Of a DNA stretch of 64,000 nt, positions 1 to 64,000 are shown piece by piece. The stretch is from Microbispora sp. ZYX-F-249. GTDB lineage: Bacteria; Actinomycetota; Actinomycetes; Streptosporangiales; Streptosporangiaceae. The notes below the pieces were generated by a model, which was given only the letters and a program-made list of their open reading frames with translations, was not told the DNA's origin and made no database searches. How positions within the stretch are numbered: the first letter of the stretch is position 1; each line of letters opens with the position of its first letter. Location of the stretch: contig NZ_JBDJAW010000034.1 of NCBI RefSeq assembly GCF_039649665.1, positions 1 to 64,000 on the forward strand, in the 5' to 3' direction. Both the position numbers and the translations under genes were made by a program.

Positions 1-90
1 TAGGCCGCGGTGCCAGAAGGACCGGGCGCCACGACCGGCGGGAATCGCATTCAGCTGACGCAACCTCGGGAGGTGTGCTGGACATCGGGG

Positions 91-127
91 AAATAAAGAG
101 GGCGCGGCTCAGAAAGACCGCGCCCTC
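91..127 (-). terminator. Rho-independent terminator of the zinc dehydrogenase gene
   Basis: A perfect 10-bp stem (positions 98-107 pairing with 118-127) encloses a 10-nt loop. Read on the minus strand it is followed directly by CTCTTTATTTCC, a T-rich tail. It lies 47 bp beyond the stop codon of the minus-strand dehydrogenase gene, so it probably ends that transcript. Nothing recognisable is seen in positions 1-90. Confidence 0.8.
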
Positions 128-173
128 GGGGGCGACTGCCCCGGATGTCCGCCCGTTGTGGCGCATCGGGCCC

Positions 174-1190
174 TCAGCCGTGGGGCTCCACCACGACCTT
201 GAGCCCGCGCCGGGTGACCGCTGCGGCGAAGGCGTCCGCCGTGGCCTCGAGCGGGAAGCGCTCGGTGACCAGCGACGACACGTCCACCGAGCCGCCGGCG
301 ACGAGGCGGATCGCCCGGGGATAGGTGAGGTTCATCCGCCGGACGAGTGCGAGCGTGAGGCCCTTGCGCCGGGCCAGCGAGGCGGGGAACGAGACGCGGT
401 CGTCGTCGGGAATGCCCGCCAGCACGACCCGGCCCCCGGGACGTACGGCGGTCATGGCGAGGCGTACCGCGTCGTCGGTGCCGGCCACCTCGAAGGCCAC
501 CCGTACGCCGAGGCCGTCCAGCCCGTCGATCCCGGCCCACGCGGCCGGTCCCGCGTCCGCGGGGGAGAGGGCGTGGTCGGCGCCGAACCGCAGGGCGGCG
601 GCGCGGCGGTGCGGCAGGGGGTCGACGGCGACGACCACCGAGGCGCCGGCGAGCCGGGCGAGCCGGACCACCAGCAGGCCGATCGGCCCGCAGCCGACGA
701 CGGCGACGGGCGCCCCGAGCGCCAGATGCCCCAGGTCCACGGCGTGGAGCGCCACGCCGAGCGGTTCGAGCATGGCCCCGTCGCTGTCGGACAGCGCGTC
801 GGGCAGCGGGTGCAGCAGCTCGTCGGGCCAGGCGAGGAACTCGCGCAGGCCGCCGTCGAGCGTGCCGTGCCCGGCGAAGCGGACGTCCGGGCACAGGTTG
901 CCGTATCCCGTCGCGCAGACCGCGCAGCGGCCGCAGGGGATGGCGGGGTCCACCGCGACCCGGGTGCCGTGCCGGGGACCGCCCTCGACGACTCCGGCGA
1001 TCTCGTGTCCCACGACGAGCGGCTCGTCCAGCACCGCGTCGCCGATGCCGCCCTCCGCGTACCAGTGCAGGTCGGAGCCGCACAGGCCGACGGCCGTGAC
1101 GCGCACCAGGCTCTCGCCCGGCCCCGGGACGGGCCGCGGTTCCTCGGCCAGCCGGATGTCGCCCGCCTTCCGCAGCCGGGCGGCCCTCAC
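174..1190 (-). CDS. Zinc-dependent medium-chain alcohol/polyol dehydrogenase
   Basis: A 338-residue zinc-dependent NAD(P) dehydrogenase of the sorbitol/idonate dehydrogenase type, cytosolic, expected to oxidise a polyol or sugar alcohol. The N-terminal GroES-like domain has the catalytic zinc region CGSDLHWY and GHE, followed by a structural zinc cluster (CGRCAVC, then a further Cys in NLCPD). The Rossmann domain carries VVGCGPIG near residue 165. The start is GTG at 1190; an upstream ATG in the same stretch is out of frame. Length fits the family. It stands alone between its terminator and the HXXEE gene. The exact substrate cannot be told from the sequence. Confidence 0.85.
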   Translation of the reverse strand: MRAARLRKAGDIRLAEEPRPVPGPGESLVRVTAVGLCGSDLHWYAEGGIGDAVLDEPLVVGHEIAGVVEGGPRHGTRVAVDPAIPCGRCAVCATGYGNLCPDVRFAGHGTLDGGLREFLAWPDELLHPLPDALSDSDGAMLEPLGVALHAVDLGHLALGAPVAVVGCGPIGLLVVRLARLAGASVVVAVDPLPHRRAAALRFGADHALSPADAGPAAWAGIDGLDGLGVRVAFEVAGTDDAVRLAMTAVRPGGRVVLAGIPDDDRVSFPASLARRKGLTLALVRRMNLTYPRAIRLVAGGSVDVSSLVTERFPLEATADAFAAAVTRRGLKVVVEPHG

Positions 1191-1350
1191 GCCCCCGTCC
1201 CCGGTGCCATCGCCGCCCCCTCGGTCAGTCCTTCACCTTGATCGTAACCCTCGTCCGGCAGGGGAAGTGTGCCGCCGGTGCCGATGAAGGGGCTCCGGCG
1301 AGGACACGACGGGACCCACCCGTGCACGCCGCCCTCCGATCGGCGTGGGA

Positions 1351-1938
1351 TCACGAGCGACGATCAGCTGCGCCGGCCCGCCGCACAGCGCGGCGAGCAA
1401 GCCGCCGGAGTCCGTGGGCGGCCCCGTGAACGCCCAGGATGACCGCCGGGAACAGCACGGCGTACGACGTCGTCTCACGCGCGCCGGACGCGGTCACCAC
1501 GCCCGAGCGGCGTAGTCTGCGCCAGGCCCACGACGAGAACGCGATCACCCCCGGTGAGGTGAGCACCCCCGGCGTGTAGGCGCGGGCGAGCAGGCTGTGA
1601 CCCAGGTGAGCCACGCCGTGCAGGCCGAACCCGAGCAGAACGGTCTGGTAGAAGGGAGACCGGCCCTCCGACCGCGCCCCCGCCGCCGCGGCGGCTCCGA
1701 CCACCGCGCCCATCAGGGCGATGCCCGTCGCCGCGTGGACGGTGTCGGTCTCCGCGAGCGACCACAGACGCGGCGGCACCGCCGGATGGCGCTCACGCCA
1801 TCGCCGCACCTGCCGGGCCCTGTGGGACGGCATCGTCAGCAGCTCTTCCAGGTCGTGCACGAGGAAGGCCGCCAGCAATCCCCAGGTGACGGCGGCCGGA
1901 AGCGACCGGTCACCGCTTCCCGCATCGTTGTCGAACAT
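1351..1938 (-). CDS. HXXEE domain membrane protein
   Basis: A 195-residue predicted membrane protein with the defining HDLEE motif at about residue 28 and further conserved His residues in LHGVAHLGHS and GVHGAAHG. Four to five hydrophobic segments are visible. The paired His and Glu residues suggest metal binding or a membrane enzyme, but the function of the family is not established. A GGGAG ribosome site precedes the ATG by about 10 nt. It is transcribed toward the dehydrogenase gene with 160 bp between, so co-transcription is possible but not shown. Confidence 0.75.
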   Translation of the reverse strand: MFDNDAGSGDRSLPAAVTWGLLAAFLVHDLEELLTMPSHRARQVRRWRERHPAVPPRLWSLAETDTVHAATGIALMGAVVGAAAAAGARSEGRSPFYQTVLLGFGLHGVAHLGHSLLARAYTPGVLTSPGVIAFSSWAWRRLRRSGVVTASGARETTSYAVLFPAVILGVHGAAHGLRRLARRAVRRAGAADRRS

Positions 1939-2104
1939 TACCGCGCCGCTCCCTCGTCGTGCCGTTCAGCCTGATCGCCGAAGGGATGTCATTCGCAGTT
2001 CTCTTCCAACAATGGACGGCCTGTCAATCGCGGCTCCGGCGCCTCGTCGCCTGCCGGGAAAACACCGAGCCGGGCGGCACCCGGCGGACGGCCCGCTGGA
2101 GCGG

Positions 2105-2141
2105 CCGAGGGCCGGGCCCGCACTGCCGGCCCGGCCCTCGG
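2105..2141 (-). terminator. Strong GC hairpin after the DUF3618 operon
   Basis: A perfect 13-bp stem (2105-2117 with 2129-2141) with an 11-nt loop lies 20 bp past the stop codon of the DUF3618 gene on the minus strand. There is no T-tract, as is common for actinomycete terminators. The remainder of 1939-2160 shows no gene. Confidence 0.6.
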
Positions 2142-2160
2142 AACGTTCCCACAGCCTCCG

Positions 2161-2877
2161 CTATGACCGGGACTGCCCGGTCATCTGCCGTGCCTGGTCG
2201 CGGGTCTGCTCGGTGACCTGCCGTGCCTGGTCGCGGGCCTCCTCGCCGGTGGTCCTGGTCGCCTCGGCGGCCGTCTCGCGCACCTGCTGGACCGCCTCCC
2301 TGGCGTCCTCGCCCACACGCTGGGCGGTCTCCTGGACGACCTGCTTGACCGGCTCGACCATCTCCTCGGCCCGGTCCTTGACCTGCAGGGCCGCACGCTC
2401 CTCCGCGGAGGTCTTCGGCAGCAGGCTCGCGGCCAGCAGTCCCGCGCCGAAGGCGATCAGCCCTGCGGCGAGCGGATTGCCCTGGGTGCTCCGCATGGCC
2501 TGGTGCGGCGCCTCGCGCACGGTCTGGGCGGCCTGCTGCGCGCCGTGCCTGACCATCTCGCCGGCCTCCGCCGCGGTCCCGCGCACCGTCTCGCCCGCCT
2601 GCGCCGCCGCGTCGCGGACCGTCTCGCCGGCGTGCGCCGCGGCGTCGCGCATCGTCCCCGCGGCCTCACCGGCCTGGTCGCGTACCGTGTGGGTGGCGTG
2701 TGCCGGCACTCCCATCACCTTCTCCTTCACCGAGTGCGCCATCCCGCGCATCCTGTCCGTACGGCGCCGCACGATGCGCGCCGGGCTCGTCCGGTCGGCG
2801 AGCCGGTCCACGTCGGCGGCGAGTTCCGCCCGCGTGACCTCGATCTCGGCCCTTATCTCCTCTGGGCTCGCGCCCAT
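2161..2877 (-). CDS. DUF3618 protein with LEA-like 11-residue repeats
   Basis: A 238-residue protein that opens with the DUF3618 signature (PEEIRAEIEVTRAELAADVDRL). Residues about 64-128 consist of 11-residue repeats of the form TVRDAAAxAGE, strongly alpha-helical and amphipathic, resembling group 3 LEA repeats. One hydrophobic span (about 135-153) is followed by a charged Gln/Glu/Arg-rich helical tail. The ATG at 2877 is chosen because AAGGAGG sits seven bases upstream; longer readings lack this. The gene overlaps the end of the holin-fold gene by 25 nt, so the two are probably coupled. DUF3618 function is unknown; an envelope-associated stress role is inferred. Confidence 0.8.
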   Translation of the reverse strand: MGASPEEIRAEIEVTRAELAADVDRLADRTSPARIVRRRTDRMRGMAHSVKEKVMGVPAHATHTVRDQAGEAAGTMRDAAAHAGETVRDAAAQAGETVRGTAAEAGEMVRHGAQQAAQTVREAPHQAMRSTQGNPLAAGLIAFGAGLLAASLLPKTSAEERAALQVKDRAEEMVEPVKQVVQETAQRVGEDAREAVQQVRETAAEATRTTGEEARDQARQVTEQTRDQARQMTGQSRS

Positions 2878-3251
2878 TGCACGTCCTCCTTCAGCGTCTC
2901 GATGGTCTGCTCGGGCGTGGGGTTCACCTCGCGCATGCGCTCCCTGCCGCGCGCGAACAGGACCCCGCCGATCACCGCCCACACGACCGCGACGATGAGC
3001 GCGGCCCAGGCCAGGTCCATGACGTTGCCGAGCCCGAACATCACGGCGAGCGTGACGAGAAGCGCCACCATGTATCCGGCGAAACCGGCCCCGCCGAGCA
3101 TCCCGGCCGCCTTGCCGGCCTTCGTGGCCTCCTGCCGGATCTCGGCCTTCGCGAGCTCCACCTCCTGGCGGAACAGCTTGGACAGGTCCTCACCGATCTC
3201 CCCGACCAGCTTGCCCAGCGAGGGCTCGGCGGGCGGGCTGGGGTAGCTCAT
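2853..3251 (-). CDS. Phage-holin-fold membrane protein (holin superfamily III type)
   Basis: A 132-residue protein with an amphipathic N-terminal region (SLGKLVGEIGEDLSKLFRQE) and two hydrophobic helices around residues 50-100, the pattern of actinobacterial 'phage holin family' proteins. Such genes are usually chromosomal partners of DUF3618 genes rather than phage lysis genes, and no other phage gene is present here. GGAGG lies nine bases before the ATG. It shares a 4-nt ATGA overlap with the upstream gene and 25 nt with the downstream one, so the three form a coupled operon. Confidence 0.8.
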   Translation of the reverse strand: MSYPSPPAEPSLGKLVGEIGEDLSKLFRQEVELAKAEIRQEATKAGKAAGMLGGAGFAGYMVALLVTLAVMFGLGNVMDLAWAALIVAVVWAVIGGVLFARGRERMREVNPTPEQTIETLKEDVQWARAQRR

Positions 3252-4360
3252 CGCGGCTCACCTCCGGCGCCCGGCGTGCCGGGGAACCCGTCCGAGTCGC
3301 GCCGCCCGTCGGCACGGCCGTCCCGGATCTCGTCCGACGGGTAGCGCTCGCCGGTGGTGTAGCCGGTTCCGGTGCCGTTCCGCGTCACGTCACCGGTCCG
3401 GTATCCGTCGCCGGTCCCGTTGCCGTTGCCGTTGCCGTATGAGGGGGAGGCGGTCACGCCGCTCCCCGGGCCGCCGGCGCCCGTGGTCCCGCTCACCGGC
3501 TCTCCGGCCGGGGTGTTCCGGGTGCCCGTGCCGTACGTCGTGACCGGGCGCGTGCCGTACGGGGCGGACGAGGGCGACCCGGAACCGTACGCCGCGTCGC
3601 TCCCGTCGCCGGAGGCGGAGCCGTACCCGGAGCCGTATCCAGAGGTGTACGCGGCGCCGGAGCCGGACCATCTGGCGTCACCGTCCACGGTGCCGTTCGC
3701 CGGGCCGTTCGCCGGGCCGTTCGCCGGGCCGTTCAAAGGGCCGCTCGCGTGCGGGTCCTCGGCCGAGGCGACGGCCTTGACGGCCCGTCCCACGAGGAAC
3801 CCCGCGACCACGGCGCCGGCGAGGAACAGCCCCGGGCGGCGCCGCGCGAAGTCCTGCACGTCGCGCACCGCGCCCTGGATGCCCTCGGTCTCCAGGTAGT
3901 CGGCGGCGCGGTGGCCCCGCTCCGCGACCTGCTGGACCACGCCCCGCATGGGGGAGTCGGGATTGGCGTTGTCGCCGATGGCCTCCAGTTCGCCGGTCCA
4001 CTGCCGGATCGTGTCGGCGGCGCGCCTGCTCTGGTGCGTGGCCTGCTCGTCGGTGTGCCTGCGCAGCTGGTGGAGAACGTGCCGCGTCTGCTCCCTGGCC
4101 TCATGGGCCACCGTCCGCGCCTGGTCCTTCGCGGTCAGCGCCACCTCGCCGGCGGCGGACTTGGCCTCGTGCGCCGTCTCCTGCGCCGCCTGCCGGACCT
4201 GCTGCGCGGTACCGGCCTGTTCGGTGCCGGTCTGCGCGGTGCCGGTCTGCGCGGGGCCGGCCTGCGCGGTGCCCTGCTGCCCGGCCTGCGGACGGCCGGC
4301 GTCCTGCGGCAGCTCGCTTCCCCCGGCGTATGTTCGCGTCTCGGTATGGAAGTCGCTCAC
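3248..4360 (-). CDS. Low-complexity single-span membrane protein, first gene of the DUF3618 operon
   Basis: A 370-residue protein of unknown function. Residues 30-52 carry a QTGTAQTGTEQAGT-type repeat. Residues about 55-120 are a charged alpha-helical region rich in Ala, Glu, Arg and His, resembling LEA/apolipoprotein helices. One transmembrane segment (about 175-193, PGLFLAGAVVAGFLVG) is followed by a GPAN triple repeat and a long Gly/Ser/Tyr/Thr-rich tail. The GTG at 4360 is preceded by AAGGAGG with a 5-nt gap, which fixes the start; upstream in-frame ATGs lie within the promoter. The tail is probably disordered and could sit outside the membrane. Confidence 0.7.
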   Translation of the reverse strand: MSDFHTETRTYAGGSELPQDAGRPQAGQQGTAQAGPAQTGTAQTGTEQAGTAQQVRQAAQETAHEAKSAAGEVALTAKDQARTVAHEAREQTRHVLHQLRRHTDEQATHQSRRAADTIRQWTGELEAIGDNANPDSPMRGVVQQVAERGHRAADYLETEGIQGAVRDVQDFARRRPGLFLAGAVVAGFLVGRAVKAVASAEDPHASGPLNGPANGPANGPANGTVDGDARWSGSGAAYTSGYGSGYGSASGDGSDAAYGSGSPSSAPYGTRPVTTYGTGTRNTPAGEPVSGTTGAGGPGSGVTASPSYGNGNGNGTGDGYRTGDVTRNGTGTGYTTGERYPSDEIRDGRADGRRDSDGFPGTPGAGGEPR

Positions 4361-4400
4361 TGAAGCCTCCTTGGGTCGAAATCGTCCCTGGAGCGGCGAG

Positions 4401-4425
4401 CTACCCCCGAAGTTCGAACGGACGC
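4401..4425 (-). promoter_or_regulatory. Possible SigB-type stress promoter of the DUF3618 operon
   Basis: Read on the minus strand, GCGT (4425-4422), a 15-nt spacer and GGGTAG (4406-4401) match the streptomycete SigB-type pattern GNNT-N14-16-GGGTA(C/T) except for the last base. It would give a leader of about 35 nt ending at the strong ribosome site of the GTG at 4360. The surrounding 4420-4465 is unusually AT-rich for this genome. A pattern match only. Confidence 0.4.
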
Positions 4426-4551
4426 ACAAATCGCCAAAAAAAGTCAAGAACGCATATTGACACGGTAAACGGCGGCGGTCCGCTGGGGCGTCTCGGTCGG
4501 CGTCCCGGCCCCGCGACGGCCGGCCGGATCGCGGCGTGAGCGGGCACCGGG

Positions 4552-7155
4552 ATGAGCAGGTTCCCGGTCCGAGGGGCACGCCCGGTCGACCGGGAGAATC
4601 CGTTCGTGGCACGGTACGGCCCCGAGGCCGCCTGCAGCCGTCGCCTGATCCACCTGACCACGATCACGGTCGAAACGGGCACGATTCGCGTGAGTGGCAG
4701 CGATGATGTCGGAGTGAGGCGACGCCCGATTCGCTGGCAGGTGATCGCCGCTGTGCCGGCTGTCGCGGCGCTGTCAGCGGCGGTGTTCGTGGTGGCCCGC
4801 GCGGTTCGTCCGGAGGCCGAGGTCAGCCTGGCCGACCTGGCCGCGGTTGCGATCGCGGCCGGGGCGACCGTCGCCGCGGTGGTCGCCTGGGCCGGGGGTT
4901 CACGGCTCCGCGCGTCCGGACCGACCGGCCCGGGCGCCGCACCGGTCGTGCAGGATCAGCTCTACCGCGATACGCACGGCCGGCTGCCCCGGGTACGCGA
5001 CCTCGACGACCCCGTGGCTCTCGGCGTGCATCCCGCGCCCCGTCCGACGTCGGGTGCGCCGTCCTTCGTCCGCCGTGACCTCAGTGGAGAGCTCGAACAG
5101 GCCATCGCGGAGGCACCCTTCGTGCTCGTCGTGGGCGACTCCACGGCGGGTAAGACACGGGCCGCCTACGAGGCCGTGCGGGCGGTGCTGCCCGAGCACA
5201 TCCTGGTCTACCCGCAGACCCGTGAGTCGTTCCCCGCCGCGGTCACCGCCGCCCGACGAGTACGGCGGGCGGTGCTCTGGCTGGACGACATCGAGCGGTA
5301 TGCCAGCGCGGCCGGGTTCACCGCCCAGACCTTCCGAGAGCTGGCGACGGCGGATGATCGCGCCGTACGAGTCGTCGGCACGATCCGGGCACGGGAGCGG
5401 GCGGTGTTCGGTGTCCGTGGCGAGGACCTGCTCAGTCCGGCCTCCCGCCGGCGCAACCGGACTGTCCGCGAGGTGCTCGCTCTGGCACGCGAGGTCGAGC
5501 TTGACCGCCGCTGGTCGGAGGCGGAGCTGACGCGGGCCGCCGCCAGCGAGGACGACCGTGTCACGACCGCGGGACAGCACGCGGGCAGGTTCGGCGTCGC
5601 CGAGTATCTGGCCGCCGGGCCGCAGCTCTATCGGGACTGGCGTGACGCCCTGGCATGTGCGGGCACGCCGGACGACACACGCGCCGGAGGGCCGCGCGGC
5701 GGCGCCCTGGTCGCCGCGGCGGTCGACGCGCGGCGGGCGGGTTTTCACGCTCCGCTGCCCGCCGAACTCCTCCGCCGTCTGCACGAGGGCTACCTGAGCG
5801 AACTCGGCGGCCCCGCCGTACGCCCGGAGCCGTGGGAGCGCGCGCTGCGCTGGGCGACTCAGCCCTTGCACGGAACCAGCAGCCTCATCATGCCCGGAGA
5901 CATGCCGGACACCTACCTCGCTTTCGACTACCTCGCCGACACCCTGGCCAAGTCCGGGAGACAGGCGCCGGTGCCGACGTTCACGTGGGAGGCGCTGATC
6001 GATCACGGCGGGCCCCGGGACTGCGTCGACATCGCCACACAAGCGCGGGAATGCGCCAGGGACGACATCGCCGAATCGGCCTTCCGCAAAGCCTGGGCCG
6101 CGGGAAACCTGGAAGGGGCCCGCGGGCTGGCGTCGGTTCTGGGAATCACCGGCCGGCCGAGCGAGGCCATCGCTCTGCTGGCCGAGGCCACGACCAGGGC
6201 AGGGATCGTCGCACCCGCGGAAGAGCAGGCCCTGCTGGCTCTCAGGGTCGAGCTGGCTTGGTGGACGCACGAGTCGGGGGAGGCCGCCAAGGCGGTGCCG
6301 CTGGCACGCGCCCTGGTGGCCGAATGCCGAACGGCTCTGGGGCAGACCGCCGAGACGACCCTGGGGGCGCAGATCGTGCTGGCCCGATGCCTGGGGTTCG
6401 CGGGCGAGGCGGAAGAAGCATGCCGTCTCGCGCACGCGGCCGCGAAATCGGCCGCGACCGCGCTGGGCCCCCTGAACGACTGTGCCGTATCGGCCCGCTT
6501 CGAACAGACCCTGCAGGAGGCCTGGCGCGACGGCACAAGGGCGGTGAGCCTGTGGGAGAGAGCCATCGACGAAGAACTCGCCATCTCGGGCGCCGGCTCC
6601 GTCGTCCTGATCGACTACTACCGAGCCCTCGCGTTCCACCTGGCGGATGAAGGGCGCTTCCAGGAAGCCCGTGCCCAGGCCGGGCGGGCCGTGCGCCTGG
6701 CCGAGCGTCTCGGCCGGACCAACATCCGACGCGTCTACAGCCGGCTGGCACTGGCGCGCTGGACGGCGCTCAGCGGGGACCGGGACGAGGGGCTGCGGAT
6801 GACTGGTCGGCTGCTCGACGACTGCCGGCGGATCCACGGCGTCGACCACGAACTCACCTGGGACGTCCGCGAAGGTCTGGCCGACCTCCTCTACGCCCTG
6901 GACGAGTATGCCGAGGCACGGCGGCACTGGGAGGAACTCCGGGCCGATCTCCCCGCCGGCCACACCCTCGCCCTGTACTGCCGGGGCGGCGTCGCGAAGT
7001 GCCGCATGAAGGAAGGCGACGTCGAGCGCGGCGACGGCGAACTCGCCGCGGTCGTCGCCGAGTTCACCAGGATCAACGGCCCGAGGGACCGGAACACCAC
7101 CCGCTGGCGCGACGACCTGACCCGGCTCCGCGCGGAGACGTCCGCTCCCTCCTGA
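4552..7155 (+). CDS. Membrane-tethered STAND-type NTPase with C-terminal helical (TPR-like) repeats
   Basis: An 867-residue protein. Two hydrophobic helices (about 62-82 and 92-114) suggest membrane anchoring. A P-loop NTPase follows, with Walker A GDSTAGKT (195-202) and Walker B VLWLDDIE (241-248). From about residue 480 the protein is built of paired Ala/Leu/Glu-rich helices with repeated EAR/GEAEEA patterns, like TPR repeats. This is the layout of signal-sensing STAND ATPases, widespread in actinobacteria, whose ligands are mostly unknown. The start is uncertain: ATG at 4552 or GTG at 4690 (removing 46 residues); neither has a convincing ribosome site. It stands alone, divergent from the DUF3618 operon. 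Confidence 0.75.
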   Translation: MSRFPVRGARPVDRENPFVARYGPEAACSRRLIHLTTITVETGTIRVSGSDDVGVRRRPIRWQVIAAVPAVAALSAAVFVVARAVRPEAEVSLADLAAVAIAAGATVAAVVAWAGGSRLRASGPTGPGAAPVVQDQLYRDTHGRLPRVRDLDDPVALGVHPAPRPTSGAPSFVRRDLSGELEQAIAEAPFVLVVGDSTAGKTRAAYEAVRAVLPEHILVYPQTRESFPAAVTAARRVRRAVLWLDDIERYASAAGFTAQTFRELATADDRAVRVVGTIRARERAVFGVRGEDLLSPASRRRNRTVREVLALAREVELDRRWSEAELTRAAASEDDRVTTAGQHAGRFGVAEYLAAGPQLYRDWRDALACAGTPDDTRAGGPRGGALVAAAVDARRAGFHAPLPAELLRRLHEGYLSELGGPAVRPEPWERALRWATQPLHGTSSLIMPGDMPDTYLAFDYLADTLAKSGRQAPVPTFTWEALIDHGGPRDCVDIATQARECARDDIAESAFRKAWAAGNLEGARGLASVLGITGRPSEAIALLAEATTRAGIVAPAEEQALLALRVELAWWTHESGEAAKAVPLARALVAECRTALGQTAETTLGAQIVLARCLGFAGEAEEACRLAHAAAKSAATALGPLNDCAVSARFEQTLQEAWRDGTRAVSLWERAIDEELAISGAGSVVLIDYYRALAFHLADEGRFQEARAQAGRAVRLAERLGRTNIRRVYSRLALARWTALSGDRDEGLRMTGRLLDDCRRIHGVDHELTWDVREGLADLLYALDEYAEARRHWEELRADLPAGHTLALYCRGGVAKCRMKEGDVERGDGELAAVVAEFTRINGPRDRNTTRWRDDLTRLRAETSAPS

Positions 7156-7443
7156 CGTCGGCGGACGCGCCTTGCTCGGCTGCCGGAGCAGCGCCGGGTA
7201 TGTGAGCGCCGGCCTGGCGGGGGACCGGCCGGTGGGGAGCCCGGGACGTGCCCGGCGTGCGGCTGGGAAGCGACCACCTCTCTCGTGACGAGGGAACGGA
7301 AAGTGGGAGAGCGCTTTCCAGAGCGTGGACTCCGGCGGCCGCCCTGTCAAGACGAGCTCGCGTCCCTACCGGAATCCCCAGCTCAACCGGGTGAGATCGG
7401 GGGATGGTCGGCCGGGCGCGGCGGGCCGGGCAAGGGCCCCCTC
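7156..7443. other. Gene-free stretch upstream of the beta-glucoside operon
   Basis: No credible coding region on either strand. The only clear element is the imperfect LacI-type palindrome at 7304-7320, listed separately. The gene-free space continues through the promoter and a long leader to 7668. Confidence 0.6.
7304..7320. promoter_or_regulatory. LacI-family operator, upstream copy (imperfect)
   Basis: TGGGAGAGCGCTTTCCA is an imperfect palindrome around the AGCGCT core typical of LacI-family sites. It lies about 174 bp (centre to centre) upstream of the perfect site at 7477-7496, so repression by looping is possible. Confidence 0.6.
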
Positions 7444-7472
7444 TTGACACGTCCGGCCTTCCGCGACACTCT
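7444..7472 (+). promoter_or_regulatory. Likely promoter of the beta-glucoside operon
   Basis: TTGACA at 7444-7449 is a perfect -35 hexamer. A 17-nt spacer leads to CACTCT at 7467-7472, a weak -10. The perfect LacI operator begins four bases later, over the expected transcription start, which supports this as the regulated promoter. Transcripts would carry a leader of about 190 nt. Confidence 0.5.
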
Positions 7473-7476
7473 CCTG

Positions 7477-7496
7477 CTTGGAGAGCGCTCTCCAAG
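7477..7496. promoter_or_regulatory. LacI-family operator, main copy (perfect 20-bp palindrome)
   Basis: A perfect 20-bp palindrome with half-site CTTGGAGAGC spans the likely transcription start of the sugar operon. The same GGAGAGCGCTCTCC core stands in front of the lacI-type gene at 13545-13558, so one repressor probably controls both. Confidence 0.8.
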
Positions 7497-7668
7497 CCGT
7501 GGCGGTCAGGAGAGCCCGTGCTCGCGAGGCATGCCCGGAACCTGGGGCGGCTTTCGCGCAGGCGGGGGCCGTCCGCGCCCCGCAGTCGCAGGACATGGAC
7601 TGTTCACCCCCCAGGCCCCCGCCCTCGCGGGCGGGCGGTCGCCCCCCGCAAGAGTGAGGACAACACCC

Positions 7669-8988
7669 GTGCGCAGACGCAAGCCATATCTCCTCGCCGT
7701 CGCCGGAGCCCTCGTGCTCGCCGCGACGGCCTGCGGCGCCGACGACTCGCCGTCCACGGCCGGGTCGGCCGGCGGGAGCGCGACCCGGACGATCACCTAC
7801 TGGGCGTCCAACCAGGGCACGAGCCTGGAGAACGACAAGGAGGTGCTGAAGCCCGAGCTGGACAGGTTCACCAAGGAGACCGGGATCACGGTGAACCTGG
7901 AGGTCGTCCCCTGGGCCGACCTGCTCAACCGGATCCTCGCCGCGACCACGTCGGGCAAGGGCCCCGACGTCGTGAACATCGGCAACACCTGGTCGGCCTC
8001 CCTGCAGGCGACCGGGGCGTTCGTGCCGTGGGACGACGCACTGCTCAAGACGCTCGGCGGCAAGGAGCGCTTCCTCGGCCCCAGCCTCGCCGCGACCGGC
8101 GCCCCCGGCCAGCCGCCCACCGCCGTGCCGATCTACGGCATGACGTACGGCCTCTTCTACAACAAGAAGATGTTCAAGGAGGCCGGCATCGACAAGCCGC
8201 CGGCCACGTGGGACGAGCTGATCGCGGACGGCAAGAAGCTGACCAAGGACGGCAGATGGGGGCTCGCCGTCGAGGGCGCGAGCGTCAGCGAGAACGCCCA
8301 CCACGCCTTCATCTTCGGCCGGCAGCACGGCGCCGAGCTGTTCGACGCCTCCGGCAAGCCGCACTTCGACTCCGATCAGGAGACCAAGGCCATCAAGCAG
8401 TACCTCGACCTGATGGCCGTCCACAAGATCGTCAACCCGAGCAACGCGGAGTACGCCAACGGCACCGAGGCGGTGCAGGACTTCGTCTCCGGCAAGGCCG
8501 GCATGCTCATGTGGCAGTCGATCGCCACGCAGCTCAAGCAGGCCGGCTGGTCCGAGGACGACTACGGCCTGGCCCCGATCCCGCTGCCCGGCCCGTCCCA
8601 GGGCGGCGAGCAGGTCAACGCCATGGTCGCCGGCATCAACCTCGCCGTGTTCAAGACGGCCGCCAACAAGGACGGGGCGCTGAAGTTCGCCCGGTTCATG
8701 ACGTCCAGGCAGACCCAGCAGAACCTCAACAAGGCGTACGGCTCGCTGCCGACCGTCACGGACGCCTACGACGACCCGGCGTTCGAGAGCGAGACGATCA
8801 AGACCTTCCAGCAGATCCTCTCCACCACGGCCGCGCCGCTGCCGCAGGTGGCCCAGGAGAGCCAGTTCGAGACGCTCGTGGGCAACGCCATGAACCAGTT
8901 GTTCGCGGACGTCGCGAGCGGCAAGCCGGTCACCGAGGAGGCCGTCAAGGCCAAGCTGACCGATGCCGACCAGCAGATGGGCGGCTGA
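7669..8988 (+). CDS. ABC sugar transporter, substrate-binding lipoprotein
   Basis: A 439-residue extracytoplasmic solute-binding protein of the family 1 (MalE-like) sugar-binding type. The N-terminus RRRKPYLLAVAGALVLAATACGAD is a lipoprotein signal with the lipobox Cys near residue 22. The mature part shows the usual motifs (DVVNIGNTW, VPIYGMTYGLFYNKKMFKEAGI, FVSGKAGMLMWQS). The GTG at 7669 is chosen because GAGGA lies eight bases upstream and it places the signal peptide at the N-terminus. It is the first gene of an operon with two permeases and a GH1 glucosidase, so the ligand is probably a beta-glucoside such as cellobiose. No ATPase gene is present; a shared ATPase such as MsiK elsewhere is likely. 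Confidence 0.9.
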   Translation: MRRRKPYLLAVAGALVLAATACGADDSPSTAGSAGGSATRTITYWASNQGTSLENDKEVLKPELDRFTKETGITVNLEVVPWADLLNRILAATTSGKGPDVVNIGNTWSASLQATGAFVPWDDALLKTLGGKERFLGPSLAATGAPGQPPTAVPIYGMTYGLFYNKKMFKEAGIDKPPATWDELIADGKKLTKDGRWGLAVEGASVSENAHHAFIFGRQHGAELFDASGKPHFDSDQETKAIKQYLDLMAVHKIVNPSNAEYANGTEAVQDFVSGKAGMLMWQSIATQLKQAGWSEDDYGLAPIPLPGPSQGGEQVNAMVAGINLAVFKTAANKDGALKFARFMTSRQTQQNLNKAYGSLPTVTDAYDDPAFESETIKTFQQILSTTAAPLPQVAQESQFETLVGNAMNQLFADVASGKPVTEEAVKAKLTDADQQMGG

Positions 8989-9007
8989 GCGGCTATAGCC
9001 GCATCCC

Positions 9008-9036
9008 GGCGCCGGGCGGCGGCCCCGCCCGGCGCC
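9008..9036 (+). other. Strong intercistronic hairpin between binding-protein and permease genes
   Basis: A perfect 12-bp stem (9008-9019 with 9025-9036) with a 5-nt loop begins 19 nt after the binding-protein stop. There is no T-tract. Such hairpins after binding-protein genes commonly stabilise the upstream mRNA or attenuate downstream transcription, giving excess binding protein over permease. The role here is inferred. Confidence 0.6.
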
Positions 9037-9054
9037 CGCGTGCCTCCCGCCGCG

Positions 9055-9114
9055 GCGCGCCACCCCACGGAAAGTCCCCGGAAGGCGCGCCACTCCACGG
9101 GAGGTCCCCGGAAA
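9055..9114 (+). repeat. Two tandem 30-bp repeats before the first permease gene
   Basis: Positions 9055-9084 and 9085-9114 are direct repeats identical at 26 of 30 bases, each starting GCGCGCCAC and ending TCCCCGGAA plus one base. They lie in the 203-bp gap between the binding protein and the first permease, after the hairpin. Function unknown. Confidence 0.7.
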
Positions 9115-9191
9115 ACGCGTCGCCCTCCGGGCGCTGCCCGTCTGTTCCCGCCCCCTCCGGGGGCCGCCTGCCCGACACCGAGAGGAAGTCC

Positions 9192-10205
9192 ATGGTCGTG
9201 TCCACCACGTCCCGGCCCGGCGCGGGACGGAGACCCGCGTCCCCAGGTGGCACTCCGCCTCCGGGCGGCCCGCGGCGCGGGATCGCCGGCCGCGTTCCGG
9301 CGTGGCTGCGCCGCGCCGCCCTGCCGTACCTGCTGATCCTTCCGGCCGTGCTGCTCGAACTTCTCGTCCACCTGGTGCCGATGGTGATCGGCATCGGCAT
9401 GAGCTTCCTCAAGCTCACCCAGTTCTTCCTGCGCAACTGGTCGGCCGCGCCCTTCGCGGGGCTGGACAACTACCGCGTCGCCGTCGACTTCGACGGCGCG
9501 GTCGGCCGCTCGCTGCTGCACTCGTTCCTCGTCACCGTCGCGTTCACCGTGCTCACCGTCGGGCTGTCCTGGCTGCTCGGCATCGGCGGCGCGGTGCTCA
9601 TGCAGGGCTCGTTCAGGGGCCGGGCCCTGCTGCGCGCGCTGTTCCTCGTGCCGTACGCCCTGCCGGTCTACGCCGGGGTGATCACCTGGAGCTTCCTGCT
9701 CCAGCGCGACTCGGGACTGGTCAACCACGTGCTGGTGGACCAGCTGCACCTGTTCGGCGAGCGGCCGTTCTGGCTGATCGGCTCCAACAGCTTCGTGTCC
9801 CTCATCGTGGTCTGCGTGTGGCGGTCGTGGCCGTTCGCCTTCCTCGTGCTGATGGCAGGGCTGCAGAACATCTCCGGCGACCTGTACGAGGCGGCGGCCA
9901 TCGACGGCGCGGGCTGGGGCCGGCGGCTGCGCGCGGTCACACTGCCCATGCTGCGCCCCGTCAACCAGGTGCTCGTGCTGGTGCTGTTCCTGTGGACGTT
10001 CAACGACTTCAACACGCCGTACGTGCTGTTCGGCAAGTCGGCCCCGCACGAGGCGGACCTGATCTCGATACACATCTACCAGAGCTCGTTCGTCACCTGG
10101 AACTTCGGCTCGGGCTCGGCCATGTCGGTGCTGCTCCTGCTGTTCCTGCTGCTGGTGACGGCCGTGTACCTGGTCGCGACGTCCGGGAGGAGGAGCGATG
10201 CGTGA
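9192..10205 (+). CDS. ABC sugar transporter permease (MalF type)
   Basis: A 337-residue inner-membrane permease of the carbohydrate uptake family. About six hydrophobic segments are visible after a Pro/Gly-rich cytoplasmic N-terminus. The EAA loop that contacts the ATPase is seen as YEAAAIDGAGWGRRLRAVTLP near residue 235. The ATG at 9192 has GAGAGGAA upstream. The stop overlaps the next permease start by 8 nt, so the two subunits are probably translated together. Confidence 0.9.
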   Translation: MVVSTTSRPGAGRRPASPGGTPPPGGPRRGIAGRVPAWLRRAALPYLLILPAVLLELLVHLVPMVIGIGMSFLKLTQFFLRNWSAAPFAGLDNYRVAVDFDGAVGRSLLHSFLVTVAFTVLTVGLSWLLGIGGAVLMQGSFRGRALLRALFLVPYALPVYAGVITWSFLLQRDSGLVNHVLVDQLHLFGERPFWLIGSNSFVSLIVVCVWRSWPFAFLVLMAGLQNISGDLYEAAAIDGAGWGRRLRAVTLPMLRPVNQVLVLVLFLWTFNDFNTPYVLFGKSAPHEADLISIHIYQSSFVTWNFGSGSAMSVLLLLFLLLVTAVYLVATSGRRSDA

Positions 10206-11037
10206 GCCCCGCTGGCTGCCGTGGGCGCGGTGGTTCGGCCTCGGCCTGCTCGGCCTGTTCACCCTGACCCCGCTGTACGTGATGCTGACCTCGGCGATCA
10301 AGCCGCTGCGGGACGTGCAGGGGGACTTCCAGTGGATCCCCACGACGATCACCCTGCGCCCGTTCGCCGACATGTGGCGGACGGTCCCGCTCGCCCGCTA
10401 CTTCGCCAACAGCCTGATCGTGGCGTCGGTGGCCGCGCTGGTGTCGGTGCTCATCGCCATCTTCGCGGCGTACGCGATCAGCCGCTTCCGCTTCCCCGGA
10501 CGGCGGATCTTCTCGGTCACCGTGCTGTCGACGCAGATGTTCCCCGGCATCCTGTTCCTGCTCCCGCTGTTCATGATCTACGTGAACCTCGGGACCGCGC
10601 TCGGGGTCGAGCTGTACGCGAGCCGCACCGGGCTGATCATCACGTACCTGACCTTCTCGCTGCCGTTCTCGATCTGGATGCTGGCCGGCTACTTCGACTC
10701 GATCCCGACGGCCCTGGACGAGGCCGCCCAGGTCGACGGCAGCGGCCCGATCGGGGCCCTGCTGCGCGTCGTGCTCCCCGCCGCCACCCCCGGTATCGTG
10801 GCCGTCGCGATCTACGCCTTCATGACCGCGTGGGGGGAGGTGCTGTTCGCCTCGGTCATGACCGACGAGACGAGCCGCACCCTCGCCGTCGGCCTGCAGG
10901 GGTACGCCACCGAGAACGACGTCTACTGGAACCAGATCATGGCGGCCTCCCTGGTCGTCAGCGTCCCCGTGGTGGCGGGGTTCCTGCTGCTGCAGCGCTA
11001 TCTCGTGCAGGGCCTCACCGCGGGCGCCGTGAAGTGA
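10198..11037 (+). CDS. ABC sugar transporter permease (MalG type)
   Basis: A 279-residue permease, the usual length for MalG-like subunits, with six predicted membrane helices. The EAA motif is [21 protein letters not shown] near residue 178. GGAGGAG lies just before the ATG, inside the end of the preceding permease gene, which it overlaps by 8 nt. With that permease and the lipoprotein it forms the importer; the motor ATPase is not encoded in this operon. Confidence 0.9.
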
Positions 11038-11078
11038 ACGCTCACCATCACCACCACCGAACCAAGGAGAACCAGCGA

Positions 11079-12442
<1,364 letters not shown>

Positions 12443-12449
<7 letters not shown>

Positions 12450-12478
12450 CGGACGCGGCGCCGGTGGTCCGTCAGGCC
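12443..12478. terminator. Bidirectional terminator whose arms contain both stop codons
   Basis: A perfect 12-bp inverted repeat (12443-12454 with 12467-12478, loop 12 nt) lies exactly between the convergent GH1 and LacI genes. The left arm contains the TGA of the glucosidase (12447-12449) and the right arm the TGA of the repressor (12474-12472), so the hairpin begins within both reading frames. It can fold on either transcript. Confidence 0.75.
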
Positions 12479-13521
12479 GACTCGCGGACCACCAGCGCCG
12501 GCTGCACGATGACCGAGGTGACCCGGAAACCCGGGTCCGCGACGTGCGCGAGCAGCAGCCGGGCCATCTCGGCGGCCATGTCCTCCATCGGCTGGCGCAC
12601 GGTCGTCAGCGGCGGGCGGCAGGCGGCCGCGGCGCTGTCGTCGAAGCCGACCACCGCGACGTCCTCGGGCACCCGGCGGCCGAGGTCGCGCAGGGCGAGC
12701 AGCGCGCCCTGCGCCATCAGGTCGTTGGCGACGAAGACACCGTCGATGTCCGGGTGCTCCTTCATGAGCCGGTGCATGCCGGCCTCCCCGCTCGCGGGCA
12801 TGAAGTCGCCCTCCACGGCCGGCACGTACGGGTGGCCGTGCCCGGCCATGGCCTCCTGGAAGCCCGACAGCCGGTCCTGCGCCGCGGGGACGTCGAAGGG
12901 GCCGCTGATCGTGGCGACGCGCCGGCAGCCGCGCGCCACCAGGTGGTCGGCAGCCAGCGCCGCGCCGGCCCGGTGGGCGAGGTCGACGTAGCTGATCGGG
13001 ATCGGCCGGGCGGGCCGCGCCCACAGCACGGCGGGCACCCCGGCGTCCACCAGCAGCTTCGGCAGCGGGTCCTCGCCGTGCGTCGAGACGACCAGGGCGC
13101 CGTCGGCGCTGCCCTGCCGGAGGAAGGACACGACGTCCTCGCGGGTCTGCGCCGAGTCCGCCAGCATCAGCACCGGGTGGATGCCGCGCGGCCGCAGAAA
13201 TCCCACCACCCCGCTGGCCACCCGGCCGAAGAACGGGTCGGCGAAGACGCGGGACTCGAACGGCTCGCCGCCCTTCGCGTCGCCCGCACCGGAGACGACC
13301 AGGGCCACCGCCCCCGTGCGGCGGGTGACGAGGGACCGGGCGGCCCGGTTCGGCACGTACCCGGTCGTCGCGATGGCCCGGTGCACGGCCTCCTGGATTT
13401 CGGGCGCCACATTGCGGATACCGTTGATCACGCGTGAGACGGTCGCCCGGGACACTCCCGCCACGCGGGCCACGTCCTCGAGTGTGGGAGTTCCCGAGAG
13501 CGGCGGAAGGTCGCTGGTCAT
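12472..13521 (-). CDS. LacI-family repressor of the beta-glucoside operon
   Basis: A 349-residue LacI-family regulator. The N-terminal helix-turn-helix and hinge read TLEDVARVAGVSRATVSRVING, followed by a periplasmic-binding-protein-like sensor domain (DGALVVSTHGE, DGVFVANDLMAQGAL, VAVVGFDDS). The ATG at 13521 begins the HTH at the normal distance and has no ribosome site; TATAAA lies seven bases upstream, so the message is probably leaderless. A palindrome just upstream matches those before the sugar operon, implying autorepression and control of the transporter and glucosidase. The inducer is unknown. Confidence 0.9.
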   Translation of the reverse strand: MTSDLPPLSGTPTLEDVARVAGVSRATVSRVINGIRNVAPEIQEAVHRAIATTGYVPNRAARSLVTRRTGAVALVVSGAGDAKGGEPFESRVFADPFFGRVASGVVGFLRPRGIHPVLMLADSAQTREDVVSFLRQGSADGALVVSTHGEDPLPKLLVDAGVPAVLWARPARPIPISYVDLAHRAGAALAADHLVARGCRRVATISGPFDVPAAQDRLSGFQEAMAGHGHPYVPAVEGDFMPASGEAGMHRLMKEHPDIDGVFVANDLMAQGALLALRDLGRRVPEDVAVVGFDDSAAAACRPPLTTVRQPMEDMAAEMARLLLAHVADPGFRVTSVIVQPALVVRESA

Positions 13522-13528
13522 GCAGCCA

Positions 13529-13558
13529 TTTATAGCACGGAGGGGGAGAGCGCTCTCC
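13529..13558 (-). promoter_or_regulatory. LacI gene promoter with autoregulatory operator
   Basis: On the minus strand TATAAA (13534-13529) lies seven bases before the ATG at 13521, placing the transcript start at or beside the start codon. Upstream, 13545-13558 is a perfect 14-bp palindrome GGAGAGCGCTCTCC, the same core as the operators at 7304 and 7477, covering the -35 region. Confidence 0.7.
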
Positions 13559-13611
13559 GGTGTCGCCCGGCCGTCCCGCACCCGACCGGCACGTGAGGAG
13601 GAGCGACGGGA

Positions 13612-14151
13612 ATGCCCGGAACGCTGGCACTTCGGCCCGTCACGGAAGCCGATCTGGACGTCTTCGACGCGGCCTTCCAGAGCGAGAGCGGAGCGACGCC
13701 CCACCAGTGGTTCGGCTTCACCCCGACCGCGGGACTGCGGGAGGCCCTGCGTGCCCGCGGACTGCTGGCGGGAGCCGACAACATGCTCGCCGTGACGGTG
13801 GACGGCGAGCTCGCCGGGCGGGTCGAGTGGCTGGAGCGGCGCTGGGGCCGCCGGGACACGTCGCTGTGCTGGGAGATCGCCATCGGCCTGCTGCCGGACT
13901 GGCGCGGCAGGGGCGTCGGGACCCGCGCCCAGCGGGAGCTCGTCCGCTATCTCTTCACGCACACCCGGGTGGAACGCGTCCAGGCGACCACGGATCCGGA
14001 GAACAGGGCCGAGATCAGGTGCCTGGAGAAGATCGGATTCAGCCTGGAGGGCGTCGTACGGCGTGCCCAGTGGCGCGGCGGGCGCTGGCACGACCAGCTT
14101 CTCTACTCCATCCTCCGGGACGAGTTCCCGCTAACGGGCCGTCCCCACTGA
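13612..14151 (+). CDS. GNAT-family N-acetyltransferase
   Basis: A 179-residue acetyltransferase of the RimJ/RimL-like GNAT group. The acetyl-CoA loop is visible as PDWRGRGVGTRAQ near residue 100, and NRAEIRCLEKIGFSLEGVVRR is the typical C-terminal motif B. The ATG at 13612 follows a GGAGGAG ribosome site. The acceptor is unknown; RimJ-like members modify protein N-termini or small molecules. Its 3' end overlaps the convergent glutamine amidotransferase gene by 21 bp. Confidence 0.85.
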   Translation: MPGTLALRPVTEADLDVFDAAFQSESGATPHQWFGFTPTAGLREALRARGLLAGADNMLAVTVDGELAGRVEWLERRWGRRDTSLCWEIAIGLLPDWRGRGVGTRAQRELVRYLFTHTRVERVQATTDPENRAEIRCLEKIGFSLEGVVRRAQWRGGRWHDQLLYSILRDEFPLTGRPH

Positions 14152-14859
14152 TCCCTCCTTGACCAGGGTGGCGAAACGGAAGGCCACCTCACCCCAGGAG
14201 GCCCGCGAGGCCGGGTCGTCGGCCACGGCGGCGGCGTACAGCTCGTCGAGGTCGAGACCGCGCCGGCGGGTGTACTCGACGTCCCACTGCCGGATGCGCT
14301 CGGGCCGCACCTCGGGGTGGAACTGCACGCCCCAGGCGCGCTCGCCCAGCCGGAAGGCCTGGTAGGGGCAGCGTTCGGTCTCGGCCAGCCAGACCGCGCC
14401 CGGCGGCAGGGCGGTGATGGCGTCGATGTGGTTCTCGATCGCCGGGACGACGGCGGGCAGCCCGCCGAAGACCGGGTCGTCCGCCGCCTCGGCGCGGATG
14501 GTGATGGGCGTGCTGCCGTGCTCGGGCGCCCCCGCGTCGCCCAGGACCTTCCCGCCGCCGGCCGAGGCCAGCATCTGCCCGCCGAGGCAGATGCCGAAGA
14601 ACGGCACCGACCCGGCGAGGGCCTGCTCGACGAGGGCGCGGGTGGCCGGCAGCCAGGGTGCCCTGTCGTCGTCGTCCGGAAGGTAACCGCCGCCGAGCAC
14701 GAGCAGGCCGTCGTGCTCCAGCCGCGGCGGGAGCACGGACCCGTCGAAGGCGGTGACCACGTCGACGGCGACGCCGGCGGCGTCCAGCCACTCCCCGAAC
14801 CGCCCGGGACCTCCGTTCGATCCGTTCTGTACGGCGAGCACACGCGGCGTTTCCGGCAT
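14131..14859 (-). CDS. Class I glutamine amidotransferase-like protein
   Basis: A 242-residue stand-alone class I glutamine amidotransferase domain of the GMP-synthase type. The catalytic Cys is in GICLGGQ, the His and Glu in FHPEV. Such stand-alone proteins include gamma-glutamyl hydrolases acting on small gamma-glutamyl compounds, but the substrate cannot be read here. The ATG at 14859 is chosen because conserved sequence begins there (ETPRVLAVQNG); the longer reading adds a low-complexity stretch. The upstream ribosome site is weak. It is divergent from the tyrosine-phosphatase-like gene. Confidence 0.8.
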   Translation of the reverse strand: MPETPRVLAVQNGSNGGPGRFGEWLDAAGVAVDVVTAFDGSVLPPRLEHDGLLVLGGGYLPDDDDRAPWLPATRALVEQALAGSVPFFGICLGGQMLASAGGGKVLGDAGAPEHGSTPITIRAEAADDPVFGGLPAVVPAIENHIDAITALPPGAVWLAETERCPYQAFRLGERAWGVQFHPEVRPERIRQWDVEYTRRRGLDLDELYAAAVADDPASRASWGEVAFRFATLVKEGSVGTAR

Positions 14860-14971
14860 GAGGCCCGACTCTACCGCCCCCCTCCGCGCGCGATTCCGCT
14901 TCTCCCACGGCGCGGCCACGGCGTTCCCGTATTCAGGTGATCTTGCCGCCGCGGCGGAGGCACAATGGGGC

Positions 14972-15415
14972 ATGCCCACGACTCGTCTCACCGGCGCGAT
15001 CCGCCTTCCCGACGGCGCCTGGGTCCGCGGACGCGGCCTGCGGCGTCCCGCCCCCGAGGGCGAGCCGCCCGAGTTCGGCCTCTACCTCGGCGCCCCCCGG
15101 CTCATGCGCAAGTACGACCAGGGCCTCCTGTGGACGCACGAGTGGATCGACTGGCCCGACTTCCTGCTGCCCCGCGACCGTGAGCAGGCGATCGGCCGGA
15201 TCCGCGAGCTGCACGAGCACGCCCGGGCGGGCCGCCGGGTGGAGGTCGCCTGCGGCGGGGGAGTGGGGCGCACCGGCACCGTCATCGCGTGCCTGGCCAT
15301 CTTGTCGGGCCTGCCCGCCGAGCGGGCCGTCGCCTGGGCGCGGGCCGAGTATCACCCGCGGGCCGTCGAGACGCCCTGGCAGCGCCGCTGGGTGCTGCGC
15401 TTCCCCGCCTCCTGA
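14972..15415 (+). CDS. Protein-tyrosine/dual-specificity phosphatase-like protein
   Basis: A 147-residue small phosphatase-fold protein with the signature CGGGVGRTG (Cys-X5-Arg-Thr) near residue 100, embedded in VEVACGGGVGRTGTVIACLAIL as in cysteine phosphatases. A general-acid Asp may lie in the preceding WPD loop (IDWPDFLLP). It lacks a signal peptide. GGAGG lies 11 nt before the ATG. The substrate is unknown; family members act on phosphoproteins or phosphorylated small molecules. Confidence 0.75.
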   Translation: MPTTRLTGAIRLPDGAWVRGRGLRRPAPEGEPPEFGLYLGAPRLMRKYDQGLLWTHEWIDWPDFLLPRDREQAIGRIRELHEHARAGRRVEVACGGGVGRTGTVIACLAILSGLPAERAVAWARAEYHPRAVETPWQRRWVLRFPAS

Positions 15416-15577
15416 CGGACCCGGCGCCGCCCGCGGGGCGGACAGCGCCCGGCACGCCGCGAGGGTCACCACGGCGCCGAGCACGAAGAGCACGGGACCC
15501 CGCCCGGCGCGGGCGTGTTGTGGACTCGCTGTGAGGCCGGTTTCGGCTGTCCAAAACCCATATGGTTGGGTTCCCTT

Positions 15578-16327
15578 GTGTTTGTCGACGTACTCGGGTT
15601 GGCCGGGATCGGCCTGATCGCCGGGATCGTCAGCACGGTCGTGAGCCTGGCGTCGATCGTGTCGTACCCCGCGCTGCTGGCCTTCGGCCTGCCGCCGCTC
15701 ACCGCGAACGTCACCAACACGGTCGCGCTGCTGTTCACCGGAGTGGGGGCGGCGGCCGGCTCGCGGCCGGAACTGGCGGGGCAGGGGCGTCTCCTCGCCC
15801 GGCTCGGCCTCGCCACCGCGCTGGGCGGGGCGACGGGCGCGGCGCTGCTGCTGGTCACGCCGTCGCGGACGTTCGAGGCGGTCGCCCCATGCTTGATCGC
15901 GGGCGCCTCGCTGCTGCTGTTGCTGCGCCCGCCCCGCCCCGGACGGGTGCACCTCGGCGGGGAGAAGGGCCTGGCCCTGCGGGTGGGCGCCTTCTGCGTC
16001 GCCGTCTACACCGGCTACTTCGGCGCGGCCGGCGGCATCATGATGTTCGCCGTGCTCGCCGCGGCGCTCGACCGCCCCGCGGCCGGGGTCAACGCGGTCA
16101 AGAACGTCGTGGGAGCGTTCGCCAACGCCGTCGCGGCCGTCTGGTTCGCCCTGTTCGGGCCGGTCGACTGGGCGGCGGTCGGCCCTCTGGCGGCGGGGTT
16201 CCTCGTGGGCGGCTGGCTCGGCCCGGCGGTCGCCCGCCGCCTGCCCGGCGACACGCTGCGCCTCGCCGCGGCCCTCTGCGGACTCGCGGTCGCGGTCAAG
16301 CTGGGCGTCGACGCGTACGGCGGCTGA
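15578..16327 (+). CDS. TauE/SafE-family membrane transporter
   Basis: A 249-residue membrane protein with seven to eight hydrophobic helices and the two internally related halves typical of the TauE/SafE (sulfite exporter) family: GIVSTVVSLASIVSYPALLAFGLPP in the first half and GYFGAAGGIMMFAVL in the second. It probably exports a small organic or sulfonate anion. The start is uncertain: GTG at 15578 begins just before the first helix, but no ribosome site is seen; an in-frame ATG at 15515 would add 21 residues. Confidence 0.75.
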   Translation: MFVDVLGLAGIGLIAGIVSTVVSLASIVSYPALLAFGLPPLTANVTNTVALLFTGVGAAAGSRPELAGQGRLLARLGLATALGGATGAALLLVTPSRTFEAVAPCLIAGASLLLLLRPPRPGRVHLGGEKGLALRVGAFCVAVYTGYFGAAGGIMMFAVLAAALDRPAAGVNAVKNVVGAFANAVAAVWFALFGPVDWAAVGPLAAGFLVGGWLGPAVARRLPGDTLRLAAALCGLAVAVKLGVDAYGG

Positions 16328-16416
16328 GCGGGCGGCGGTCTCCCGCCGGGCGGGCCGGCGCCTCAGCCGGATGTCCGCACCGCCGGGCCGCTACGCCGCC
16401 GGGCGGCTGCCCGGGC

Positions 16417-16602
16417 TCACCGAGAGGTCGTGCCGGGGGACGCGTCCACCGCGGCGACGGCCTCGGCGTGCCGGGCGCGCAGGCGATCCCGGATCTCCTC
16501 CGGCGTGTACGCGCGCCTGCGGCGCTCGGCCCGGGCGATCACCACACCGGTCGCCGCGACACCCGTGAAGGCCGCCAGACCGAGTATCTTCCACCACCGC
16601 AT
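16417..16602 (-). CDS. Small single-span membrane protein, conserved hypothetical
   Basis: A 61-residue protein with one N-terminal hydrophobic helix (residues about 5-22) followed by a basic patch ([24 protein letters not shown]) and a short helical tail. Function unknown. There is no ribosome site; TAGCCT lies exactly six bases before the ATG, so the mRNA is probably leaderless. It is divergent from the papain-like gene at 16620 with only 17 bp between the two start codons. Confidence 0.65.
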   Translation of the reverse strand: MRWWKILGLAAFTGVAATGVVIARAERRRRAYTPEEIRDRLRARHAEAVAAVDASPGTTSR

Positions 16603-16607
16603 GTGCC

Positions 16608-16614
16608 TAGGCTA
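16608..16614. promoter_or_regulatory. Shared symmetric -10 element for two divergent leaderless genes
   Basis: The 7-mer TAGGCTA reads as a TANNNT -10 hexamer on both strands: TAGGCT (16608-16613) six bases before the GTG at 16620, and TAGCCT (16614-16609) six bases before the ATG at 16602. Both spacings equal the standard distance to a transcription start, so both mRNAs would begin at their start codon and the two promoters cannot be occupied together. Confidence 0.6.
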
Positions 16615-16619
16615 CTGCC

Positions 16620-17300
16620 GTGGCTCATACGCGGATAAGCCTCGACAAGGCACTCGAACTGGCCCGTACCGGTGACGTCTGGGTGTTCCGGGGGCGCAGC
16701 GTCCCGGACCGCGCCATCCAGGTCACCACCAACAGCCCGGTCAACCACGTGGGCATGGCCGTGGTCGTCGAGGACCTGCCGCCGCTCATGTGGCACGCCG
16801 AACTCGGCCGGTCGCTGCCCGACATGTGGTCGGGCACCCACCAGCGCGGCGTCCAGCTGCACGACATGCGCGACGCGGTCTGCGTCTGGGCCGCGAGGTA
16901 CGGCCAGCGCGCCTGGCTGCGCCAGCTGGAGCCGGGCGTGAGCAGGGAGATGGAGGACGCCGTCCTGCGGACGATCGCACGGCTGGACGGCACGCCGTTC
17001 CCGTCCACGGCCCGCCTGGCGGGACGCTGGCTCCGCGGACGGCTGCCCGCACTCCGGCCCGCGGCGTGGCGCGGGCTCCGCGACGCGGAGCGGCGGACCC
17101 GCGACAGGGCACTGGAGACCGCCTACTGCGCGGAGGTCGTCGCCGTGACCTACGAGGCGATGGGCCTGCTGCCCGAGGGCCGCCGCCCGAACTGGTACGA
17201 CCCCGGCAGGTTCTGGAGCGGCGACAACCTCGTCCTCGGCGGGGGGCATCGGCTGGGCGGCGAGATCGCGGTCGACGTCCCCGGCGGGGAGGCGCCCTGA
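16620..17300 (+). CDS. YiiX/YebB-like permuted papain-fold protein
   Basis: A 226-residue protein resembling the permuted NlpC/P60 (YiiX/YebB, papain-like) enzymes. GDVWVFRGRS at the start and VNHVGMAVVV place the catalytic His near residue 43; the Cys follows late in TAYCAEVVAVTYEAMG near residue 164, the order expected for the permuted fold. No signal peptide is seen. Members are thought to act on lipids or peptide bonds; the substrate is unknown. The GTG start lacks a ribosome site and is probably leaderless (TAGGCT six bases upstream). Confidence 0.7.
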   Translation: MAHTRISLDKALELARTGDVWVFRGRSVPDRAIQVTTNSPVNHVGMAVVVEDLPPLMWHAELGRSLPDMWSGTHQRGVQLHDMRDAVCVWAARYGQRAWLRQLEPGVSREMEDAVLRTIARLDGTPFPSTARLAGRWLRGRLPALRPAAWRGLRDAERRTRDRALETAYCAEVVAVTYEAMGLLPEGRRPNWYDPGRFWSGDNLVLGGGHRLGGEIAVDVPGGEAP

Positions 17301-17453
17301 CCGCCCGTCGCGGTGTCCCCGGCGGTGCGGGCGCGCTGACGGAGTGCGTCTCGATAACGCCCCGGCGAAGTTTTCCCCGGGGCGGTCAACCTCCGGCGCC
17401 GCAGGCGCGTCAGGTGTAGGCACCGTTCGTCCAGACCCGGAGGGCAGAGCCCC

Positions 17454-17678
17454 ATGCCTACTCCTGAGATGAGACGCGAGGATCTCGCCGGCACCACCGA
17501 CCGGGAGCGGCGGGCGCGTCTCGCGCTCGACGCGATACGCCGCCAGGGTCCGGAGGCGGTGCAGGAGGAGACGCTGCGCCTGAAGTCCGAGCTGTTCCGG
17601 CAGTACGGATGGGAGGGATACCAGCGGGTCATCGCCAAGATGGAGAGCGACCTGGCGCGGCTGCACGAGTCGCGCTGA
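17454..17678 (+). CDS. Small helical hypothetical protein
   Basis: A 74-residue, highly charged, mostly alpha-helical protein without Cys or a membrane segment. I do not recognise a family. A clear GGAGGG ribosome site seven bases before the ATG and codon use like its neighbours support it as real. It ends 4 bp before the stop of the convergent S9 peptidase gene. Confidence 0.55.
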   Translation: MPTPEMRREDLAGTTDRERRARLALDAIRRQGPEAVQEETLRLKSELFRQYGWEGYQRVIAKMESDLARLHESR

Positions 17679-17682
17679 CCGT

Positions 17683-19623
17683 TCAGGCGGACGACGGGCA
17701 GGTCAGATGGCGTCCGAGCCACTCGGTGACCCGCCGCGTGAACCTGACTTGGTTGGCCCGCCGCCGGATCTCGTGCCCCTCGTCCTCGAACAGCAGCAGC
17801 TCGCAGGGCACGCCGCGGGCGCGGGCCGCGCCGACGACCTGTTCGGCCTCGTACACCGGGACGTTGGTGTCCCGCGCGCCGTGCACCACCAGCAGGGGAG
17901 CGGCCAGGCGGTCGAAGGCGTGCAGGGGCGACAGCGCGTGCAGCAGGTCGCGGTCGGCCTCCGGATGGCCGTACTCGCTCACGGCGGCCGCGGCGATCCA
18001 CGGCTCGGTGCGCTCGTAGAAGGTGGCGAAGTCGGCCATCCCGCACACGTCCACCCCGGCACGGAAGAGCCCGGGATAGGTGACGAGCGCGGCCAGCGTG
18101 AGATAGCCGCCGTACGACCAGCCCGTGCAGGCCAGCCGGACGGGGTCGGCGAGGCCGGTCCGCACGAGGAAGGCGGCGCAGTCGGCGACGTCGTCGATGG
18201 CGTGGAACCGCAGCGCGTGGTCGTCGGCCTCCCGGAAGGCCCGGCCGAACCCGGCCGAGCCGCGCACGTTCGGCGCGAAGACGCCGATCCCGGCGGCCAC
18301 CAGGCACTGGTACAGCGGGGTGAACGCGGGCCGCTCCTGGTCCTCCGGCCCGCCGTGCAGGAACAGCGCGTACGGCGCGGGGCCCCGTGCGCCGGGCGGG
18401 CGGTAGAGCCACCCGCCGATCTCCAGCCCGTCGCGGGCCGGCAGCCGCACGAGTTCGGCGTCCACGGCCCCGGCGACGCGTCCCGCCCCGGCGAGCGTCC
18501 GGTACCGGCCCGTGTCCAGGTCGCACGACACCACCTGTGAGGGCTGGGCCGGCCCTTCCACCGCCAGCAGGGCGATCCGGTCGTCCAGCGACACCCTGAT
18601 CGAGGTCACCAGCTCGCCCGGGGGAGGGGGCAGCGGGCGCCGCACCGGGTGCCCGGCATCGTGACCGGCGGTCCCGCCGGTGACTCCGCCGGTGACTCCG
18701 CCGGTGACAAGGGCGGTGTCGGCGACGCCGCCGGCGTGCCCCCAGCCGTGACCGCCGTCGCCCGGCTCCAGCACCTCCAGCTCCGAGCGGCCCGCGACGT
18801 TCCACACCAGCACCAGACGGCGGCCGTCCGCGCCGAGCGCGAAGCGGTCCAGCTCGGCGTCCGGGCGCTCGGCCAGCACCACCGGGCCGCCGCCCCGGCT
18901 CACCGCCACCAGCGCGGCGCGGTCCCGGCCCGCGTCGGACAGCAGGTAGGCGGTCTCGCCGTCGGGGGACAGGACGCCGTGGTCGGTCGAGCCGGGCAGG
19001 CCCGCCAGCAGCGGCTGCTCCGTGCCGCCCAGGGTCAGGTCTTTGAGGTACATGCGCCGCATCCCCCTCGGGCCGCGCCGCAGCAGCACCCGCGCGTGGT
19101 CGCGGCTCACCGACTCCGGATGCACGAGCGGCCCGGCCGCGACGGTCTCCCGGCTCCCGGTGCCCGCGTCGACCAGCAGGGCCTCGGCCGGCCCGTGCGC
19201 CGAGACCTCGGCCGTCAGCAGCAGGTCGCCCCGGCCGGTCCACCCGACGAACCAGGCGGACCCGCCCTCGGGCGCGGCGAGCGGCCGCAGGTCGCCGCCG
19301 TCCGGGCGGACCGTCCAGACCTGGGTGTGCTCGCCGCCGCCGGGCACCACGAGCACGGCGAGCCGCTCGCCGGTCGGCGACCAGCTCACCTCGGCCACCG
19401 GCTCGGGTCCGGTGTCGACGGCCCGCGCCCCCGCGCCGGGCCGCGCCGGCTGGACCCAGACCCGCGGCGTGCCGTCCCGGTCGCTGACGTACGCGACGGC
19501 GCCGCGGTCCGGAGCCATGGCCGGCGTCCGGCAGCCCCAGGCCCCAAGGAACGCGGCCCCCGGGAACGCGCTCTCCGGGAACGCGGCGTCGGGCGGTTCG
19601 GTGCCGAGGAGGTGCTCCGCCAT
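17683..19623 (-). CDS. S9-family (prolyl oligopeptidase-like) peptidase
   Basis: A 646-residue peptidase: an N-terminal beta-propeller (residues about 30-390, with WSPTGERLAV and LSPDGETAY blades) and a C-terminal alpha/beta-hydrolase. The triad is Ser503 (GWSYGG), Asp585 (GARDTNVPV) and His617 (DEGHE). No signal peptide, so probably cytosolic, acting on short peptides. Residues 300-325 hold an odd Gly/Thr/Val insertion (GGVTGGVTGG) encoded by short DNA repeats. Its ATG overlaps the stop of the asparagine-synthetase-like gene by one base, so they are coupled; the peptidase probably handles the product of the two upstream enzymes. Confidence 0.85.
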   Translation of the reverse strand: MAEHLLGTEPPDAAFPESAFPGAAFLGAWGCRTPAMAPDRGAVAYVSDRDGTPRVWVQPARPGAGARAVDTGPEPVAEVSWSPTGERLAVLVVPGGGEHTQVWTVRPDGGDLRPLAAPEGGSAWFVGWTGRGDLLLTAEVSAHGPAEALLVDAGTGSRETVAAGPLVHPESVSRDHARVLLRRGPRGMRRMYLKDLTLGGTEQPLLAGLPGSTDHGVLSPDGETAYLLSDAGRDRAALVAVSRGGGPVVLAERPDAELDRFALGADGRRLVLVWNVAGRSELEVLEPGDGGHGWGHAGGVADTALVTGGVTGGVTGGTAGHDAGHPVRRPLPPPPGELVTSIRVSLDDRIALLAVEGPAQPSQVVSCDLDTGRYRTLAGAGRVAGAVDAELVRLPARDGLEIGGWLYRPPGARGPAPYALFLHGGPEDQERPAFTPLYQCLVAAGIGVFAPNVRGSAGFGRAFREADDHALRFHAIDDVADCAAFLVRTGLADPVRLACTGWSYGGYLTLAALVTYPGLFRAGVDVCGMADFATFYERTEPWIAAAAVSEYGHPEADRDLLHALSPLHAFDRLAAPLLVVHGARDTNVPVYEAEQVVGAARARGVPCELLLFEDEGHEIRRRANQVRFTRRVTEWLGRHLTCPSSA

Positions 19624-21404
19624 CAGATCCCTTGCGACTGCAGCCACATCTCCAGCAGCCCGAGCTGCCACAGCGTGTTGACCCCCGTCGTGGCGCGGTC
19701 GGCCCCCGGGTCGTCCAGCAGTCTCGCGACGTACGCCGGGTCGAACAGGCCGCGGGAGCGGGCGGCGGGCGCGGTGAGCGCGTCGCGCACCAGGTCGAGG
19801 AACGGCCCGTCGATGTGCCGGATCGCGGGCACCGGGAAGTAGCCCTTCGGCCGGTCGACGACCTCGCGCGGCAGCAGTGCCCGCGAGGCCTCCTTCAGGA
19901 TGCCCTTGCCGCCCCCGGCGAGCTTCAGCTCGGGCGGGCACGCCGCCGCCAGTTCGACCAGCTCGTGGTCGAGGAACGGCGTGCGGGCCTCCAGACCGTG
20001 GGCCATCGTCATGTTGTCCACCCGCTTGACCGGGTCGTCGGCGAGCATCAGCCGGGTCTCCAGGCGCAGGACGGCGTCGAGCGCGGTCTCGGCGCCCGGC
20101 CGGTCGAGGTGGTCGCGGACGACGCGGGCGCTCTCGTCCTCCCCGGCCAGGTGGGCGGGCGCGACGATGCCGGCCAGGTCCTCGTGCGGCCGGTCGAAGA
20201 ACGCCCCGGCGTACGCCGCGAAGGCGTCCTCGCGTGGCACGGCGGCCACGGGAGGGAACCAGCGGTACCCGGCGAACACCTCGTCGGCGCCCTGCCCGGA
20301 CTGCACCACCTTGACGTGCCTGGCCACCTCCCCGGACAGCAGGTGGAAGGCGACGCAGTCGTGGCTGGCCATCGGCTCGCTCATCGCCCGCACCGCCTCC
20401 GGCAGCCCGGACAGCAGCCGGGAGTCCTCGATGAGGATGCGGTGGTGGTCGGTGCCGAAGCGCTCGGCGACCAGGTCGGAGTAGCGGAACTCGTCGCCCG
20501 CGTCGCCGCCGGCCGCGTGGAACCCGATGCTGAACGTCGACAGGTCCCGCTGGCCCTCCTCGGCCAGCAGCGCCACGATGACGCTGGAGTCCAGGCCGCC
20601 CGACAGCAGCACGCCCACGGGCACGTCCGCGACCATCCGCCTGCGGACGGCGGCGCGCAGCCGCTCGAGCACCGCCTCGCGCCAGTCGTGCGCGTCCATC
20701 CCCGCGTACCGCGGCAGCCGGGTGAAGGGCGGGTCCCAGTAGACCGTGTCGCGGGAGGTCCCGTCGGCCTCGACCGTGCGCACGGTCGCCGGCGGCAGCT
20801 TGCGCACGCCGGTGAGGATCGTGCGCTCGCCCGGCACCAGCGAGTGGAAGGTCATGTAGTGGTGCAGCGCGACCGGGTCGATGTCGGTGCTCACCTCGCC
20901 GGCGGCGAGCAGCGCGGGCAGGGTGGAGGCGAAGCGCAGCCGCCGTCCGTCCCCGGACACGTACAACGGCTTGATCCCGAGGCGGTCGCGGGCGAGCGTC
21001 AGCCGGCCCGTCGCCGGTTCGAAGACGGCGAAGGCGAACATCCCCGCGAAGCGGCGCACGCAGTCGGGTCCCCAGTGGTGGAACGCCTTGACCAGGACCT
21101 CGGTGTCGGAGCCGGAGAAGAAGTGGTATCCCTCGGCCCGCAGTTCCTCACGCAGCTCGCGGTAGTTGTAGAGGCAGCCGTTGAAGACCGCGGCCAGGCC
21201 GAGGGAGGGGTCGGCCATGGGCTGGGCCGCCTTGTCCGACAGGTCGATGATTTTCAGGCGCCGGTGGCCGAGGGCTACCGGGCCCGACGACCACAGTCCC
21301 GACCCGTCCGGGCCGCGATCGTGCATCGCGTCGGTCATCCTGCCCACCGCGCCGATGTCGGCGCGCCGCCCGTCGAACCGGATCTCGCCGCTCAGTCCGC
21401 ACAT
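19623..21404 (-). CDS. Asparagine-synthetase-like class II glutamine amidotransferase (NAGGN amidotransferase type)
   Basis: A 593-residue enzyme with an N-terminal class II glutaminase (Cys2 nucleophile, HRRLKIIDLS, NG-CLYNYREL) and a C-terminal ATP-pyrophosphatase domain (SGGLDSS, 268-274). It should transfer ammonia from glutamine to a carboxylate, giving an amide. Motifs such as QSGQGADEVFAGYRWFP resemble N-acetylglutaminylglutamine amidotransferases of the osmoprotectant NAGGN pathway more than AsnB. GGAGGTAGG precedes the ATG. It lies 6 nt after the carboxylate-amine ligase and overlaps the S9 peptidase start. The usual NAGGN synthetase gene is not present nearby. Confidence 0.85.
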   Translation of the reverse strand: MCGLSGEIRFDGRRADIGAVGRMTDAMHDRGPDGSGLWSSGPVALGHRRLKIIDLSDKAAQPMADPSLGLAAVFNGCLYNYRELREELRAEGYHFFSGSDTEVLVKAFHHWGPDCVRRFAGMFAFAVFEPATGRLTLARDRLGIKPLYVSGDGRRLRFASTLPALLAAGEVSTDIDPVALHHYMTFHSLVPGERTILTGVRKLPPATVRTVEADGTSRDTVYWDPPFTRLPRYAGMDAHDWREAVLERLRAAVRRRMVADVPVGVLLSGGLDSSVIVALLAEEGQRDLSTFSIGFHAAGGDAGDEFRYSDLVAERFGTDHHRILIEDSRLLSGLPEAVRAMSEPMASHDCVAFHLLSGEVARHVKVVQSGQGADEVFAGYRWFPPVAAVPREDAFAAYAGAFFDRPHEDLAGIVAPAHLAGEDESARVVRDHLDRPGAETALDAVLRLETRLMLADDPVKRVDNMTMAHGLEARTPFLDHELVELAAACPPELKLAGGGKGILKEASRALLPREVVDRPKGYFPVPAIRHIDGPFLDLVRDALTAPAARSRGLFDPAYVARLLDDPGADRATTGVNTLWQLGLLEMWLQSQGI

Positions 21405-21410
21405 GTCGTC

Positions 21411-22544
21411 CTACCTCCCGGCCGCCGCGAGCCGGCGGTCCCCGGCCCTCGTCTCGGCGAGCAGGAGGTCCACGACGTCGGTCAGGCGGCCGCCGCGCCG
21501 GAAGGCCCCACGCTGCCGCGCGGCCGAGCCGCCGTCCGCCAGCGCCCGCTCCGCGAGGGACGAGACCAGCGCCCAGTCGCCGGACTCCTCGAGCTGTGGC
21601 CGCAGCCCCTCCAGCATCCGGCCGATCACCTCACGGGCCGGCCGCGGCACGCCCTCGACCGGGTCGACCAGCTCGCCGTCCAGTCCCGAACGCGCGGCCC
21701 GCCAGGAGGCGGCCCGCACCATTTCCGTACGCACGGACTCCTCGGCCGCGCCGGGCGAACCGGTGGCGGCGTCCAGCTCCCGCGCGACCAGCGCGCGGAA
21801 CAGCCCGGCGATCAGCACGATGTCGTCCACCCGGGGGCAGGCGTCGCACACCCGCAGCTCGACCGTGGGCACGTGCGCCGACGGCCGGACGTCGAAGTAG
21901 AGCATGCCGGGATCGCTGATCACCCCCGACCGCACCAGCTCGTCCACCATCGCGTCGTACTCCTCGGCCGACTCGAACCGCGCCGCCGGCCCGGCGGTGG
22001 GCCACCGCTGCCACACCATCGACCGGAAGCTCGCGTATCCGGTGTCGGCGCCCATCCAGTACGGCGAGCTGCAGCTCAGGGCCAGCAGCGGCGGCAGCCA
22101 GGGAGCCAGCCGGTGCGTCACGGCCACCGCGAGATCCCGGTCGCGCACCTCCGCGTGCACCTGCGTGCCGCAGATGAGCTGCTCGCGGGCGAGCGCCTGG
22201 TAGTCGGCCAGCATCTGCTCGTAGCGCGGATCGGGGGAGATCTTCATCGTCTCGGGGTCGACCAGCGGGAGCGTCCCCGCGGCGACGATGCCCAGGCCGA
22301 GGCCGTCCGCCGCCGCGACCACGTCGGCCCGCAGTCCGGTCAGCTCCCGCGACAGGTCCTCCAGACGGGTGACCGGGCGCGTCGTGGCCTCCACGACCGA
22401 GCGCTGCAGCTCCTGGGTGAACCGGTCGGGGGGCAACTGCTGGAGAAGCAGGCCGGCGCGCGGGACGGGCTCCCGTGTTCCCAGGTCCACGACGTGGAAC
22501 TCCTCTTCGACGCCGATCGCCATGTCCCGCGCGGAATCCGTCAT
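21411..22544 (-). CDS. YbdK-type carboxylate-amine ligase (glutamate-cysteine ligase family 2)
   Basis: A 377-residue ATP-dependent ligase of the GCS2/YbdK family, which joins glutamate or a similar acid to an amine through its side-chain carboxylate. IGVEEEFHVVD at the N-terminus and CGTQVHAEV in the middle are family motifs. The ATG at 22544 is chosen for its GGGGAG seven bases upstream; an ATG at 22607 would add 21 residues lacking family motifs. It is first in a coupled operon with the amidotransferase and S9 peptidase, suggesting a small gamma-glutamyl-type peptide that is then amidated. Confidence 0.85.
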   Translation of the reverse strand: MTDSARDMAIGVEEEFHVVDLGTREPVPRAGLLLQQLPPDRFTQELQRSVVEATTRPVTRLEDLSRELTGLRADVVAAADGLGLGIVAAGTLPLVDPETMKISPDPRYEQMLADYQALAREQLICGTQVHAEVRDRDLAVAVTHRLAPWLPPLLALSCSSPYWMGADTGYASFRSMVWQRWPTAGPAARFESAEEYDAMVDELVRSGVISDPGMLYFDVRPSAHVPTVELRVCDACPRVDDIVLIAGLFRALVARELDAATGSPGAAEESVRTEMVRAASWRAARSGLDGELVDPVEGVPRPAREVIGRMLEGLRPQLEESGDWALVSSLAERALADGGSAARQRGAFRRGGRLTDVVDLLLAETRAGDRRLAAAGR

Positions 22545-22769
22545 ATGGTCGCTCCCCAGGCTGATGAGTGCTTTCGCGTCCTCTGCCCCGAAAGTCGCCT
22601 TACGCACGTCTCTGGTTTGGCATGGTGATGAAAGTTACAGGTCCTCACCGGAGGGTCGCCCAGCTCACCGGCGCGGCGGCGGGGCCGCCTCGGCCGGGAC
22701 CCTTGACGGGAAAGGGCCACGCCGCCACGATCGCCGCGTTCCGAGCCGACCGTGAGCGCAGGGAGCCCG

Positions 22770-24212
22770 ATGAACGGCCGCACATCTTCCTTCCGACGCC
22801 GTGTCTGGGCGGCCGCCGTCGCCGCGGTGCTGCTGACCGCCTGGCCCGCCGCCACCCCGGCCGGGGCGGTCGACGACCCACCCGCGCCGGTGACCGGCAA
22901 CGCGACCTACTTCGACGCCCTCGGCGCGCCGTACGGCGGCTGCGGCATCCCGCAGTCGGAGCTGGACTCGCAGGACTTCGTCGCGCTGAACGTGTACGAC
23001 ACCCCCGGGGACTACGCCTTCTACCCCCGGCCCCTGACCGGGGCGAACGCGTCCAAGGCCGGGCTGTGGAACAACGGCCTCAACTGCGGCCGGTACGTCA
23101 AGGTGACGATCTCCGACTACTGCACGGGCGTCAACGACGGCGGAGCCGGCCAGGCGTTCTGCCGCAACGGCTCCTGGGTCTCCGACGCCTACAGCGGCGC
23201 CACGCTGACCATGATCGTCGCCGACAGTTGCGGCGACCCCAACGGCTGGTGCCGCGACGACCGCTACCACCTCGACCTGTCCAAGCCCTCGCTCAACAAG
23301 TTCGTCAAGAACGGGACGCCCGTCGGGGACATGTACCCCAACCACTGGAACAACCGCCATGTGACCTGGTCGTTCGTCCCGGCGCCCGGCTACAGCGGCG
23401 ACATCCGCATCGGGTTCATGAAGGGCGCGCAGGCGTGGTGGCCCGCCATCGCGGTCTCCCACCTGCCCAACGGCATCCACGGGGTGGAGTACTACGCCGA
23501 CGGCGCCTGGAAGCAGGCCCAGATGAACTCCGACATGGGCCAGTCGTACATCATCGGCGGGGTGACGCAGGGCGCGACCCGGTTCCAGATCCGGGTGCGC
23601 GACGCGTCCGACGCACTGGTCAACGGCGGCCGGGTCTACAGCTTCGCCCTGCCCGCGTCCTGCGGATCGCAGTGCGGCGCCGACTACACGGAGGTGAGCT
23701 ACACCACGACGACGCCCAGCGGGTCGCCCTCGCCCTCGCCGTCGGCATCCCCGTCCGTGTCGCCCTCGCCGTCGCCCTCGCCGTCGGTCTCCCCGTCCGT
23801 GTCGCCCTCCGCTTCGCCGTCGGCATCCCCGTCGGCATCCCCGTCCGTGTCGCCGTCCGTGTCGCCGTCGGTGTCGCCGTCCGCCTCGCCCAGCGCGTCT
23901 CCCTCTCCGAAGCCCGGGAACTGCCAGGTGACCTACCAGGTGGCCAGCTCGTGGCAGGGCGGGTTCACGGCGAACGTCACCGTCAAGAACACCGGCACCG
24001 CGGCCTGGACGGACTGGGGGGTCGCCTGGGACATGCCGTCCGGGGTGAGCCTCGTCAACGCCTGGAGCGCGACCGTCACGACCGGCGGCGCCCGCTGGAC
24101 GGCGAAGGCGCCCTCGTGGGCGAGGGACCTCGCGCCCGGCGCGTCGGCGAGCTTCGGCTTCCAGGCGTCCGGCCCCTCCACGCCCGGGGCGAGCGGCATC
24201 GCCTGCTCCTGA
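22770..24212 (+). CDS. Secreted expansin-like protein with CBM2 cellulose-binding domain
   Basis: A 480-residue secreted protein. A signal peptide (1-about 34, ending near AGA) is followed by a bacterial expansin region (about 45-300) with paired Cys residues and the HLDLS motif (167-171) typical of expansins, then a Ser-Pro linker (317-383) and a C-terminal CBM2 (from CQVTYQVASSWQGGFTANVTV to the final Cys). Expansins loosen cellulose without cutting it. The ATG at 22770 has GGGAG five bases upstream; a GTG at 22752 is less likely. It is divergent from the ligase gene and suggests plant-biomass use, consistent with the beta-glucoside operon. Confidence 0.88.
   Translation: MNGRTSSFRRRVWAAAVAAVLLTAWPAATPAGAVDDPPAPVTGNATYFDALGAPYGGCGIPQSELDSQDFVALNVYDTPGDYAFYPRPLTGANASKAGLWNNGLNCGRYVKVTISDYCTGVNDGGAGQAFCRNGSWVSDAYSGATLTMIVADSCGDPNGWCRDDRYHLDLSKPSLNKFVKNGTPVGDMYPNHWNNRHVTWSFVPAPGYSGDIRIGFMKGAQAWWPAIAVSHLPNGIHGVEYYADGAWKQAQMNSDMGQSYIIGGVTQGATRFQIRVRDASDALVNGGRVYSFALPASCGSQCGADYTEVSYTTTTPSGSPSPSPSASPSVSPSPSPSPSVSPSVSPSASPSASPSASPSVSPSVSPSVSPSASPSASPSPKPGNCQVTYQVASSWQGGFTANVTVKNTGTAAWTDWGVAWDMPSGVSLVNAWSATVTTGGARWTAKAPSWARDLAPGASASFGFQASGPSTPGASGIACS
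23718..23918 (+). repeat. Ser-Pro linker minisatellite in the expansin gene
   Basis: About 200 bp of degenerate repeats of TCGCCGTC-like units encode SPSPSPS/SASPSVSP tracts (residues 317-383) between the expansin and CBM2 domains. This in-frame array is prone to length change between strains. It is coding, not a CRISPR array. Confidence 0.8.
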
Positions 24213-24391
24213 CCTCCGGCCGGCTCGCCGCCCCCGGACGGCGGTGGGCGGGCCGGCCTCGCTCCGGATTCCACCCCCTGCCCGGGCACCGTACCCGCGG
24301 GAGGAGAAAGGTCCCGCGGCGCGGGGACCAGCGGCCCTGCCCCTGACGGGGCGCAGGGGGTCGGATGGGGGCAGGAGCAGAAGGAGGAGCC

Positions 24392-25249
24392 ATGACCCAA
24401 CCCGTCATCGTGGGCACCGACGGATCGCGCGCCGCGACCGCCGCGGTGGAGTGGGCCGCGGGCGACGCGGCGCGCAAGGGCCTGCCGCTGCGGATCGTCC
24501 ACGCGGTGGACCGCCTGCCGTACGAGATCGCGCGCTATCCCATCCCGGTGGAGGACCAGCTCGACCGGGCGGGCCGGCGGATCCTGGAGGATGCCGAGCA
24601 GGTCGTGCGGGAGACCCACCCGGTCGTCCGCGTCACCACCGCCCTGATCGAGGGAGACCCGTCCCGGGTGCTGCGCCAGGAGGCCGGGAACGCGGCGCAG
24701 ATCGTGGTCGGCAGCAGGGGACACGGCGGGTTCGCCGGCATGCTGCTCGGCTCGGTCAGCATGCACGTCGCCGGCCAGGTCGACGTCCCCGTCGTCGTGG
24801 TGCGTCCCGGGGTGTCGGCGCCCCACGGGCTGGTCGTCGTCGGCGTCGACGGCTCCGACGAGGCCGGCACCGCGCTGACCTACGCCTTCGAGGAGGCGCG
24901 ACGGCGCGACTGCCGGCTGCTCGCCCTGTACGCCTGGCAGCTCCCGGTGCACGCCTTCGCACCCGAGATCACCTACGACATCGACGAAGTGCGCAAGGCC
25001 CAGGAGGACTACGTGGCGGACACGCTGCGGGCCCACCGGGACCGCTACCCCGACGTCCGCGCCGAGATGCGGGCCGTGTGCGCGCACCCGGTCGCCGCGC
25101 TGGTGGAGGCGGGGGAGAAGGCCGACCTGCTCGTCGTGGGGTCGCGGGGCCGCGGAGCCGTCGGCGCGGCGGTGCTCGGCTCGGTGAGCCGGGCGGTCCT
25201 GCACCACGCGCACTGCGCCGTCGCGGTGGTGCGGCCTCCCCGGGACTGA
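24392..25249 (+). CDS. Universal stress protein, tandem UspA domains
   Basis: A 285-residue cytosolic protein with two UspA domains. Each has the ATP-binding loop G-2x-G-9x-G(S/T): GSRGHGGFAGMLLGS in the first half and GSRGRGAVGAAVLGS in the second, and each begins with V-GTDGS or VGVDGS. ATP binding is therefore expected. AGGAGG lies four bases before the ATG at 24392. Such proteins respond to starvation or hypoxia in actinobacteria; the partner is unknown. Confidence 0.9.
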   Translation: MTQPVIVGTDGSRAATAAVEWAAGDAARKGLPLRIVHAVDRLPYEIARYPIPVEDQLDRAGRRILEDAEQVVRETHPVVRVTTALIEGDPSRVLRQEAGNAAQIVVGSRGHGGFAGMLLGSVSMHVAGQVDVPVVVVRPGVSAPHGLVVVGVDGSDEAGTALTYAFEEARRRDCRLLALYAWQLPVHAFAPEITYDIDEVRKAQEDYVADTLRAHRDRYPDVRAEMRAVCAHPVAALVEAGEKADLLVVGSRGRGAVGAAVLGSVSRAVLHHAHCAVAVVRPPRD

Positions 25250-25380
25250 TGCCGGTACGCGCGAGGTCTCATCCGCGAGTTGAGAGTCGGTGACGGTCTA
25301 CCAGCGGATTCGCCGGGAAAGTCTCATAAAGGAGTTGAATGGGACACTTGAAGGAGGACATCCGGCGAGAAAGGACTCCT

Positions 25381-25866
25381 GTGACCGAGAACGACGTCAT
25401 CGAATTCGCGACCGGCCTCCCGGGCGTCGTCGCCTTCACCGCCGGCGAGGACAACGGCGCCCCACCGGCCGCGTGGGGAGACACCTTCTTCTACTACGAC
25501 CCCGACGACGTGCCGGCCGACCGGAAGATGCCCTTCGCCACGATCGTCGTCAAGGATTACGAGGGGTTCGACACCGCCTCCGACCTGAACCGGCCGGGCG
25601 TCTTCCGGGTCAACATCGGCGTCGGCCGCGCCGTGTTCGAGGAGCTGCTCGGTTATCCGCCGGCCGCGCACCCCGCCCACCACGAGGCGGTGGACTACCG
25701 CGTACCGGACCTGATCCTGCCCCACCCGGTCTACGCCGCCCAGTCCTGGATCTGCGTGGTCAACCCCGGCGACGCCACCGCCGGGCGGGTGCGCACCCTC
25801 CTGACCGGCGCGCACGCCCGCGCGGCCGCCCGCCACGGGACCGGTGACCAGGCCACCCGCGCGTGA
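25381..25866 (+). CDS. DUF6194-family protein
   Basis: A 161-residue protein with DUF6194 features: GDTFFYYDPDD, PFATIVVKDYEGFD, LNRPGVFRVNIGV and LLPHPVYAAQSWICVVNP. Function unknown; cytosolic. Two starts are plausible: GTG at 25381 with AAAGGA five bases upstream, giving the usual family N-terminus, or ATG at 25339 with AAAGGAG four to five bases upstream, adding 14 residues. I prefer the shorter form on family length. Confidence 0.75.
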   Translation: MTENDVIEFATGLPGVVAFTAGEDNGAPPAAWGDTFFYYDPDDVPADRKMPFATIVVKDYEGFDTASDLNRPGVFRVNIGVGRAVFEELLGYPPAAHPAHHEAVDYRVPDLILPHPVYAAQSWICVVNPGDATAGRVRTLLTGAHARAAARHGTGDQATRA

Positions 25867-25916
25867 CCGGACGGGTGTTAGCGTGACTCCGGAGTCGCGA
25901 TCTTCGAGGAGGTCTC

Positions 25917-26225
25917 GTGTCGGTTCTCGTCGCGTTCAGCGTCACGCCGATCGGCGCCGGTGAGGATGTCGGGGAAGCGGTGGCGGAGGCCGTGCGCGTG
26001 GTCCGCGCGTCCGGCCTGCCCAACCGCACCGACGCCATGTTCACCACGGTCGAGGGCGAGACGTGGGACGAGGTGCTCGGCGTCGTCAAGGACGCCGTCG
26101 CCGCCGTCGAGGCCCGCTGCTCCCGCGTCAGCCTGGTGCTCAAGGCCGACGCCCGAGCAGGTCAGGGCAGGCTCGACGCCAAGGTCGCCACGGTGGAGCG
26201 CCACCTCGCCGAACGCCCGTCCTGA
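25917..26225 (+). CDS. MTH1187/YkoF-type thiamine-binding protein
   Basis: A 102-residue small protein of the MTH1187 family ([30 protein letters not shown], then [19 protein letters not shown]). Family members form tetramers that bind thiamine or its precursor. GAGGAGG lies about five bases before the GTG start. It may serve the two TPP-dependent enzymes further along, though there is no direct link in the sequence. Confidence 0.8.
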
Positions 26226-26270
26226 TCACGGCCGGAGAGGCGCCGCACCGCCGCGTACGGCGGGTCGCCG

Positions 26271-26954
26271 TCAGGGGGAGCCCGCCATGGCGGTCTTCAG
26301 CGCCGTACGCGACAGGCGGTCGGCGGCGCGCGTCGTCTCGGGGAGCCGGTGACGCGGGGTCAGGGCGAGCACATGCCGGCAGGCGGTCTCCAGGTCGACC
26401 CGATGGCCGACGGAGACGAAGACCGGCTTGACGCCGTCCCGGGTGCGCAGGACCCGGCCGGTCACCTCGCCGTCCAGGAGCAGGTCGCTCCACGCGCCGC
26501 GCTCCCGGCCGGGCTGCTCGAACGAGCCGACGAAGGCCGTCTTGCCGACGCCGATCGTGGGCAGCCCGGTGAGCACGCCGAGGTGGCAGGCGAGGCCGAA
26601 CCGCCGGGGATGCGCCAGGCCGTACCCGTCGCAGACGATCAGGTCGGGCGTGACGGTGAGCCGCTCCAGCGCCTCGACGAGGCTGGGCAGCTCGCGGAAG
26701 GCGAGCAGGCCGGGCACGTAGTCGAAGGCGGGCCGTCCCGGCACCGTCACCCGCTCGACCACGTCCAGGCTCGCCGCGTCGAGCACGACGACCGCGGCGG
26801 CCAGCAGGTCGTCGGAGTAGGCCACGTCCACCCCCGCGACCAGGGCGGGGTCGCGGGGACCGGGGCCGGTCAGGTCGAGCCGGGACCGCAGGGCGTCCTG
26901 GATCGCCTCCGCCTCCTCGACGGTGGCCGGGGCCGTGACGGAACAGACCTCCAT
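26271..26954 (-). CDS. nfi: Endonuclease V (deoxyinosine 3' endonuclease)
   Basis: A 227-residue endonuclease V, the usual length. It cuts DNA one phosphodiester 3' of deoxyinosine during repair of deaminated adenine. The metal-binding Asp is in AGVDVAYSDD, and the core motifs VCDGYGLAHPRRFGLACHLG and PTIGVGKTAFVG are clear. The ATG at 26954 gives a normal N-terminus. It lies 35 bp downstream of the MFS fusion gene on the same strand. Confidence 0.9.
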   Translation of the reverse strand: MEVCSVTAPATVEEAEAIQDALRSRLDLTGPGPRDPALVAGVDVAYSDDLLAAAVVVLDAASLDVVERVTVPGRPAFDYVPGLLAFRELPSLVEALERLTVTPDLIVCDGYGLAHPRRFGLACHLGVLTGLPTIGVGKTAFVGSFEQPGRERGAWSDLLLDGEVTGRVLRTRDGVKPVFVSVGHRVDLETACRHVLALTPRHRLPETTRAADRLSRTALKTAMAGSP

Positions 26955-26989
26955 GCGGCGACCATAACGCTCCCGGCGGCTCGGTCGCG

Positions 26990-29176
26990 TCACCTCAGAC
27001 CGGCACGCTCGCGCCCTCCGGCACGGGATGAGCGGTGGTGCTCGACCACGCGGTCGCTCCGGCCGGGGAACACCATGATCAGAAGGTGCTGAGGTGTCCC
27101 CGCCTCCCCGTCCGGCTTCCGATAGTGGACGCGGATCCGGTAATGGCCCTTGCCGCGGAACGCCAGATTCGGCAGGGCATCTCCTCCCATCGGGTCCTTG
27201 AACTCGATGTGGCCGGTGGGGCTCCGGTAGCCGATCTCCACCACCCGGTGCCAGCCCTTCACTTCGACCGGGGGCCGCGTGCGGTAAATCTCGGTGGTCA
27301 CGCAGATGTCGTAGTCGGAGTGGCTGAGGATCATCACGTGCCCGGGAACGGCGGCGACCAGGCCGTCGTCCTGTGCCGTGTCCAGCAGACCGTCGTCGAA
27401 CGGGTCCGACGGCACGCTCTCGTCGTACTCGAAGGATTCCAGGACGCCGTAGTCGGTCCACGTCCGCTCGCGGGCGACGCGTACGGGTCTGATCAGCGGC
27501 CGGTGCCGGGAACGGTCGCACGCCTTCTGGTTGGCGGCCTCCTGCGCCCGATACTCTGCCTCCTCGGCGTCGATCGCCGCCTGGATCCTCGCGGCTGCCG
27601 GGGGACAGATGGGCGCGATCAGTCCTTCGTCCGCGTGGGGGCCGGGGTAGATCGCGCACATCGCCCGCCCGTACGCCAGCAGGTCCCGGTCGGAGACGGC
27701 CGCGAACCGACCACTGCGGCGCACCCCGCAGATGAACGCCCGTTCGCCCGTCGGCACCCTCGCCGCGTCGCCGTACCGGGGCGCGCACTGGTCGGCCGTG
27801 GTGATGCGGCCGTACGCGAGGTCGGCGGCCGGCAGCGTGGCCAGCAATGCGAGCACCGCGAGCGGCGGCCCGGCCCGCCGGACGGCGCCGGCGATCGCCG
27901 AGGGCGGCCAATCGGTGGCCTGGTCCGGGCTCGTCCCGTCGGCCTGGCGGGAGTCATCGGCCGTATCGGCATCGTGGGCGGCCGCGGACCGCCTGGCCCA
28001 CAGGAGCGGGGCGGCGGCGGCGAGCGCGGCGACGGCGGCGAGCGCCGGCGGCGCGACGCCGCCCAGCTCGGCCAGCCGCTCCGCGGGCCCCTCCAGGAGA
28101 TCGCCCGCCTCCTCGGCGACGGTGGTGAGCAGGAGCAGCAGGCCGCCCGTCCGGCCGAGCAGCCGGTCGGGCGTGACGGCCTGCCGGTGGCTGAGCAGGG
28201 CGACGGCGGCGATCACCGTGCCGGTCGCCGGGACGCCGCTTCCGAGGACGTACCAGATCCGTTCCGCCCCGGGCCCGGAAAGGGCGAGCAGCAAAGTGAA
28301 CGGCGCGCTCACGAGCAGGGCCCACCAGGCCAGCCGGAACGCGCCGAGCCTGCGGTGCAGCAGCACCGCCAGCAGCGCCCCGAGGACGACAGGGCCGTAG
28401 GCCGACGTGATCGCCAGCCGCCAGGGGTACTCGATCGGTGTCGCGCTCAGACCGAAGAACGCCGTCGCCCGCGCCTCGTCGGCCGCCTCGTCGCCGAGTT
28501 CGTAAAGCACGGACGACAGCAGCAGATAGAGGGCGATGGCCCGGAGGGCCGGATGCCGGGCCGTGAAGCGGATCCCCTCCGCCGTCTCCCGCCACAGCCC
28601 CGTCCTCGGCGGCGGCCTCTCGGCGGCGGAGACGCCGCGGAACAGCGCCGCCACCACGGCCAGCGCCAGGCCGGCGGCGAACAGGAACGCGGACCCCTGC
28701 CAGACGGTCAGCGTCAGCGTCATCGGCACGACGGCGATGCACGGCAGCAGGATCAGCAGAGCGTTCGCCGGGAGCAGGCGCGCACGCGGTACGACGGACG
28801 GCAGGTACGCGTCCTGGCCGAGCGCCGTCACCGTCGGCAGGACGCCGCCCGCCGAGATCATCGCGAGGACGAGCGGCCAGGTGGGCGCCCCGAGAGCCCC
28901 GGTCGCCGCGACGGACGTGAGGGCCGCTCCCACCAGCGCGGACACCACCAGGACCGACCGGCGCCGCACGCGGTCGATCAGCACGCCCAGCGGCAGCGCC
29001 AGCACGAGGATCGCGACCGGCTCCACGACCCCGTCAATCATCTTGAGAAGGTTCGACGAGATCCTCTGATCAGCGGTCCACAGGGCCGGTTCGATGAGCG
29101 GGTAGGCGACGCAGACGATGACGGCGGCGAGCGCGAAGAGTGCGAGCCGCAGACGAGCCGGGCTGGGGGAGGCCAT
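26990..29176 (-). CDS. MFS-like transporter fused to a C-terminal soluble domain
   Basis: A 728-residue protein. Residues 1-395 are an MFS-like bundle of about 10-11 helices (LPLGVLIDRVRRRSVLV is the typical loop 2-3 motif). A further helix (about 435-455) leads to a 270-residue domain with six Cys residues (464, 483, 507, 524, 553, 625) and a C-terminal beta-rich part (VVEIGYRSPTGHIEF, GHYRIRVHYR, HLLIMVFPG) that resembles free-standing actinobacterial domains of unknown function. The ATG at 29176 is chosen because the first helix begins there; its ribosome site is weak. Substrate and role of the fusion are unknown. Confidence 0.7.
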   Translation of the reverse strand: MASPSPARLRLALFALAAVIVCVAYPLIEPALWTADQRISSNLLKMIDGVVEPVAILVLALPLGVLIDRVRRRSVLVVSALVGAALTSVAATGALGAPTWPLVLAMISAGGVLPTVTALGQDAYLPSVVPRARLLPANALLILLPCIAVVPMTLTLTVWQGSAFLFAAGLALAVVAALFRGVSAAERPPPRTGLWRETAEGIRFTARHPALRAIALYLLLSSVLYELGDEAADEARATAFFGLSATPIEYPWRLAITSAYGPVVLGALLAVLLHRRLGAFRLAWWALLVSAPFTLLLALSGPGAERIWYVLGSGVPATGTVIAAVALLSHRQAVTPDRLLGRTGGLLLLLTTVAEEAGDLLEGPAERLAELGGVAPPALAAVAALAAAAPLLWARRSAAAHDADTADDSRQADGTSPDQATDWPPSAIAGAVRRAGPPLAVLALLATLPAADLAYGRITTADQCAPRYGDAARVPTGERAFICGVRRSGRFAAVSDRDLLAYGRAMCAIYPGPHADEGLIAPICPPAAARIQAAIDAEEAEYRAQEAANQKACDRSRHRPLIRPVRVARERTWTDYGVLESFEYDESVPSDPFDDGLLDTAQDDGLVAAVPGHVMILSHSDYDICVTTEIYRTRPPVEVKGWHRVVEIGYRSPTGHIEFKDPMGGDALPNLAFRGKGHYRIRVHYRKPDGEAGTPQHLLIMVFPGRSDRVVEHHRSSRAGGRERAGLR

Positions 29177-29289
29177 CTGGTGATCTTCGCCGGATCCGGG
29201 CGGCCGCCGCAAACCGCCTCCGGCCAGGCTCGCGGGGCCCCCGCCGCCGGGGCCTCGGCCCGTGGGCGGCGGTGGGGATCCCGGCGGCC

Positions 29290-30195
29290 TCAGTAGCCCC
29301 GTGCGGGGTCGATCAGGCCCAGCAGCGGCTCCCCGCGCAGGTAGCGGGCGACGTTCTCGCGTACCCGCTCGGCGAGGCTCTCGGTGAGGCGGGTCTGCGG
29401 GTTGGCGCTGTGCGAGGTGATCAGCACGTTCGGCTCGGCCCACAGACCGTGCCCGTCCGGCAGCGGCTCGGGGTCGGTGACGTCGAGGGCCGCGCCGCCG
29501 ATCTCGCCGGCGCGCAGCGCGGCGAGCAGGGCGTCGGTGTCGACGAGCTCACCCCGCGCCACGTTGACCAGCCACCCGTTCGGGCCCAGGGCGCGCAGCT
29601 CGTCCCGTCCGACAATGCGGTACGTCTGCGGGGTGGCGGGCGCGGCCAGGACGACGTGGTCGGCCCGCGGCCAGACGGCGGCCAGGTTCTCGAACGGCAC
29701 GGTCTCGGCCGCGCCCTCGACCGGCCTGCCCGAGCGGTTGACCGCGAGGACGCCCGCGCCGAGCGCGCGCAGCCCGGGGAGGACGGCCCTGCCGATCCCG
29801 CCCGCGCCGACGACGGCCACCGTGCTCCCGCGCAGCGTCCCCGGCTGGTCGCGCCGCCACGTACGGCTCCGGGCGGCGGCGGGCAGCCGGTGCACCCCGG
29901 CCAGCAGCAGGGCGAGGGCGTGCTCGGCGACCTGCGGGGCGTAGGCTCCCGCCGCCGAGCACCACACGCGCGTGGAGTCGACGAGCCCCTCCCGGGTCCA
30001 GCGTTCGACGCCCGCGGAGGGCAGCTGGACCCAGCGCACGCTCGGCGTCAGGTACTCCCGCACGCCCTCGGGCCGCGAGTCGGTCCAGACCAGCGCCTCC
30101 GCCCGGCGCGGATCCGCGACGACCTCGCCGCCCGCGGCGCGGACCGACTCGACGATCAGCGGCGGGTCCGCCGGGGCCACGCAGACGGTGAGCAC
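29290..30195 (-). CDS. D-isomer-specific 2-hydroxyacid dehydrogenase
   Basis: A 301-residue NAD(P)-dependent dehydrogenase of the D-2-hydroxyacid family. The nucleotide loop VAVVGAGGIGRAVL, the catalytic Arg region NVARGELVDT, Glu in DVTDPEPLP and His in LITSHSANP are all present. The GTG at 30195 is chosen for AGGAGAGG upstream. It probably reduces a 2-keto acid such as glyoxylate, hydroxypyruvate or a related compound; the substrate is not evident. Confidence 0.88.
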   Translation of the reverse strand: MLTVCVAPADPPLIVESVRAAGGEVVADPRRAEALVWTDSRPEGVREYLTPSVRWVQLPSAGVERWTREGLVDSTRVWCSAAGAYAPQVAEHALALLLAGVHRLPAAARSRTWRRDQPGTLRGSTVAVVGAGGIGRAVLPGLRALGAGVLAVNRSGRPVEGAAETVPFENLAAVWPRADHVVLAAPATPQTYRIVGRDELRALGPNGWLVNVARGELVDTDALLAALRAGEIGGAALDVTDPEPLPDGHGLWAEPNVLITSHSANPQTRLTESLAERVRENVARYLRGEPLLGLIDPARGY

Positions 30196-30312
30196 GCGCC
30201 CGTCCTCTCCTGGTCGCGCCGGGCGCACGCGCGGCCGCGGCTTCGTCCCCACATTACGGTCCGCCCGCGTCGGCCGATCACCGGCCCGGCTCGCGTGATC
30301 GGGGCCGTGCCG

Positions 30313-31464
30313 TCAGTCGATCTTGTTCGGGTGCAGGACCACCTTGGTCCAGCCCTCTTCCCGCGCGTCGAAGTGCTCGTACGCCTCGGGCGCGTCGTCG
30401 AGGTCGAGCTCCTGGGAGACGATCCAGGACGGCCGGGCGCCGCCCTCGTGGATGAGGGAGCACAGCTGGCGGTTGTAGTTCTTGACGTTGCACTGGCCGG
30501 TGCTCATCGTCTGGCCCTTCGACCAGAAGGTGCCGTAGTCGATGGCCACCTCTCCCCGCTGGTAGAGCTTGTCGCCGCCGCCGGGGTCGCGGGGGACGAA
30601 CAGGCCCACGACGGCGATGTTCCCGGTGAACTTCACCGATCTGACCAGATCGTTGAGCGTCATGTTGGGACGCTCCGCGCCCTTCGGATCGTGTGCCTGG
30701 AAGCCCACGCACTCGCAGCCGCGGTCGGCGCCCATGCCCTGGGTGAGCTCCAGGACCTGCTCGACCGGGGAGGACCGGGAGTCGTCGATCGCGATCGCGC
30801 CGATCTCCTCCGCCTTTCTCAGCCGGTCCGGATGGTGGTCGATGACCATCACGCCGCTCGCGTTCCTGAGCAGGGCCGAGTAGGCGGCCATGAGGCCGAC
30901 CGGGCCCGCGCCGTAGACCACGACGGTGTCGCCCGGCTGGACACAGGCGAGCACGCTCGCGTGCCAGCCGGTGGGCCACACGTCGGCCAGCATGACGTAG
31001 TCGGTCTGCCTCTCCCGCGCGTCCTCCGGCAGGACGAGGCAGTTGAAGTCCCCGTACGGCACGCGCAGCAGCTCGGCCTGGCCGCCGTTGTACGGGCCCA
31101 TGTCGGCGTAGCCGTACGCGGCGCCGGCCAGGCCCGATTTGGGGTTGGTGGTCAGGCAGAAGGCCGTCAGGCCCTGCTCGCAGTTGGCGCAGAAGCCGCA
31201 CGAGATGTTGAACGGCAGGCACACCATGTCGCCGACCTTGACCCGGTCGACGGCGTCCCCGATCTCGACGACCTCGCCGAGGTTCTCGTGGCCGAGGACC
31301 CGGCCCGGCTCGAAGCTGGTCCTGCCCTCGTACATGTGCAGGTCGGAGCCGCAGATGTTGGACGTGGTCACGCGGACGAGGACGTCGGTGTGCCGCTCGA
31401 TCCGGGCGTCCGGCACGGTGGTGACGCTGACCTTTCGGGGGCCTTCGTAGACCACGGCTTTCAT
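30313..31464 (-). CDS. Zinc dehydrogenase, glutathione-independent formaldehyde dehydrogenase type
   Basis: A 383-residue zinc alcohol dehydrogenase close to glutathione-independent formaldehyde dehydrogenases: MKAVVYEGPRKVSV at the start, CGSDLHMYEGRT and GHENLGEV for catalytic zinc, CGFCANCEQGLTAFC for structural zinc, and VYGAGPVGLMAAYSA for NAD. It probably oxidises formaldehyde or a related aldehyde or alcohol in the cytosol. The ATG at 31464 has GAAGG about five bases upstream; a TTG four codons earlier is an alternative. It is monocistronic. Confidence 0.85.
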   Translation of the reverse strand: MKAVVYEGPRKVSVTTVPDARIERHTDVLVRVTTSNICGSDLHMYEGRTSFEPGRVLGHENLGEVVEIGDAVDRVKVGDMVCLPFNISCGFCANCEQGLTAFCLTTNPKSGLAGAAYGYADMGPYNGGQAELLRVPYGDFNCLVLPEDARERQTDYVMLADVWPTGWHASVLACVQPGDTVVVYGAGPVGLMAAYSALLRNASGVMVIDHHPDRLRKAEEIGAIAIDDSRSSPVEQVLELTQGMGADRGCECVGFQAHDPKGAERPNMTLNDLVRSVKFTGNIAVVGLFVPRDPGGGDKLYQRGEVAIDYGTFWSKGQTMSTGQCNVKNYNRQLCSLIHEGGARPSWIVSQELDLDDAPEAYEHFDAREEGWTKVVLHPNKID

Positions 31465-31664
31465 GGCTACCTTCAAAGGCGATCGTTACGGAAGACGCGG
31501 GCGAACAGGCGCGGCACGCCGTTGTCCCGCGACGGCGGCCCGGGCCGGTGTGCGCTGTATCGGTGTGAGGGGCCGTACCCCGCCGGGCGGGGCGGAAACC
31601 GGTGCCCCCGCGAGGCCGTCCGGCGCCCGGCCGTGCCCGGTGACGAGGGGCCGCGATCGGTGGG

Positions 31665-32801
31665 TCAGCCGCCCGTCCTTCGGAGGGGGATGCGGGCGGC
31701 GAGCGCGAAGCCGCCCTCGGGGGTGGGCCCGGAGAAGAACCGGCCCTGGGCGAGGCAGACGCGCTCCCGGATCCCGGCCAGGCCGTATCCCCCGCCGAGG
31801 GAGGGCGCGGCCCTGACCTTCCTCCCGCCGGGCCCGCCGGGCCCGGCGTGCTCCGGCGTGTCGACCACGGAGACCGCCACCTGGTCGCCGCTGACCTCGC
31901 AGCTGACCCGCACGCGGGAGTCCGGCGCGTGTTTGCGCACGTTGCTCAGTCCCTCCTGCACCAGGCGGTAGCACGCGTGCGAGACCTGTCTCGGCAGTGA
32001 TCCCGGGGGAGCGTCGAGGTGCAGGTCGATCCGGAGCCCGCCCGCACGTGCCTCGCCGACCAGCCGGGTGATCGCCTCGGTGCCCTCGGCGAGGTCTCCT
32101 TCCTGGCGGCGGAGCACGGTGAGCAACTGCCGCAGCTCGTCGAGCGCCTGCACTCCCTTGTCCTCGATGACCGCGGTCAGCTCGGCGACCTCGCCGGGAT
32201 CGGTGGCGTCGCGGGCCATGCCGGCGTTGAGCACCATGGTGGTGACCGCGTGGGTGACGGTGTCGTGCATCTCCCTGGCGATCTTGCGGCGCTCCTCGGA
32301 GGCGGCGATCTCCTCGCGTTCGCGTACGCCGAGACGCAGCTCCCGGATGAGCCCGCGGTAGGCGTACACCCACGTGCCGACCACGGCGGGCAGATAGATG
32401 AGGGTCAGCGCGCGCACGGCGTTGAGGTAGACCGAGTGGTCGGTGTGGGGGTTGCGGAAGTCGACGGCGAAGTAGACCACCGTCAGGACCAGCGCGACGT
32501 ACTGCCACCGGCGCACCCGGTGCTCGGCCGTCATCGAGTAGACGGCGAGGATCATCGGCACGACCTGCCCCGTGACGCAGGCGCACGCGGCCGAGGCGAG
32601 GACCGCGGGCCAGGGGGTGCGGCGCCGCACCAGCATGGCCGCCGCCGTGACGATCCCCGCGACGATCTCGAGCCCGTCCGGGGCGCCGCCCCAGAGGGAG
32701 AAGCTGTGACCGATGAGCGTGGTGGGAATGGTGAAGGCGAGGACGGCCCCCGCCAGCGCCGCGTCGACGAATCGATCATTTATGCCCCATTTGCTCCACA
32801 T
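31665..32801 (-). CDS. Orphan sensor histidine kinase (NarL/HisKA_3 type)
   Basis: A 378-residue membrane sensor kinase. Four to six hydrophobic segments occupy residues about 10-150. The HisKA_3 dimerisation motif REMHDTVTHAVTTMV carries the phospho-His near residue 178, and the ATPase domain shows VQEGLSNVRKHA (N box) and GGGYGLAGIRERV (G box). No response-regulator gene is adjacent, so its partner must be elsewhere. There is no ribosome site; CAAACT lies six bases before the ATG, a weak leaderless signal. It is divergent from the TetR-P450 operon. Confidence 0.85.
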   Translation of the reverse strand: MWSKWGINDRFVDAALAGAVLAFTIPTTLIGHSFSLWGGAPDGLEIVAGIVTAAAMLVRRRTPWPAVLASAACACVTGQVVPMILAVYSMTAEHRVRRWQYVALVLTVVYFAVDFRNPHTDHSVYLNAVRALTLIYLPAVVGTWVYAYRGLIRELRLGVREREEIAASEERRKIAREMHDTVTHAVTTMVLNAGMARDATDPGEVAELTAVIEDKGVQALDELRQLLTVLRRQEGDLAEGTEAITRLVGEARAGGLRIDLHLDAPPGSLPRQVSHACYRLVQEGLSNVRKHAPDSRVRVSCEVSGDQVAVSVVDTPEHAGPGGPGGRKVRAAPSLGGGYGLAGIRERVCLAQGRFFSGPTPEGGFALAARIPLRRTGG

Positions 32802-32807
32802 TCTGCT

Positions 32808-32837
32808 AGTTTGCGTCTTTTATCTGACGGTCGTCAC
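32808..32837 (-). promoter_or_regulatory. Possible leaderless promoter of the histidine kinase
   Basis: On the minus strand GTGACG (32837-32832), an 18-nt spacer and CAAACT (32813-32808) stand six bases before the ATG at 32801. The -35 overlaps a dyad TGACG-GT-CGTCA (32825-32836) that could bind a regulator. Confidence 0.35.
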
Positions 32838-32878
32838 ACCGGGCATCGGGATTGGACTGGCAGGGCGAATACGCGGTC

Positions 32879-32908
32879 TTGACGCAATCAAATGAACAAT
32901 CATTTAAT
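32879..32908 (+). promoter_or_regulatory. TetR-P450 operon promoter with operator in the spacer
   Basis: TTGACG (32879-32884), an 18-nt spacer and TTTAAT (32903-32908) stand six bases before the ATG at 32915, predicting a leaderless mRNA. Between the hexamers lies the inverted repeat AAATGA-ACAA-TCATTT (32890-32905), a TetR-type operator that would block RNA polymerase. Confidence 0.7.
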
Positions 32909-32914
32909 TCCGTT

Positions 32915-33532
32915 ATGGGGCGGATCGCGGGTGTCACCGCCGCCGAGACGCGGGACAGGCTGCTGCGCGCGGCCGCCGACGTCTTCGCCCGGCGCGGGTA
33001 CGAGGGCACACGCGTGGCCGACATCGCCGCCGCGGCCGGCGTGAGCAACGGCGCGCTCTACGCGCACTTCGGCTCGAAGGCCGAGCTGCTGGTGGCCGCG
33101 CTGCGCACCCACGGGCCGCGGCTGCTGGCCGACCTGCTGGCCGCCGACCCGGACCGGCCCGTCGCGGACCTGCTGATCGCCGTGGGGCGCAGACTTCAGC
33201 GCCGCCGGGACGCCGGCGGGCACCTCATCGTCGAGGCCATGGTCGCGGCCCGTCGCGACGAGGAGGTCGCCCGGCCGATGCGCGGCTACGTCGGCGACCG
33301 GGCCGACCGGCTCGCCGGGCTCGTGCGCGCCGCCCAGGACGGCGGCGAACTGGACCCCGCGCTGTCGCCCGCCGCGATCGCCCATTTCTGTCTCCTGCTC
33401 GCACTGGGCAGCGCGCTCGTCCCGCCGGGCGAGCACGCGGTCGACGAGGAGGACTGGAGCGCGCTGCTCACCCGCCTGGTGGCCGCGCTCGCCCCCATCC
33501 GGCCGGACTCCACGAAGGGGAACACGCGGTGA
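32915..33532 (+). CDS. TetR-family repressor of the ferredoxin-P450 operon
   Basis: A 205-residue TetR-family regulator. The HTH reads VADIAAAAGVSNGALYAHFGSKAELL near residue 45; the C-terminal ligand domain is helical with no recognisable ligand motif. The ATG at 32915 is fixed by the promoter six bases upstream rather than by a ribosome site. Its stop overlaps the ferredoxin start by 4 nt (GTGA), so it is in the same operon as the redox pair and probably represses it until a substrate-like ligand binds. Confidence 0.88.
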   Translation: MGRIAGVTAAETRDRLLRAAADVFARRGYEGTRVADIAAAAGVSNGALYAHFGSKAELLVAALRTHGPRLLADLLAADPDRPVADLLIAVGRRLQRRRDAGGHLIVEAMVAARRDEEVARPMRGYVGDRADRLAGLVRAAQDGGELDPALSPAAIAHFCLLLALGSALVPPGEHAVDEEDWSALLTRLVAALAPIRPDSTKGNTR

Positions 33533-33729
33533 AAGTGACCATCGATCCGCAGCGGTGCCAGGGACACGGCCGCTGCTACGACCTCGCCCCGGAGCTGTTC
33601 GGCGAGGACGACGAGGGCTACGGGCGGGTCCTCGGCGACGGCGTCGTGCCGCCTGGCGGGGAGCGGGCGGCACGCGTCGCCGCCGCCAACTGCCCCGAAC
33701 GGGCGATCGTGCTCGCCGAGGAGGCCTGA
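33529..33729 (+). CDS. 3Fe-4S ferredoxin, P450 electron donor
   Basis: A 66-residue ferredoxin with three cluster cysteines (CQGHGRC near residues 10-16 and Cys in ANCPERAI near residue 55), the [3Fe-4S] pattern of actinomycete P450 ferredoxins. It should pass electrons from a reductase, not encoded here, to the P450. It overlaps the TetR gene by 4 nt and is followed one base later by the P450 gene, so all three are coupled. Confidence 0.9.
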   Translation: MKVTIDPQRCQGHGRCYDLAPELFGEDDEGYGRVLGDGVVPPGGERAARVAAANCPERAIVLAEEA

Positions 33730-33730
33730 C

Positions 33731-34993
33731 ATGACCGTCGACGACCGCTTCACCCGCGAATTCCGGCAGGAGCCGCCCGCCGGCACGCGCAACGAGGTCA
33801 TCGCCGGTCCGGTGTCGGACTGGGCGACCGACTTCTCCCACCTGGAGCCCGAGTGGGCCGCCGATCCGTACCCGATCCAGGACGACCTGCGAACGCGCTG
33901 CCCGATCGCGCACACCGGCAGGTTCGGCGGTGGGTGGCTCCCGACACGGTACGAGGACGTCGCGGCGATCGCGTACGACACCGAGCGCTTCTCCTCGCGG
34001 TCGATCATCATGAGCAACTACCGGCCGCCCGCGGAGATCGCGCCCATGGGAGCCGTGCCGCCGATCTCCTCCGACCCGCCGTTCCACCACGACGCGCGCA
34101 AGCTGCTGCTCCCGGCGTTCACCAAGAAGGAGGTCGCGAGGCGGGAGGAGGCGACACGCGCGTTCTGCCACTCGCTGATCGACTCGTTCGAGGGCGCCGA
34201 GGTCGTCGACGCCGCCCGTGATTACGCGCAGCACATCCCCATGCGGGTCATCGCCGACATGCTGGGGTTCCCGCCCGAGGACGGCCCGCGGTTCCGCAGG
34301 TTCGTGGAGAGCGCCCTGGAGGGCGTCAACCTGCCGCCGGAGGAGCGGCTGGCGCGCATGGACGAGCTGTTCGACTACCTGTACGACCAGATCCGCGACC
34401 ACGTCGCCGACCCGCGCGACGACCTCACGACCTACCTGATCGACGTGGAGCTGTACGGCCGCAAGCTCGAACCCGCGCACGTCGCCGGCACGATCGCCCT
34501 GCTGCTCATCGCCGGAATCGACACGACCTGGAGCGCGATCGGCGCCTCGCTGTGGCACCTGGCCAAGACCCCGGCCGACCGGGAGCGCCTGGTCGCCGAG
34601 CCCGGGCTGCTGCCGACCGCGATGGAGGAGTTCCTCCGGGCGTACGCGCCGGTCACGATGGCGCGGCTGGTCAAGGAGGACATGCACTGGCGCGGCGTCG
34701 ACATGAAGGCCGACGACTGGGTCCTGCTGTCGTTCCCCGCGGCCAACCGCGACCCCGCGCAGTTCGACCGGGCCGACGAGGTGATCATCGATCGTGAGAT
34801 CAACCGGCACGCGGCGTTCGGGCTCGGCATCCACCGTTGTGTGGGCTCGCACCTGGCCCGCATGGAGCTCCGGGTCGCCCTGGAGGTCTGGCTGGAACGG
34901 CTTCCCGTGTTCGGCCTCGCCGACCCCTCGGCGGTGACCTGGGCCCCCGGCCAGGTGCGGGGCCCGCGTACGCTCCCGGTCCGCATCGGCTGA
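33731..34993 (+). CDS. Cytochrome P450
   Basis: A 420-residue soluble bacterial P450. The I-helix oxygen-activating motif AGIDTT is at 261-266, the ExxR motif at Glu300-Arg303 and the heme loop FGLGIHRCVG places the thiolate at Cys370; all are intact. It should hydroxylate or otherwise oxidise a hydrophobic substrate using the adjacent ferredoxin. The ATG is one base after the ferredoxin stop. The substrate is unknown; with a dedicated TetR sensor, a catabolic or detoxifying role is as likely as biosynthesis. Confidence 0.92.
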   Translation: MTVDDRFTREFRQEPPAGTRNEVIAGPVSDWATDFSHLEPEWAADPYPIQDDLRTRCPIAHTGRFGGGWLPTRYEDVAAIAYDTERFSSRSIIMSNYRPPAEIAPMGAVPPISSDPPFHHDARKLLLPAFTKKEVARREEATRAFCHSLIDSFEGAEVVDAARDYAQHIPMRVIADMLGFPPEDGPRFRRFVESALEGVNLPPEERLARMDELFDYLYDQIRDHVADPRDDLTTYLIDVELYGRKLEPAHVAGTIALLLIAGIDTTWSAIGASLWHLAKTPADRERLVAEPGLLPTAMEEFLRAYAPVTMARLVKEDMHWRGVDMKADDWVLLSFPAANRDPAQFDRADEVIIDREINRHAAFGLGIHRCVGSHLARMELRVALEVWLERLPVFGLADPSAVTWAPGQVRGPRTLPVRIG

Positions 34994-35014
34994 CCCCGGG
35001 CCGCGCGAGGTCCG

Positions 35015-36304
35015 TCAGCGCGTGATCGGCCGGCGTGGCCGCGCCGCCTCGGCGTACGCCGCGAGGGTGCGCGCGGCGGTGCGCGCCCAGCCGTGGCGTT
35101 CCCGCACGTACGCGGCGCCCCGCAGGGCCAGCCGGTCCGCCTCCCCGGCGTCGCCGAGGAGGCGCAGCAGAGCGCCGGCCAGCTCGGCGGGGTCGTCGCG
35201 GGCGCAGCGCAGCGCTCCGTCGCCGACGACCTCCGGCGAGTAGCCGGGCCCGACCACCACCGGCCGGGCGAGCGCCATCGCCTCGACGGCGACCAGGCCG
35301 AACGGCTCGTAGACGGAAGGGAAGACGCAGACGTCGGCGGCCAGGAAGTGCGCGAACACCTCGTCGGGCGGGAGGAAGCGGTTGCCCGCGACGACGTGCC
35401 CGGTCATCCCCGTCCGCCCGATCAGCCGCGCCACCGCCGCGGCGTCGTCGGTCTGCGGCGCCGCGGCGCCCACGAGCACGAACCGCGTGTCATCGTGCTC
35501 GGCGACGACCCGCGGCACCGCCCGGATCAGCGTGTGCACCCCCTTGTGCGGCGCCGGCCGCCCGGCGAACACGACGAGCCGGCCCCGCCCGCCGGGCAGG
35601 TAGCGGCGCCGCACCTCCGCGCGGATCCGGTCGCGCTCGCGGCCCGGCAGCCCGGCCAGCCGCAGCAGGCCGGGGTCCTCGTAGCCGTGCGGCACGACGA
35701 GCAGCCGCCCGGCCGGCCAGCCGCGGGCCGCGAGGTCGTCGCGCATCCGGGCGCTCGGCACCACGATCAGGCGGGCCGTCCGGGCCTGGGCCGTCTCCAG
35801 CAGGTCGAGGAGGACGGCGTACGCCGAGCGGCGCCGCTCTCCGGGCGCGTTCAGCTCGCGGGTGTGGACGTGGAACACGACCGGCAGCCGCCCCAGCACC
35901 CCGCACAGGAGCCCGGCGAGGCAGCCCATCCAGTCGTGCACGGCGACGACCGCCCCCGTCCGCCCCGCCTCCGCCCGCAGGATCCGGACGGCCGCCCGCA
36001 CGTTGAACGCGAGCAGCCCGGCGACCCTGGCCAGGCGGCGTACCGGCGCGGGAACGCGGGAGCCGCCCCCGAGGCCGTACCCGGGGGTGGGCAGCCGGTG
36101 CAGCGTGACCTCGCCCCGGCGCTCCGCCCGGTACGCCGCCCCCCGGCGGGCGGCCCCGAGGACCACGACCGGGGTGCCGCGATCACGCAGGGCGTCCATG
36201 ATCCGCTCGGCGTACCGGCCGAGGCCGCCGACCACGTCGGGCGGGACCTCCGAGCAGACGGCGTACACCCGGAGGCGGGGGGAGGGATGATCGTCGGTGG
36301 GCAC
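35015..36304 (-). CDS. GT4-family glycosyltransferase
   Basis: A 429-residue cytosolic glycosyltransferase with two Rossmann-like domains (GT-B). VVGGLGRYAERIMDAL is the N-terminal acceptor loop; the C-terminal donor motif PSVYEPFGLVAVEAMALARPVVVG contains the conserved Glu residues of family GT4 (as in glycogen synthase or mannosyltransferases). The GTG at 36304 has no ribosome site; TAGGTT lies exactly six bases upstream, so the message is probably leaderless. The sugar donor is not evident. Confidence 0.88.
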   Translation of the reverse strand: MPTDDHPSPRLRVYAVCSEVPPDVVGGLGRYAERIMDALRDRGTPVVVLGAARRGAAYRAERRGEVTLHRLPTPGYGLGGGSRVPAPVRRLARVAGLLAFNVRAAVRILRAEAGRTGAVVAVHDWMGCLAGLLCGVLGRLPVVFHVHTRELNAPGERRRSAYAVLLDLLETAQARTARLIVVPSARMRDDLAARGWPAGRLLVVPHGYEDPGLLRLAGLPGRERDRIRAEVRRRYLPGGRGRLVVFAGRPAPHKGVHTLIRAVPRVVAEHDDTRFVLVGAAAPQTDDAAAVARLIGRTGMTGHVVAGNRFLPPDEVFAHFLAADVCVFPSVYEPFGLVAVEAMALARPVVVGPGYSPEVVGDGALRCARDDPAELAGALLRLLGDAGEADRLALRGAAYVRERHGWARTAARTLAAYAEAARPRRPITR

Positions 36305-36310
36305 GGCGCG

Positions 36311-36316
36311 AACCTA
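36311..36316 (-). promoter_or_regulatory. -10 element of leaderless GT4 gene
   Basis: TAGGTT on the minus strand (36316-36311) lies six bases before the GTG at 36304. TTGGCC (36340-36335), 18 bp upstream, is a possible -35. No ribosome site exists before this start. Confidence 0.5.
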
Positions 36317-36391
36317 GTCCCTCACCCCGCCCTCGGCCAACATGCCCCCCGCGGCGACCGGCAGGCCCGCGACGGCCGCCGCGGACGGCTG

Positions 36392-36397
36392 TAGTCT
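36392..36397 (+). promoter_or_regulatory. -10 element of leaderless AraC-family gene
   Basis: TAGTCT (36392-36397) lies six bases before the GTG at 36404, the spacing expected when transcription begins at the start codon. No clear -35 is seen. Confidence 0.5.
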
Positions 36398-36403
36398 CGG
36401 CGC

Positions 36404-37261
36404 GTGCGGCACGAGTCACCGGACGCCGGCGCGGGCCTGCGCCGGCATCTGCCGGCCGGCGGGACCCTGCCCGGCCACCGGCTGCGGTTCGGCGCCGGCG
36501 CGGAGGGCATCGAGCGGCTGGAGGCGTCGCTCGTCGGCGAGGGGTTCGCCACCCACCGCCACGACACGTACGCGATCGGGATGACGCTGCGGGGTGTGCA
36601 GACGTTCCGCTACCGCGGCGAGCTGCGGCACTGCCTGCCGGGGGAGTGGCACGTCCTGCACCCCGACGAACCGCACGACGGCGTGGCGGGCACCGACGAG
36701 GGGTTCGGCTACCGGATCATCTACCTCGACCCCGGCCTCGTACGGGAGGCGCTGGGCGGTGGGCCGCTGCCGTTCGTCGCCGACCCCGTGATCGGGCGGC
36801 GCGAGGCCGACCCCGCGCTCGCCGCGTGCCTGCGGGACATCGACGAGCCGCTGGACGACGCCGAACGGCTGACGCTCACGCTGCGGGTCGTCCGCACGCT
36901 CGTGCGTCACTCTTCCGCGCGGCCGGGCGGGCGGCCCGCTCTCGCGCTCGAGGCGCTGACCCGCGTGCGCGACCTGATCGCCGACGACCCGGCGGTCAGG
37001 CACCCGCTCGCCGAGTTCGAGCGGGTCTCGGGCCTGGACAGGTGGACGCTCGCGCGTCAGTTCCGCGTCGCGTTCGGCACCAGTCCGACCCGCTTCCGCA
37101 CGATGCGGCAACTCGACCGGGCCCGCCGGCTGCTGCGCGACGGCGTGCCCCTGGCCGAGACGGCCCAGCTCGCCGGCTTCGCCGACCAGGCGCACATGTC
37201 GCGCATGTTCAAGCGGGCCTACGGTCTCACGCCGGCCCGGTGGACGGCCGCGCTCAGGTGA
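36404..37261 (+). CDS. AraC-family transcriptional regulator
   Basis: A 285-residue regulator with an N-terminal cupin-like effector domain (HRHDTYAIGMTLRGVQTFRYRGE, GEWHVLHPDEPHDG) and a C-terminal AraC double helix-turn-helix (HPLAEFERVSGLDRWTLARQFRVAFGTSP and LAGFADQAHMSRMFKRAYGLTPARW). The GTG start is probably leaderless. It is divergent from the GT4 gene and convergent, with an 8-bp overlap, with the aldo/keto reductase gene. Its targets are unknown. Confidence 0.88.
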   Translation: MRHESPDAGAGLRRHLPAGGTLPGHRLRFGAGAEGIERLEASLVGEGFATHRHDTYAIGMTLRGVQTFRYRGELRHCLPGEWHVLHPDEPHDGVAGTDEGFGYRIIYLDPGLVREALGGGPLPFVADPVIGRREADPALAACLRDIDEPLDDAERLTLTLRVVRTLVRHSSARPGGRPALALEALTRVRDLIADDPAVRHPLAEFERVSGLDRWTLARQFRVAFGTSPTRFRTMRQLDRARRLLRDGVPLAETAQLAGFADQAHMSRMFKRAYGLTPARWTAALR

Positions 37262-38135
37262 CCCGCGGGTCGCCTCCGCTCAGCTCGGCGAGGTCGTCGG
37301 CGGTGAGGCGGAGACCGGCCGCGCCGACGTTCTCGGTCAGATGGCCGAGGGAGCCGGTTCCGGGGATGGGCAGTGTCACCGGTGACGTGGCCAGCAGCCA
37401 GGCCAGGGCGACCTGCGCGGTGGTCGCCCGATGGCGGGCGGCGACGCCCGTGAGACGGGCGTGGTCGATCCGTTGCCCGCCTCCGCCGAGCGGGAAGTAC
37501 GGGACGTAGGCGATGCCCTCCCGCTCGCACGCCGCCAGGACGGCGGAGTCGCCCGCGTGGTGGATGTGGAAGTGGTTCTGCACCGCGGCGACCGGGGCGA
37601 CGGATCGTGCCTCGGCGAGCTGGACGGTGTCGACATTGCTGACGCCGAGGTGCCGGATCAGCCCTTCCCCGCGGAGCTCCGCGAGCGCGGCGAAGCGCTC
37701 GCCGATCGACTCGCCGCCGGCCGGGCCCATACCGCCCACCCGCAGGTAGACCAGATCGAGGCGGTCCCGGCCGAGGCGGCGCAGGTCGTCCTCCACCAGG
37801 GCGCGCAGCCGATCCGGCCCGGCCTGGCCGGCGGGCGACAGGCCGCCCGTGAAAAGCGGACCCACCTTGGTGGCGATCACCAGGTCGTCCGGGTACGGCG
37901 ACAGCGCCTCCCGGATGAGTTCGTGGGCGTGAAGGTCGCCGAAGCCGTAGAAGCCCGCGGTGTCGATGTGGTTCACGCCGAGTTCGACGGCGCGGCGCAG
38001 CACCGCGACGCCCGCCTCGGGGGTGGGCGCGGAGCCGCCGAGGGCGAGCCGCATCGCGCCGAAGCCGAGGCGGTTGACGCGCAGGTCGCCGCCCAGCGGG
38101 AAGTCGCCGCCGGCGGCGGCCGCAGTGGTGCCCAT
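37254..38135 (-). CDS. Aldo/keto reductase
   Basis: A 293-residue NADPH-dependent aldo/keto reductase. The catalytic Asp and Tyr are in HIDTAGFYGFGD and the Lys in VIATKVG. The usual catalytic His of the beta-4 strand (…LH…) is replaced by Arg in DLVYLRVGG, a variant seen in some bacterial subfamilies. The ATG at 38135 has AAGGAGC five bases upstream. It is divergent from a TetR-family gene whose operator-like repeats lie between them, so its expression is probably induced by a reactive carbonyl or xenobiotic. Confidence 0.88.
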   Translation of the reverse strand: MGTTAAAAGGDFPLGGDLRVNRLGFGAMRLALGGSAPTPEAGVAVLRRAVELGVNHIDTAGFYGFGDLHAHELIREALSPYPDDLVIATKVGPLFTGGLSPAGQAGPDRLRALVEDDLRRLGRDRLDLVYLRVGGMGPAGGESIGERFAALAELRGEGLIRHLGVSNVDTVQLAEARSVAPVAAVQNHFHIHHAGDSAVLAACEREGIAYVPYFPLGGGGQRIDHARLTGVAARHRATTAQVALAWLLATSPVTLPIPGTGSLGHLTENVGAAGLRLTADDLAELSGGDPRVT

Positions 38136-38251
38136 GTTTCGCTCCTTGTGGTGAGACGCGCGGCCGAGGACCACGTGACGCCGTCACTGCCGGCGGCAGG
38201 CCGGCCTTCCCGCCGCGCCGGGGGCCTCAGACTATCCGAAAAGTGCGCGCG

Positions 38252-38287
38252 CGCAAGTTTGCGTGAGCGCAAAGATTCTGCGACAGT
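38252..38287. promoter_or_regulatory. TetR promoter with three operator half-sites
   Basis: Three half-sites alternate: CGCAA (38252-38256), TTGCG (38259-38263) and CGCAA (38268-38272), forming two overlapping inverted repeats, the wider being TTTGCG-TGAG-CGCAAA (38258-38273). TTGCGT (38259-38264) also serves as a -35, 17 bp from GACAGT (38282-38287), which is six bases before the GTG at 38294. Binding would silence TetR and probably the divergent reductase. Confidence 0.55.
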
Positions 38288-38293
38288 GGGACG

Positions 38294-38950
38294 GTGACGG
38301 CAGGACGGACGGGGCTGCGCGAGCAGAAGAAGCAGGCCACCCGGCAGGCGTTGCGCGAGGCGGCGTGGCGGCTGGCTCTCGAACGCGGCCCGGACAACGT
38401 GCGGGTCGACGACATAGCCGAGGCCGCCGGAGTCTCGCCGAGGACCTACAACAACTACTACTCGAGCCGTGAACAGGCGATCGTCGCCGCGGTCACCGCC
38501 GAACGCGAGTCCCGGGTGGCGGCGGCGATCGCCGCTCGCCCGGACGACGTCCGCCTGGCCGACGCCGTCGCCGACGCGATCGTGGAGCAGTACACCGACC
38601 CCGGCGCGCAGGACGGCGACGCGCTGCTGTTGATCACCACAAGTCCCGCGCTGCGCGAGGCGTTCGTCGATGCCGCCGCCGCGATCGAACACCCCCTCAC
38701 CGACGCGATCGCCGGCCGCCTCGGCGACGCCCATCGGGACACCGCCCGCGTGCTCGCGGCGAGCGTCGCCGCCGCGGTCCGGGTCGCGCTCGACCGGTGG
38801 GTGGGAAGCCCGGCCGCCGCCTCCTCCGTCGCCGGCGGGCTCGTCGTGCCCTCCGGCTCGCTACCCGGCCTGCTCCGCGCCGCGCTCGCCCCGCTCGCCC
38901 CCGCGCTCGACGCGGCCGAACGACGTGCGGCCCCCGCCCGGCACGACTAG
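38294..38950 (+). CDS. TetR-family repressor, probable regulator of the aldo/keto reductase
   Basis: A 218-residue TetR-family regulator: HTH in VRVDDIAEAAGVSPRTYNNYYSSREQAIV near residue 45, then a helical ligand domain. GTG start without a ribosome site, probably leaderless. Its TAG stop at 38948-38950 shares the palindrome CTAG with the stop of the convergent SDR gene. The palindromic repeats just upstream and the divergent aldo/keto reductase indicate local control of that gene. Confidence 0.85.
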   Translation: MTAGRTGLREQKKQATRQALREAAWRLALERGPDNVRVDDIAEAAGVSPRTYNNYYSSREQAIVAAVTAERESRVAAAIAARPDDVRLADAVADAIVEQYTDPGAQDGDALLLITTSPALREAFVDAAAAIEHPLTDAIAGRLGDAHRDTARVLAASVAAAVRVALDRWVGSPAAASSVAGGLVVPSGSLPGLLRAALAPLAPALDAAERRAAPARHD

Positions 38951-39702
38951 AGCCCGCCGTCGACGTTCAGCACGGCCCCGGTGACGTAGGACGCCCGGTC
39001 CGACAGCAGCCACGCGACCGCCTCGGCGATCTCCTCCGGCCTGCCGGGGCGTCCCATCGGGATCCGCGCCGCGACCCGCCGCGCCCGTCCCGGCTCACCC
39101 GCCCGGGCGTGGATCGTGGTGTCGATCGTCCCGGGAGAGACGGCGTTCACCCGGATGCCCGCGGGGGCGAGCTCCCGGGCCAGGCCCACGGTCAGCGTCT
39201 CGACCGCGGCCTTGGTCGCGGCGTAGGCGACGTACTCGTGCGGGGAACCGGTGCGCGCCGCGACGGAGGAGACGTTGACGATCACCGGGCCGCTCTCCGG
39301 CGCGGCCGTCCTGCCGGTCCAGCGCCGCGCCGCCTCCCGGCACAGCCGCACCGGTGCCAGGAGGTTCACCTCGGTGACCCGCCGCAGGTCGGCGTCGGTC
39401 AGCTCGGTGAACGGCCCGAGCCTGCCGGTCACCCCCGCGTTGTTCACCAGCCCAGTGACGTCGCCGGCGGACTCGGCCAGCTCGAACAGCCGCTCCGGCG
39501 CGTCCTCCTCGGTCACGTCGAGCCGTACGCCGCGGACGAGGGCGCCGCGACGGCCGAGGTCGTCCTCCAGCGCCTTGGCGTCGGCATCGGAGTCCGAGTG
39601 GGTGAAGACGACTCCGAACCCGTCCGCGCACAGCCGCTCGACCGTGCACCGGCCGATGCCGCGCGTCCCTCCGGTGACGACGACGATCGGTCGTGAGGTC
39701 AT
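38947..39702 (-). CDS. Short-chain dehydrogenase/reductase (FabG-like)
   Basis: A 251-residue classical SDR. The cofactor loop is [15 protein letters not shown] is present, and the active site is VNVSSVAAR (Ser) with [10 protein letters not shown] (Tyr-X3-Lys). The C-terminus [15 protein letters not shown] is typical of FabG-like enzymes. It reduces a ketone or oxidises an alcohol; the substrate is unknown. It overlaps the preceding hydroxyisobutyrate-dehydrogenase-like gene by 4 nt (ATGA), so the pair is translated together. Confidence 0.9.
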
Positions 39703-40586
39703 CCGCTTGTCCTTTCTCCGTGTGTCCTGGCCTCGATCGCGTGGACGACGGCGGCCATGTCCAGGCCTGCGTGGCCCAGTGCGACGGTCTCGCCGAACAG
39801 GGCGTGGCAGACGTCCAGCAGCGGGGAGGCGATGCCGGCCTCCCGCGCGGCCTCGGCGATGAGCCGGTTGTTCTTCAGCACGTCGGCGATGGCGGCCTGG
39901 GCGGTGAAGTCGCGCCCGGCCAGCTTGACCGCCTTCACCCGCGACACGTCGCTGGCCATCTGGCCCGAGTTGAGCACGTCCACGAGCATCCCGAGGTCGA
40001 GCCCGTGGCGCTCGCCGAAGTGCAGCGACTCCGCCAGACCGGTGACCGTCGTGATCAGGAAGATGTTGACCGCGAGCTTGGTCAGCAGCGCCCCGGGCGC
40101 CGGCCCGCACACCACCGTCTTGGCGCACATCGGCGCGAGCAGCGGGCGGACCTCCTCCACGGTTTCGGGCCGGCCGGCCAGCATCGCCACCAGCCGCCCC
40201 TGCTCGGCGGGCACCCGGGAGCCGGAGATCGGCGCCTCGGCGTAGCGGCCTCCGGCCGCGAGCACATCGGCCTCCAGCCCGGCCGAGTAGCCCGGGGAGG
40301 TGGTGCCCATGTGGACCACGACCCGGCCCGCGACGTTGCGGGCGAAGCCGGGCGTGCCGCGCTCCAGCACCGCGTCGGCCGCGGACTCGTCGGCCAGCAT
40401 GAGGAGCACCACCCGCGCCCGCCGGAACACCTCGGCCGCGCTGCCCGCCACCCGCGCGCCCGCGGCGCGCAGCGGCTCGCTCCTGGCGGCCGTGCGGTTC
40501 CACACCACGAGGGGGGTTCCCGCGCGGGCCAGGTTGAGGGCCATGGGCTGCCCCATGATCCCGAGACCGACGAAACCCACGTCCAT
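39699..40586 (-). CDS. 3-hydroxyisobutyrate dehydrogenase-like oxidoreductase
   Basis: A 295-residue beta-hydroxyacid dehydrogenase. [21 protein letters not shown] is the N-terminal NAD(P) loop, [21 protein letters not shown] the substrate motif, and the catalytic Lys is in LLTKLAVN. The ATG at 40586 is chosen for its GGGAGG ribosome site. With the coupled SDR it may form a two-step oxidation/reduction of a hydroxy acid, or act as a GLYR/imine-reductase-type enzyme; the substrate is not evident. Confidence 0.87.
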
Positions 40587-40669
40587 CCGATCGCCTCCCG
40601 CGCCCGTCCCGTGCCGGCCCGGCGGCACGCCGGGGACCGTTGTAGCCCAGCGCGCGGCGACGGTCTTGA

Positions 40670-41881
<1,212 letters not shown>

Positions 41882-41884
41882 GCC

Positions 41885-42922
41885 TCACCGCAGCAGCGCG
41901 TCGGCCTTCTCCAGCACCGCGCCCGCGCCGACGCCGGTGGCGCAGCGGAAGTCGATGGGGCAGTCCAGATGCGGGCAGGGACTGCAGGCGGCGTCTCCGC
42001 GGGCGATCGGATGCCGCCCTCCCGGGTGGCTCCACCGCACCGGGTCGCCCGACAGGAACACGGTGACGCTGGGCGTGCCCGTCGCCGCGGCCAGGTGGGC
42101 GACCCCGGTGTCGCCGCTGACCAGGAGCGCCGCCCGGCGCAGCAGCGCGGCGTACGTCCCGAGGCCGGTGCGCCCGGCGAGGTCGGCGGCCGGACGGCGC
42201 ATGGCGGCGCGGACCTCGGCGGTCAGGGCCGCCTCGGCGGCGACGCCGCTGAGGAGGACGCGCAGCCCGCGCCCGGCGAGCCCGTCGGCGACGGCCGCGA
42301 ACCGCTCGGCGGGCCAGCGCCTGCTGGGCGAGGACGCCCCGGGGTGGACCACGGCGTACGTGCCCGGCCGCAGCCGGCGCCGCTCCATGAGCGCGGCGAG
42401 GCGGCGCAGATCGGCCGGCCGTTCCGGGAACTCCAGGCGGGCCGGGTTCCCCGGCAGCGGCACCCCGAGATGCCGCATGAGCAGCAGGTGCCGCCAGACC
42501 TCGTGCTCGGCGCGGGGATAGGGCAGCCACCATTCGCCGAGGCCCCCCGGGGCGCCGAAGCCGCCCGTGCGCACCCCCAGCCGGGCGGTCACCTCCCGGG
42601 CCGCCGCGTTGTCGCCGTACGCCTGGACGGCGAGGTCGAACCGCGGCGCGGACCGCAGGAACGCGCGCAGGGCCGGGCCGTCCACCGGCCGGTCGGGGAT
42701 GCCGGGGTAGCCGGGGAAGGGCAGCAGGCCGTCCACGTAGGCGCCCATCCGCTCCACCACCGGCGCCGTCTCCGCCCAGGTGACCACGGTCACCCGGACG
42801 TCGGGCCGGGCGCGGCGCAGCGCCCGCAGCGCGGGCACGGTGCACAGCAGGTCGCCCAGGCCCACGCGGAGCCGTACGATCGCGACCTCGGCCACCCGGC
42901 GGTCGGCGAGCGGAGCGCGCAC
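41885..42922 (-). CDS. GT9-family (heptosyltransferase-like) glycosyltransferase
   Basis: A 345-residue GT-B glycosyltransferase of family GT9. IVRLRVGLGDLLCTVPALRAL at the N-terminus and VVHPGASSPSRRWPAERFAAVADGLA in the middle are the family signatures; LLVSGDTGVAHLAAATGTPSVTVF is the donor-binding loop. Such enzymes in actinobacteria transfer a sugar to surface or secondary-metabolite glycans, since LPS is absent. The GTG lies 9 nt after the TPP enzyme stop, so it may be read through from that gene. Confidence 0.85.
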   Translation of the reverse strand: MRAPLADRRVAEVAIVRLRVGLGDLLCTVPALRALRRARPDVRVTVVTWAETAPVVERMGAYVDGLLPFPGYPGIPDRPVDGPALRAFLRSAPRFDLAVQAYGDNAAAREVTARLGVRTGGFGAPGGLGEWWLPYPRAEHEVWRHLLLMRHLGVPLPGNPARLEFPERPADLRRLAALMERRRLRPGTYAVVHPGASSPSRRWPAERFAAVADGLAGRGLRVLLSGVAAEAALTAEVRAAMRRPAADLAGRTGLGTYAALLRRAALLVSGDTGVAHLAAATGTPSVTVFLSGDPVRWSHPGGRHPIARGDAACSPCPHLDCPIDFRCATGVGAGAVLEKADALLR

Positions 42923-42931
42923 GGCCGGGGC

Positions 42932-44698
42932 CTACGACAGCAGCTCGTTGATCTTGTCGCGGGCCACCGTGGCGAGGACGCCGGCCTTGTGCGGCTGCCC
43001 GCGCAGGAACGCCTCGGTGAAGTGCTTGGCCTGCTCGTACTTGACCTTGCCCGGCATGGGCGGCTCGTTGGGATTGACGTCGCAGTCCACCAGGGCCGGG
43101 CCGTCGTGCGCCAGCGCCTCGCGGATCGCGCCCGGCAGGTCCACCGGGTTCTTGATCTTCGCGCCGTACGCCCCGCAGGCGCGGGCCCAGGCGGAGAAGT
43201 CGGCCTCCGGCTGCCGGTGCCGCACGGCGTACTCCGGGTAGCCGAGGATGATCTGCTCCCACAGGATCTGCCCGTAGCTGTTGTTGTTGTTGACCACGAC
43301 CTTGATGGGCAGCTCGTGCCGCACGGCGGTGAGGAAGTCGGCCATGAGCATGGCGAAGCCCCCGTCGCCCACGAAGGCGATCACCTGCCGGCCGGGGAAG
43401 GCGTGCTGCATCCCGACGGCGTACGGCAGGCCCGGGGCCATCGTGGCGAGGTTGCCCGACAGGTAGAACTCCCGTCCGCCGCGGATCGTCCAGTGGCGCG
43501 CGGCCCACGTCGCGATGGTCCCGGAGTCGCAGGTCAGGACGGCGTCGTCGGCGGCGGCGTCGTCGACGCAGCCCATGAGGTACTGCGGCGCGATGGGGTC
43601 GCGCGAGGGGTCCTGCAGCGCCTTCATCTCCGAGCGCCAGGCGTCCATCTTGCGCTGGTACTTCTCCAGGAACGTCCGGTCCTTCGCCGGGTCGAGCATG
43701 GGCAGCAGTGCCTGCAACCCCAGTTTCGCGTCGGCGGCGACCGGGGCCTGCGTGGGCCGGCGGATGCCGAGCAGGGTGGGATCGGCGTCGATCTGCACCA
43801 CCCGGGCCTGCCCGGCGGGCGGCAGGTACTTCGCATAGGGGAAGGACGTGCCGACCATGACCAGCGTGTCGCACTCCTCCATGAGCTCCTCGCTCGGCGC
43901 GGTGCCGAGCAGTCCGAGCCCGCCGGTGGTGAGCGGGTGGTCGTCGGGCACCACGAACTTGCCGGGGAGGGTCTTCACGATCGGGCTCGCCAGCTTCTCG
44001 GCGACCGCCAGCACCTCCTCGCGGGCGTGCCGGGCGCCGACGCCGACGAGCATGGCGATCCGCTCGCCCTGCCGCAGCACCTCGGCCGCCCTGGTCAGGT
44101 CCTCCTCCGCGGGCCGCAGCGGCGGGAGAGCGCAGGTCGGCAGGCTCGCGGGCGGGCTGCCCGGCCCGACGTGCCGGTAGGGGTCCTCGCTCACGGACGC
44201 CACCTGGATGTCGTTGGGGAAGGTCAGGTGTGACACCGTCCGCTTGGCCAGCGCGTTGCGCACCGCGAGGTCCACCACGCCGGGCATCTGCTGCGGATTG
44301 GTGACCATCAGGTTGTAGGCGGCCAGGTCCTGGTAGAGGCGGTCGAGGTGGACCTCCTGCTGGTAGTGGGTGCCCAGCACCGAGGTCTCCTGCATGCCCG
44401 TCAGGGCCAGCACGGGCACGTGGTCGAGCTTCGCGTCGTACAACCCGTTGAGCAGGTGGATCGCGCCCGGCCCGGAGGTCGCGGCGCACACGCCGAGACG
44501 GCCGGTCGCCTTCGCGTAGCCGGTCGCCATGAACGCGGCCGCCTCCTCGTGGTGCACGAGGATGAACCGCAGCCTGTCCCGGTGCCGGCGGAAGCCCTCC
44601 ATCAGGCCGTTGATCCCGTCTCCCGGGAGCCCGAAGATCGTGTCGACCCCCCACTCCACCAGCCGCCGGGCCAGGCTCTCACCCACGATCTCGGTCAT
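42932..44698 (-). CDS. TPP-dependent enzyme, pyruvate dehydrogenase (quinone)/pyruvate oxidase type
   Basis: A 588-residue ThDP enzyme of the acetohydroxyacid synthase/pyruvate oxidase family. The catalytic Glu is in LVHHEEAAAFMATGYA; the ThDP/Mg2+ site is GDGGFAML with NNNNS. The overall pattern resembles PoxB, which oxidatively decarboxylates pyruvate to acetate, but FAD contacts cannot be judged by eye. GGAGG lies six bases before the ATG. It follows a small membrane protein and is paralogous to the enzyme at 48396. Confidence 0.85.
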   Translation of the reverse strand: MTEIVGESLARRLVEWGVDTIFGLPGDGINGLMEGFRRHRDRLRFILVHHEEAAAFMATGYAKATGRLGVCAATSGPGAIHLLNGLYDAKLDHVPVLALTGMQETSVLGTHYQQEVHLDRLYQDLAAYNLMVTNPQQMPGVVDLAVRNALAKRTVSHLTFPNDIQVASVSEDPYRHVGPGSPPASLPTCALPPLRPAEEDLTRAAEVLRQGERIAMLVGVGARHAREEVLAVAEKLASPIVKTLPGKFVVPDDHPLTTGGLGLLGTAPSEELMEECDTLVMVGTSFPYAKYLPPAGQARVVQIDADPTLLGIRRPTQAPVAADAKLGLQALLPMLDPAKDRTFLEKYQRKMDAWRSEMKALQDPSRDPIAPQYLMGCVDDAAADDAVLTCDSGTIATWAARHWTIRGGREFYLSGNLATMAPGLPYAVGMQHAFPGRQVIAFVGDGGFAMLMADFLTAVRHELPIKVVVNNNNSYGQILWEQIILGYPEYAVRHRQPEADFSAWARACGAYGAKIKNPVDLPGAIREALAHDGPALVDCDVNPNEPPMPGKVKYEQAKHFTEAFLRGQPHKAGVLATVARDKINELLS

Positions 44699-44751
44699 GT
44701 CCGCCTCCGGATGGCAAATGAGCCGTACGGGGACCGCGGCGCCCGCGGCCC

Positions 44752-44961
44752 TCAGCGCGTCGCGGCCCGGTGGCCGTGCCTCCAGCCGAGGCCGTAGGCG
44801 GCGGCGAGGGCGGCGGCGACTGCGAGCGGCTTCGGAGACGACACGGCCGACTTCGCCTGCTTCCAAGCGCCCTTCGGGTCGGCCACCGCCCCCGCGACGC
44901 TGCCGATCGCCGACGCCACGGTGTCACCCGCGTTCTTCAGGGCGTTGCTCTGCACGTTCAT
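44752..44961 (-). CDS. Small membrane protein upstream of the TPP enzyme
   Basis: A 69-residue protein with a helical N-terminus (LKNAGDTVASAIGSVAGAVADPKGAWKQAKSAV) and one hydrophobic helix near the C-terminus (PLAVAAALAAAYGLGW) ending in His/Arg. I do not recognise a family. The ATG at 44961 has GGAG about seven bases upstream; an ATG five codons earlier is possible. It lies 53 bp before the TPP enzyme and could help tether it to the membrane. Confidence 0.5.
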   Translation of the reverse strand: MNVQSNALKNAGDTVASAIGSVAGAVADPKGAWKQAKSAVSSPKPLAVAAALAAAYGLGWRHGHRAATR

Positions 44962-45232
44962 GATCGACTCCGGCATCGAACGGCTCGCCCCGGGTGCCCT
45001 TCCCGCCCCCCGTACGCGTAAACGAAACGGCAGGTCATGGCGGCTTTGTCCGCGGCAGACCCGGACCTCGCAGGCTCGCATGGGCGAATCCCCGCCGCGC
45101 TTTTACCCGCTCCCGCGGTCCTGCCCGCGCTCGGCGGGAACGGTCGCGCGGAGGACCGCCGCAGACGCCACCGCGCACGCGCCGTCGTAGGCACGGTTCC
45201 GGCGGTCCGGCGAGATCCGCGAGGAGGCGGAC

Positions 45233-48200
45233 ATGACCCGCGTCTTCCCGAGAGCGGGGCCGTCGGCGCCGCCCCGTGCGTGGCCGGGGGCGGCGGAGGC
45301 CAGGAATCCGCCGCTGCCTCCGTACGCCGGGGAGCTGCGCGACCGGCTCGCCCAGGCCGTCGCGGGCGAGGTCGGGTTCGGCGGCGGCGACCGGGCCATG
45401 TACGCCTACGACGCGTCCGTCTACCGGCAGGTGCCGGTCGGCGTGCTCACACCCAGGGACGCCGCCGACGTCGAGGCCGCGCTGGAGGTGTGCCGCCGAT
45501 TCGGCGCTCCCGTGCTCGCCCGCGGCTGCGGCACCTCGCTGACCGGACAGGCCGTCAACGGGGCCGTGGTGTTCGACTTCACCCGCCACATGGACCGCAT
45601 CGCCGAGCTCGCTCCCATGCGCCGCGCCGCGCGGGTGCAGCCCGGCGTCATCTGCGATCAGCTCAGGGACGCCGCCGCGCCGTACGGCCTGACCTTCGGC
45701 CCGGACCCCGCGACCCACGACCACGCCACGATCGGCGGCATGGTCGGCAACAACTCCTGCGGCACCCACTCGCTGACGGCGGGCAAGACCGTCGACAACA
45801 TCGAGGAGCTGGAGATCGTCACCTACGACGGCACCCGCATGCGGGTCGGCGCCACCGGCGAGGACGAGCTGGCGTGCGTCATCGCGGCCGGCGGGCGGCG
45901 GGGCGCCGTCTACGCCGGGCTGCGCCACATCCGCGACACCTACGCCGACGCGATCCGCCGGGGTCTGCCCGACATCCCCCGCCGGGTGTCCGGCTACAAC
46001 CTCGACGCCCTGCTGCCGGAGAACGGCTTCAACGTCGCGCGGGCGCTCGTGGGCTCGGAGGGCACGCTGGCGCTGACCCTCGACGCGACCTGCCGGCTGG
46101 TGCGGCTGCCGCCCCGCCGCGCGCTCGTCGTGCTCGGCTACCCCGACATCCCCTCCTCGGGCGACGACGTGCCCTGGCTGCTGCGGTTCGGGGCCATCGG
46201 GCTGGAGTTCACCAGCCGCCATGTTGTGGCCAACCTCCGCGCCAAGGGCTTCCGCTTCGGCGGCGAGGACCTGTTGCCGCCCGGCCGGGCGTGGCTGCTG
46301 ATGGAGTTCGGCGGCGAGACGCAGCGCGAGGCCGACGCGCGGGCCGCGCGGCTGGTCCGCGCCGCGCGGACGCGCCCGCACGGCCCGAGCTGCAGGTTCT
46401 ACGACGACCCGGCCGACGAGAGCGCGGTGTGGGAGATCCGGCGCCACTCGGCGGGCACCGCTCGCATGCCGATCGGGCTCGGCGGCCACGGCGGCTGGCC
46501 CAACTGGGAGGACGCCGCCGTCCACCCGGACGTCCTCGGGCCCTACCTGCGCGACTTCCTGCGCCTGCTCGACCGGCACGGCTACGACGCCGTCTTCTAC
46601 GGCCACTGGGGACAGGGGTGCGTCCACAGCCGCATCGACTTCGACCTGCGCGGCCTCGACGGCGTCCGGGCCTTCCGGCGGTTCATGGAGGAGGCCGCCG
46701 ACCTCGTCGGCGCGTACGGCGGGTCGCTGTCGGGGGAGCACGGCGACGGTCATGGGCGGGCCGAGCTGTGGCCGCGCATGTTCCCGCCCGAGCTGATGCG
46801 GGCCTTCGAGGAGTTCAAGCGCGTCTGGGACCCCGACGGCCGGATGAACCCGCACAAGCTGATCGACCCCTACCCGCTGGACGCCCACCTGCGTGAGGGC
46901 CCGGCGTACCGCCCGCGCGACCTGGAGCACGTGTTCGGCTACCCGCTCGACGGCGGCAGCTTCACCGAGGCGGCCGGCCGCTGCTTCGGGGTGGGCAAGT
47001 GCCGCCACCTGTCCGGCGGGGTGATGTGCCCGAGCTTCATGGTGACCCGCGAGGAGAAGCACTCCACCCGGGGCCGGGCCCGGCTGCTGCAGGAGATGGC
47101 CGAGAGCGCGGGCCCCGTCGAGGGGCGCTGGCGCAGCGAGGCCGTACGCGAGGCCCTCGACCTCTGCCTGGCCTGCAAGGGGTGCAGGAGCGACTGCCCG
47201 GTGAAGGTGGACATGGCCACTTACAAGGCCGAGTTCCTCCACCACTACTACGCCGGCCGGCCGCGGCCCCGGCAGGCGTACGCGCTGGGGCTCGTCGACG
47301 TGTGGGCCCGGCTGGCCTCGCGCGTCCCGCGCCTGGCCAACGCCGTCACCCACGCGCCGGCGCTCGGCCGGCTGGTCAAACTGGCCGCCGGGATCGCGCC
47401 GGAGCGCGACGCGCCGCGCTTCGCGCCCCGCACGTTCCGCCACCTCATGGCGGGTCACGTGCCGCGCAACCCGGACGGGCCGCCCGTCCTGCTGTGGCCG
47501 GACACCTTCACCGAGCACTTCCAGCCGGAGGTGGGAGTCGCGGCCGTGGACGTCCTGGAGTCCGCCGGGTTCCACGTCATCGTGCCCGAGGGCCCGCTGT
47601 GCTGCGGCCGCCCGCTGTACGACTACGGGATGCTCACGCTCGCCCGGCGCTACCTGCGCCGGGTGCTCGACGTGGTCGGCCCGCTCGTCGAGGCCGGGAT
47701 CCCGGTGGTCGGCCTGGAGCCGAGCTGCCTGGCGGTCTTCCGCGACGAGCTGACCAACCTGCTGCCCGACGACCTCGACGCGGGGAGGCTGCACGCGAAC
47801 AGCTACCTGCTGTCGGAGTTCCTCACGCGGCACGCGCCGCACTGGCCGCCGCCCCGGCTGCGGCGCGGGGCGCTCGTCCAGGTGCACTGTCACCATCACG
47901 CGGTGATGGGCTTCGAGGCCGAACGCGCGCTGCTGCGCGACATGGGGCTGGAGGTGGAGATCCCGGACTCCGGATGCTGCGGCATGGCCGGCGGCTTCGG
48001 CTACGAGGCGGGCGAGCATTACGCGGTCTCGATGGCGGCGGGGGAGCGGGTGCTGCTCCCGAAGGTGCGCGCCGCCGACCCCGGCACGCTGATCGTCGCG
48101 GACGGGTTCAGCTGCCGCGGACAGATCATCGCCGGCACCGGCCGCAGGCCCCTGCACCTGGCTGAGGTGCTCGCGCTCGCGATCCGCGAGGGCGAACTCG

Positions 48201-48406
48201 GGCCGGCCGGCCACGCCGTCGACGGCGCCGTCGAAAGCGCTGTCGAAAGCGCTGCCGAGCATGCCGCCGGTGACGGAGCCGGCGAACGTGAGAGCCCGCG
48301 CGCGCTCGTCGCCGTCGGCGCGGGGGCGGCCGTCGCCGTCGCGGCGGCACTCGCCGCCAGGCGGCGCGCACGCGTTTCATCGAGGGAGGCCCATCATGGG
48401 CGATGA
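45233..48406 (+). CDS. Large FAD-linked oxidase with Fe-S domains (Dld/GlpC-like)
   Basis: A 1057-residue protein. Residues about 55-300 are an FAD_binding_4 domain (LARGCGTSLTGQAVNGAVV, NNSCGTHS), 300-545 the matching C-terminal oxidase domain (SGEHGDGHGRAELWP). A first Cys group (584, 590, 599) and a CxxCxxCxxxCP cluster (645-655) bind 4Fe-4S centres, then two CCG domains (Cys790-791 and 915-916). This is the layout of D-lactate/2-hydroxyacid respiratory dehydrogenases. A hydrophobic C-terminal tail (1024-1043) may anchor it. GAGGAGG precedes the ATG. It overlaps the second TPP enzyme by 11 nt. Confidence 0.88.
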   Translation: MTRVFPRAGPSAPPRAWPGAAEARNPPLPPYAGELRDRLAQAVAGEVGFGGGDRAMYAYDASVYRQVPVGVLTPRDAADVEAALEVCRRFGAPVLARGCGTSLTGQAVNGAVVFDFTRHMDRIAELAPMRRAARVQPGVICDQLRDAAAPYGLTFGPDPATHDHATIGGMVGNNSCGTHSLTAGKTVDNIEELEIVTYDGTRMRVGATGEDELACVIAAGGRRGAVYAGLRHIRDTYADAIRRGLPDIPRRVSGYNLDALLPENGFNVARALVGSEGTLALTLDATCRLVRLPPRRALVVLGYPDIPSSGDDVPWLLRFGAIGLEFTSRHVVANLRAKGFRFGGEDLLPPGRAWLLMEFGGETQREADARAARLVRAARTRPHGPSCRFYDDPADESAVWEIRRHSAGTARMPIGLGGHGGWPNWEDAAVHPDVLGPYLRDFLRLLDRHGYDAVFYGHWGQGCVHSRIDFDLRGLDGVRAFRRFMEEAADLVGAYGGSLSGEHGDGHGRAELWPRMFPPELMRAFEEFKRVWDPDGRMNPHKLIDPYPLDAHLREGPAYRPRDLEHVFGYPLDGGSFTEAAGRCFGVGKCRHLSGGVMCPSFMVTREEKHSTRGRARLLQEMAESAGPVEGRWRSEAVREALDLCLACKGCRSDCPVKVDMATYKAEFLHHYYAGRPRPRQAYALGLVDVWARLASRVPRLANAVTHAPALGRLVKLAAGIAPERDAPRFAPRTFRHLMAGHVPRNPDGPPVLLWPDTFTEHFQPEVGVAAVDVLESAGFHVIVPEGPLCCGRPLYDYGMLTLARRYLRRVLDVVGPLVEAGIPVVGLEPSCLAVFRDELTNLLPDDLDAGRLHANSYLLSEFLTRHAPHWPPPRLRRGALVQVHCHHHAVMGFEAERALLRDMGLEVEIPDSGCCGMAGGFGYEAGEHYAVSMAAGERVLLPKVRAADPGTLIVADGFSCRGQIIAGTGRRPLHLAEVLALAIREGELGPAGHAVDGAVESAVESAAEHAAGDGAGERESPRALVAVGAGAAVAVAAALAARRRARVSSREAHHGR

Positions 48407-50258
48407 ACTCACCGCCGCGGACGTCCTCGTGGACCGGCTGATCCAGTGGGGAGTGGACGTCGTCTTCGGCCTGCCGGGCGACGGCATCAACGGCTTCATG
48501 GACGCCCTGCACAACCGCAGGCGGGACCTGCGCTACATCCACTGCCGCCACGAGGAGGTGGCCGCGATGGCGGCGGTCGGCTACGCCAAGTTCACCGGGC
48601 GGCTCGGCGTGTGCTTCGCGACCTCGGGCCCCGGCGCGGCCCACCTGCTCAACGGGCTGCTCGACGCGCGGACCGACCAGGCGCCGCTCCTCGCGATCAG
48701 CGGCATGACCTACCACGACCTCGTCGGCACCAGCTACCTGCAGGACGTCAACACGGACTACATGTTCGACGACGTCGCGCTGTACAACCAGCGCATCATG
48801 GGGCCGGCGCACGTCGTCAACGTCACCGACTACGCCGTGCGCACGGCGCTGACCCAGCGCGGCCCGGCCCACCTCACGTTCCCGATCGACTACCAGGCGG
48901 CCCCGGCCGGGTCGGGCAGCCGCTTCCGGCGCAACGTCGAGGGCCACACCTCCACGGCGTACCGGCCGCCGATCCGGGTGCCGCGCCGGCAGGACCTCGA
49001 CGCGGCCGCCCGGGTGCTGTCGGGGCGCAGCAGGCCGGTCATCCTCGCCGGGGCGGGCGCCCGCGGCGCGGTGGACGAACTCGAGGCGGTCGCGGAGAAG
49101 CTCGGCGCGCCGATCGTCAAGGCCCAGCTCGGCAAGGACTGCGTGCCCGACGACAGCCCCTACACCACCGGGCCCATCGGCCTGGTCGGCAGCCGCCCGA
49201 GCGAGGACGCGATGGAGGAGTGCGACGCGCTGCTGATCGTCGGGTCCACCATGCCGTACATCGAGTTCTACCCCGCGCCGGGGCAGGCCGTGTGCGTGCA
49301 GATCGACGACAGGCCGGAACGGCTCGGCCTGCGCTACCCGGTGGACGTGCCGCTGGCCGGCGACGCGCGGGCCACCCTGGCCGAGCTCCTGCCGCTGCTG
49401 ACCCGCAACGAGGACAGGTCGTTCCTGACCGGGGCACAGCAGGGGATGCGCGCGTGGTGGCGGCTCATGGAGGAGCGCGGCACGCGCACCGACACGCCGA
49501 TGAAACCGCAGGTGCCCGCCTGGGCGCTGAACGGCGCGCTCCGGCCGGACGCCATCGTGTGCGGCGACTCCGGCACGGTCACGAGCTGGGCGGCCCGGCA
49601 GATCAAGATCCGCAGGGGGCAGATGTTCAGCTTCTCCGGCACGAACTGCTCGATGGCGGCCGGCCTGCCGTACGCCATCGGCGCGCAGGTCGCCTATCCG
49701 GACCGGCAGGTCGTCGCCTTCACCGGGGACGGGTCGCTGACGATGCAGCTCGGCGACTTCCTCACCGCCGTGCAGCACGACCTGCCCATCAAGATCGTCG
49801 TGGCGAAGAACAACTCCCTCGGCCTGATCAAGTGGGAGCAGATGGTGTTCCTCGGCAACCCCGAGTACGGCGTCGACCTCGCCCCGATCGACTTCGTCAA
49901 ATTCGCCGAGGCGTGCGGCGCCCGGGGGATGTGCATCACGGACCCGAGAACCTGCGCCGACCAGATGTACGAGGCGCTCTCCTGGGACGGTCCTGTCATC
50001 GTCGAGTGCCTGGTCGACCAGCACGAGCCGCCGCTGCCGGCGAAGGTGAAGAGCCACCAGGTGCGCAAGCTGACCGAGGCGATGGTCCAGGGCACGCCGA
50101 ACCGCAACCGGATCGCCCTGCAGATGGTCAAGGACATGCTCGACGAGTCGAGCTTCGCGGCCAGCCCGGCGCACGCCGTGCCCCGCAGGGTCGGGCAGGC
50201 CGCGGCCACGCTGGTGGGCAGGCTCCGCGACCGAGCGGGAGGCGAGCATCCCGAGTAG
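48396..50258 (+). CDS. Second TPP-dependent enzyme, pyruvate oxidase/acetolactate synthase family
   Basis: A 620-residue ThDP enzyme closely similar in layout to the one at 42932: GVDVVFGLPGDGING, CRHEEVAAMAAVGYA (catalytic Glu), GDGSLTMQLGDFLTAVQHDLPIKIVVAKNNS (ThDP/Mg2+ site). GGGAGG precedes the ATG, which lies inside the end of the FAD/Fe-S oxidase gene (11-nt overlap), so the two are coupled. A pyruvate/2-keto acid decarboxylase or oxidase feeding electrons or acetate to metabolism is likely; the C-terminal 60 residues extend beyond the paralog. Confidence 0.85.
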   Translation: MGDELTAADVLVDRLIQWGVDVVFGLPGDGINGFMDALHNRRRDLRYIHCRHEEVAAMAAVGYAKFTGRLGVCFATSGPGAAHLLNGLLDARTDQAPLLAISGMTYHDLVGTSYLQDVNTDYMFDDVALYNQRIMGPAHVVNVTDYAVRTALTQRGPAHLTFPIDYQAAPAGSGSRFRRNVEGHTSTAYRPPIRVPRRQDLDAAARVLSGRSRPVILAGAGARGAVDELEAVAEKLGAPIVKAQLGKDCVPDDSPYTTGPIGLVGSRPSEDAMEECDALLIVGSTMPYIEFYPAPGQAVCVQIDDRPERLGLRYPVDVPLAGDARATLAELLPLLTRNEDRSFLTGAQQGMRAWWRLMEERGTRTDTPMKPQVPAWALNGALRPDAIVCGDSGTVTSWAARQIKIRRGQMFSFSGTNCSMAAGLPYAIGAQVAYPDRQVVAFTGDGSLTMQLGDFLTAVQHDLPIKIVVAKNNSLGLIKWEQMVFLGNPEYGVDLAPIDFVKFAEACGARGMCITDPRTCADQMYEALSWDGPVIVECLVDQHEPPLPAKVKSHQVRKLTEAMVQGTPNRNRIALQMVKDMLDESSFAASPAHAVPRRVGQAAATLVGRLRDRAGGEHPE

Positions 50259-50296
50259 GGGACGCCGGGGGACCCGGCCCGGCCGGGACGCAGCAC

Positions 50297-51337
50297 TCAG
50301 GCCGGGTGGCGGCGCAGCAGGAGCATGGCGGCGTCGTCGGGGACCGGGCCGCCGACGTGCCGCAGCAGGTCGGCGCGCAGTTCGTCGAGGGCCGCCTGGG
50401 GATCGGCGTCGCGCAGCAGATGCGCCCGCTCGATGAGGGGGTAGAAGCGGCCCTCCCGGTCGCGGGCCTCGACCACGCCGTCGGTGTAGAACAGGATCTG
50501 GTCGCCGTCCCCGAAGGGCACCCGGTGCGGCTTCGGACGCGGCGAGCCGAGCGTGCCGAGCCCGAGCGGGAGGGCCTCCTCCTGCGGCTCCGCGAAGTGG
50601 ACACCGCCGTCGTGCCGCAGCACGAGGGGGGCCGGATGGCCGCAGTTGAGCAGCGAGATCTCCCCGTCGTGGACCTGCGCGACGATGGCGGTGACGAACT
50701 TCTCGCCGCTCAGGTGCCGGGCCAGGCTGGTCTCGACGCGCTCGACCACGCCCGCGAGCTCGGACTGGTCGTAGGCCGCCTCGCGGAAGGCGCCGAGCAC
50801 CCACGCCGCGGTCTCCACCGCCTCCAGTCCCTTGCCCTGCACGTCGCCGATCAGGATGCGTACGCCGTCGGGGGTGGTGACGACCTCGTAGAGGTCACCG
50901 CCGATCTGGGCCTCGGCGGCGGCGGAGGTGTAGGAGAGCGCCACCCGGAGGTCGCCGGCACGGCGGGGGACGGGGCGCAGCAGCACGCGCTGGGCCGCCT
51001 CGGCGACCAGGCGGACGTCGGCCAGTTCGCGCTCCCGCCGGTTCCTGAGCCTGCTGGCGAGCATGCTCGCGGCGGTGACGCCGATGATGGCCGCGATGGT
51101 GAGATTGTTCTGCGGCCTGCCGAGGAGACCGTCGTAGACCGCGAGGGGGAGGCAGATGACCAGGGCCAGCACCCCCACCAGGGTGGTGCGCCGGACGCCC
51201 CCCGCTACCGAGGCGAAGGTGGGCCCCAGGGTGAGGAGCGGCAGGAAGCCCACACCCGGCCCGCTGATCAGGTCGACGATGACGACCATGAGAATCGCGA
51301 TGAACGGCAACGCGCGCAGGACGCTCTGGGAACTCAT
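50297..51337 (-). CDS. SpoIIE-type PP2C serine/threonine phosphatase, membrane-bound
   Basis: A 346-residue protein with three to four N-terminal hydrophobic helices (about 10-100) and a C-terminal PP2C/SpoIIE domain. Metal-binding Asp residues lie in IGGDLYEV, ILIGDVQGKG and FYTDGVVEAR. It probably dephosphorylates an anti-sigma-factor antagonist in a stress response, as RsbU does. The ATG at 51337 has GGAG five bases upstream. It follows the Trk genes on the same strand after 230 bp. Confidence 0.85.
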   Translation of the reverse strand: MSSQSVLRALPFIAILMVVIVDLISGPGVGFLPLLTLGPTFASVAGGVRRTTLVGVLALVICLPLAVYDGLLGRPQNNLTIAAIIGVTAASMLASRLRNRRERELADVRLVAEAAQRVLLRPVPRRAGDLRVALSYTSAAAEAQIGGDLYEVVTTPDGVRILIGDVQGKGLEAVETAAWVLGAFREAAYDQSELAGVVERVETSLARHLSGEKFVTAIVAQVHDGEISLLNCGHPAPLVLRHDGGVHFAEPQEEALPLGLGTLGSPRPKPHRVPFGDGDQILFYTDGVVEARDREGRFYPLIERAHLLRDADPQAALDELRADLLRHVGGPVPDDAAMLLLRRHPA

Positions 51338-51488
51338 CGCGACTCCATTGCCGGCCCCCACGTCAGCACATGATTCCTTTCCTGATGGCTTTACTCCTTC
51401 CCGTCTTGCGCGCGGGGCACTCCCCGTCGTCCGCGACGGATGGCACGATTTGGGACCGGTCGGTCAAGTCGCGGCGGCCCCCATTTGA

Positions 51489-51504
51489 TCACTATGAGTA
51501 GTGA
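51489..51504. promoter_or_regulatory. Inverted repeat upstream of the phosphatase gene
   Basis: TCACTA-TGAG-TAGTGA is a perfect dyad with 6-bp arms in an AT-richer region between the TrkA stop and the phosphatase start. It could be an operator or part of a promoter region for the phosphatase. No -10 is obvious. Confidence 0.35.
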
Positions 51505-51567
51505 CGTTACTCGAATTCGTGACGTGATGGCCGGTGAAGCCGGATATTCGGCCTTCCCGCCAACCCG

Positions 51568-52221
51568 TCACGGCAGTTCGGCGAAGCGCTCGACCTGGTC
51601 CGTACGTCCGGACACGATGATGACGTCGCCGTAGCCGAGTTCGGTCTCCGCGGTGGCGTAGGTGAACTCCTCGCCCGGCCGCTTCACCGCCACCACCGTC
51701 ACGCCGTACTTGCGGCGCAGACTCGACTCGCCGAGGGGGACCCCGACGTACTCCTTGGGCGGGAGGGTCTTGACCAGGGCGAAGTTCTCGTCGACCTCCA
51801 TGTAGTCGAGCATCCGGCCGCTCACCAGGTGGGCCACGCGCTCGCCCATGTCGTGCTCCGGGAAGACCACGTGCTGAACGCCGATCCGGCTGAGGATGCG
51901 GCCGTGCTGCTGACTGACCGCCTTGGCCCAGATGTCGTCGATCTCCATCTCCACCAGCAGTGACGAGGTGAGGATGCTCGCCTCCAGGTCGCTGCCGATG
52001 GCGCACACCGCCCGGTAGAAGTCCGGCAGTCCGAGCTGACGCAGCGCCTCGGGATCGGTGGCGTCGGCGGTGGCGATGTGGGTGATCTGGCCGGCGAGGC
52101 TCTGCACCACCTTCGGGCGATGGTCGATGGCCAGCACCTCGGTGCCGCGCCGCACCAGCTCCAGAGCGAGCGCGGTGCCGAAGCGGCCGAGACCGATCAC
52201 CGCGACGGGGTCGTTTCTCAT
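51568..52221 (-). CDS. trkA: TrkA-family potassium channel regulator
   Basis: A 217-residue cytoplasmic gating subunit for TrkH. The N-terminal RCK/TrkA-N domain binds NAD(H)/ATP (VAVIGLGRFGTALALELVRRGTEVLAID), and the C-terminal TrkA-C domain follows (residues about 140-217). The ATG at 52221 is one base after the TrkH stop, so translation is coupled; an in-frame ATG 12 codons earlier lies inside trkH. Together they form a K+ uptake system. Confidence 0.9.
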   Translation of the reverse strand: MRNDPVAVIGLGRFGTALALELVRRGTEVLAIDHRPKVVQSLAGQITHIATADATDPEALRQLGLPDFYRAVCAIGSDLEASILTSSLLVEMEIDDIWAKAVSQQHGRILSRIGVQHVVFPEHDMGERVAHLVSGRMLDYMEVDENFALVKTLPPKEYVGVPLGESSLRRKYGVTVVAVKRPGEEFTYATAETELGYGDVIIVSGRTDQVERFAELP

Positions 52222-52222
52222 G

Positions 52223-53572
52223 TCAGCCAACGATGACGTCCTCCTCGGGTAGTTCATAGCGACGGCCGCGCTCCTTGAGCGCCAGCGCGGAGCCCAGTGT
52301 GAGCGGGCCGATCCGGCCGACGAACATCAGCAGGGTGAGCAGCACCTGGGCGGGGGGAGAGGCTTCGGGGGCGACGCTGACGGACAGTCCGGTCGTGCTG
52401 AAGGCGGAGACGACCTCGAACAGCACCCGGTCGAGGGAGTGCGGGGTCAGCACCAGCAGGACGTAGGTGAAGAGCGCGACCAGGCTCACGCTCAGCACGG
52501 TGAGCGAGACCGCCTGCCGCTGCGCGGCCTCGGTGAGGCGGCGGTGGCCGATGTTCACCCGGCTCTCGCCGCGCAGCTCCGCCCAGACGATGAACGCGAG
52601 CAGGCCCATGGTGGTGACCTTGATGCCGCCGGCGGTGCCCGCGCTGCCGCCGCCGACGAACATCAGCAGCTCGGTGACCAGCCAGCTGGAGGGGTGCATC
52701 TGTGCGATGTCGATGGTGTTGAACCCGGCGCTGCGCGGCATGACGGCGGTGAAGAAGGAGGCGAGCAGCTTGCCGTTGCCGTCCATGGGACCGAGCGTGC
52801 GGGGGTTGGTCCACTCCGTGACGAGGAAGATCAGCGTGCCCCCGGCCAGCAGGACGGTGGTGACCGCGAGCGTGATGCGGGTGAGCAGCGACCAGCGTCC
52901 GGGGCGGCGCCAGGACCGGCGCAGCTCGAACACCACCGGGTAGCCGAGCCCGCCGACGATCACCGCCGTCGCGACGGTCAGGCAGATCCACGGATCGGCG
53001 GAGAATCTGACCAGGCTGTCGGGCCACAGCGCGAATCCGGCGTTGTTGAACGACGAGACCGCGTGGAACACGCCCAGGTAGAGGCCGCGCCCGACGGGCT
53101 CGCCGTATCCGAGCACGAACCTGAGCGTGAGGACGGTCCCCACCACGGCCTCGCAGGACAGGTTGAACACGACGACCTTGCCCACCACGCGCCGCAGGTC
53201 GCCGGCGTTGAGCACCTTGGCCTCGGCCTGCGCGGACAGCCGGGCGCGCAGGCCCAGCCTGCGGGAGACGAGCAGGGTGAAGACGGTCGCGAGGGTCATG
53301 ATGCCGAGCCCGCCGACCTGGATCAGGACGGCGATGACCATCTCGCCCAACGCCGACCAGTGCGTGGCCGTGTCGACGACCGTCAGCCCGTTCACGCACA
53401 CCGCCGAGGTCGCGGTGAACAGGGCGGTGACCAAGCCCGCGGGCTCGCCCGAGGCCGTGGCCATCGGGCTGGACAGCAGGGTGGTCCCCAGGAGGATCGC
53501 CAGCCCGAACACCGTCGTGATGACCTGCGCCGGATGATGGAAACGCCCCAGCACGGCCCAGAACAGTCTCAT
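52223..53572 (-). CDS. trkH: TrkH-family potassium uptake membrane protein
   Basis: A 449-residue membrane protein with the four M1-P-M2 repeats of K+ transporters; selectivity-loop segments are seen as TSAVCVNGLTVVD, SSFNNAGFALWP, PRSAGFNTIDI and SAFSTTGLSVSV. It imports K+ driven by the ion gradient. The ATG at 53572 has GGAG eight bases upstream; longer readings add an Arg-rich region not typical of the family. The TrkA regulator follows one base after its stop. Confidence 0.9.
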   Translation of the reverse strand: MRLFWAVLGRFHHPAQVITTVFGLAILLGTTLLSSPMATASGEPAGLVTALFTATSAVCVNGLTVVDTATHWSALGEMVIAVLIQVGGLGIMTLATVFTLLVSRRLGLRARLSAQAEAKVLNAGDLRRVVGKVVVFNLSCEAVVGTVLTLRFVLGYGEPVGRGLYLGVFHAVSSFNNAGFALWPDSLVRFSADPWICLTVATAVIVGGLGYPVVFELRRSWRRPGRWSLLTRITLAVTTVLLAGGTLIFLVTEWTNPRTLGPMDGNGKLLASFFTAVMPRSAGFNTIDIAQMHPSSWLVTELLMFVGGGSAGTAGGIKVTTMGLLAFIVWAELRGESRVNIGHRRLTEAAQRQAVSLTVLSVSLVALFTYVLLVLTPHSLDRVLFEVVSAFSTTGLSVSVAPEASPPAQVLLTLLMFVGRIGPLTLGSALALKERGRRYELPEEDVIVG

Positions 53573-53793
53573 AACCGTCGCTCCGCGCTCTCGCGGCCGT
53601 CCCCGCGCTCCCGGACGCGTGTGCCGCCGGCACGGTGCCGGACCGCTGTCCTGAGAATCACCGGAAACCTCCGTACGGGCGATGCGACGACGTCGCCGAC
53701 CCGACTTCCCGGCACACCGCGGCCTACCGTAACAGCACATTACGGGTCAGGCACATCAGGGTTCGCGGCCCCGGCTACGTTCGGCGCGCGCGA

Positions 53794-53817
53794 ATATCAT
53801 GTCTCCCGATATATAGT
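53794..53817 (+). promoter_or_regulatory. PadR gene promoter with ATATC/GATAT dyad
   Basis: TATAGT (53812-53817) lies six bases before the GTG at 53824, predicting a leaderless mRNA. ATATC (53794-53798) and GATAT (53808-53812) form a dyad with a 9-nt spacer overlapping the -10, resembling AT-rich PadR operators and suggesting autorepression. Confidence 0.55.
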
Positions 53818-53823
53818 GGCAAC

Positions 53824-54165
53824 GTGACAGCAGCACGGACGATGACGGAGCCCGCCTTTCTCGTTCTCACCGCACTGGTCGACGAGCCGCGGCATGGCTA
53901 CGGCATCGCGCAGGAGGTCGAGCGGCTCTCCGGGGGACGCGTCCAGCTCAAGATCGGCACCCTGTACGGCGTGCTGGACCGGCTCGCGGCCGACGCGTTG
54001 GTGGAGGCGGACCGCGAGGAGGTGCGGCAGGGACGGCTGCGCCGCTACTACCGCCTCACCGACGAGGGGGCGCGGGCGCTGGAGGAGGAAGCCGTACGGC
54101 TGGCCGACAACGCGCGCCGCGCCGTCGAGCGGCTGCGGCTCAGGCAGGCGGGAGGTCCGGCATGA
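53824..54165 (+). CDS. PadR-family transcriptional regulator
   Basis: A 113-residue PadR-like winged-helix protein (MTEPAFLVLTALVDEPRHGYGIAQEVERLSGGRVQLKIGTLYGVLDRL, then GRLRRYYRLTDEGARALEEEA). The GTG start is probably leaderless and about three residues precede the first internal Met. Its TGA overlaps the next ATG by 4 nt, so it is coupled to the membrane protein. PadR/permease-prefix pairs typically control neighbouring transporters or envelope proteins. Confidence 0.88.
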   Translation: MTAARTMTEPAFLVLTALVDEPRHGYGIAQEVERLSGGRVQLKIGTLYGVLDRLAADALVEADREEVRQGRLRRYYRLTDEGARALEEEAVRLADNARRAVERLRLRQAGGPA

Positions 54166-54314
54166 GCGAGCGGATCAGTGGGCACGGCGCGCCGCGATCA
54201 GGCGACCCCGGGCCGCTGGGCGAGGGGGGTGGCATGAGTGAGCGGAGCGAGCGAGTCAGTGAGCACAGTGCGTTTCGCGAATGCGACCCCGAGCCGCGAG
54301 GCGAAGGGGGTGGC
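54162..54314 (+). repeat. Tandem in-frame leader repeat with nested start codons
   Basis: Two related units, 54162-54233 (72 nt) and 54234-54314 (81 nt), each begin with ATGAG(C/T)GAGCGG and end with GGGGGGTGGC or GAAGGGGGTGGC. In frame they encode MSER-SGHG-type and MSERSERVSEHSAF-type peptides, each ending in GEGGG, followed by the true ATG at 54315. Each unit supplies its own start codon and G-rich ribosome site for the next. Confidence 0.65.
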
Positions 54315-55409
54315 ATGAGCGTTCTGGAGGAGCGTTACCGGCGGTGGCTGCGGCTGCTGCCCGCGTCCTACCGGGCCGAGCGCGAGGAGGAGATGGTCTG
54401 GGCCTTCCTCGAGGGCGCCCAGTCCGGGCGGGCGGGATACGACGACCAGCGCCCGCGCTTCATGGAGATCGCCAGTGTGGCCGCGCTCGCGCTGCGGGTT
54501 CGGCTCGGCGGCCCGGGGTCCCCGCCTCGGTTCCACCTGTGGGGTGAGGCGGTCCGCCGGGCGGCCCTGTTCGGTCTCGTCTACTGGACGATGATCGGCT
54601 GCGTCTACGCCGGGCAGGCCGTGCTGACCTACGGCTTCCCTCCGGATTCGCTCCCCGGCTCCGTCATGGGGATCGGCGACGCCGGGTCGCCCGAGCGCGT
54701 GCGGCTGGTGCTGGCCGAGCTGGCGCCGCTGCTGTGGGCGGTGGCCCTCGGCGCGCTGGTCCGCGGCCGCCCCGGCATCGCCAAAGCGGCGGCCACGGCG
54801 GCCCTGGTGCTGCCGTACGCGCTGGTGCCGCCGCTGTTCCTCAACGGGGAGAGCGTGCTGCGCTGGGCCTGCTCGGTCCTCCCGGCCGTGGTCACGGTGC
54901 TGGCCCTGGTGATCGGGTTCCACCGTGACGCGCCGCCGGCCCGGCTGCCCGCGCGGCGGGCCCTGCCCGTGCTCGCGATCCCGGTCGCCGCGGGCCTCCT
55001 GCTCGCCCTGGCCGTCGGCGTGCTCGGGGCGGCGACGAGGGCCGGGGCGGCCCCGGTGCCGATCCTCGTGCAGGCCTGGATGTGGATCGACACTCCCGGC
55101 CTCGCCTCCCTGGCGCTGCTGGCGCTGACGGTGTGGTGCACGGCCATGGGCAGGGCGCTGACGTGGCCCGGGCCGGCCGCGCTGGCGGGCGCGATCCTGG
55201 CCGTGCCCGCCGTGCTCGCCCGCGCGGGCACCCTGTCTCCGGGCGGGACCGACCCCGGCCTCGGCATGACCGGCCTCGCCGGTGGCGTGCAGCTGGCCGT
55301 GCTCCTGGCCAGCGGGATCGCCCTCGCCGTCGCCGGCGTACGCGCGCTGCGGGCGACGGACGACGACACGGCGGTGTACGCGCGGCCACCGGCCGGGCAA
55401 CCGCGGTGA
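54315..55409 (+). CDS. Membrane protein with permease-prefix/HAAS-like N-terminus
   Basis: A 364-residue protein starting with LEERYRRWLRLLPASYRAEREEEMVWAFLEGA, the helical prefix found next to PadR regulators, then about eight hydrophobic helices. Function unknown. The ATG at 54315 (with a GGGGG ribosome site) is preferred; two in-frame ATGs at 54162 and 54234 lie in the leader repeat, so longer forms with up to 51 extra residues are possible. It is coupled to PadR through the repeat and followed by a terminator. Confidence 0.7.
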   Translation: MSVLEERYRRWLRLLPASYRAEREEEMVWAFLEGAQSGRAGYDDQRPRFMEIASVAALALRVRLGGPGSPPRFHLWGEAVRRAALFGLVYWTMIGCVYAGQAVLTYGFPPDSLPGSVMGIGDAGSPERVRLVLAELAPLLWAVALGALVRGRPGIAKAAATAALVLPYALVPPLFLNGESVLRWACSVLPAVVTVLALVIGFHRDAPPARLPARRALPVLAIPVAAGLLLALAVGVLGAATRAGAAPVPILVQAWMWIDTPGLASLALLALTVWCTAMGRALTWPGPAALAGAILAVPAVLARAGTLSPGGTDPGLGMTGLAGGVQLAVLLASGIALAVAGVRALRATDDDTAVYARPPAGQPR

Positions 55410-55413
55410 CGAT

Positions 55414-55461
55414 CGGCGGCCCTGGCGTCCGGTGGCGGGCCTCCGGTCGCCAGGGCCGCCG
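55414..55461 (+). terminator. Terminator hairpin of the PadR-membrane protein operon
   Basis: A perfect 14-bp stem (55414-55427 with 55448-55461) with a 20-nt loop begins 4 bp after the membrane-protein stop. There is no T-tract. Confidence 0.6.
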
Positions 55462-55503
55462 GACGGGGCGCGGCTCCACCTCGGGCGATGACCGGCGACG
55501 CAC

Positions 55504-55531
55504 GGGGCGCGGACGCCTCTGTCCGCGCCCC
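55504..55531 (-). terminator. Terminator hairpin of the amidase gene
   Basis: A perfect 11-bp stem (55504-55514 with 55521-55531) with a 6-nt loop begins 5 bp past the amidase stop on the minus strand. With the hairpin at 55414-55461 it separates two convergent genes. Confidence 0.65.
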
Positions 55532-55536
55532 GCCCG

Positions 55537-57813
55537 CTAACGGCGCGACCAGTCGACCTGCCGGGGCTCGGAGCGCCACGGGGACGCCGTGGGGTGCGCG
55601 GGGTGTCTTGGCCGCGCGGGCCTGGCGGGCTGCACGGGTGAGGTGGCCGCCGACGTGGCGACGCCGGGCTCGTAGCCGCGGGCCGACGCCGTCACCCGTA
55701 CGGACAGCCGGGCGCCGCGGTCGCGGCCCTTGACGTGGTAGGTCCGCCCGGTCGCGCCCCTGATCTCGGCGCCGTCGCGCAGCCACTGGTAGCGGACCCG
55801 CTTCGGCGACGGCGTCCATGCGCCCGGGGACGCGGTCAGCGTGCGGCCGGCCTTCGCCACGCCGCGCACGACCGGGGGAGTGGTGTTGACCACCGCGACC
55901 GGCCGCGCGTCGTGCAGGTCCACCTCGGCCGCGCGGACGAACACCTGCCGATGGGCGTACCAGAGCTGGTAGTAGCGGTCCTGTCCCCTGAGGTCGGTGC
56001 GGTCGCCGGGCGCCGACCCGTCGAACGTGGTCGCCCGGTAGTAGTCGGTGACCACGTCGTCGTCGCTCACGGCGTACGCCTGCCCGGCCGGGACGGTGTA
56101 CTCCAGTGGCGAGATCGCCTGCACGGGGATGCCGGTGCCGTCGTACGCCGGCGCTTCGGGGTAGGCCCGGCCGTACACGGCGGCGGGGGTGCTCGCCCCC
56201 GCCTTCACGGTGACCGTCTTGGCCGAGGCCGGGATCACGACGGGCCGGTCGGCGGGGTTGCGCAGCCAGACCAGCGCCCCCGCCCACCACACGCCCAGCC
56301 AGTCGCCCTGCACCTGCGCGACGACGAGCTTGTGGCCGGAGACGACGCGGGCGCTGATGTCGCTGACGTACGTCGTGCCCGCCTCGCCGGTGGGCTTCCA
56401 GCCGGGGTCGGCGGCGAGCGGCGCGGTCTCGGACGGCGACTGGCGGAGCGGGAGGAAGTTGGTGCCGGCCCCGGCGACGCACTCCGGCGAGGGCGGCGAC
56501 GCGGCGGCGCAGCCGGTCAGCGGCTGCGGGTTGTCGTGGTAGCCGGTCCGCACCTCGACCACGTCGCCCGGCGCGACCCGGGTCGTGGCCGCCCGGCCGC
56601 CGCCGATCGGCGCGCCGAGCAGCTCGAAGTAGTGGTCCCAGTCCCAGTACGGCCCCGGGTCCCAGTGCATGCTCTTGGTGGCGCCGAGGATCGTCCCCGG
56701 CACCTGGTCGTGGCCGATGACGTGGGCCCGGTCGAGCGGGATGCCGTATTTGCCGGCCAGGTGCTTCACCAGCGCGGCCGAGGTCTGGTACATCGACTCG
56801 GTGTACCACCCCGCCCCGCCCGCGAAGCCCTCGTGCTCGATGCCGATGGCGTGCATGTTCACGTACCAGTTGCCGGCGTGCCAGCCCACGTCCTTGGCGT
56901 CGAGGTGCTGGGCGACGTGGCCGTCGGCGGAGCGGATGGTGTAGTTCCAGGCGAGGTACGTCGGGTCCTGGACGAGCCGCACCGAGGGGTCGTAGTAGCC
57001 CTCGGTGTCGTGGATGACGATGTAGTCGAGCTTCGGCCCGCCCGGCCCGGTCCGGTCGGCGACGTCGTGGTTGCCGTAGCGCGTCGTGTTGTCCGGGTCG
57101 GCCGGGACGTGCTTGGCGTACGGCGCGGGGATCAGCTCGCAGTCGAGACCGGAGGGGCAGTCCGTGCCCGGCGCGGCCGCCTTGGCCTGCGGCGGGAGGG
57201 CGACCGACTCGTCGGCGGGGAGCGTCACCGTCTGGCCGTCCGCGGTGACCCGGCTCTCGCCGGCGCGCAGGGTCTGGTAGACCTGCCGGACGAACTCGTG
57301 CTTGGCGCCGAACCGGGTGACCGCGTCCCGCCAGGAACCCAGGTCGTCGCCGCCGTCGTGGTAGGAGGCCAGCAGGGCCGCGCCGCCGCAGATGTTGGCG
57401 TTCGGCTGCGCGCGCAGCGTGTCGGCGGGTAGCCCGGTCAGCTCGGCCGCCGCCGCGATCTGGCTCCGCGTCCCGGCCGCCCGGCCCTTGCCGGCCCCGT
57501 CTCCCGTCATCGGCGTGTCGTCGCTCAGGTCGAACACGCCGTAGCCGCCGTCGGAGCTCGGCCTGCCCTGATGGTCGTCCCAGCGGGACAGCATGTACGC
57601 CACGGCCTTCAGCAGTGCTTCCGGCGCGCCCGTCGCCCGCGCCGCCTCGCCGAACGCCGCCTCCCGCGTCGGCGCCGACAGCGTCGCGGCGCAGGACACG
57701 CGAGGCGCGGCGCCGTCCGCGGCCTGCACCGCCGGTACGGCCGGCAGCAGCATCGCCGCGGCGGCGCCCATGACGGCGCCCGTGATGGCGGTGGTGCGCA
57801 GTGCGAGTCTCAC
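55537..57813 (-). CDS. Secreted N-acetylmuramoyl-L-alanine amidase with N-terminal lysozyme-like domain
   Basis: A 758-residue secreted protein. A signal peptide (to about residue 33, AVQA) precedes a lysozyme/transglycosylase-like region (LLKAVAYMLSRWDDHQGRPSSDGGYGVFDL). The amidase_2 domain follows (DYIVIHDTEGYYDPS, AWNYTIRSADGHVAQH, VGWHAGNWYVNMHAIGIEHEG, HVIGHDQVPGT), with zinc-binding His residues. The C-terminus is an Ig-like repeat domain (RVRYQWLRDGAEI). It should cleave peptidoglycan peptides. The GTG at 57813 gives a normal signal peptide; the longer reading adds a hydrophilic extension. AAGGGG lies nine bases upstream. Confidence 0.85.
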   Translation of the reverse strand: MRLALRTTAITGAVMGAAAAMLLPAVPAVQAADGAAPRVSCAATLSAPTREAAFGEAARATGAPEALLKAVAYMLSRWDDHQGRPSSDGGYGVFDLSDDTPMTGDGAGKGRAAGTRSQIAAAAELTGLPADTLRAQPNANICGGAALLASYHDGGDDLGSWRDAVTRFGAKHEFVRQVYQTLRAGESRVTADGQTVTLPADESVALPPQAKAAAPGTDCPSGLDCELIPAPYAKHVPADPDNTTRYGNHDVADRTGPGGPKLDYIVIHDTEGYYDPSVRLVQDPTYLAWNYTIRSADGHVAQHLDAKDVGWHAGNWYVNMHAIGIEHEGFAGGAGWYTESMYQTSAALVKHLAGKYGIPLDRAHVIGHDQVPGTILGATKSMHWDPGPYWDWDHYFELLGAPIGGGRAATTRVAPGDVVEVRTGYHDNPQPLTGCAAASPPSPECVAGAGTNFLPLRQSPSETAPLAADPGWKPTGEAGTTYVSDISARVVSGHKLVVAQVQGDWLGVWWAGALVWLRNPADRPVVIPASAKTVTVKAGASTPAAVYGRAYPEAPAYDGTGIPVQAISPLEYTVPAGQAYAVSDDDVVTDYYRATTFDGSAPGDRTDLRGQDRYYQLWYAHRQVFVRAAEVDLHDARPVAVVNTTPPVVRGVAKAGRTLTASPGAWTPSPKRVRYQWLRDGAEIRGATGRTYHVKGRDRGARLSVRVTASARGYEPGVATSAATSPVQPARPARPRHPAHPTASPWRSEPRQVDWSRR

Positions 57814-57916
57814 GTTGTGCGACCCCTTCTCGGATGCCTGTGGGGGACCAGACCGGGGCAATCACACCGCCGGGCGGAGCCGGGCGCCAGTGAATCGGGC
57901 GAATCTCATCGAGATC

Positions 57917-57945
57917 GTTAACTGAAACCCGACAAAACCGGTCAA
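57917..57945 (-). promoter_or_regulatory. Likely promoter of the amidase gene
   Basis: On the minus strand TTGACC (57945-57940), a 17-nt spacer and GTTAAC (57922-57917) precede the amidase by about 100 bp. A dyad ATCTC-ATC-GAGAT (57903-57915) lies just downstream of the -10 and may be an operator. Confidence 0.4.
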
Positions 57946-57985
57946 GCGGACATCGGCCCCGCAGACCATCCGAGCTTCGGTCGGC

Positions 57986-59302
57986 TTAGAGGGGGTCCTT
58001 GGCGAAACCGAGGTAGGGCTCGAGCCCGGGGAAGTCCCGGGTGGCCGTGCCGAAATCCTGGAAAATGGTCCATTGGCTCTTGCTGCCGAAGATGGATGTC
58101 GACGTGACGGTGCCCGTGTTCGACCCCATCGCCCGCACCATGCTGGAGCCGCCGGTCAACTCGAAGACGGGCCCACCGCTGTCGCCGCCGGCCGTGCTGC
58201 CGAGCGCCGGCGATTTGGCGGAGATCATGTCGTCGTAGCACTCCTTGGTCCCGTAGATCTCCGTGCCGCAGATCTCGGTGTACTTGCCGTCCACCACGTG
58301 ACCGCACGTCGCTCCGCTGGTCGCGCCGGAGACGCACAACGACTGCCCCTTGTAGGTCCACCCCCATCCGGCCACCGGCTTGACGAAGTCGTTCACGCCG
58401 GGCTTTCCGTCCCAGATCCAGCCCGTGGCGTCGTTCACCGAGACGACGCCCGTCACCCTGATGAGCAGCAGGTCGTGTCCCACGTGCTCGGCCTCGGCGG
58501 TGCCGATGGTCTGGCCCGCGCCGTCGGTGAACCGGTCGCCCGGCGCGCCGCAGTGGCCGGCGGTCAGCAGATAGCGGACCAGGTTGATGTGCACGGGGAA
58601 GGCGGCGGTGCAGTGGTAGTAGAGGCCGGCGTTCCCCCCACAGCCGCCGCTGGCGGCGAAGGTGTCGTTGCGGATCGCCGCCCCGCCGTACCAGGGGGCG
58701 TCGTCGTCACAGCGAGTCTTGTTGAGCGTCATGGGCTCCTGCGCGACCATCTCGACCGGAACCCCCACCTTCGGCAGCTCCTGCCGGGCGAGGGCGGCGT
58801 CCTGCTCCCTGACCGCCGCGGTGAGCCCACTGCCGTCGAGGGCCATCTTGACGGCGTGCACGCGGCCGCCGCGGTCGGCGCCGGAGGCGGCCCAGAGCCG
58901 GTCCGCGGCCTCCGACAGCTCGCTCTGCGAGTGCTCGGCCGGGCGCACCTCCACCGTGACGGCCTTCCCGGCCTGGCGGATCGCGGCCCGGACCCGCCCG
59001 GGCACCTTGTCCTTCCACCAGACGACCACCCGGTCGCCGGCCAGCTCGATTCCCGCGTACCCGGCGGACGGGCCGCTCTCCACCGCCTTCCTGATCTCGT
59101 CGGCCGCCGCGACCAGGGGGGCCTGCCGCCGGAAAACGTCCTGTTGCTCGGGCGTCAGGTACGCCGGCGCCCGGTCTCCCGGCGTCGGCGTCGGCGCCGT
59201 CCGCCCCGCCGGTACGGCGGGTGCCGCGACGGCGGGCACGGCGGCGGCGGTCACGGCCGCCGCCGCCAGAACGGTGCCCGTGACCTTCGATATCAACGAC
59301 AT
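57986..59302 (-). CDS. Secreted S1-family serine protease
   Basis: A 438-residue secreted protease of the chymotrypsin (S1) family. The signal peptide runs to about residue 27 (AVAA), with a propeptide-like region to about 190. The triad is seen in LLTAGHCG (His), HDLLLIRV (Asp) and GGDSGGPV (Ser); several Cys pairs support extracellular folding. GAGGGG precedes the ATG by about 10 nt. It resembles streptogrisin-like hydrolases with a prodomain. It lies between the amidase and the NRPS gene. Confidence 0.88.
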   Translation of the reverse strand: MSLISKVTGTVLAAAAVTAAAVPAVAAPAVPAGRTAPTPTPGDRAPAYLTPEQQDVFRRQAPLVAAADEIRKAVESGPSAGYAGIELAGDRVVVWWKDKVPGRVRAAIRQAGKAVTVEVRPAEHSQSELSEAADRLWAASGADRGGRVHAVKMALDGSGLTAAVREQDAALARQELPKVGVPVEMVAQEPMTLNKTRCDDDAPWYGGAAIRNDTFAASGGCGGNAGLYYHCTAAFPVHINLVRYLLTAGHCGAPGDRFTDGAGQTIGTAEAEHVGHDLLLIRVTGVVSVNDATGWIWDGKPGVNDFVKPVAGWGWTYKGQSLCVSGATSGATCGHVVDGKYTEICGTEIYGTKECYDDMISAKSPALGSTAGGDSGGPVFELTGGSSMVRAMGSNTGTVTSTSIFGSKSQWTIFQDFGTATRDFPGLEPYLGFAKDPL

Positions 59303-59415
59303 GCTGTTCGTCCCCTCGGATGCTGGAGCCCTCGGTTTCCACCGACTTCCAACGGCCGAAGGTAGGCAGGCGGACTTGTGATCGACTTGTCACTGAACAG
59401 GACCGGATGCCGCCG

Positions 59416-62400
59416 TCACGCCGCCAGCGTGCGCCCGGTGCCTTCCAGCAGCGTGGCGTCCGCCTCGGCCTGGACGGCGTCGAGGTCGTCGGCGATCTCG
59501 GCGCCCGCGACCGCGTCGGGCAGCGCGTCCTCCATGAGCCGCAGCGGCCGGAACCACAGCCCCAGCGCGCCCCAGAGCACCAGCAGCGCACCGCAGACGG
59601 CCAGCAGCAGGGCGACGCCGCGCCCCGGCCCCACTCCGACGACGTCGCCGACGACCGTGTCCGCGAGCGCGCCGCCGGGAGCGAGCAGCGGGCCGAAGAC
59701 GTCGTCGGCCAGCACCGGCGCCGTGAGGAACGCCAGCGGCGTCATGGACACGGCGAGCATCTGGTTGGTGGCCAGCACCCGTCCCTGCAGCTCCAGCCCG
59801 ACCTTGAGCTGGATGATGGCGAGCCAGTGCGCGTTGAGCACGCTGAGGAACGCCCACGCCATCAGACCGCCGAAGGCGGCCAGCGGGAGCGAGGGCCGCA
59901 GGCCGACGAGCAGCACCCCGGCCCCGAACCCGATCACGAAACCGACCATGCCGACCGCGCGCCGCTCGGTGCCGCCCCAGAACACCATGGCCAGGGAGCC
60001 GAGCACCGCGCCCAGGCCCTGCATGGCGGTCACCGCGCCCACGCCCGCGACGTCGCCGAACGACAGCACCGCGGGCACGGTCACCGCCTGGGCGAGCATG
60101 CCGAGGTAGTTCTCCACGACGAAGAACCCGATCATGATCATGAGCGGGCGCCGCCGTACGAGGAAGCGCCACCCGCCGGCGATGGCCTGCCAGAACGACT
60201 CCTCCAGCCTGCGGAACAGCCTGTCGGGGAAACGCACCAGCAGCAGCGTGCCGAGCCCGGCGAGGAACGTGACGACGTCCACCGCCACCACGCCGTGCAG
60301 CCCGACGGTCGCGACGAGAGCGGCGCCGCCCAGCGGGCCGGCGAGCATGCCGAGGCCGGTGCCGAGGTTGGCCAGCGCGTTGGCCTGCATGAGGTACGGC
60401 TTGGGCACGAGCTGCGCGACGGCCGCCAGGTAGGCGGGCCGGTGGAAGGCCGTCACCAGGGACAGCACCCCCGCGATGGCCCCGACCTGCCAGACCTCCA
60501 GCCGTCCGAGCCAGAGCAGGATCACCAGGGCGGCGGTGGCCACGGCGGAGACGCCGTCGCAGACGAGCATGACCAGCCGCCGGTCCACCCGGTCGGCGAC
60601 CGCGCCGCCCAGCGGCGCCGCGAGCAGCGACGGCAGCAGGGCGAGCATGGTGACGAGGGCGTAGTCGAGCACCCGGCCGTTCTCCTGGTAGGCCCACACG
60701 CCCAGGGCGAAGGAGGTCAGCGCGGCGCCGAGCAGCGACACGGTCTGCCCGGCCGCGACCGTGTAGAAGCGGCGCAGGTCCCGCCGGGCGCTCTGCCCGG
60801 CCACCTCGGCCCGCCCCACCGGCTCGGGCAGGTCGCCGCCGGCCCAGCGGCCGAGCCGCTCGTCGATCAGCCGCGCCAGCGTCTCGGCCTGGTGCTTCAG
60901 GAAGTAGTGCCCGGCGCGGGGGATCGTGGCGAGCTCGACCCGTTCGGCGAACGCCCCCCACTCGCGGTAGCGCTCCCGGTAGAGCTCGGTCGACCGGTCA
61001 CGCTCGCCGATCACGCACAGCAGCGGCGCCGCGAGCCGGCGCTCCTCATGCCCGGGGGAGTCCTCCGGGGAGTCCTCCGGGGAGTCCTCCGGGGAGTCCT
61101 CGGGAAGGTCGAGGTGGCGGCTGAACCACGCCTGCGCCTCCTCGACGTCGTGCCGCAGGGCGCGCAGCATGATCCCGGTGTCGCCGAAGTCGTCGTCCAC
61201 GGCGCCCAGCGTGCGCAGGAAGTCGCGCTGGGCGCGGTCGGAGGACCAGCGGTGGGCGGGGAACCTCCGGTTCCACCAGGCCGACAGCCGTCCGGGCAGC
61301 CGCGCGTCGGGGAAACTGCCGCCGACGACGACACCGGCGAGCGGCGTCCCCGCGGCCTCCAGCCGCAGCGCCAGCTCCATCGTCGCGGCCGACCCGACGC
61401 AGTGCCCGTACAGGGCGATCGGGCCGCGCACCCCGGCCAGTTCGGCCGTGAGGCGGCCGGCCAGCTCCGCTATCGGCAGCGGGTCCTCCTCGGGCCGCGC
61501 CGAGTCGTGCCCGGGCAGCTCGACGGCGACCACCGCGGTCCCGGGCGAGAGACGGGCCAGCTCGGCGGCGAGCGGCCGGAAGGCGGCGGCGGAACCACCC
61601 CCGTACGGCACGCAGACGAGGGTGCGGCTCGCCGTACGCGGACCCGCCAGATGGTGCAGCAGACCGGTGGGGGCCTGCGCGCCGCCGTCGAGGTGCGCGG
61701 CCAGCTCGCGCACCGTGGGCCGGGTGAACAGGTCGATCACCCGCAGCGTGGGGTCGATCTCCCGGACCGCCCGCACCGCGCGGAAGGAGTCGCCGCCGAG
61801 CGCGAAGAAGTCGTCGTCGACGCCGAAGTCCGTCACGCCCAGGACGTCGGCCCACACGGCGGCGATCCGCAGCTCGGCCGGGGTGGCCGGCGCCACCCGG
61901 CCGGTGGCGGGCGCCGCGTCGGGGACCGGCAGGCGGGCCCGGTCGATCTTGCCGAGCGGGGTGAGCGGCAGCTCGTCGAGGACGGCGATCGCGGACGGGA
62001 CCATGTAGTCGGGCAGCCGCTCACGCAGTCCCGCCCTGACCGCCGCGAGGTCCACGGTGGCGGGCGCGACCCAGGCGGCCAGCCGCCGGGAGCGTCCCTC
62101 GCCGACCGGCAGCACCGCGGCCTCCCGGACGCCGGGCTGCTCCTGCAGGGCGGCCTTCACCTCGCCCAGCTCCACCCGGAAACCCCTGATCTTGACCTGG
62201 TCGTCGACCCGGCCGAGGAACTCCACGAGCCCCTGGGCGTTGAGCCGGACCCGGTCGCCGGTGCGGTAGCAGCGCCGGGTCCCGGTCACCGGGTCGGGGA
62301 CGAACCGCTGCGCCGTGAGGTCGGGCCGGTTCAGATAGCCGCGGGCGACGCTCGGGCCCGCCACCCACAGCTCGCCCGGCACCCCGGCGGGCAGCGGGCG

Positions 62401-64000
62401 GCCCGCGGCGTCCACGATGTAGCAGTCCACTCCGGGCAGCGGGCGGCCGAGCGGCACCGATCCCGCCCCCGTGGGCGTGGCGGGCGCCCGGCCGCCGAGG
62501 ACCGAGACCGTCGTCTCCGTCGGCCCGCAGTGGATCTGCAGCTCCAGGTCGGGACGGGCCGCGCGGATGCGCTCGGCCAGTTCCCACGAGGTGGCCTCCC
62601 CGGCGAGGATCAGCACCCGGCGCGGCAGCATCCGGGCCAGGTCGCCGTGGGCGGCCAGCAGCTCCAGATGGCTGGGCACCATCTTGATCACGTCGACGGG
62701 GTGAGTGGCGAGATAGGCGGCGTACGCCTCGGGGTCGGTGGCGGTGTCCTGGTCCACGAGGTGGACCGCGGCGCCCCGGAACAGCGCGCCGTACAGGCAG
62801 GTCAGCCCCAGGTCGGCGGCGGTGGTGGAGACCACCCCGTACGACGCGTACGCGTCGGGCACCAGCTCGGCCAGGCCGTGCAGGTAGTGCAGGGCCGACC
62901 GGTGCTCGATCGCGGCGCCCTTGGGCCGCCCGGTGGAGCCGGACGTGAAGATCACATGGACCAGCCGGTCCGGGGCGACCTCGACGTCCGGCGGATCCTC
63001 GGGTCCGGCGGCCAGCAGTTCGGGCAGGACCAGCGTGCCGGGAAGCCGGCCCGCGTGCTCGGGATCGGCGAGCACGACCCGCGCGCCGGCCGTCTCCAGC
63101 ATGTGGCCGAGACGGTCGTCGGGATAGAGAGGATCCATCGGCAGGTAGGCCCCGCCCGCGCGCAGCACGCCGAGGAGCGCGGGGACCAACCCGCGGTGCC
63201 GGCCGGCGAGGACGCCGACCGGCTCGTCCGGCCGCACCCCAGCCGTGACCAGGTGGTGGGCGATGCGGTTGGCCAGCCGGTCCACCTCGCCGTACGTGAG
63301 CGAGCCGGAGGCGTCGGTCACCGCCGTCGCCCCGGGCGTGCGCCGCGCGTGGTCGCCGACGAACGCGTGCAGCGGCCGGGTCAGGTCCATCGGCATCCGC
63401 GTGCCGGAGACGACGGGCCCGGTCACCGGCTCCAGCGGCACGGCCGCCGCGGGCGCGTCGAGGTCGGCGAGCATGCCCTCCAGCAGGGTGAGGTACCAGC
63501 CGGTGACGCGCCGGGCGGTCGTCTCGTCGAACAGGTCGACGCGGTAGGCGAGCTCGCCCTCGTACGTCTCGCCCATGTTGTCCAGGGCGAGGTTGAGGTC
63601 GTACTTGGTGGTGCGCAGGGGGAACTGCACCTGCTCGGCGGACAGGCCGGGGAAGTCCGGCGTCCGGGAGCCGTCCTCCAACACGTTGAGCAGCACCTGG
63701 AAGATCGGCGTGCTGGCGAGGTTGCGCTCGGGGTGCAGGTGCTCCACGATGCGGTCGAACGGAACGTCACGGTGGGTGAGCGCGTCGAGCACGGCGGCCT
63801 TCGTCCGGGCCAGGAGTTCGCGGCCGGTCGGCTCGCCGGCCCTGTCCCCCCGCAGCACGAGCGTGTTGACGAAGCAGCCGAGCATGTCCGCGGTGCCGGG
63901 GTGGAGCCGTCCCGCCTCGGGCACGCCCACCGGCACGTCGTCGGTGCCGCAGACCCGGCCGAGCAGCTCCTGCCAGGCGGCCAGCAACACCATGAACGGC
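59416..64000 (-). CDS. NRPS C-A-T-TE module fused to an MFS exporter (partial, N-terminus beyond the window)
   Basis: About 1528 residues of an NRPS reading into the window edge. Numbering from the first in-window Met: end of a condensation domain (1-195, GCFVNTLVLRGD), adenylation domain (205-690; FTSGSTGRPKG, YRTGDRVR, LGKIDR), carrier domain (705-770; Ser736 in LGGDSF), thioesterase (790-1045; Cys865 in GHCVG, Asp999, His1029) and a 12-helix MFS transporter (about 1075-1490, with GGAVADRVDRRLVML). The A-domain pocket reads close to the aspartate code. The missing N-terminus includes the condensation HHxxxDG motif and any preceding modules. One chain would build, release and export a peptide. 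Confidence 0.85.
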   Translation of the reverse strand, partial: PFMVLLAAWQELLGRVCGTDDVPVGVPEAGRLHPGTADMLGCFVNTLVLRGDRAGEPTGRELLARTKAAVLDALTHRDVPFDRIVEHLHPERNLASTPIFQVLLNVLEDGSRTPDFPGLSAEQVQFPLRTTKYDLNLALDNMGETYEGELAYRVDLFDETTARRVTGWYLTLLEGMLADLDAPAAAVPLEPVTGPVVSGTRMPMDLTRPLHAFVGDHARRTPGATAVTDASGSLTYGEVDRLANRIAHHLVTAGVRPDEPVGVLAGRHRGLVPALLGVLRAGGAYLPMDPLYPDDRLGHMLETAGARVVLADPEHAGRLPGTLVLPELLAAGPEDPPDVEVAPDRLVHVIFTSGSTGRPKGAAIEHRSALHYLHGLAELVPDAYASYGVVSTTAADLGLTCLYGALFRGAAVHLVDQDTATDPEAYAAYLATHPVDVIKMVPSHLELLAAHGDLARMLPRRVLILAGEATSWELAERIRAARPDLELQIHCGPTETTVSVLGGRAPATPTGAGSVPLGRPLPGVDCYIVDAAGRPLPAGVPGELWVAGPSVARGYLNRPDLTAQRFVPDPVTGTRRCYRTGDRVRLNAQGLVEFLGRVDDQVKIRGFRVELGEVKAALQEQPGVREAAVLPVGEGRSRRLAAWVAPATVDLAAVRAGLRERLPDYMVPSAIAVLDELPLTPLGKIDRARLPVPDAAPATGRVAPATPAELRIAAVWADVLGVTDFGVDDDFFALGGDSFRAVRAVREIDPTLRVIDLFTRPTVRELAAHLDGGAQAPTGLLHHLAGPRTASRTLVCVPYGGGSAAAFRPLAAELARLSPGTAVVAVELPGHDSARPEEDPLPIAELAGRLTAELAGVRGPIALYGHCVGSAATMELALRLEAAGTPLAGVVVGGSFPDARLPGRLSAWWNRRFPAHRWSSDRAQRDFLRTLGAVDDDFGDTGIMLRALRHDVEEAQAWFSRHLDLPEDSPEDSPEDSPEDSPGHEERRLAAPLLCVIGERDRSTELYRERYREWGAFAERVELATIPRAGHYFLKHQAETLARLIDERLGRWAGGDLPEPVGRAEVAGQSARRDLRRFYTVAAGQTVSLLGAALTSFALGVWAYQENGRVLDYALVTMLALLPSLLAAPLGGAVADRVDRRLVMLVCDGVSAVATAALVILLWLGRLEVWQVGAIAGVLSLVTAFHRPAYLAAVAQLVPKPYLMQANALANLGTGLGMLAGPLGGAALVATVGLHGVVAVDVVTFLAGLGTLLLVRFPDRLFRRLEESFWQAIAGGWRFLVRRRPLMIMIGFFVVENYLGMLAQAVTVPAVLSFGDVAGVGAVTAMQGLGAVLGSLAMVFWGGTERRAVGMVGFVIGFGAGVLLVGLRPSLPLAAFGGLMAWAFLSVLNAHWLAIIQLKVGLELQGRVLATNQMLAVSMTPLAFLTAPVLADDVFGPLLAPGGALADTVVGDVVGVGPGRGVALLLAVCGALLVLWGALGLWFRPLRLMEDALPDAVAGAEIADDLDAVQAEADATLLEGTGRTLAA
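61055..61102 (-). repeat. Four 12-bp tandem repeats inside the thioesterase domain
   Basis: Four copies of GGGGAGTCCTCC (the last ending G) at 61055-61102 encode a PEDS repeat (residues 964-979) in a surface loop of the TE lid region. A perfect in-frame minisatellite of this kind usually varies in copy number between strains. Confidence 0.8.

What the first reader, a model, noticed from the sequence alone, without database searches (positions are those of the whole stretch)
59416..64000. NRPS module and MFS exporter in one polypeptide
The frame continues without a stop from a condensation-adenylation-carrier-thioesterase module straight into a 12-helix MFS domain with its own loop motif. Release and export would be physically linked, so the peptide may leave the TE directly into the exporter. 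Such fusions appear in actinomycete annotations but are little studied.
Basis: partly seen in the sequence, partly recalled or inferred. Interest (0 to 1): 0.75.

Follow-up and report, generated by a model that had tools for sequence, protein, structure and literature searches.

The report
Peptide-making enzyme with built-in exporter
A soil-type bacterium's peptide assembly enzyme, of the kind that makes antibiotics, carries a membrane exporter on the same protein chain, and the same joined design recurs in distant bacteria, so finishing the peptide and pumping it out are probably done by one molecule.

Summary
The fusion is a minus-strand gene, 59416-64803 in contig coordinates, running 803 bases past the window: 1795 aa, C-A-PCP-TE-MFS. 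A 1645-aa A-PCP-C-A-PCP gene overlaps its start, so this is a two-gene trimodular NRPS. It is not an artefact: 80 of 80 kept relatives from six phyla carry TE and MFS in one open frame (best matches, so biased toward fusions). The MFS has the lowest dN/dS of C, A, TE and MFS in 4 of 5 comparisons. The TE resembles the beta-lactone-forming TE of ObiF1: Cys nucleophile, Asp after strand 7, His after strand 8. Most likely the polypeptide finishes a tripeptide, releases it at the TE and exports it through its own MFS. Direct handoff is plausible but unproven. The last adenylation code looks Asp-like (recalled), so a beta-lactone is unlikely here. In ten open-access searches, judged from capped listings, I found no study of this bacterial architecture.

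The parts
59416..64000 (-). NRPS termination gene, part inside the window; the gene continues to a GTG start at contig position 64803, 1795 aa in all
63445..64000 (-). condensation domain, C-terminal part (the whole match is contig 63445-64689)
   Evidence: Pfam PF00668, residues 39-453 of 1795
61948..63354 (-). adenylation domain with its C-terminal subdomain; ten-residue code DLTKIAHVSK (Asp-like by recalled rules)
   Evidence: Pfam PF00501 and PF13193; code
61690..61869 (-). peptidyl carrier domain (LGGDS)
   Evidence: Pfam PF00550; sequence
60874..61626 (-). thioesterase domain of the ObiF1 kind
61399..61401 (-). Cys nucleophile of the thioesterase (YGHCVGS; Cys86 of the 746-aa TE-MFS query)
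60997..60999 (-). triad Asp (Asp220, after strand 7)
60907..60909 (-). triad His (His250, after strand 8)
60799..60858 (-). TE-MFS linker; its length varies among relatives
   Evidence: 36-97 residues measured between fixed flanking points, 84 rows
59524..60798 (-). MFS exporter domain, 12 main helices
   Evidence: Pfam PF07690 and PF05977; model
59422..59484 (-). C-terminal tail helix after the last transmembrane helix, with Gln729 invariant in alignment A2; its motif was not seen by eye in 8 stand-alone relatives, nor in the more distant fused group L037-L040

Best explanation
The gene is the last subunit of a two-gene, three-module NRPS. Its C-A-PCP module adds the third residue, an ObiF1-type cysteine thioesterase takes the tripeptide off the carrier and releases it, and the MFS domain on the same chain exports it. 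The fusion keeps release at the membrane, beside the exporter's inner face. Shown: domain order, frame, conservation, triad and purifying selection. Predicted: a defined TE-MFS arrangement. Inferred: that the MFS transports this product, and that proximity speeds export or protects the cell.
For: C-A-PCP-TE-MFS in one frame, with the upstream A-PCP-C-A-PCP gene overlapping its start. 87 of 200 genomes of the family have a TE-MFS match at E<=1e-30, many spanning the whole junction in one frame. 80 of 80 kept named loci have TE and MFS in one open frame. TE and MFS distances are strongly correlated (Mantel r 0.95, 0 of 999 permutations as high, 84 rows), as expected if they descend as a unit. 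Fused MFS domains fall on one side of a 100/97 branch from 8 stand-alone relatives. MFS dN/dS is 0.12-0.34 in five comparisons, the lowest of C, A, TE and MFS in four of them. The TE matches ObiF1 at E 2.8e-30, and the fold search puts ObiF1 first, with type II TEs and SulM next. AlphaFold2 pTM is 0.88 for the window protein and 0.86 for a relative with about 60 disordered linker residues; I read these as confident relative placement of the two domains. No gene family other than the NRPS genes is shared by more than 9 of the 80 loci (crude ORF calls), so the exporter travels with the synthetase itself.
Against: No product, localisation or transport data exist. Linker length varies from 36 to 97 residues and the linker is less constrained than the domains (29 codons), which fits a flexible tether as well as a fixed channel. 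I had no coordinates or pairwise error matrix, so which faces meet is unknown. The MFS falls well below NCBI's cut-offs for named exporters (EntS 65 of 324 bits, TIGR00900 174 of 320), so its substrate is not predicted by family. Fused thioesterases are not all cysteine types: 2 of 14 fused loci in the TE-only set have Ser.
Confidence: 0.6

Rival explanations
1. Plain tether: the MFS exports the product, but there is no handoff. Fusion only fixes one-to-one expression and keeps the synthetase near the membrane; the peptide diffuses to the exporter.
For: Variable linker length, with one long linker modelled as disordered. NRPS genes followed at once by separate MFS genes exist on Nostoc and Streptomyces plasmids, so adjacency without fusion also occurs.
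Against: The high pTM of both models, including the one with a disordered linker, suggests a defined arrangement of the domains.
Confidence: 0.25
2. Membrane anchor: the MFS part has lost transport and only ties the assembly line to the membrane, as tethering by CesCD is required for cereulide synthesis.
For: Tethering of the cereulide NRPS by an ABC transporter is reported as essential for production (PMC7527721; outline with abstract and one discussion section read).
Against: The MFS has the lowest dN/dS in four of five comparisons, and motif A and the 12 helices are kept, more than a bare anchor would need.
Confidence: 0.08
3. Self-protection: the fused MFS mainly clears a reactive or toxic product or shunt intermediate from the producer's cytosol, and secretion of a useful product is secondary.
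For: 58 of 58 members of A2 match drug-efflux models (Mef, Tap) at E<=1e-3; the window member scores far below their cut-offs.
Against: Nothing here separates this from ordinary export; the toxicity of the product is unknown.
Confidence: 0.05
4. Artefact: two genes joined by a sequencing or assembly error.
For: None found.
Against: Separate assemblies from six phyla show the same join.
Confidence: 0.01

Closest known systems
ObiF1 thioesterase (obafluorin NRPS, PDB 6n8e)
   Same: Best sequence and fold match for the TE; Cys nucleophile, matching Asp and His
   Different: ObiF1 makes a beta-lactone; its structure paper has no 'MFS' in the main text (PMC6668435, term search and three passages); the window's last adenylation code looks Asp-like, which gives no beta-hydroxyl
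SulM thioesterase (sulfazecin, PDB 8w2c, 8w2d)
   Same: Cys nucleophile and Asp in position II (PMC11298585, passages); fold match, TM-score 0.82 by target length
   Different: Window lacks the Gln-Cys-Asn motif (it has His-Cys-Val); no MFS mentioned in the passages read
Type II thioesterases (RifR, RedJ, BorB)
   Same: Asp in position II; next-best sequence and fold matches
   Different: Stand-alone proteins with a Ser nucleophile; the TE tree separates type II-like TEs by a 100/100 branch
Cereulide synthetase CesAB with transporter CesCD
   Same: NRPS physically bound to its transporter at the membrane (PMC7527721)
   Different: Separate proteins; an ABC transporter, contacting condensation domains and not the TE
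NRPS gene followed at once by a stand-alone MFS gene (Nostoc sp. UHCC 0870 plasmid)
   Same: NRPS ending in a TE-like domain, MFS gene starting one base later
   Different: Two genes; Ser-type TE (GYSFGS); MFS only 34% identical
Fungal PKS annotated KS-AT-ACP-ACP-TE-MFS (Verticillium)
   Same: TE followed by MFS in one annotated product (PMC9495618, table passage)
   Different: Fungal PKS gene model, not bacterial NRPS; could be an annotation merge

Membership tests
NRPS termination module (C-A-PCP-TE) | C, A, PCP and TE domains in order | tested here: met
   Pfam hits above gathering scores
NRPS termination module (C-A-PCP-TE) | Condensation motif HHxxxDG | tested here: inconclusive
   Reads HHIAFDA, last residue Ala (sequence; motif recalled)
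NRPS termination module (C-A-PCP-TE) | Makes and releases a peptide | not testable with these tools
   No chemistry available
ObiF1-type beta-lactone-forming TE | Cys nucleophile | tested here: met
   Cys in 30 of 30 loci fetched, found without a Cys pattern; but 2 of 14 fused loci have Ser
ObiF1-type beta-lactone-forming TE | Triad Asp after strand 7 (position II) | tested here: met
   Asp220 follows strand 212-217, between the strand after which comes the lid and the strand before His250; criterion from PMC11298585 passages, which also notes it in some type II TEs
ObiF1-type beta-lactone-forming TE | Beta-hydroxy residue at the peptide C-terminus | tested here: inconclusive
   Last code DLTKIAHVSK looks Asp-like by recalled rules; no hydroxylase among the 4 upstream and 7 window genes scanned
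ObiF1-type beta-lactone-forming TE | Beta-lactone product | not testable with these tools
   No chemistry available
SulM-type monobactam TE | Gln-Cys-Asn motif | tested here: not met
   His-Cys-Val here; criterion from PMC11298585 passages
MFS transporter (Pfam MFS_1) | Score above curated cut-off | tested here: met
   76.1 bits against 33.4
EntS enterobactin exporter (NCBIfam) | Score above curated cut-off | tested here: not met
   65.4 bits against 324
TIGR00900 H+ antiporter subfamily | Score above curated cut-off | tested here: not met
   173.6 bits against 319.6

The most novel reading that the evidence does not exclude
The TE-MFS unit is a synthase-transporter: an ObiF1-type cysteine TE is docked on the inner face of the MFS and releases a small, possibly strained or cyclic, peptide straight into the exporter cavity, so release and translocation are one vectorial step. 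It is one ancient module, shared by several phyla, that makes NRPS loci self-sufficient for export.
Probability: 0.22. Interest if true: 0.8.

Novelty: new variant of a known kind. Interest (0 to 1): 0.52.

Why it matters
Secreted natural products must leave the cell, and how assembly lines hand products to exporters is little understood. Named cultured species include Herpetosiphon aurantiacus DSM 785 and Streptomyces clavuligerus ATCC 27064. Handoff can therefore be tested by cutting one linker. The architecture is also a genome-mining handle for small peptides released by ObiF1-type thioesterases.

Tried and rejected
Sequencing error or a split gene: rejected. Beta-lactone or monobactam product at the window locus: weakened by the Asp-like last code, the missing QCN motif and the lack of a hydroxylase among the flanking genes scanned; in L120, L122 and L123 the last code looks Gly-like by recall, which cannot give a beta-lactone. 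'Cys TE occurs only with MFS': rejected. Of 30 TE-only loci (the window included), 14 are fused (12 Cys, 2 Ser), 1 is cut by the contig end (Cys) and 15 are unfused (13 Ser, 2 Cys), and the TE tree puts the unfused ObiF1 and two other Cys TEs in a group beside the fused one. Single origin of the fusion: the TE tree has fused rows on one side of a branch, but weakly (85/13, bootstrap not settled). The first MFS tree needed two changes; without the very long stand-alone row L163 it needs one, at 100/97. One origin is compatible, not proven, and only 8-9 stand-alone MFS rows were used. Conserved cluster partners: no non-NRPS gene family in more than 9 of 80 loci. Product identity from adenylation codes: six code strings gave 0 papers. 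Plasmid records H1 and H3 carry no annotation there, so I could not confirm NCBI product names for such fusions, which I recall but did not see. The phylum sample (396 genomes) gave a fused match only in the own genome; the other seven genomes with matches look stand-alone (six by open frame; one by domain scan), but only 2 candidates per genome were scored. The matches listed for the order sample all lie in the window's own family.

Full report
What is there. The window is bases 1-64000 of an 84269-base contig of an 8.8-Mb genome. The closest named locus found is in Microbispora sp. H13382, 96% identical over the TE-MFS stretch (records very near the window's own genome may be left out there). 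The finding is a minus-strand gene with a stop at 59416 and a GTG start at contig position 64803, 1795 aa. Pfam gives Condensation 39-453, AMP-binding 484-824, AMP-binding_C 881-952, PP-binding 979-1038, Thioesterase 1060-1165 with Abhydrolase_6 to 1310, and MFS 1350-1684. The next gene upstream (64800-69737, 1645 aa) is A-PCP-C-A-PCP and its stop overlaps the GTG start. The pair is thus a three-module NRPS. Further upstream lie an alpha-L-arabinofuranosidase and a family 43 glycoside hydrolase, and downstream a trypsin-like protease.

Is it real? With the TE-MFS stretch as query, 87 of 200 genomes of the family and 61 of 150 of an overlapping order sample had a match at E<=1e-30, many spanning the full junction in one frame without stops (listings truncated). 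In 80 of 80 the TE and MFS lie in one open frame, directly after a carrier domain and with an A domain in the same frame; in 6 of 80 no A domain was detected in the last module itself. These 80 are the best-covering matches, so the fraction is biased toward fusions. Hosts include Streptosporangium, Planomonospora, Nonomuraea, Amycolatopsis, Actinomadura, Streptomyces, Kitasatospora, Herpetosiphon, Anaerolineae MAGs, Paenibacillus, Corallococcus, a Spirochaetes MAG, a Clostridia MAG and Rhodanobacter. The own genome holds at least three further C-A-T-TE-MFS genes, on contigs C27, C21 and C3. Streptomyces clavuligerus ATCC 27064 has one on its large plasmid, with Cys in the TE. Against this breadth, a phylum sample of 396 genomes gave a fused match only in the own genome, the seven others looking stand-alone, with just 2 candidates per genome scored.

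Selection and co-descent. Against five relatives, simple dN/dS counts were 0.12-0.34 for the MFS, 0.18-0.41 for the TE, 0.19-0.37 for A and 0.32-0.52 for C. The MFS is lowest in four of the five; against L056 C is slightly lower. The 29-codon linker is less constrained (0.45-2.1 in four comparisons; no synonymous change in the fifth). TE and MFS distances correlate at r 0.95 over 84 rows. Fused MFS domains (47 hand-picked rows) lie on one side of a 100/97 branch from 8 stand-alone relatives; with a ninth, very long row included two changes were needed.

The thioesterase. The best solved match by far is the TE of ObiF1 (E 2.8e-30), then type II TEs; fold search agrees, with SulM close. The nucleophile is Cys in 30 of 30 loci fetched by an unbiased search. 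In the model Cys86 follows strand 80-85, Asp220 follows strand 212-217 and His250 follows strand 239-245. The SulM paper describes Cys plus Asp in that position for ObiF1 and SulM, alone among structurally characterised NRPS TEs, and notes the Asp position also in type II TEs such as RifR and RedJ (PMC11298585, passages). A TE-only search gave 30 loci: 14 fused to MFS (12 Cys, 2 Ser), 1 cut, 15 unfused (13 Ser, 2 Cys). Cys and fusion go together but not strictly. The tree places fused TEs and ObiF1-like TEs on one side of a 100/100 branch from type II-like TEs (the very long Nostoc row L166 also falls there), so Cys may predate the fusion.

The product. The last adenylation code is DLTKIAHVSK in 33 of 86 rows examined (3 window domains, 80 named loci, 3 own paralogues), the window's third domain included, and is shared between Streptosporangiaceae, Herpetosiphon and Paenibacillus; 16 rows have DFTKIAHMIK; two could not be read. 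Where no A domain was found in the last module, the code is that of the module before. By recalled rules DLTKIAHVSK looks like Asp. In 11 of the 80 loci the whole set DPPSLSLVHK / DVFTxIAxYK / DLTKIAHVSK is kept as a gene pair. In Herpetosiphon and Paenibacillus relatives a glycosyltransferase gene lies between an A-PCP gene and the fusion gene (Pfam run on 3 of 7). The window's product is predicted only as a tripeptide.

The exporter and the joint. The MFS part has 12 main helices and a tail helix conserved in A2; the tail motif was not seen by eye in eight stand-alone relatives nor in the distant fused group L037-L040. AlphaFold2 pTM is 0.88 for 746 residues. For Sphaerisporangium corydalis, whose linker is the longest of 84 measured (97), the linker is modelled with pLDDT under 50 yet pTM is 0.86. 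If domain placement were uncertain I would expect about 0.6, the MFS share of the chain; this is my estimate, not a tool result. A defined TE-MFS arrangement is therefore suggested. No coordinates or pairwise errors were given.

Literature. The others on NRPS, MFS and fusion terms showed no study of a bacterial NRPS with a fused MFS, judged from titles and abstract starts; two searches listed 20 of 184 and 25 of 32 papers, the five papers were not opened, and the library lacks most subscription papers. Passages were read in PMC9495618, PMC3924187, PMC11057048 and PMC4599437. Nearest ideas: the cereulide synthetase tethered by its ABC transporter (PMC7527721, abstract and one section), and fungal TE-MFS annotations (PMC9495618, PMC11057048).

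Verdict. A real, conserved and widespread architecture whose function is untested. The reading of linked release and export is likely in outline; direct handoff is open.

Noticed in passing
window 61055-61101: A perfect 12-base tandem repeat (3.9 copies) codes PEDS repeats in a TE loop; relatives L049 and L054 have a different or shorter stretch there.
   Followed up: partly
L149 (G785:C61): Two TE domains in tandem at the end of an NRPS frame, the first a Cys type, with no MFS.
   Followed up: partly
L092, L093, L110 (Herpetosiphon, Paenibacillus): A glycosyltransferase gene sits between an A-PCP gene and the C-A-PCP-TE-MFS gene, suggesting a glycosylated product or intermediate.
   Followed up: partly
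L075, L076, L081, L098 (Amycolatopsis): PALP and ornithine-cyclodeaminase-like genes follow the TE-MFS gene (Pfam checked in L075 only), resembling a diaminopropionate pathway (recalled); their last module has no detected A domain.
   Followed up: partly
L142, L148: Fused TEs with Ser and one extra residue at the nucleophile elbow (GHSSVGS), in a clade with members that have GHCGVG or GHCVGS.
   Followed up: partly
window 51568-53740, minus strand: TrkA-like and TrkH-like potassium uptake genes overlapping end to end.
   Followed up: no
window 55537-57861, minus strand: An Amidase_2 protein of 774 aa next to a trypsin-like protease gene.
   Followed up: no
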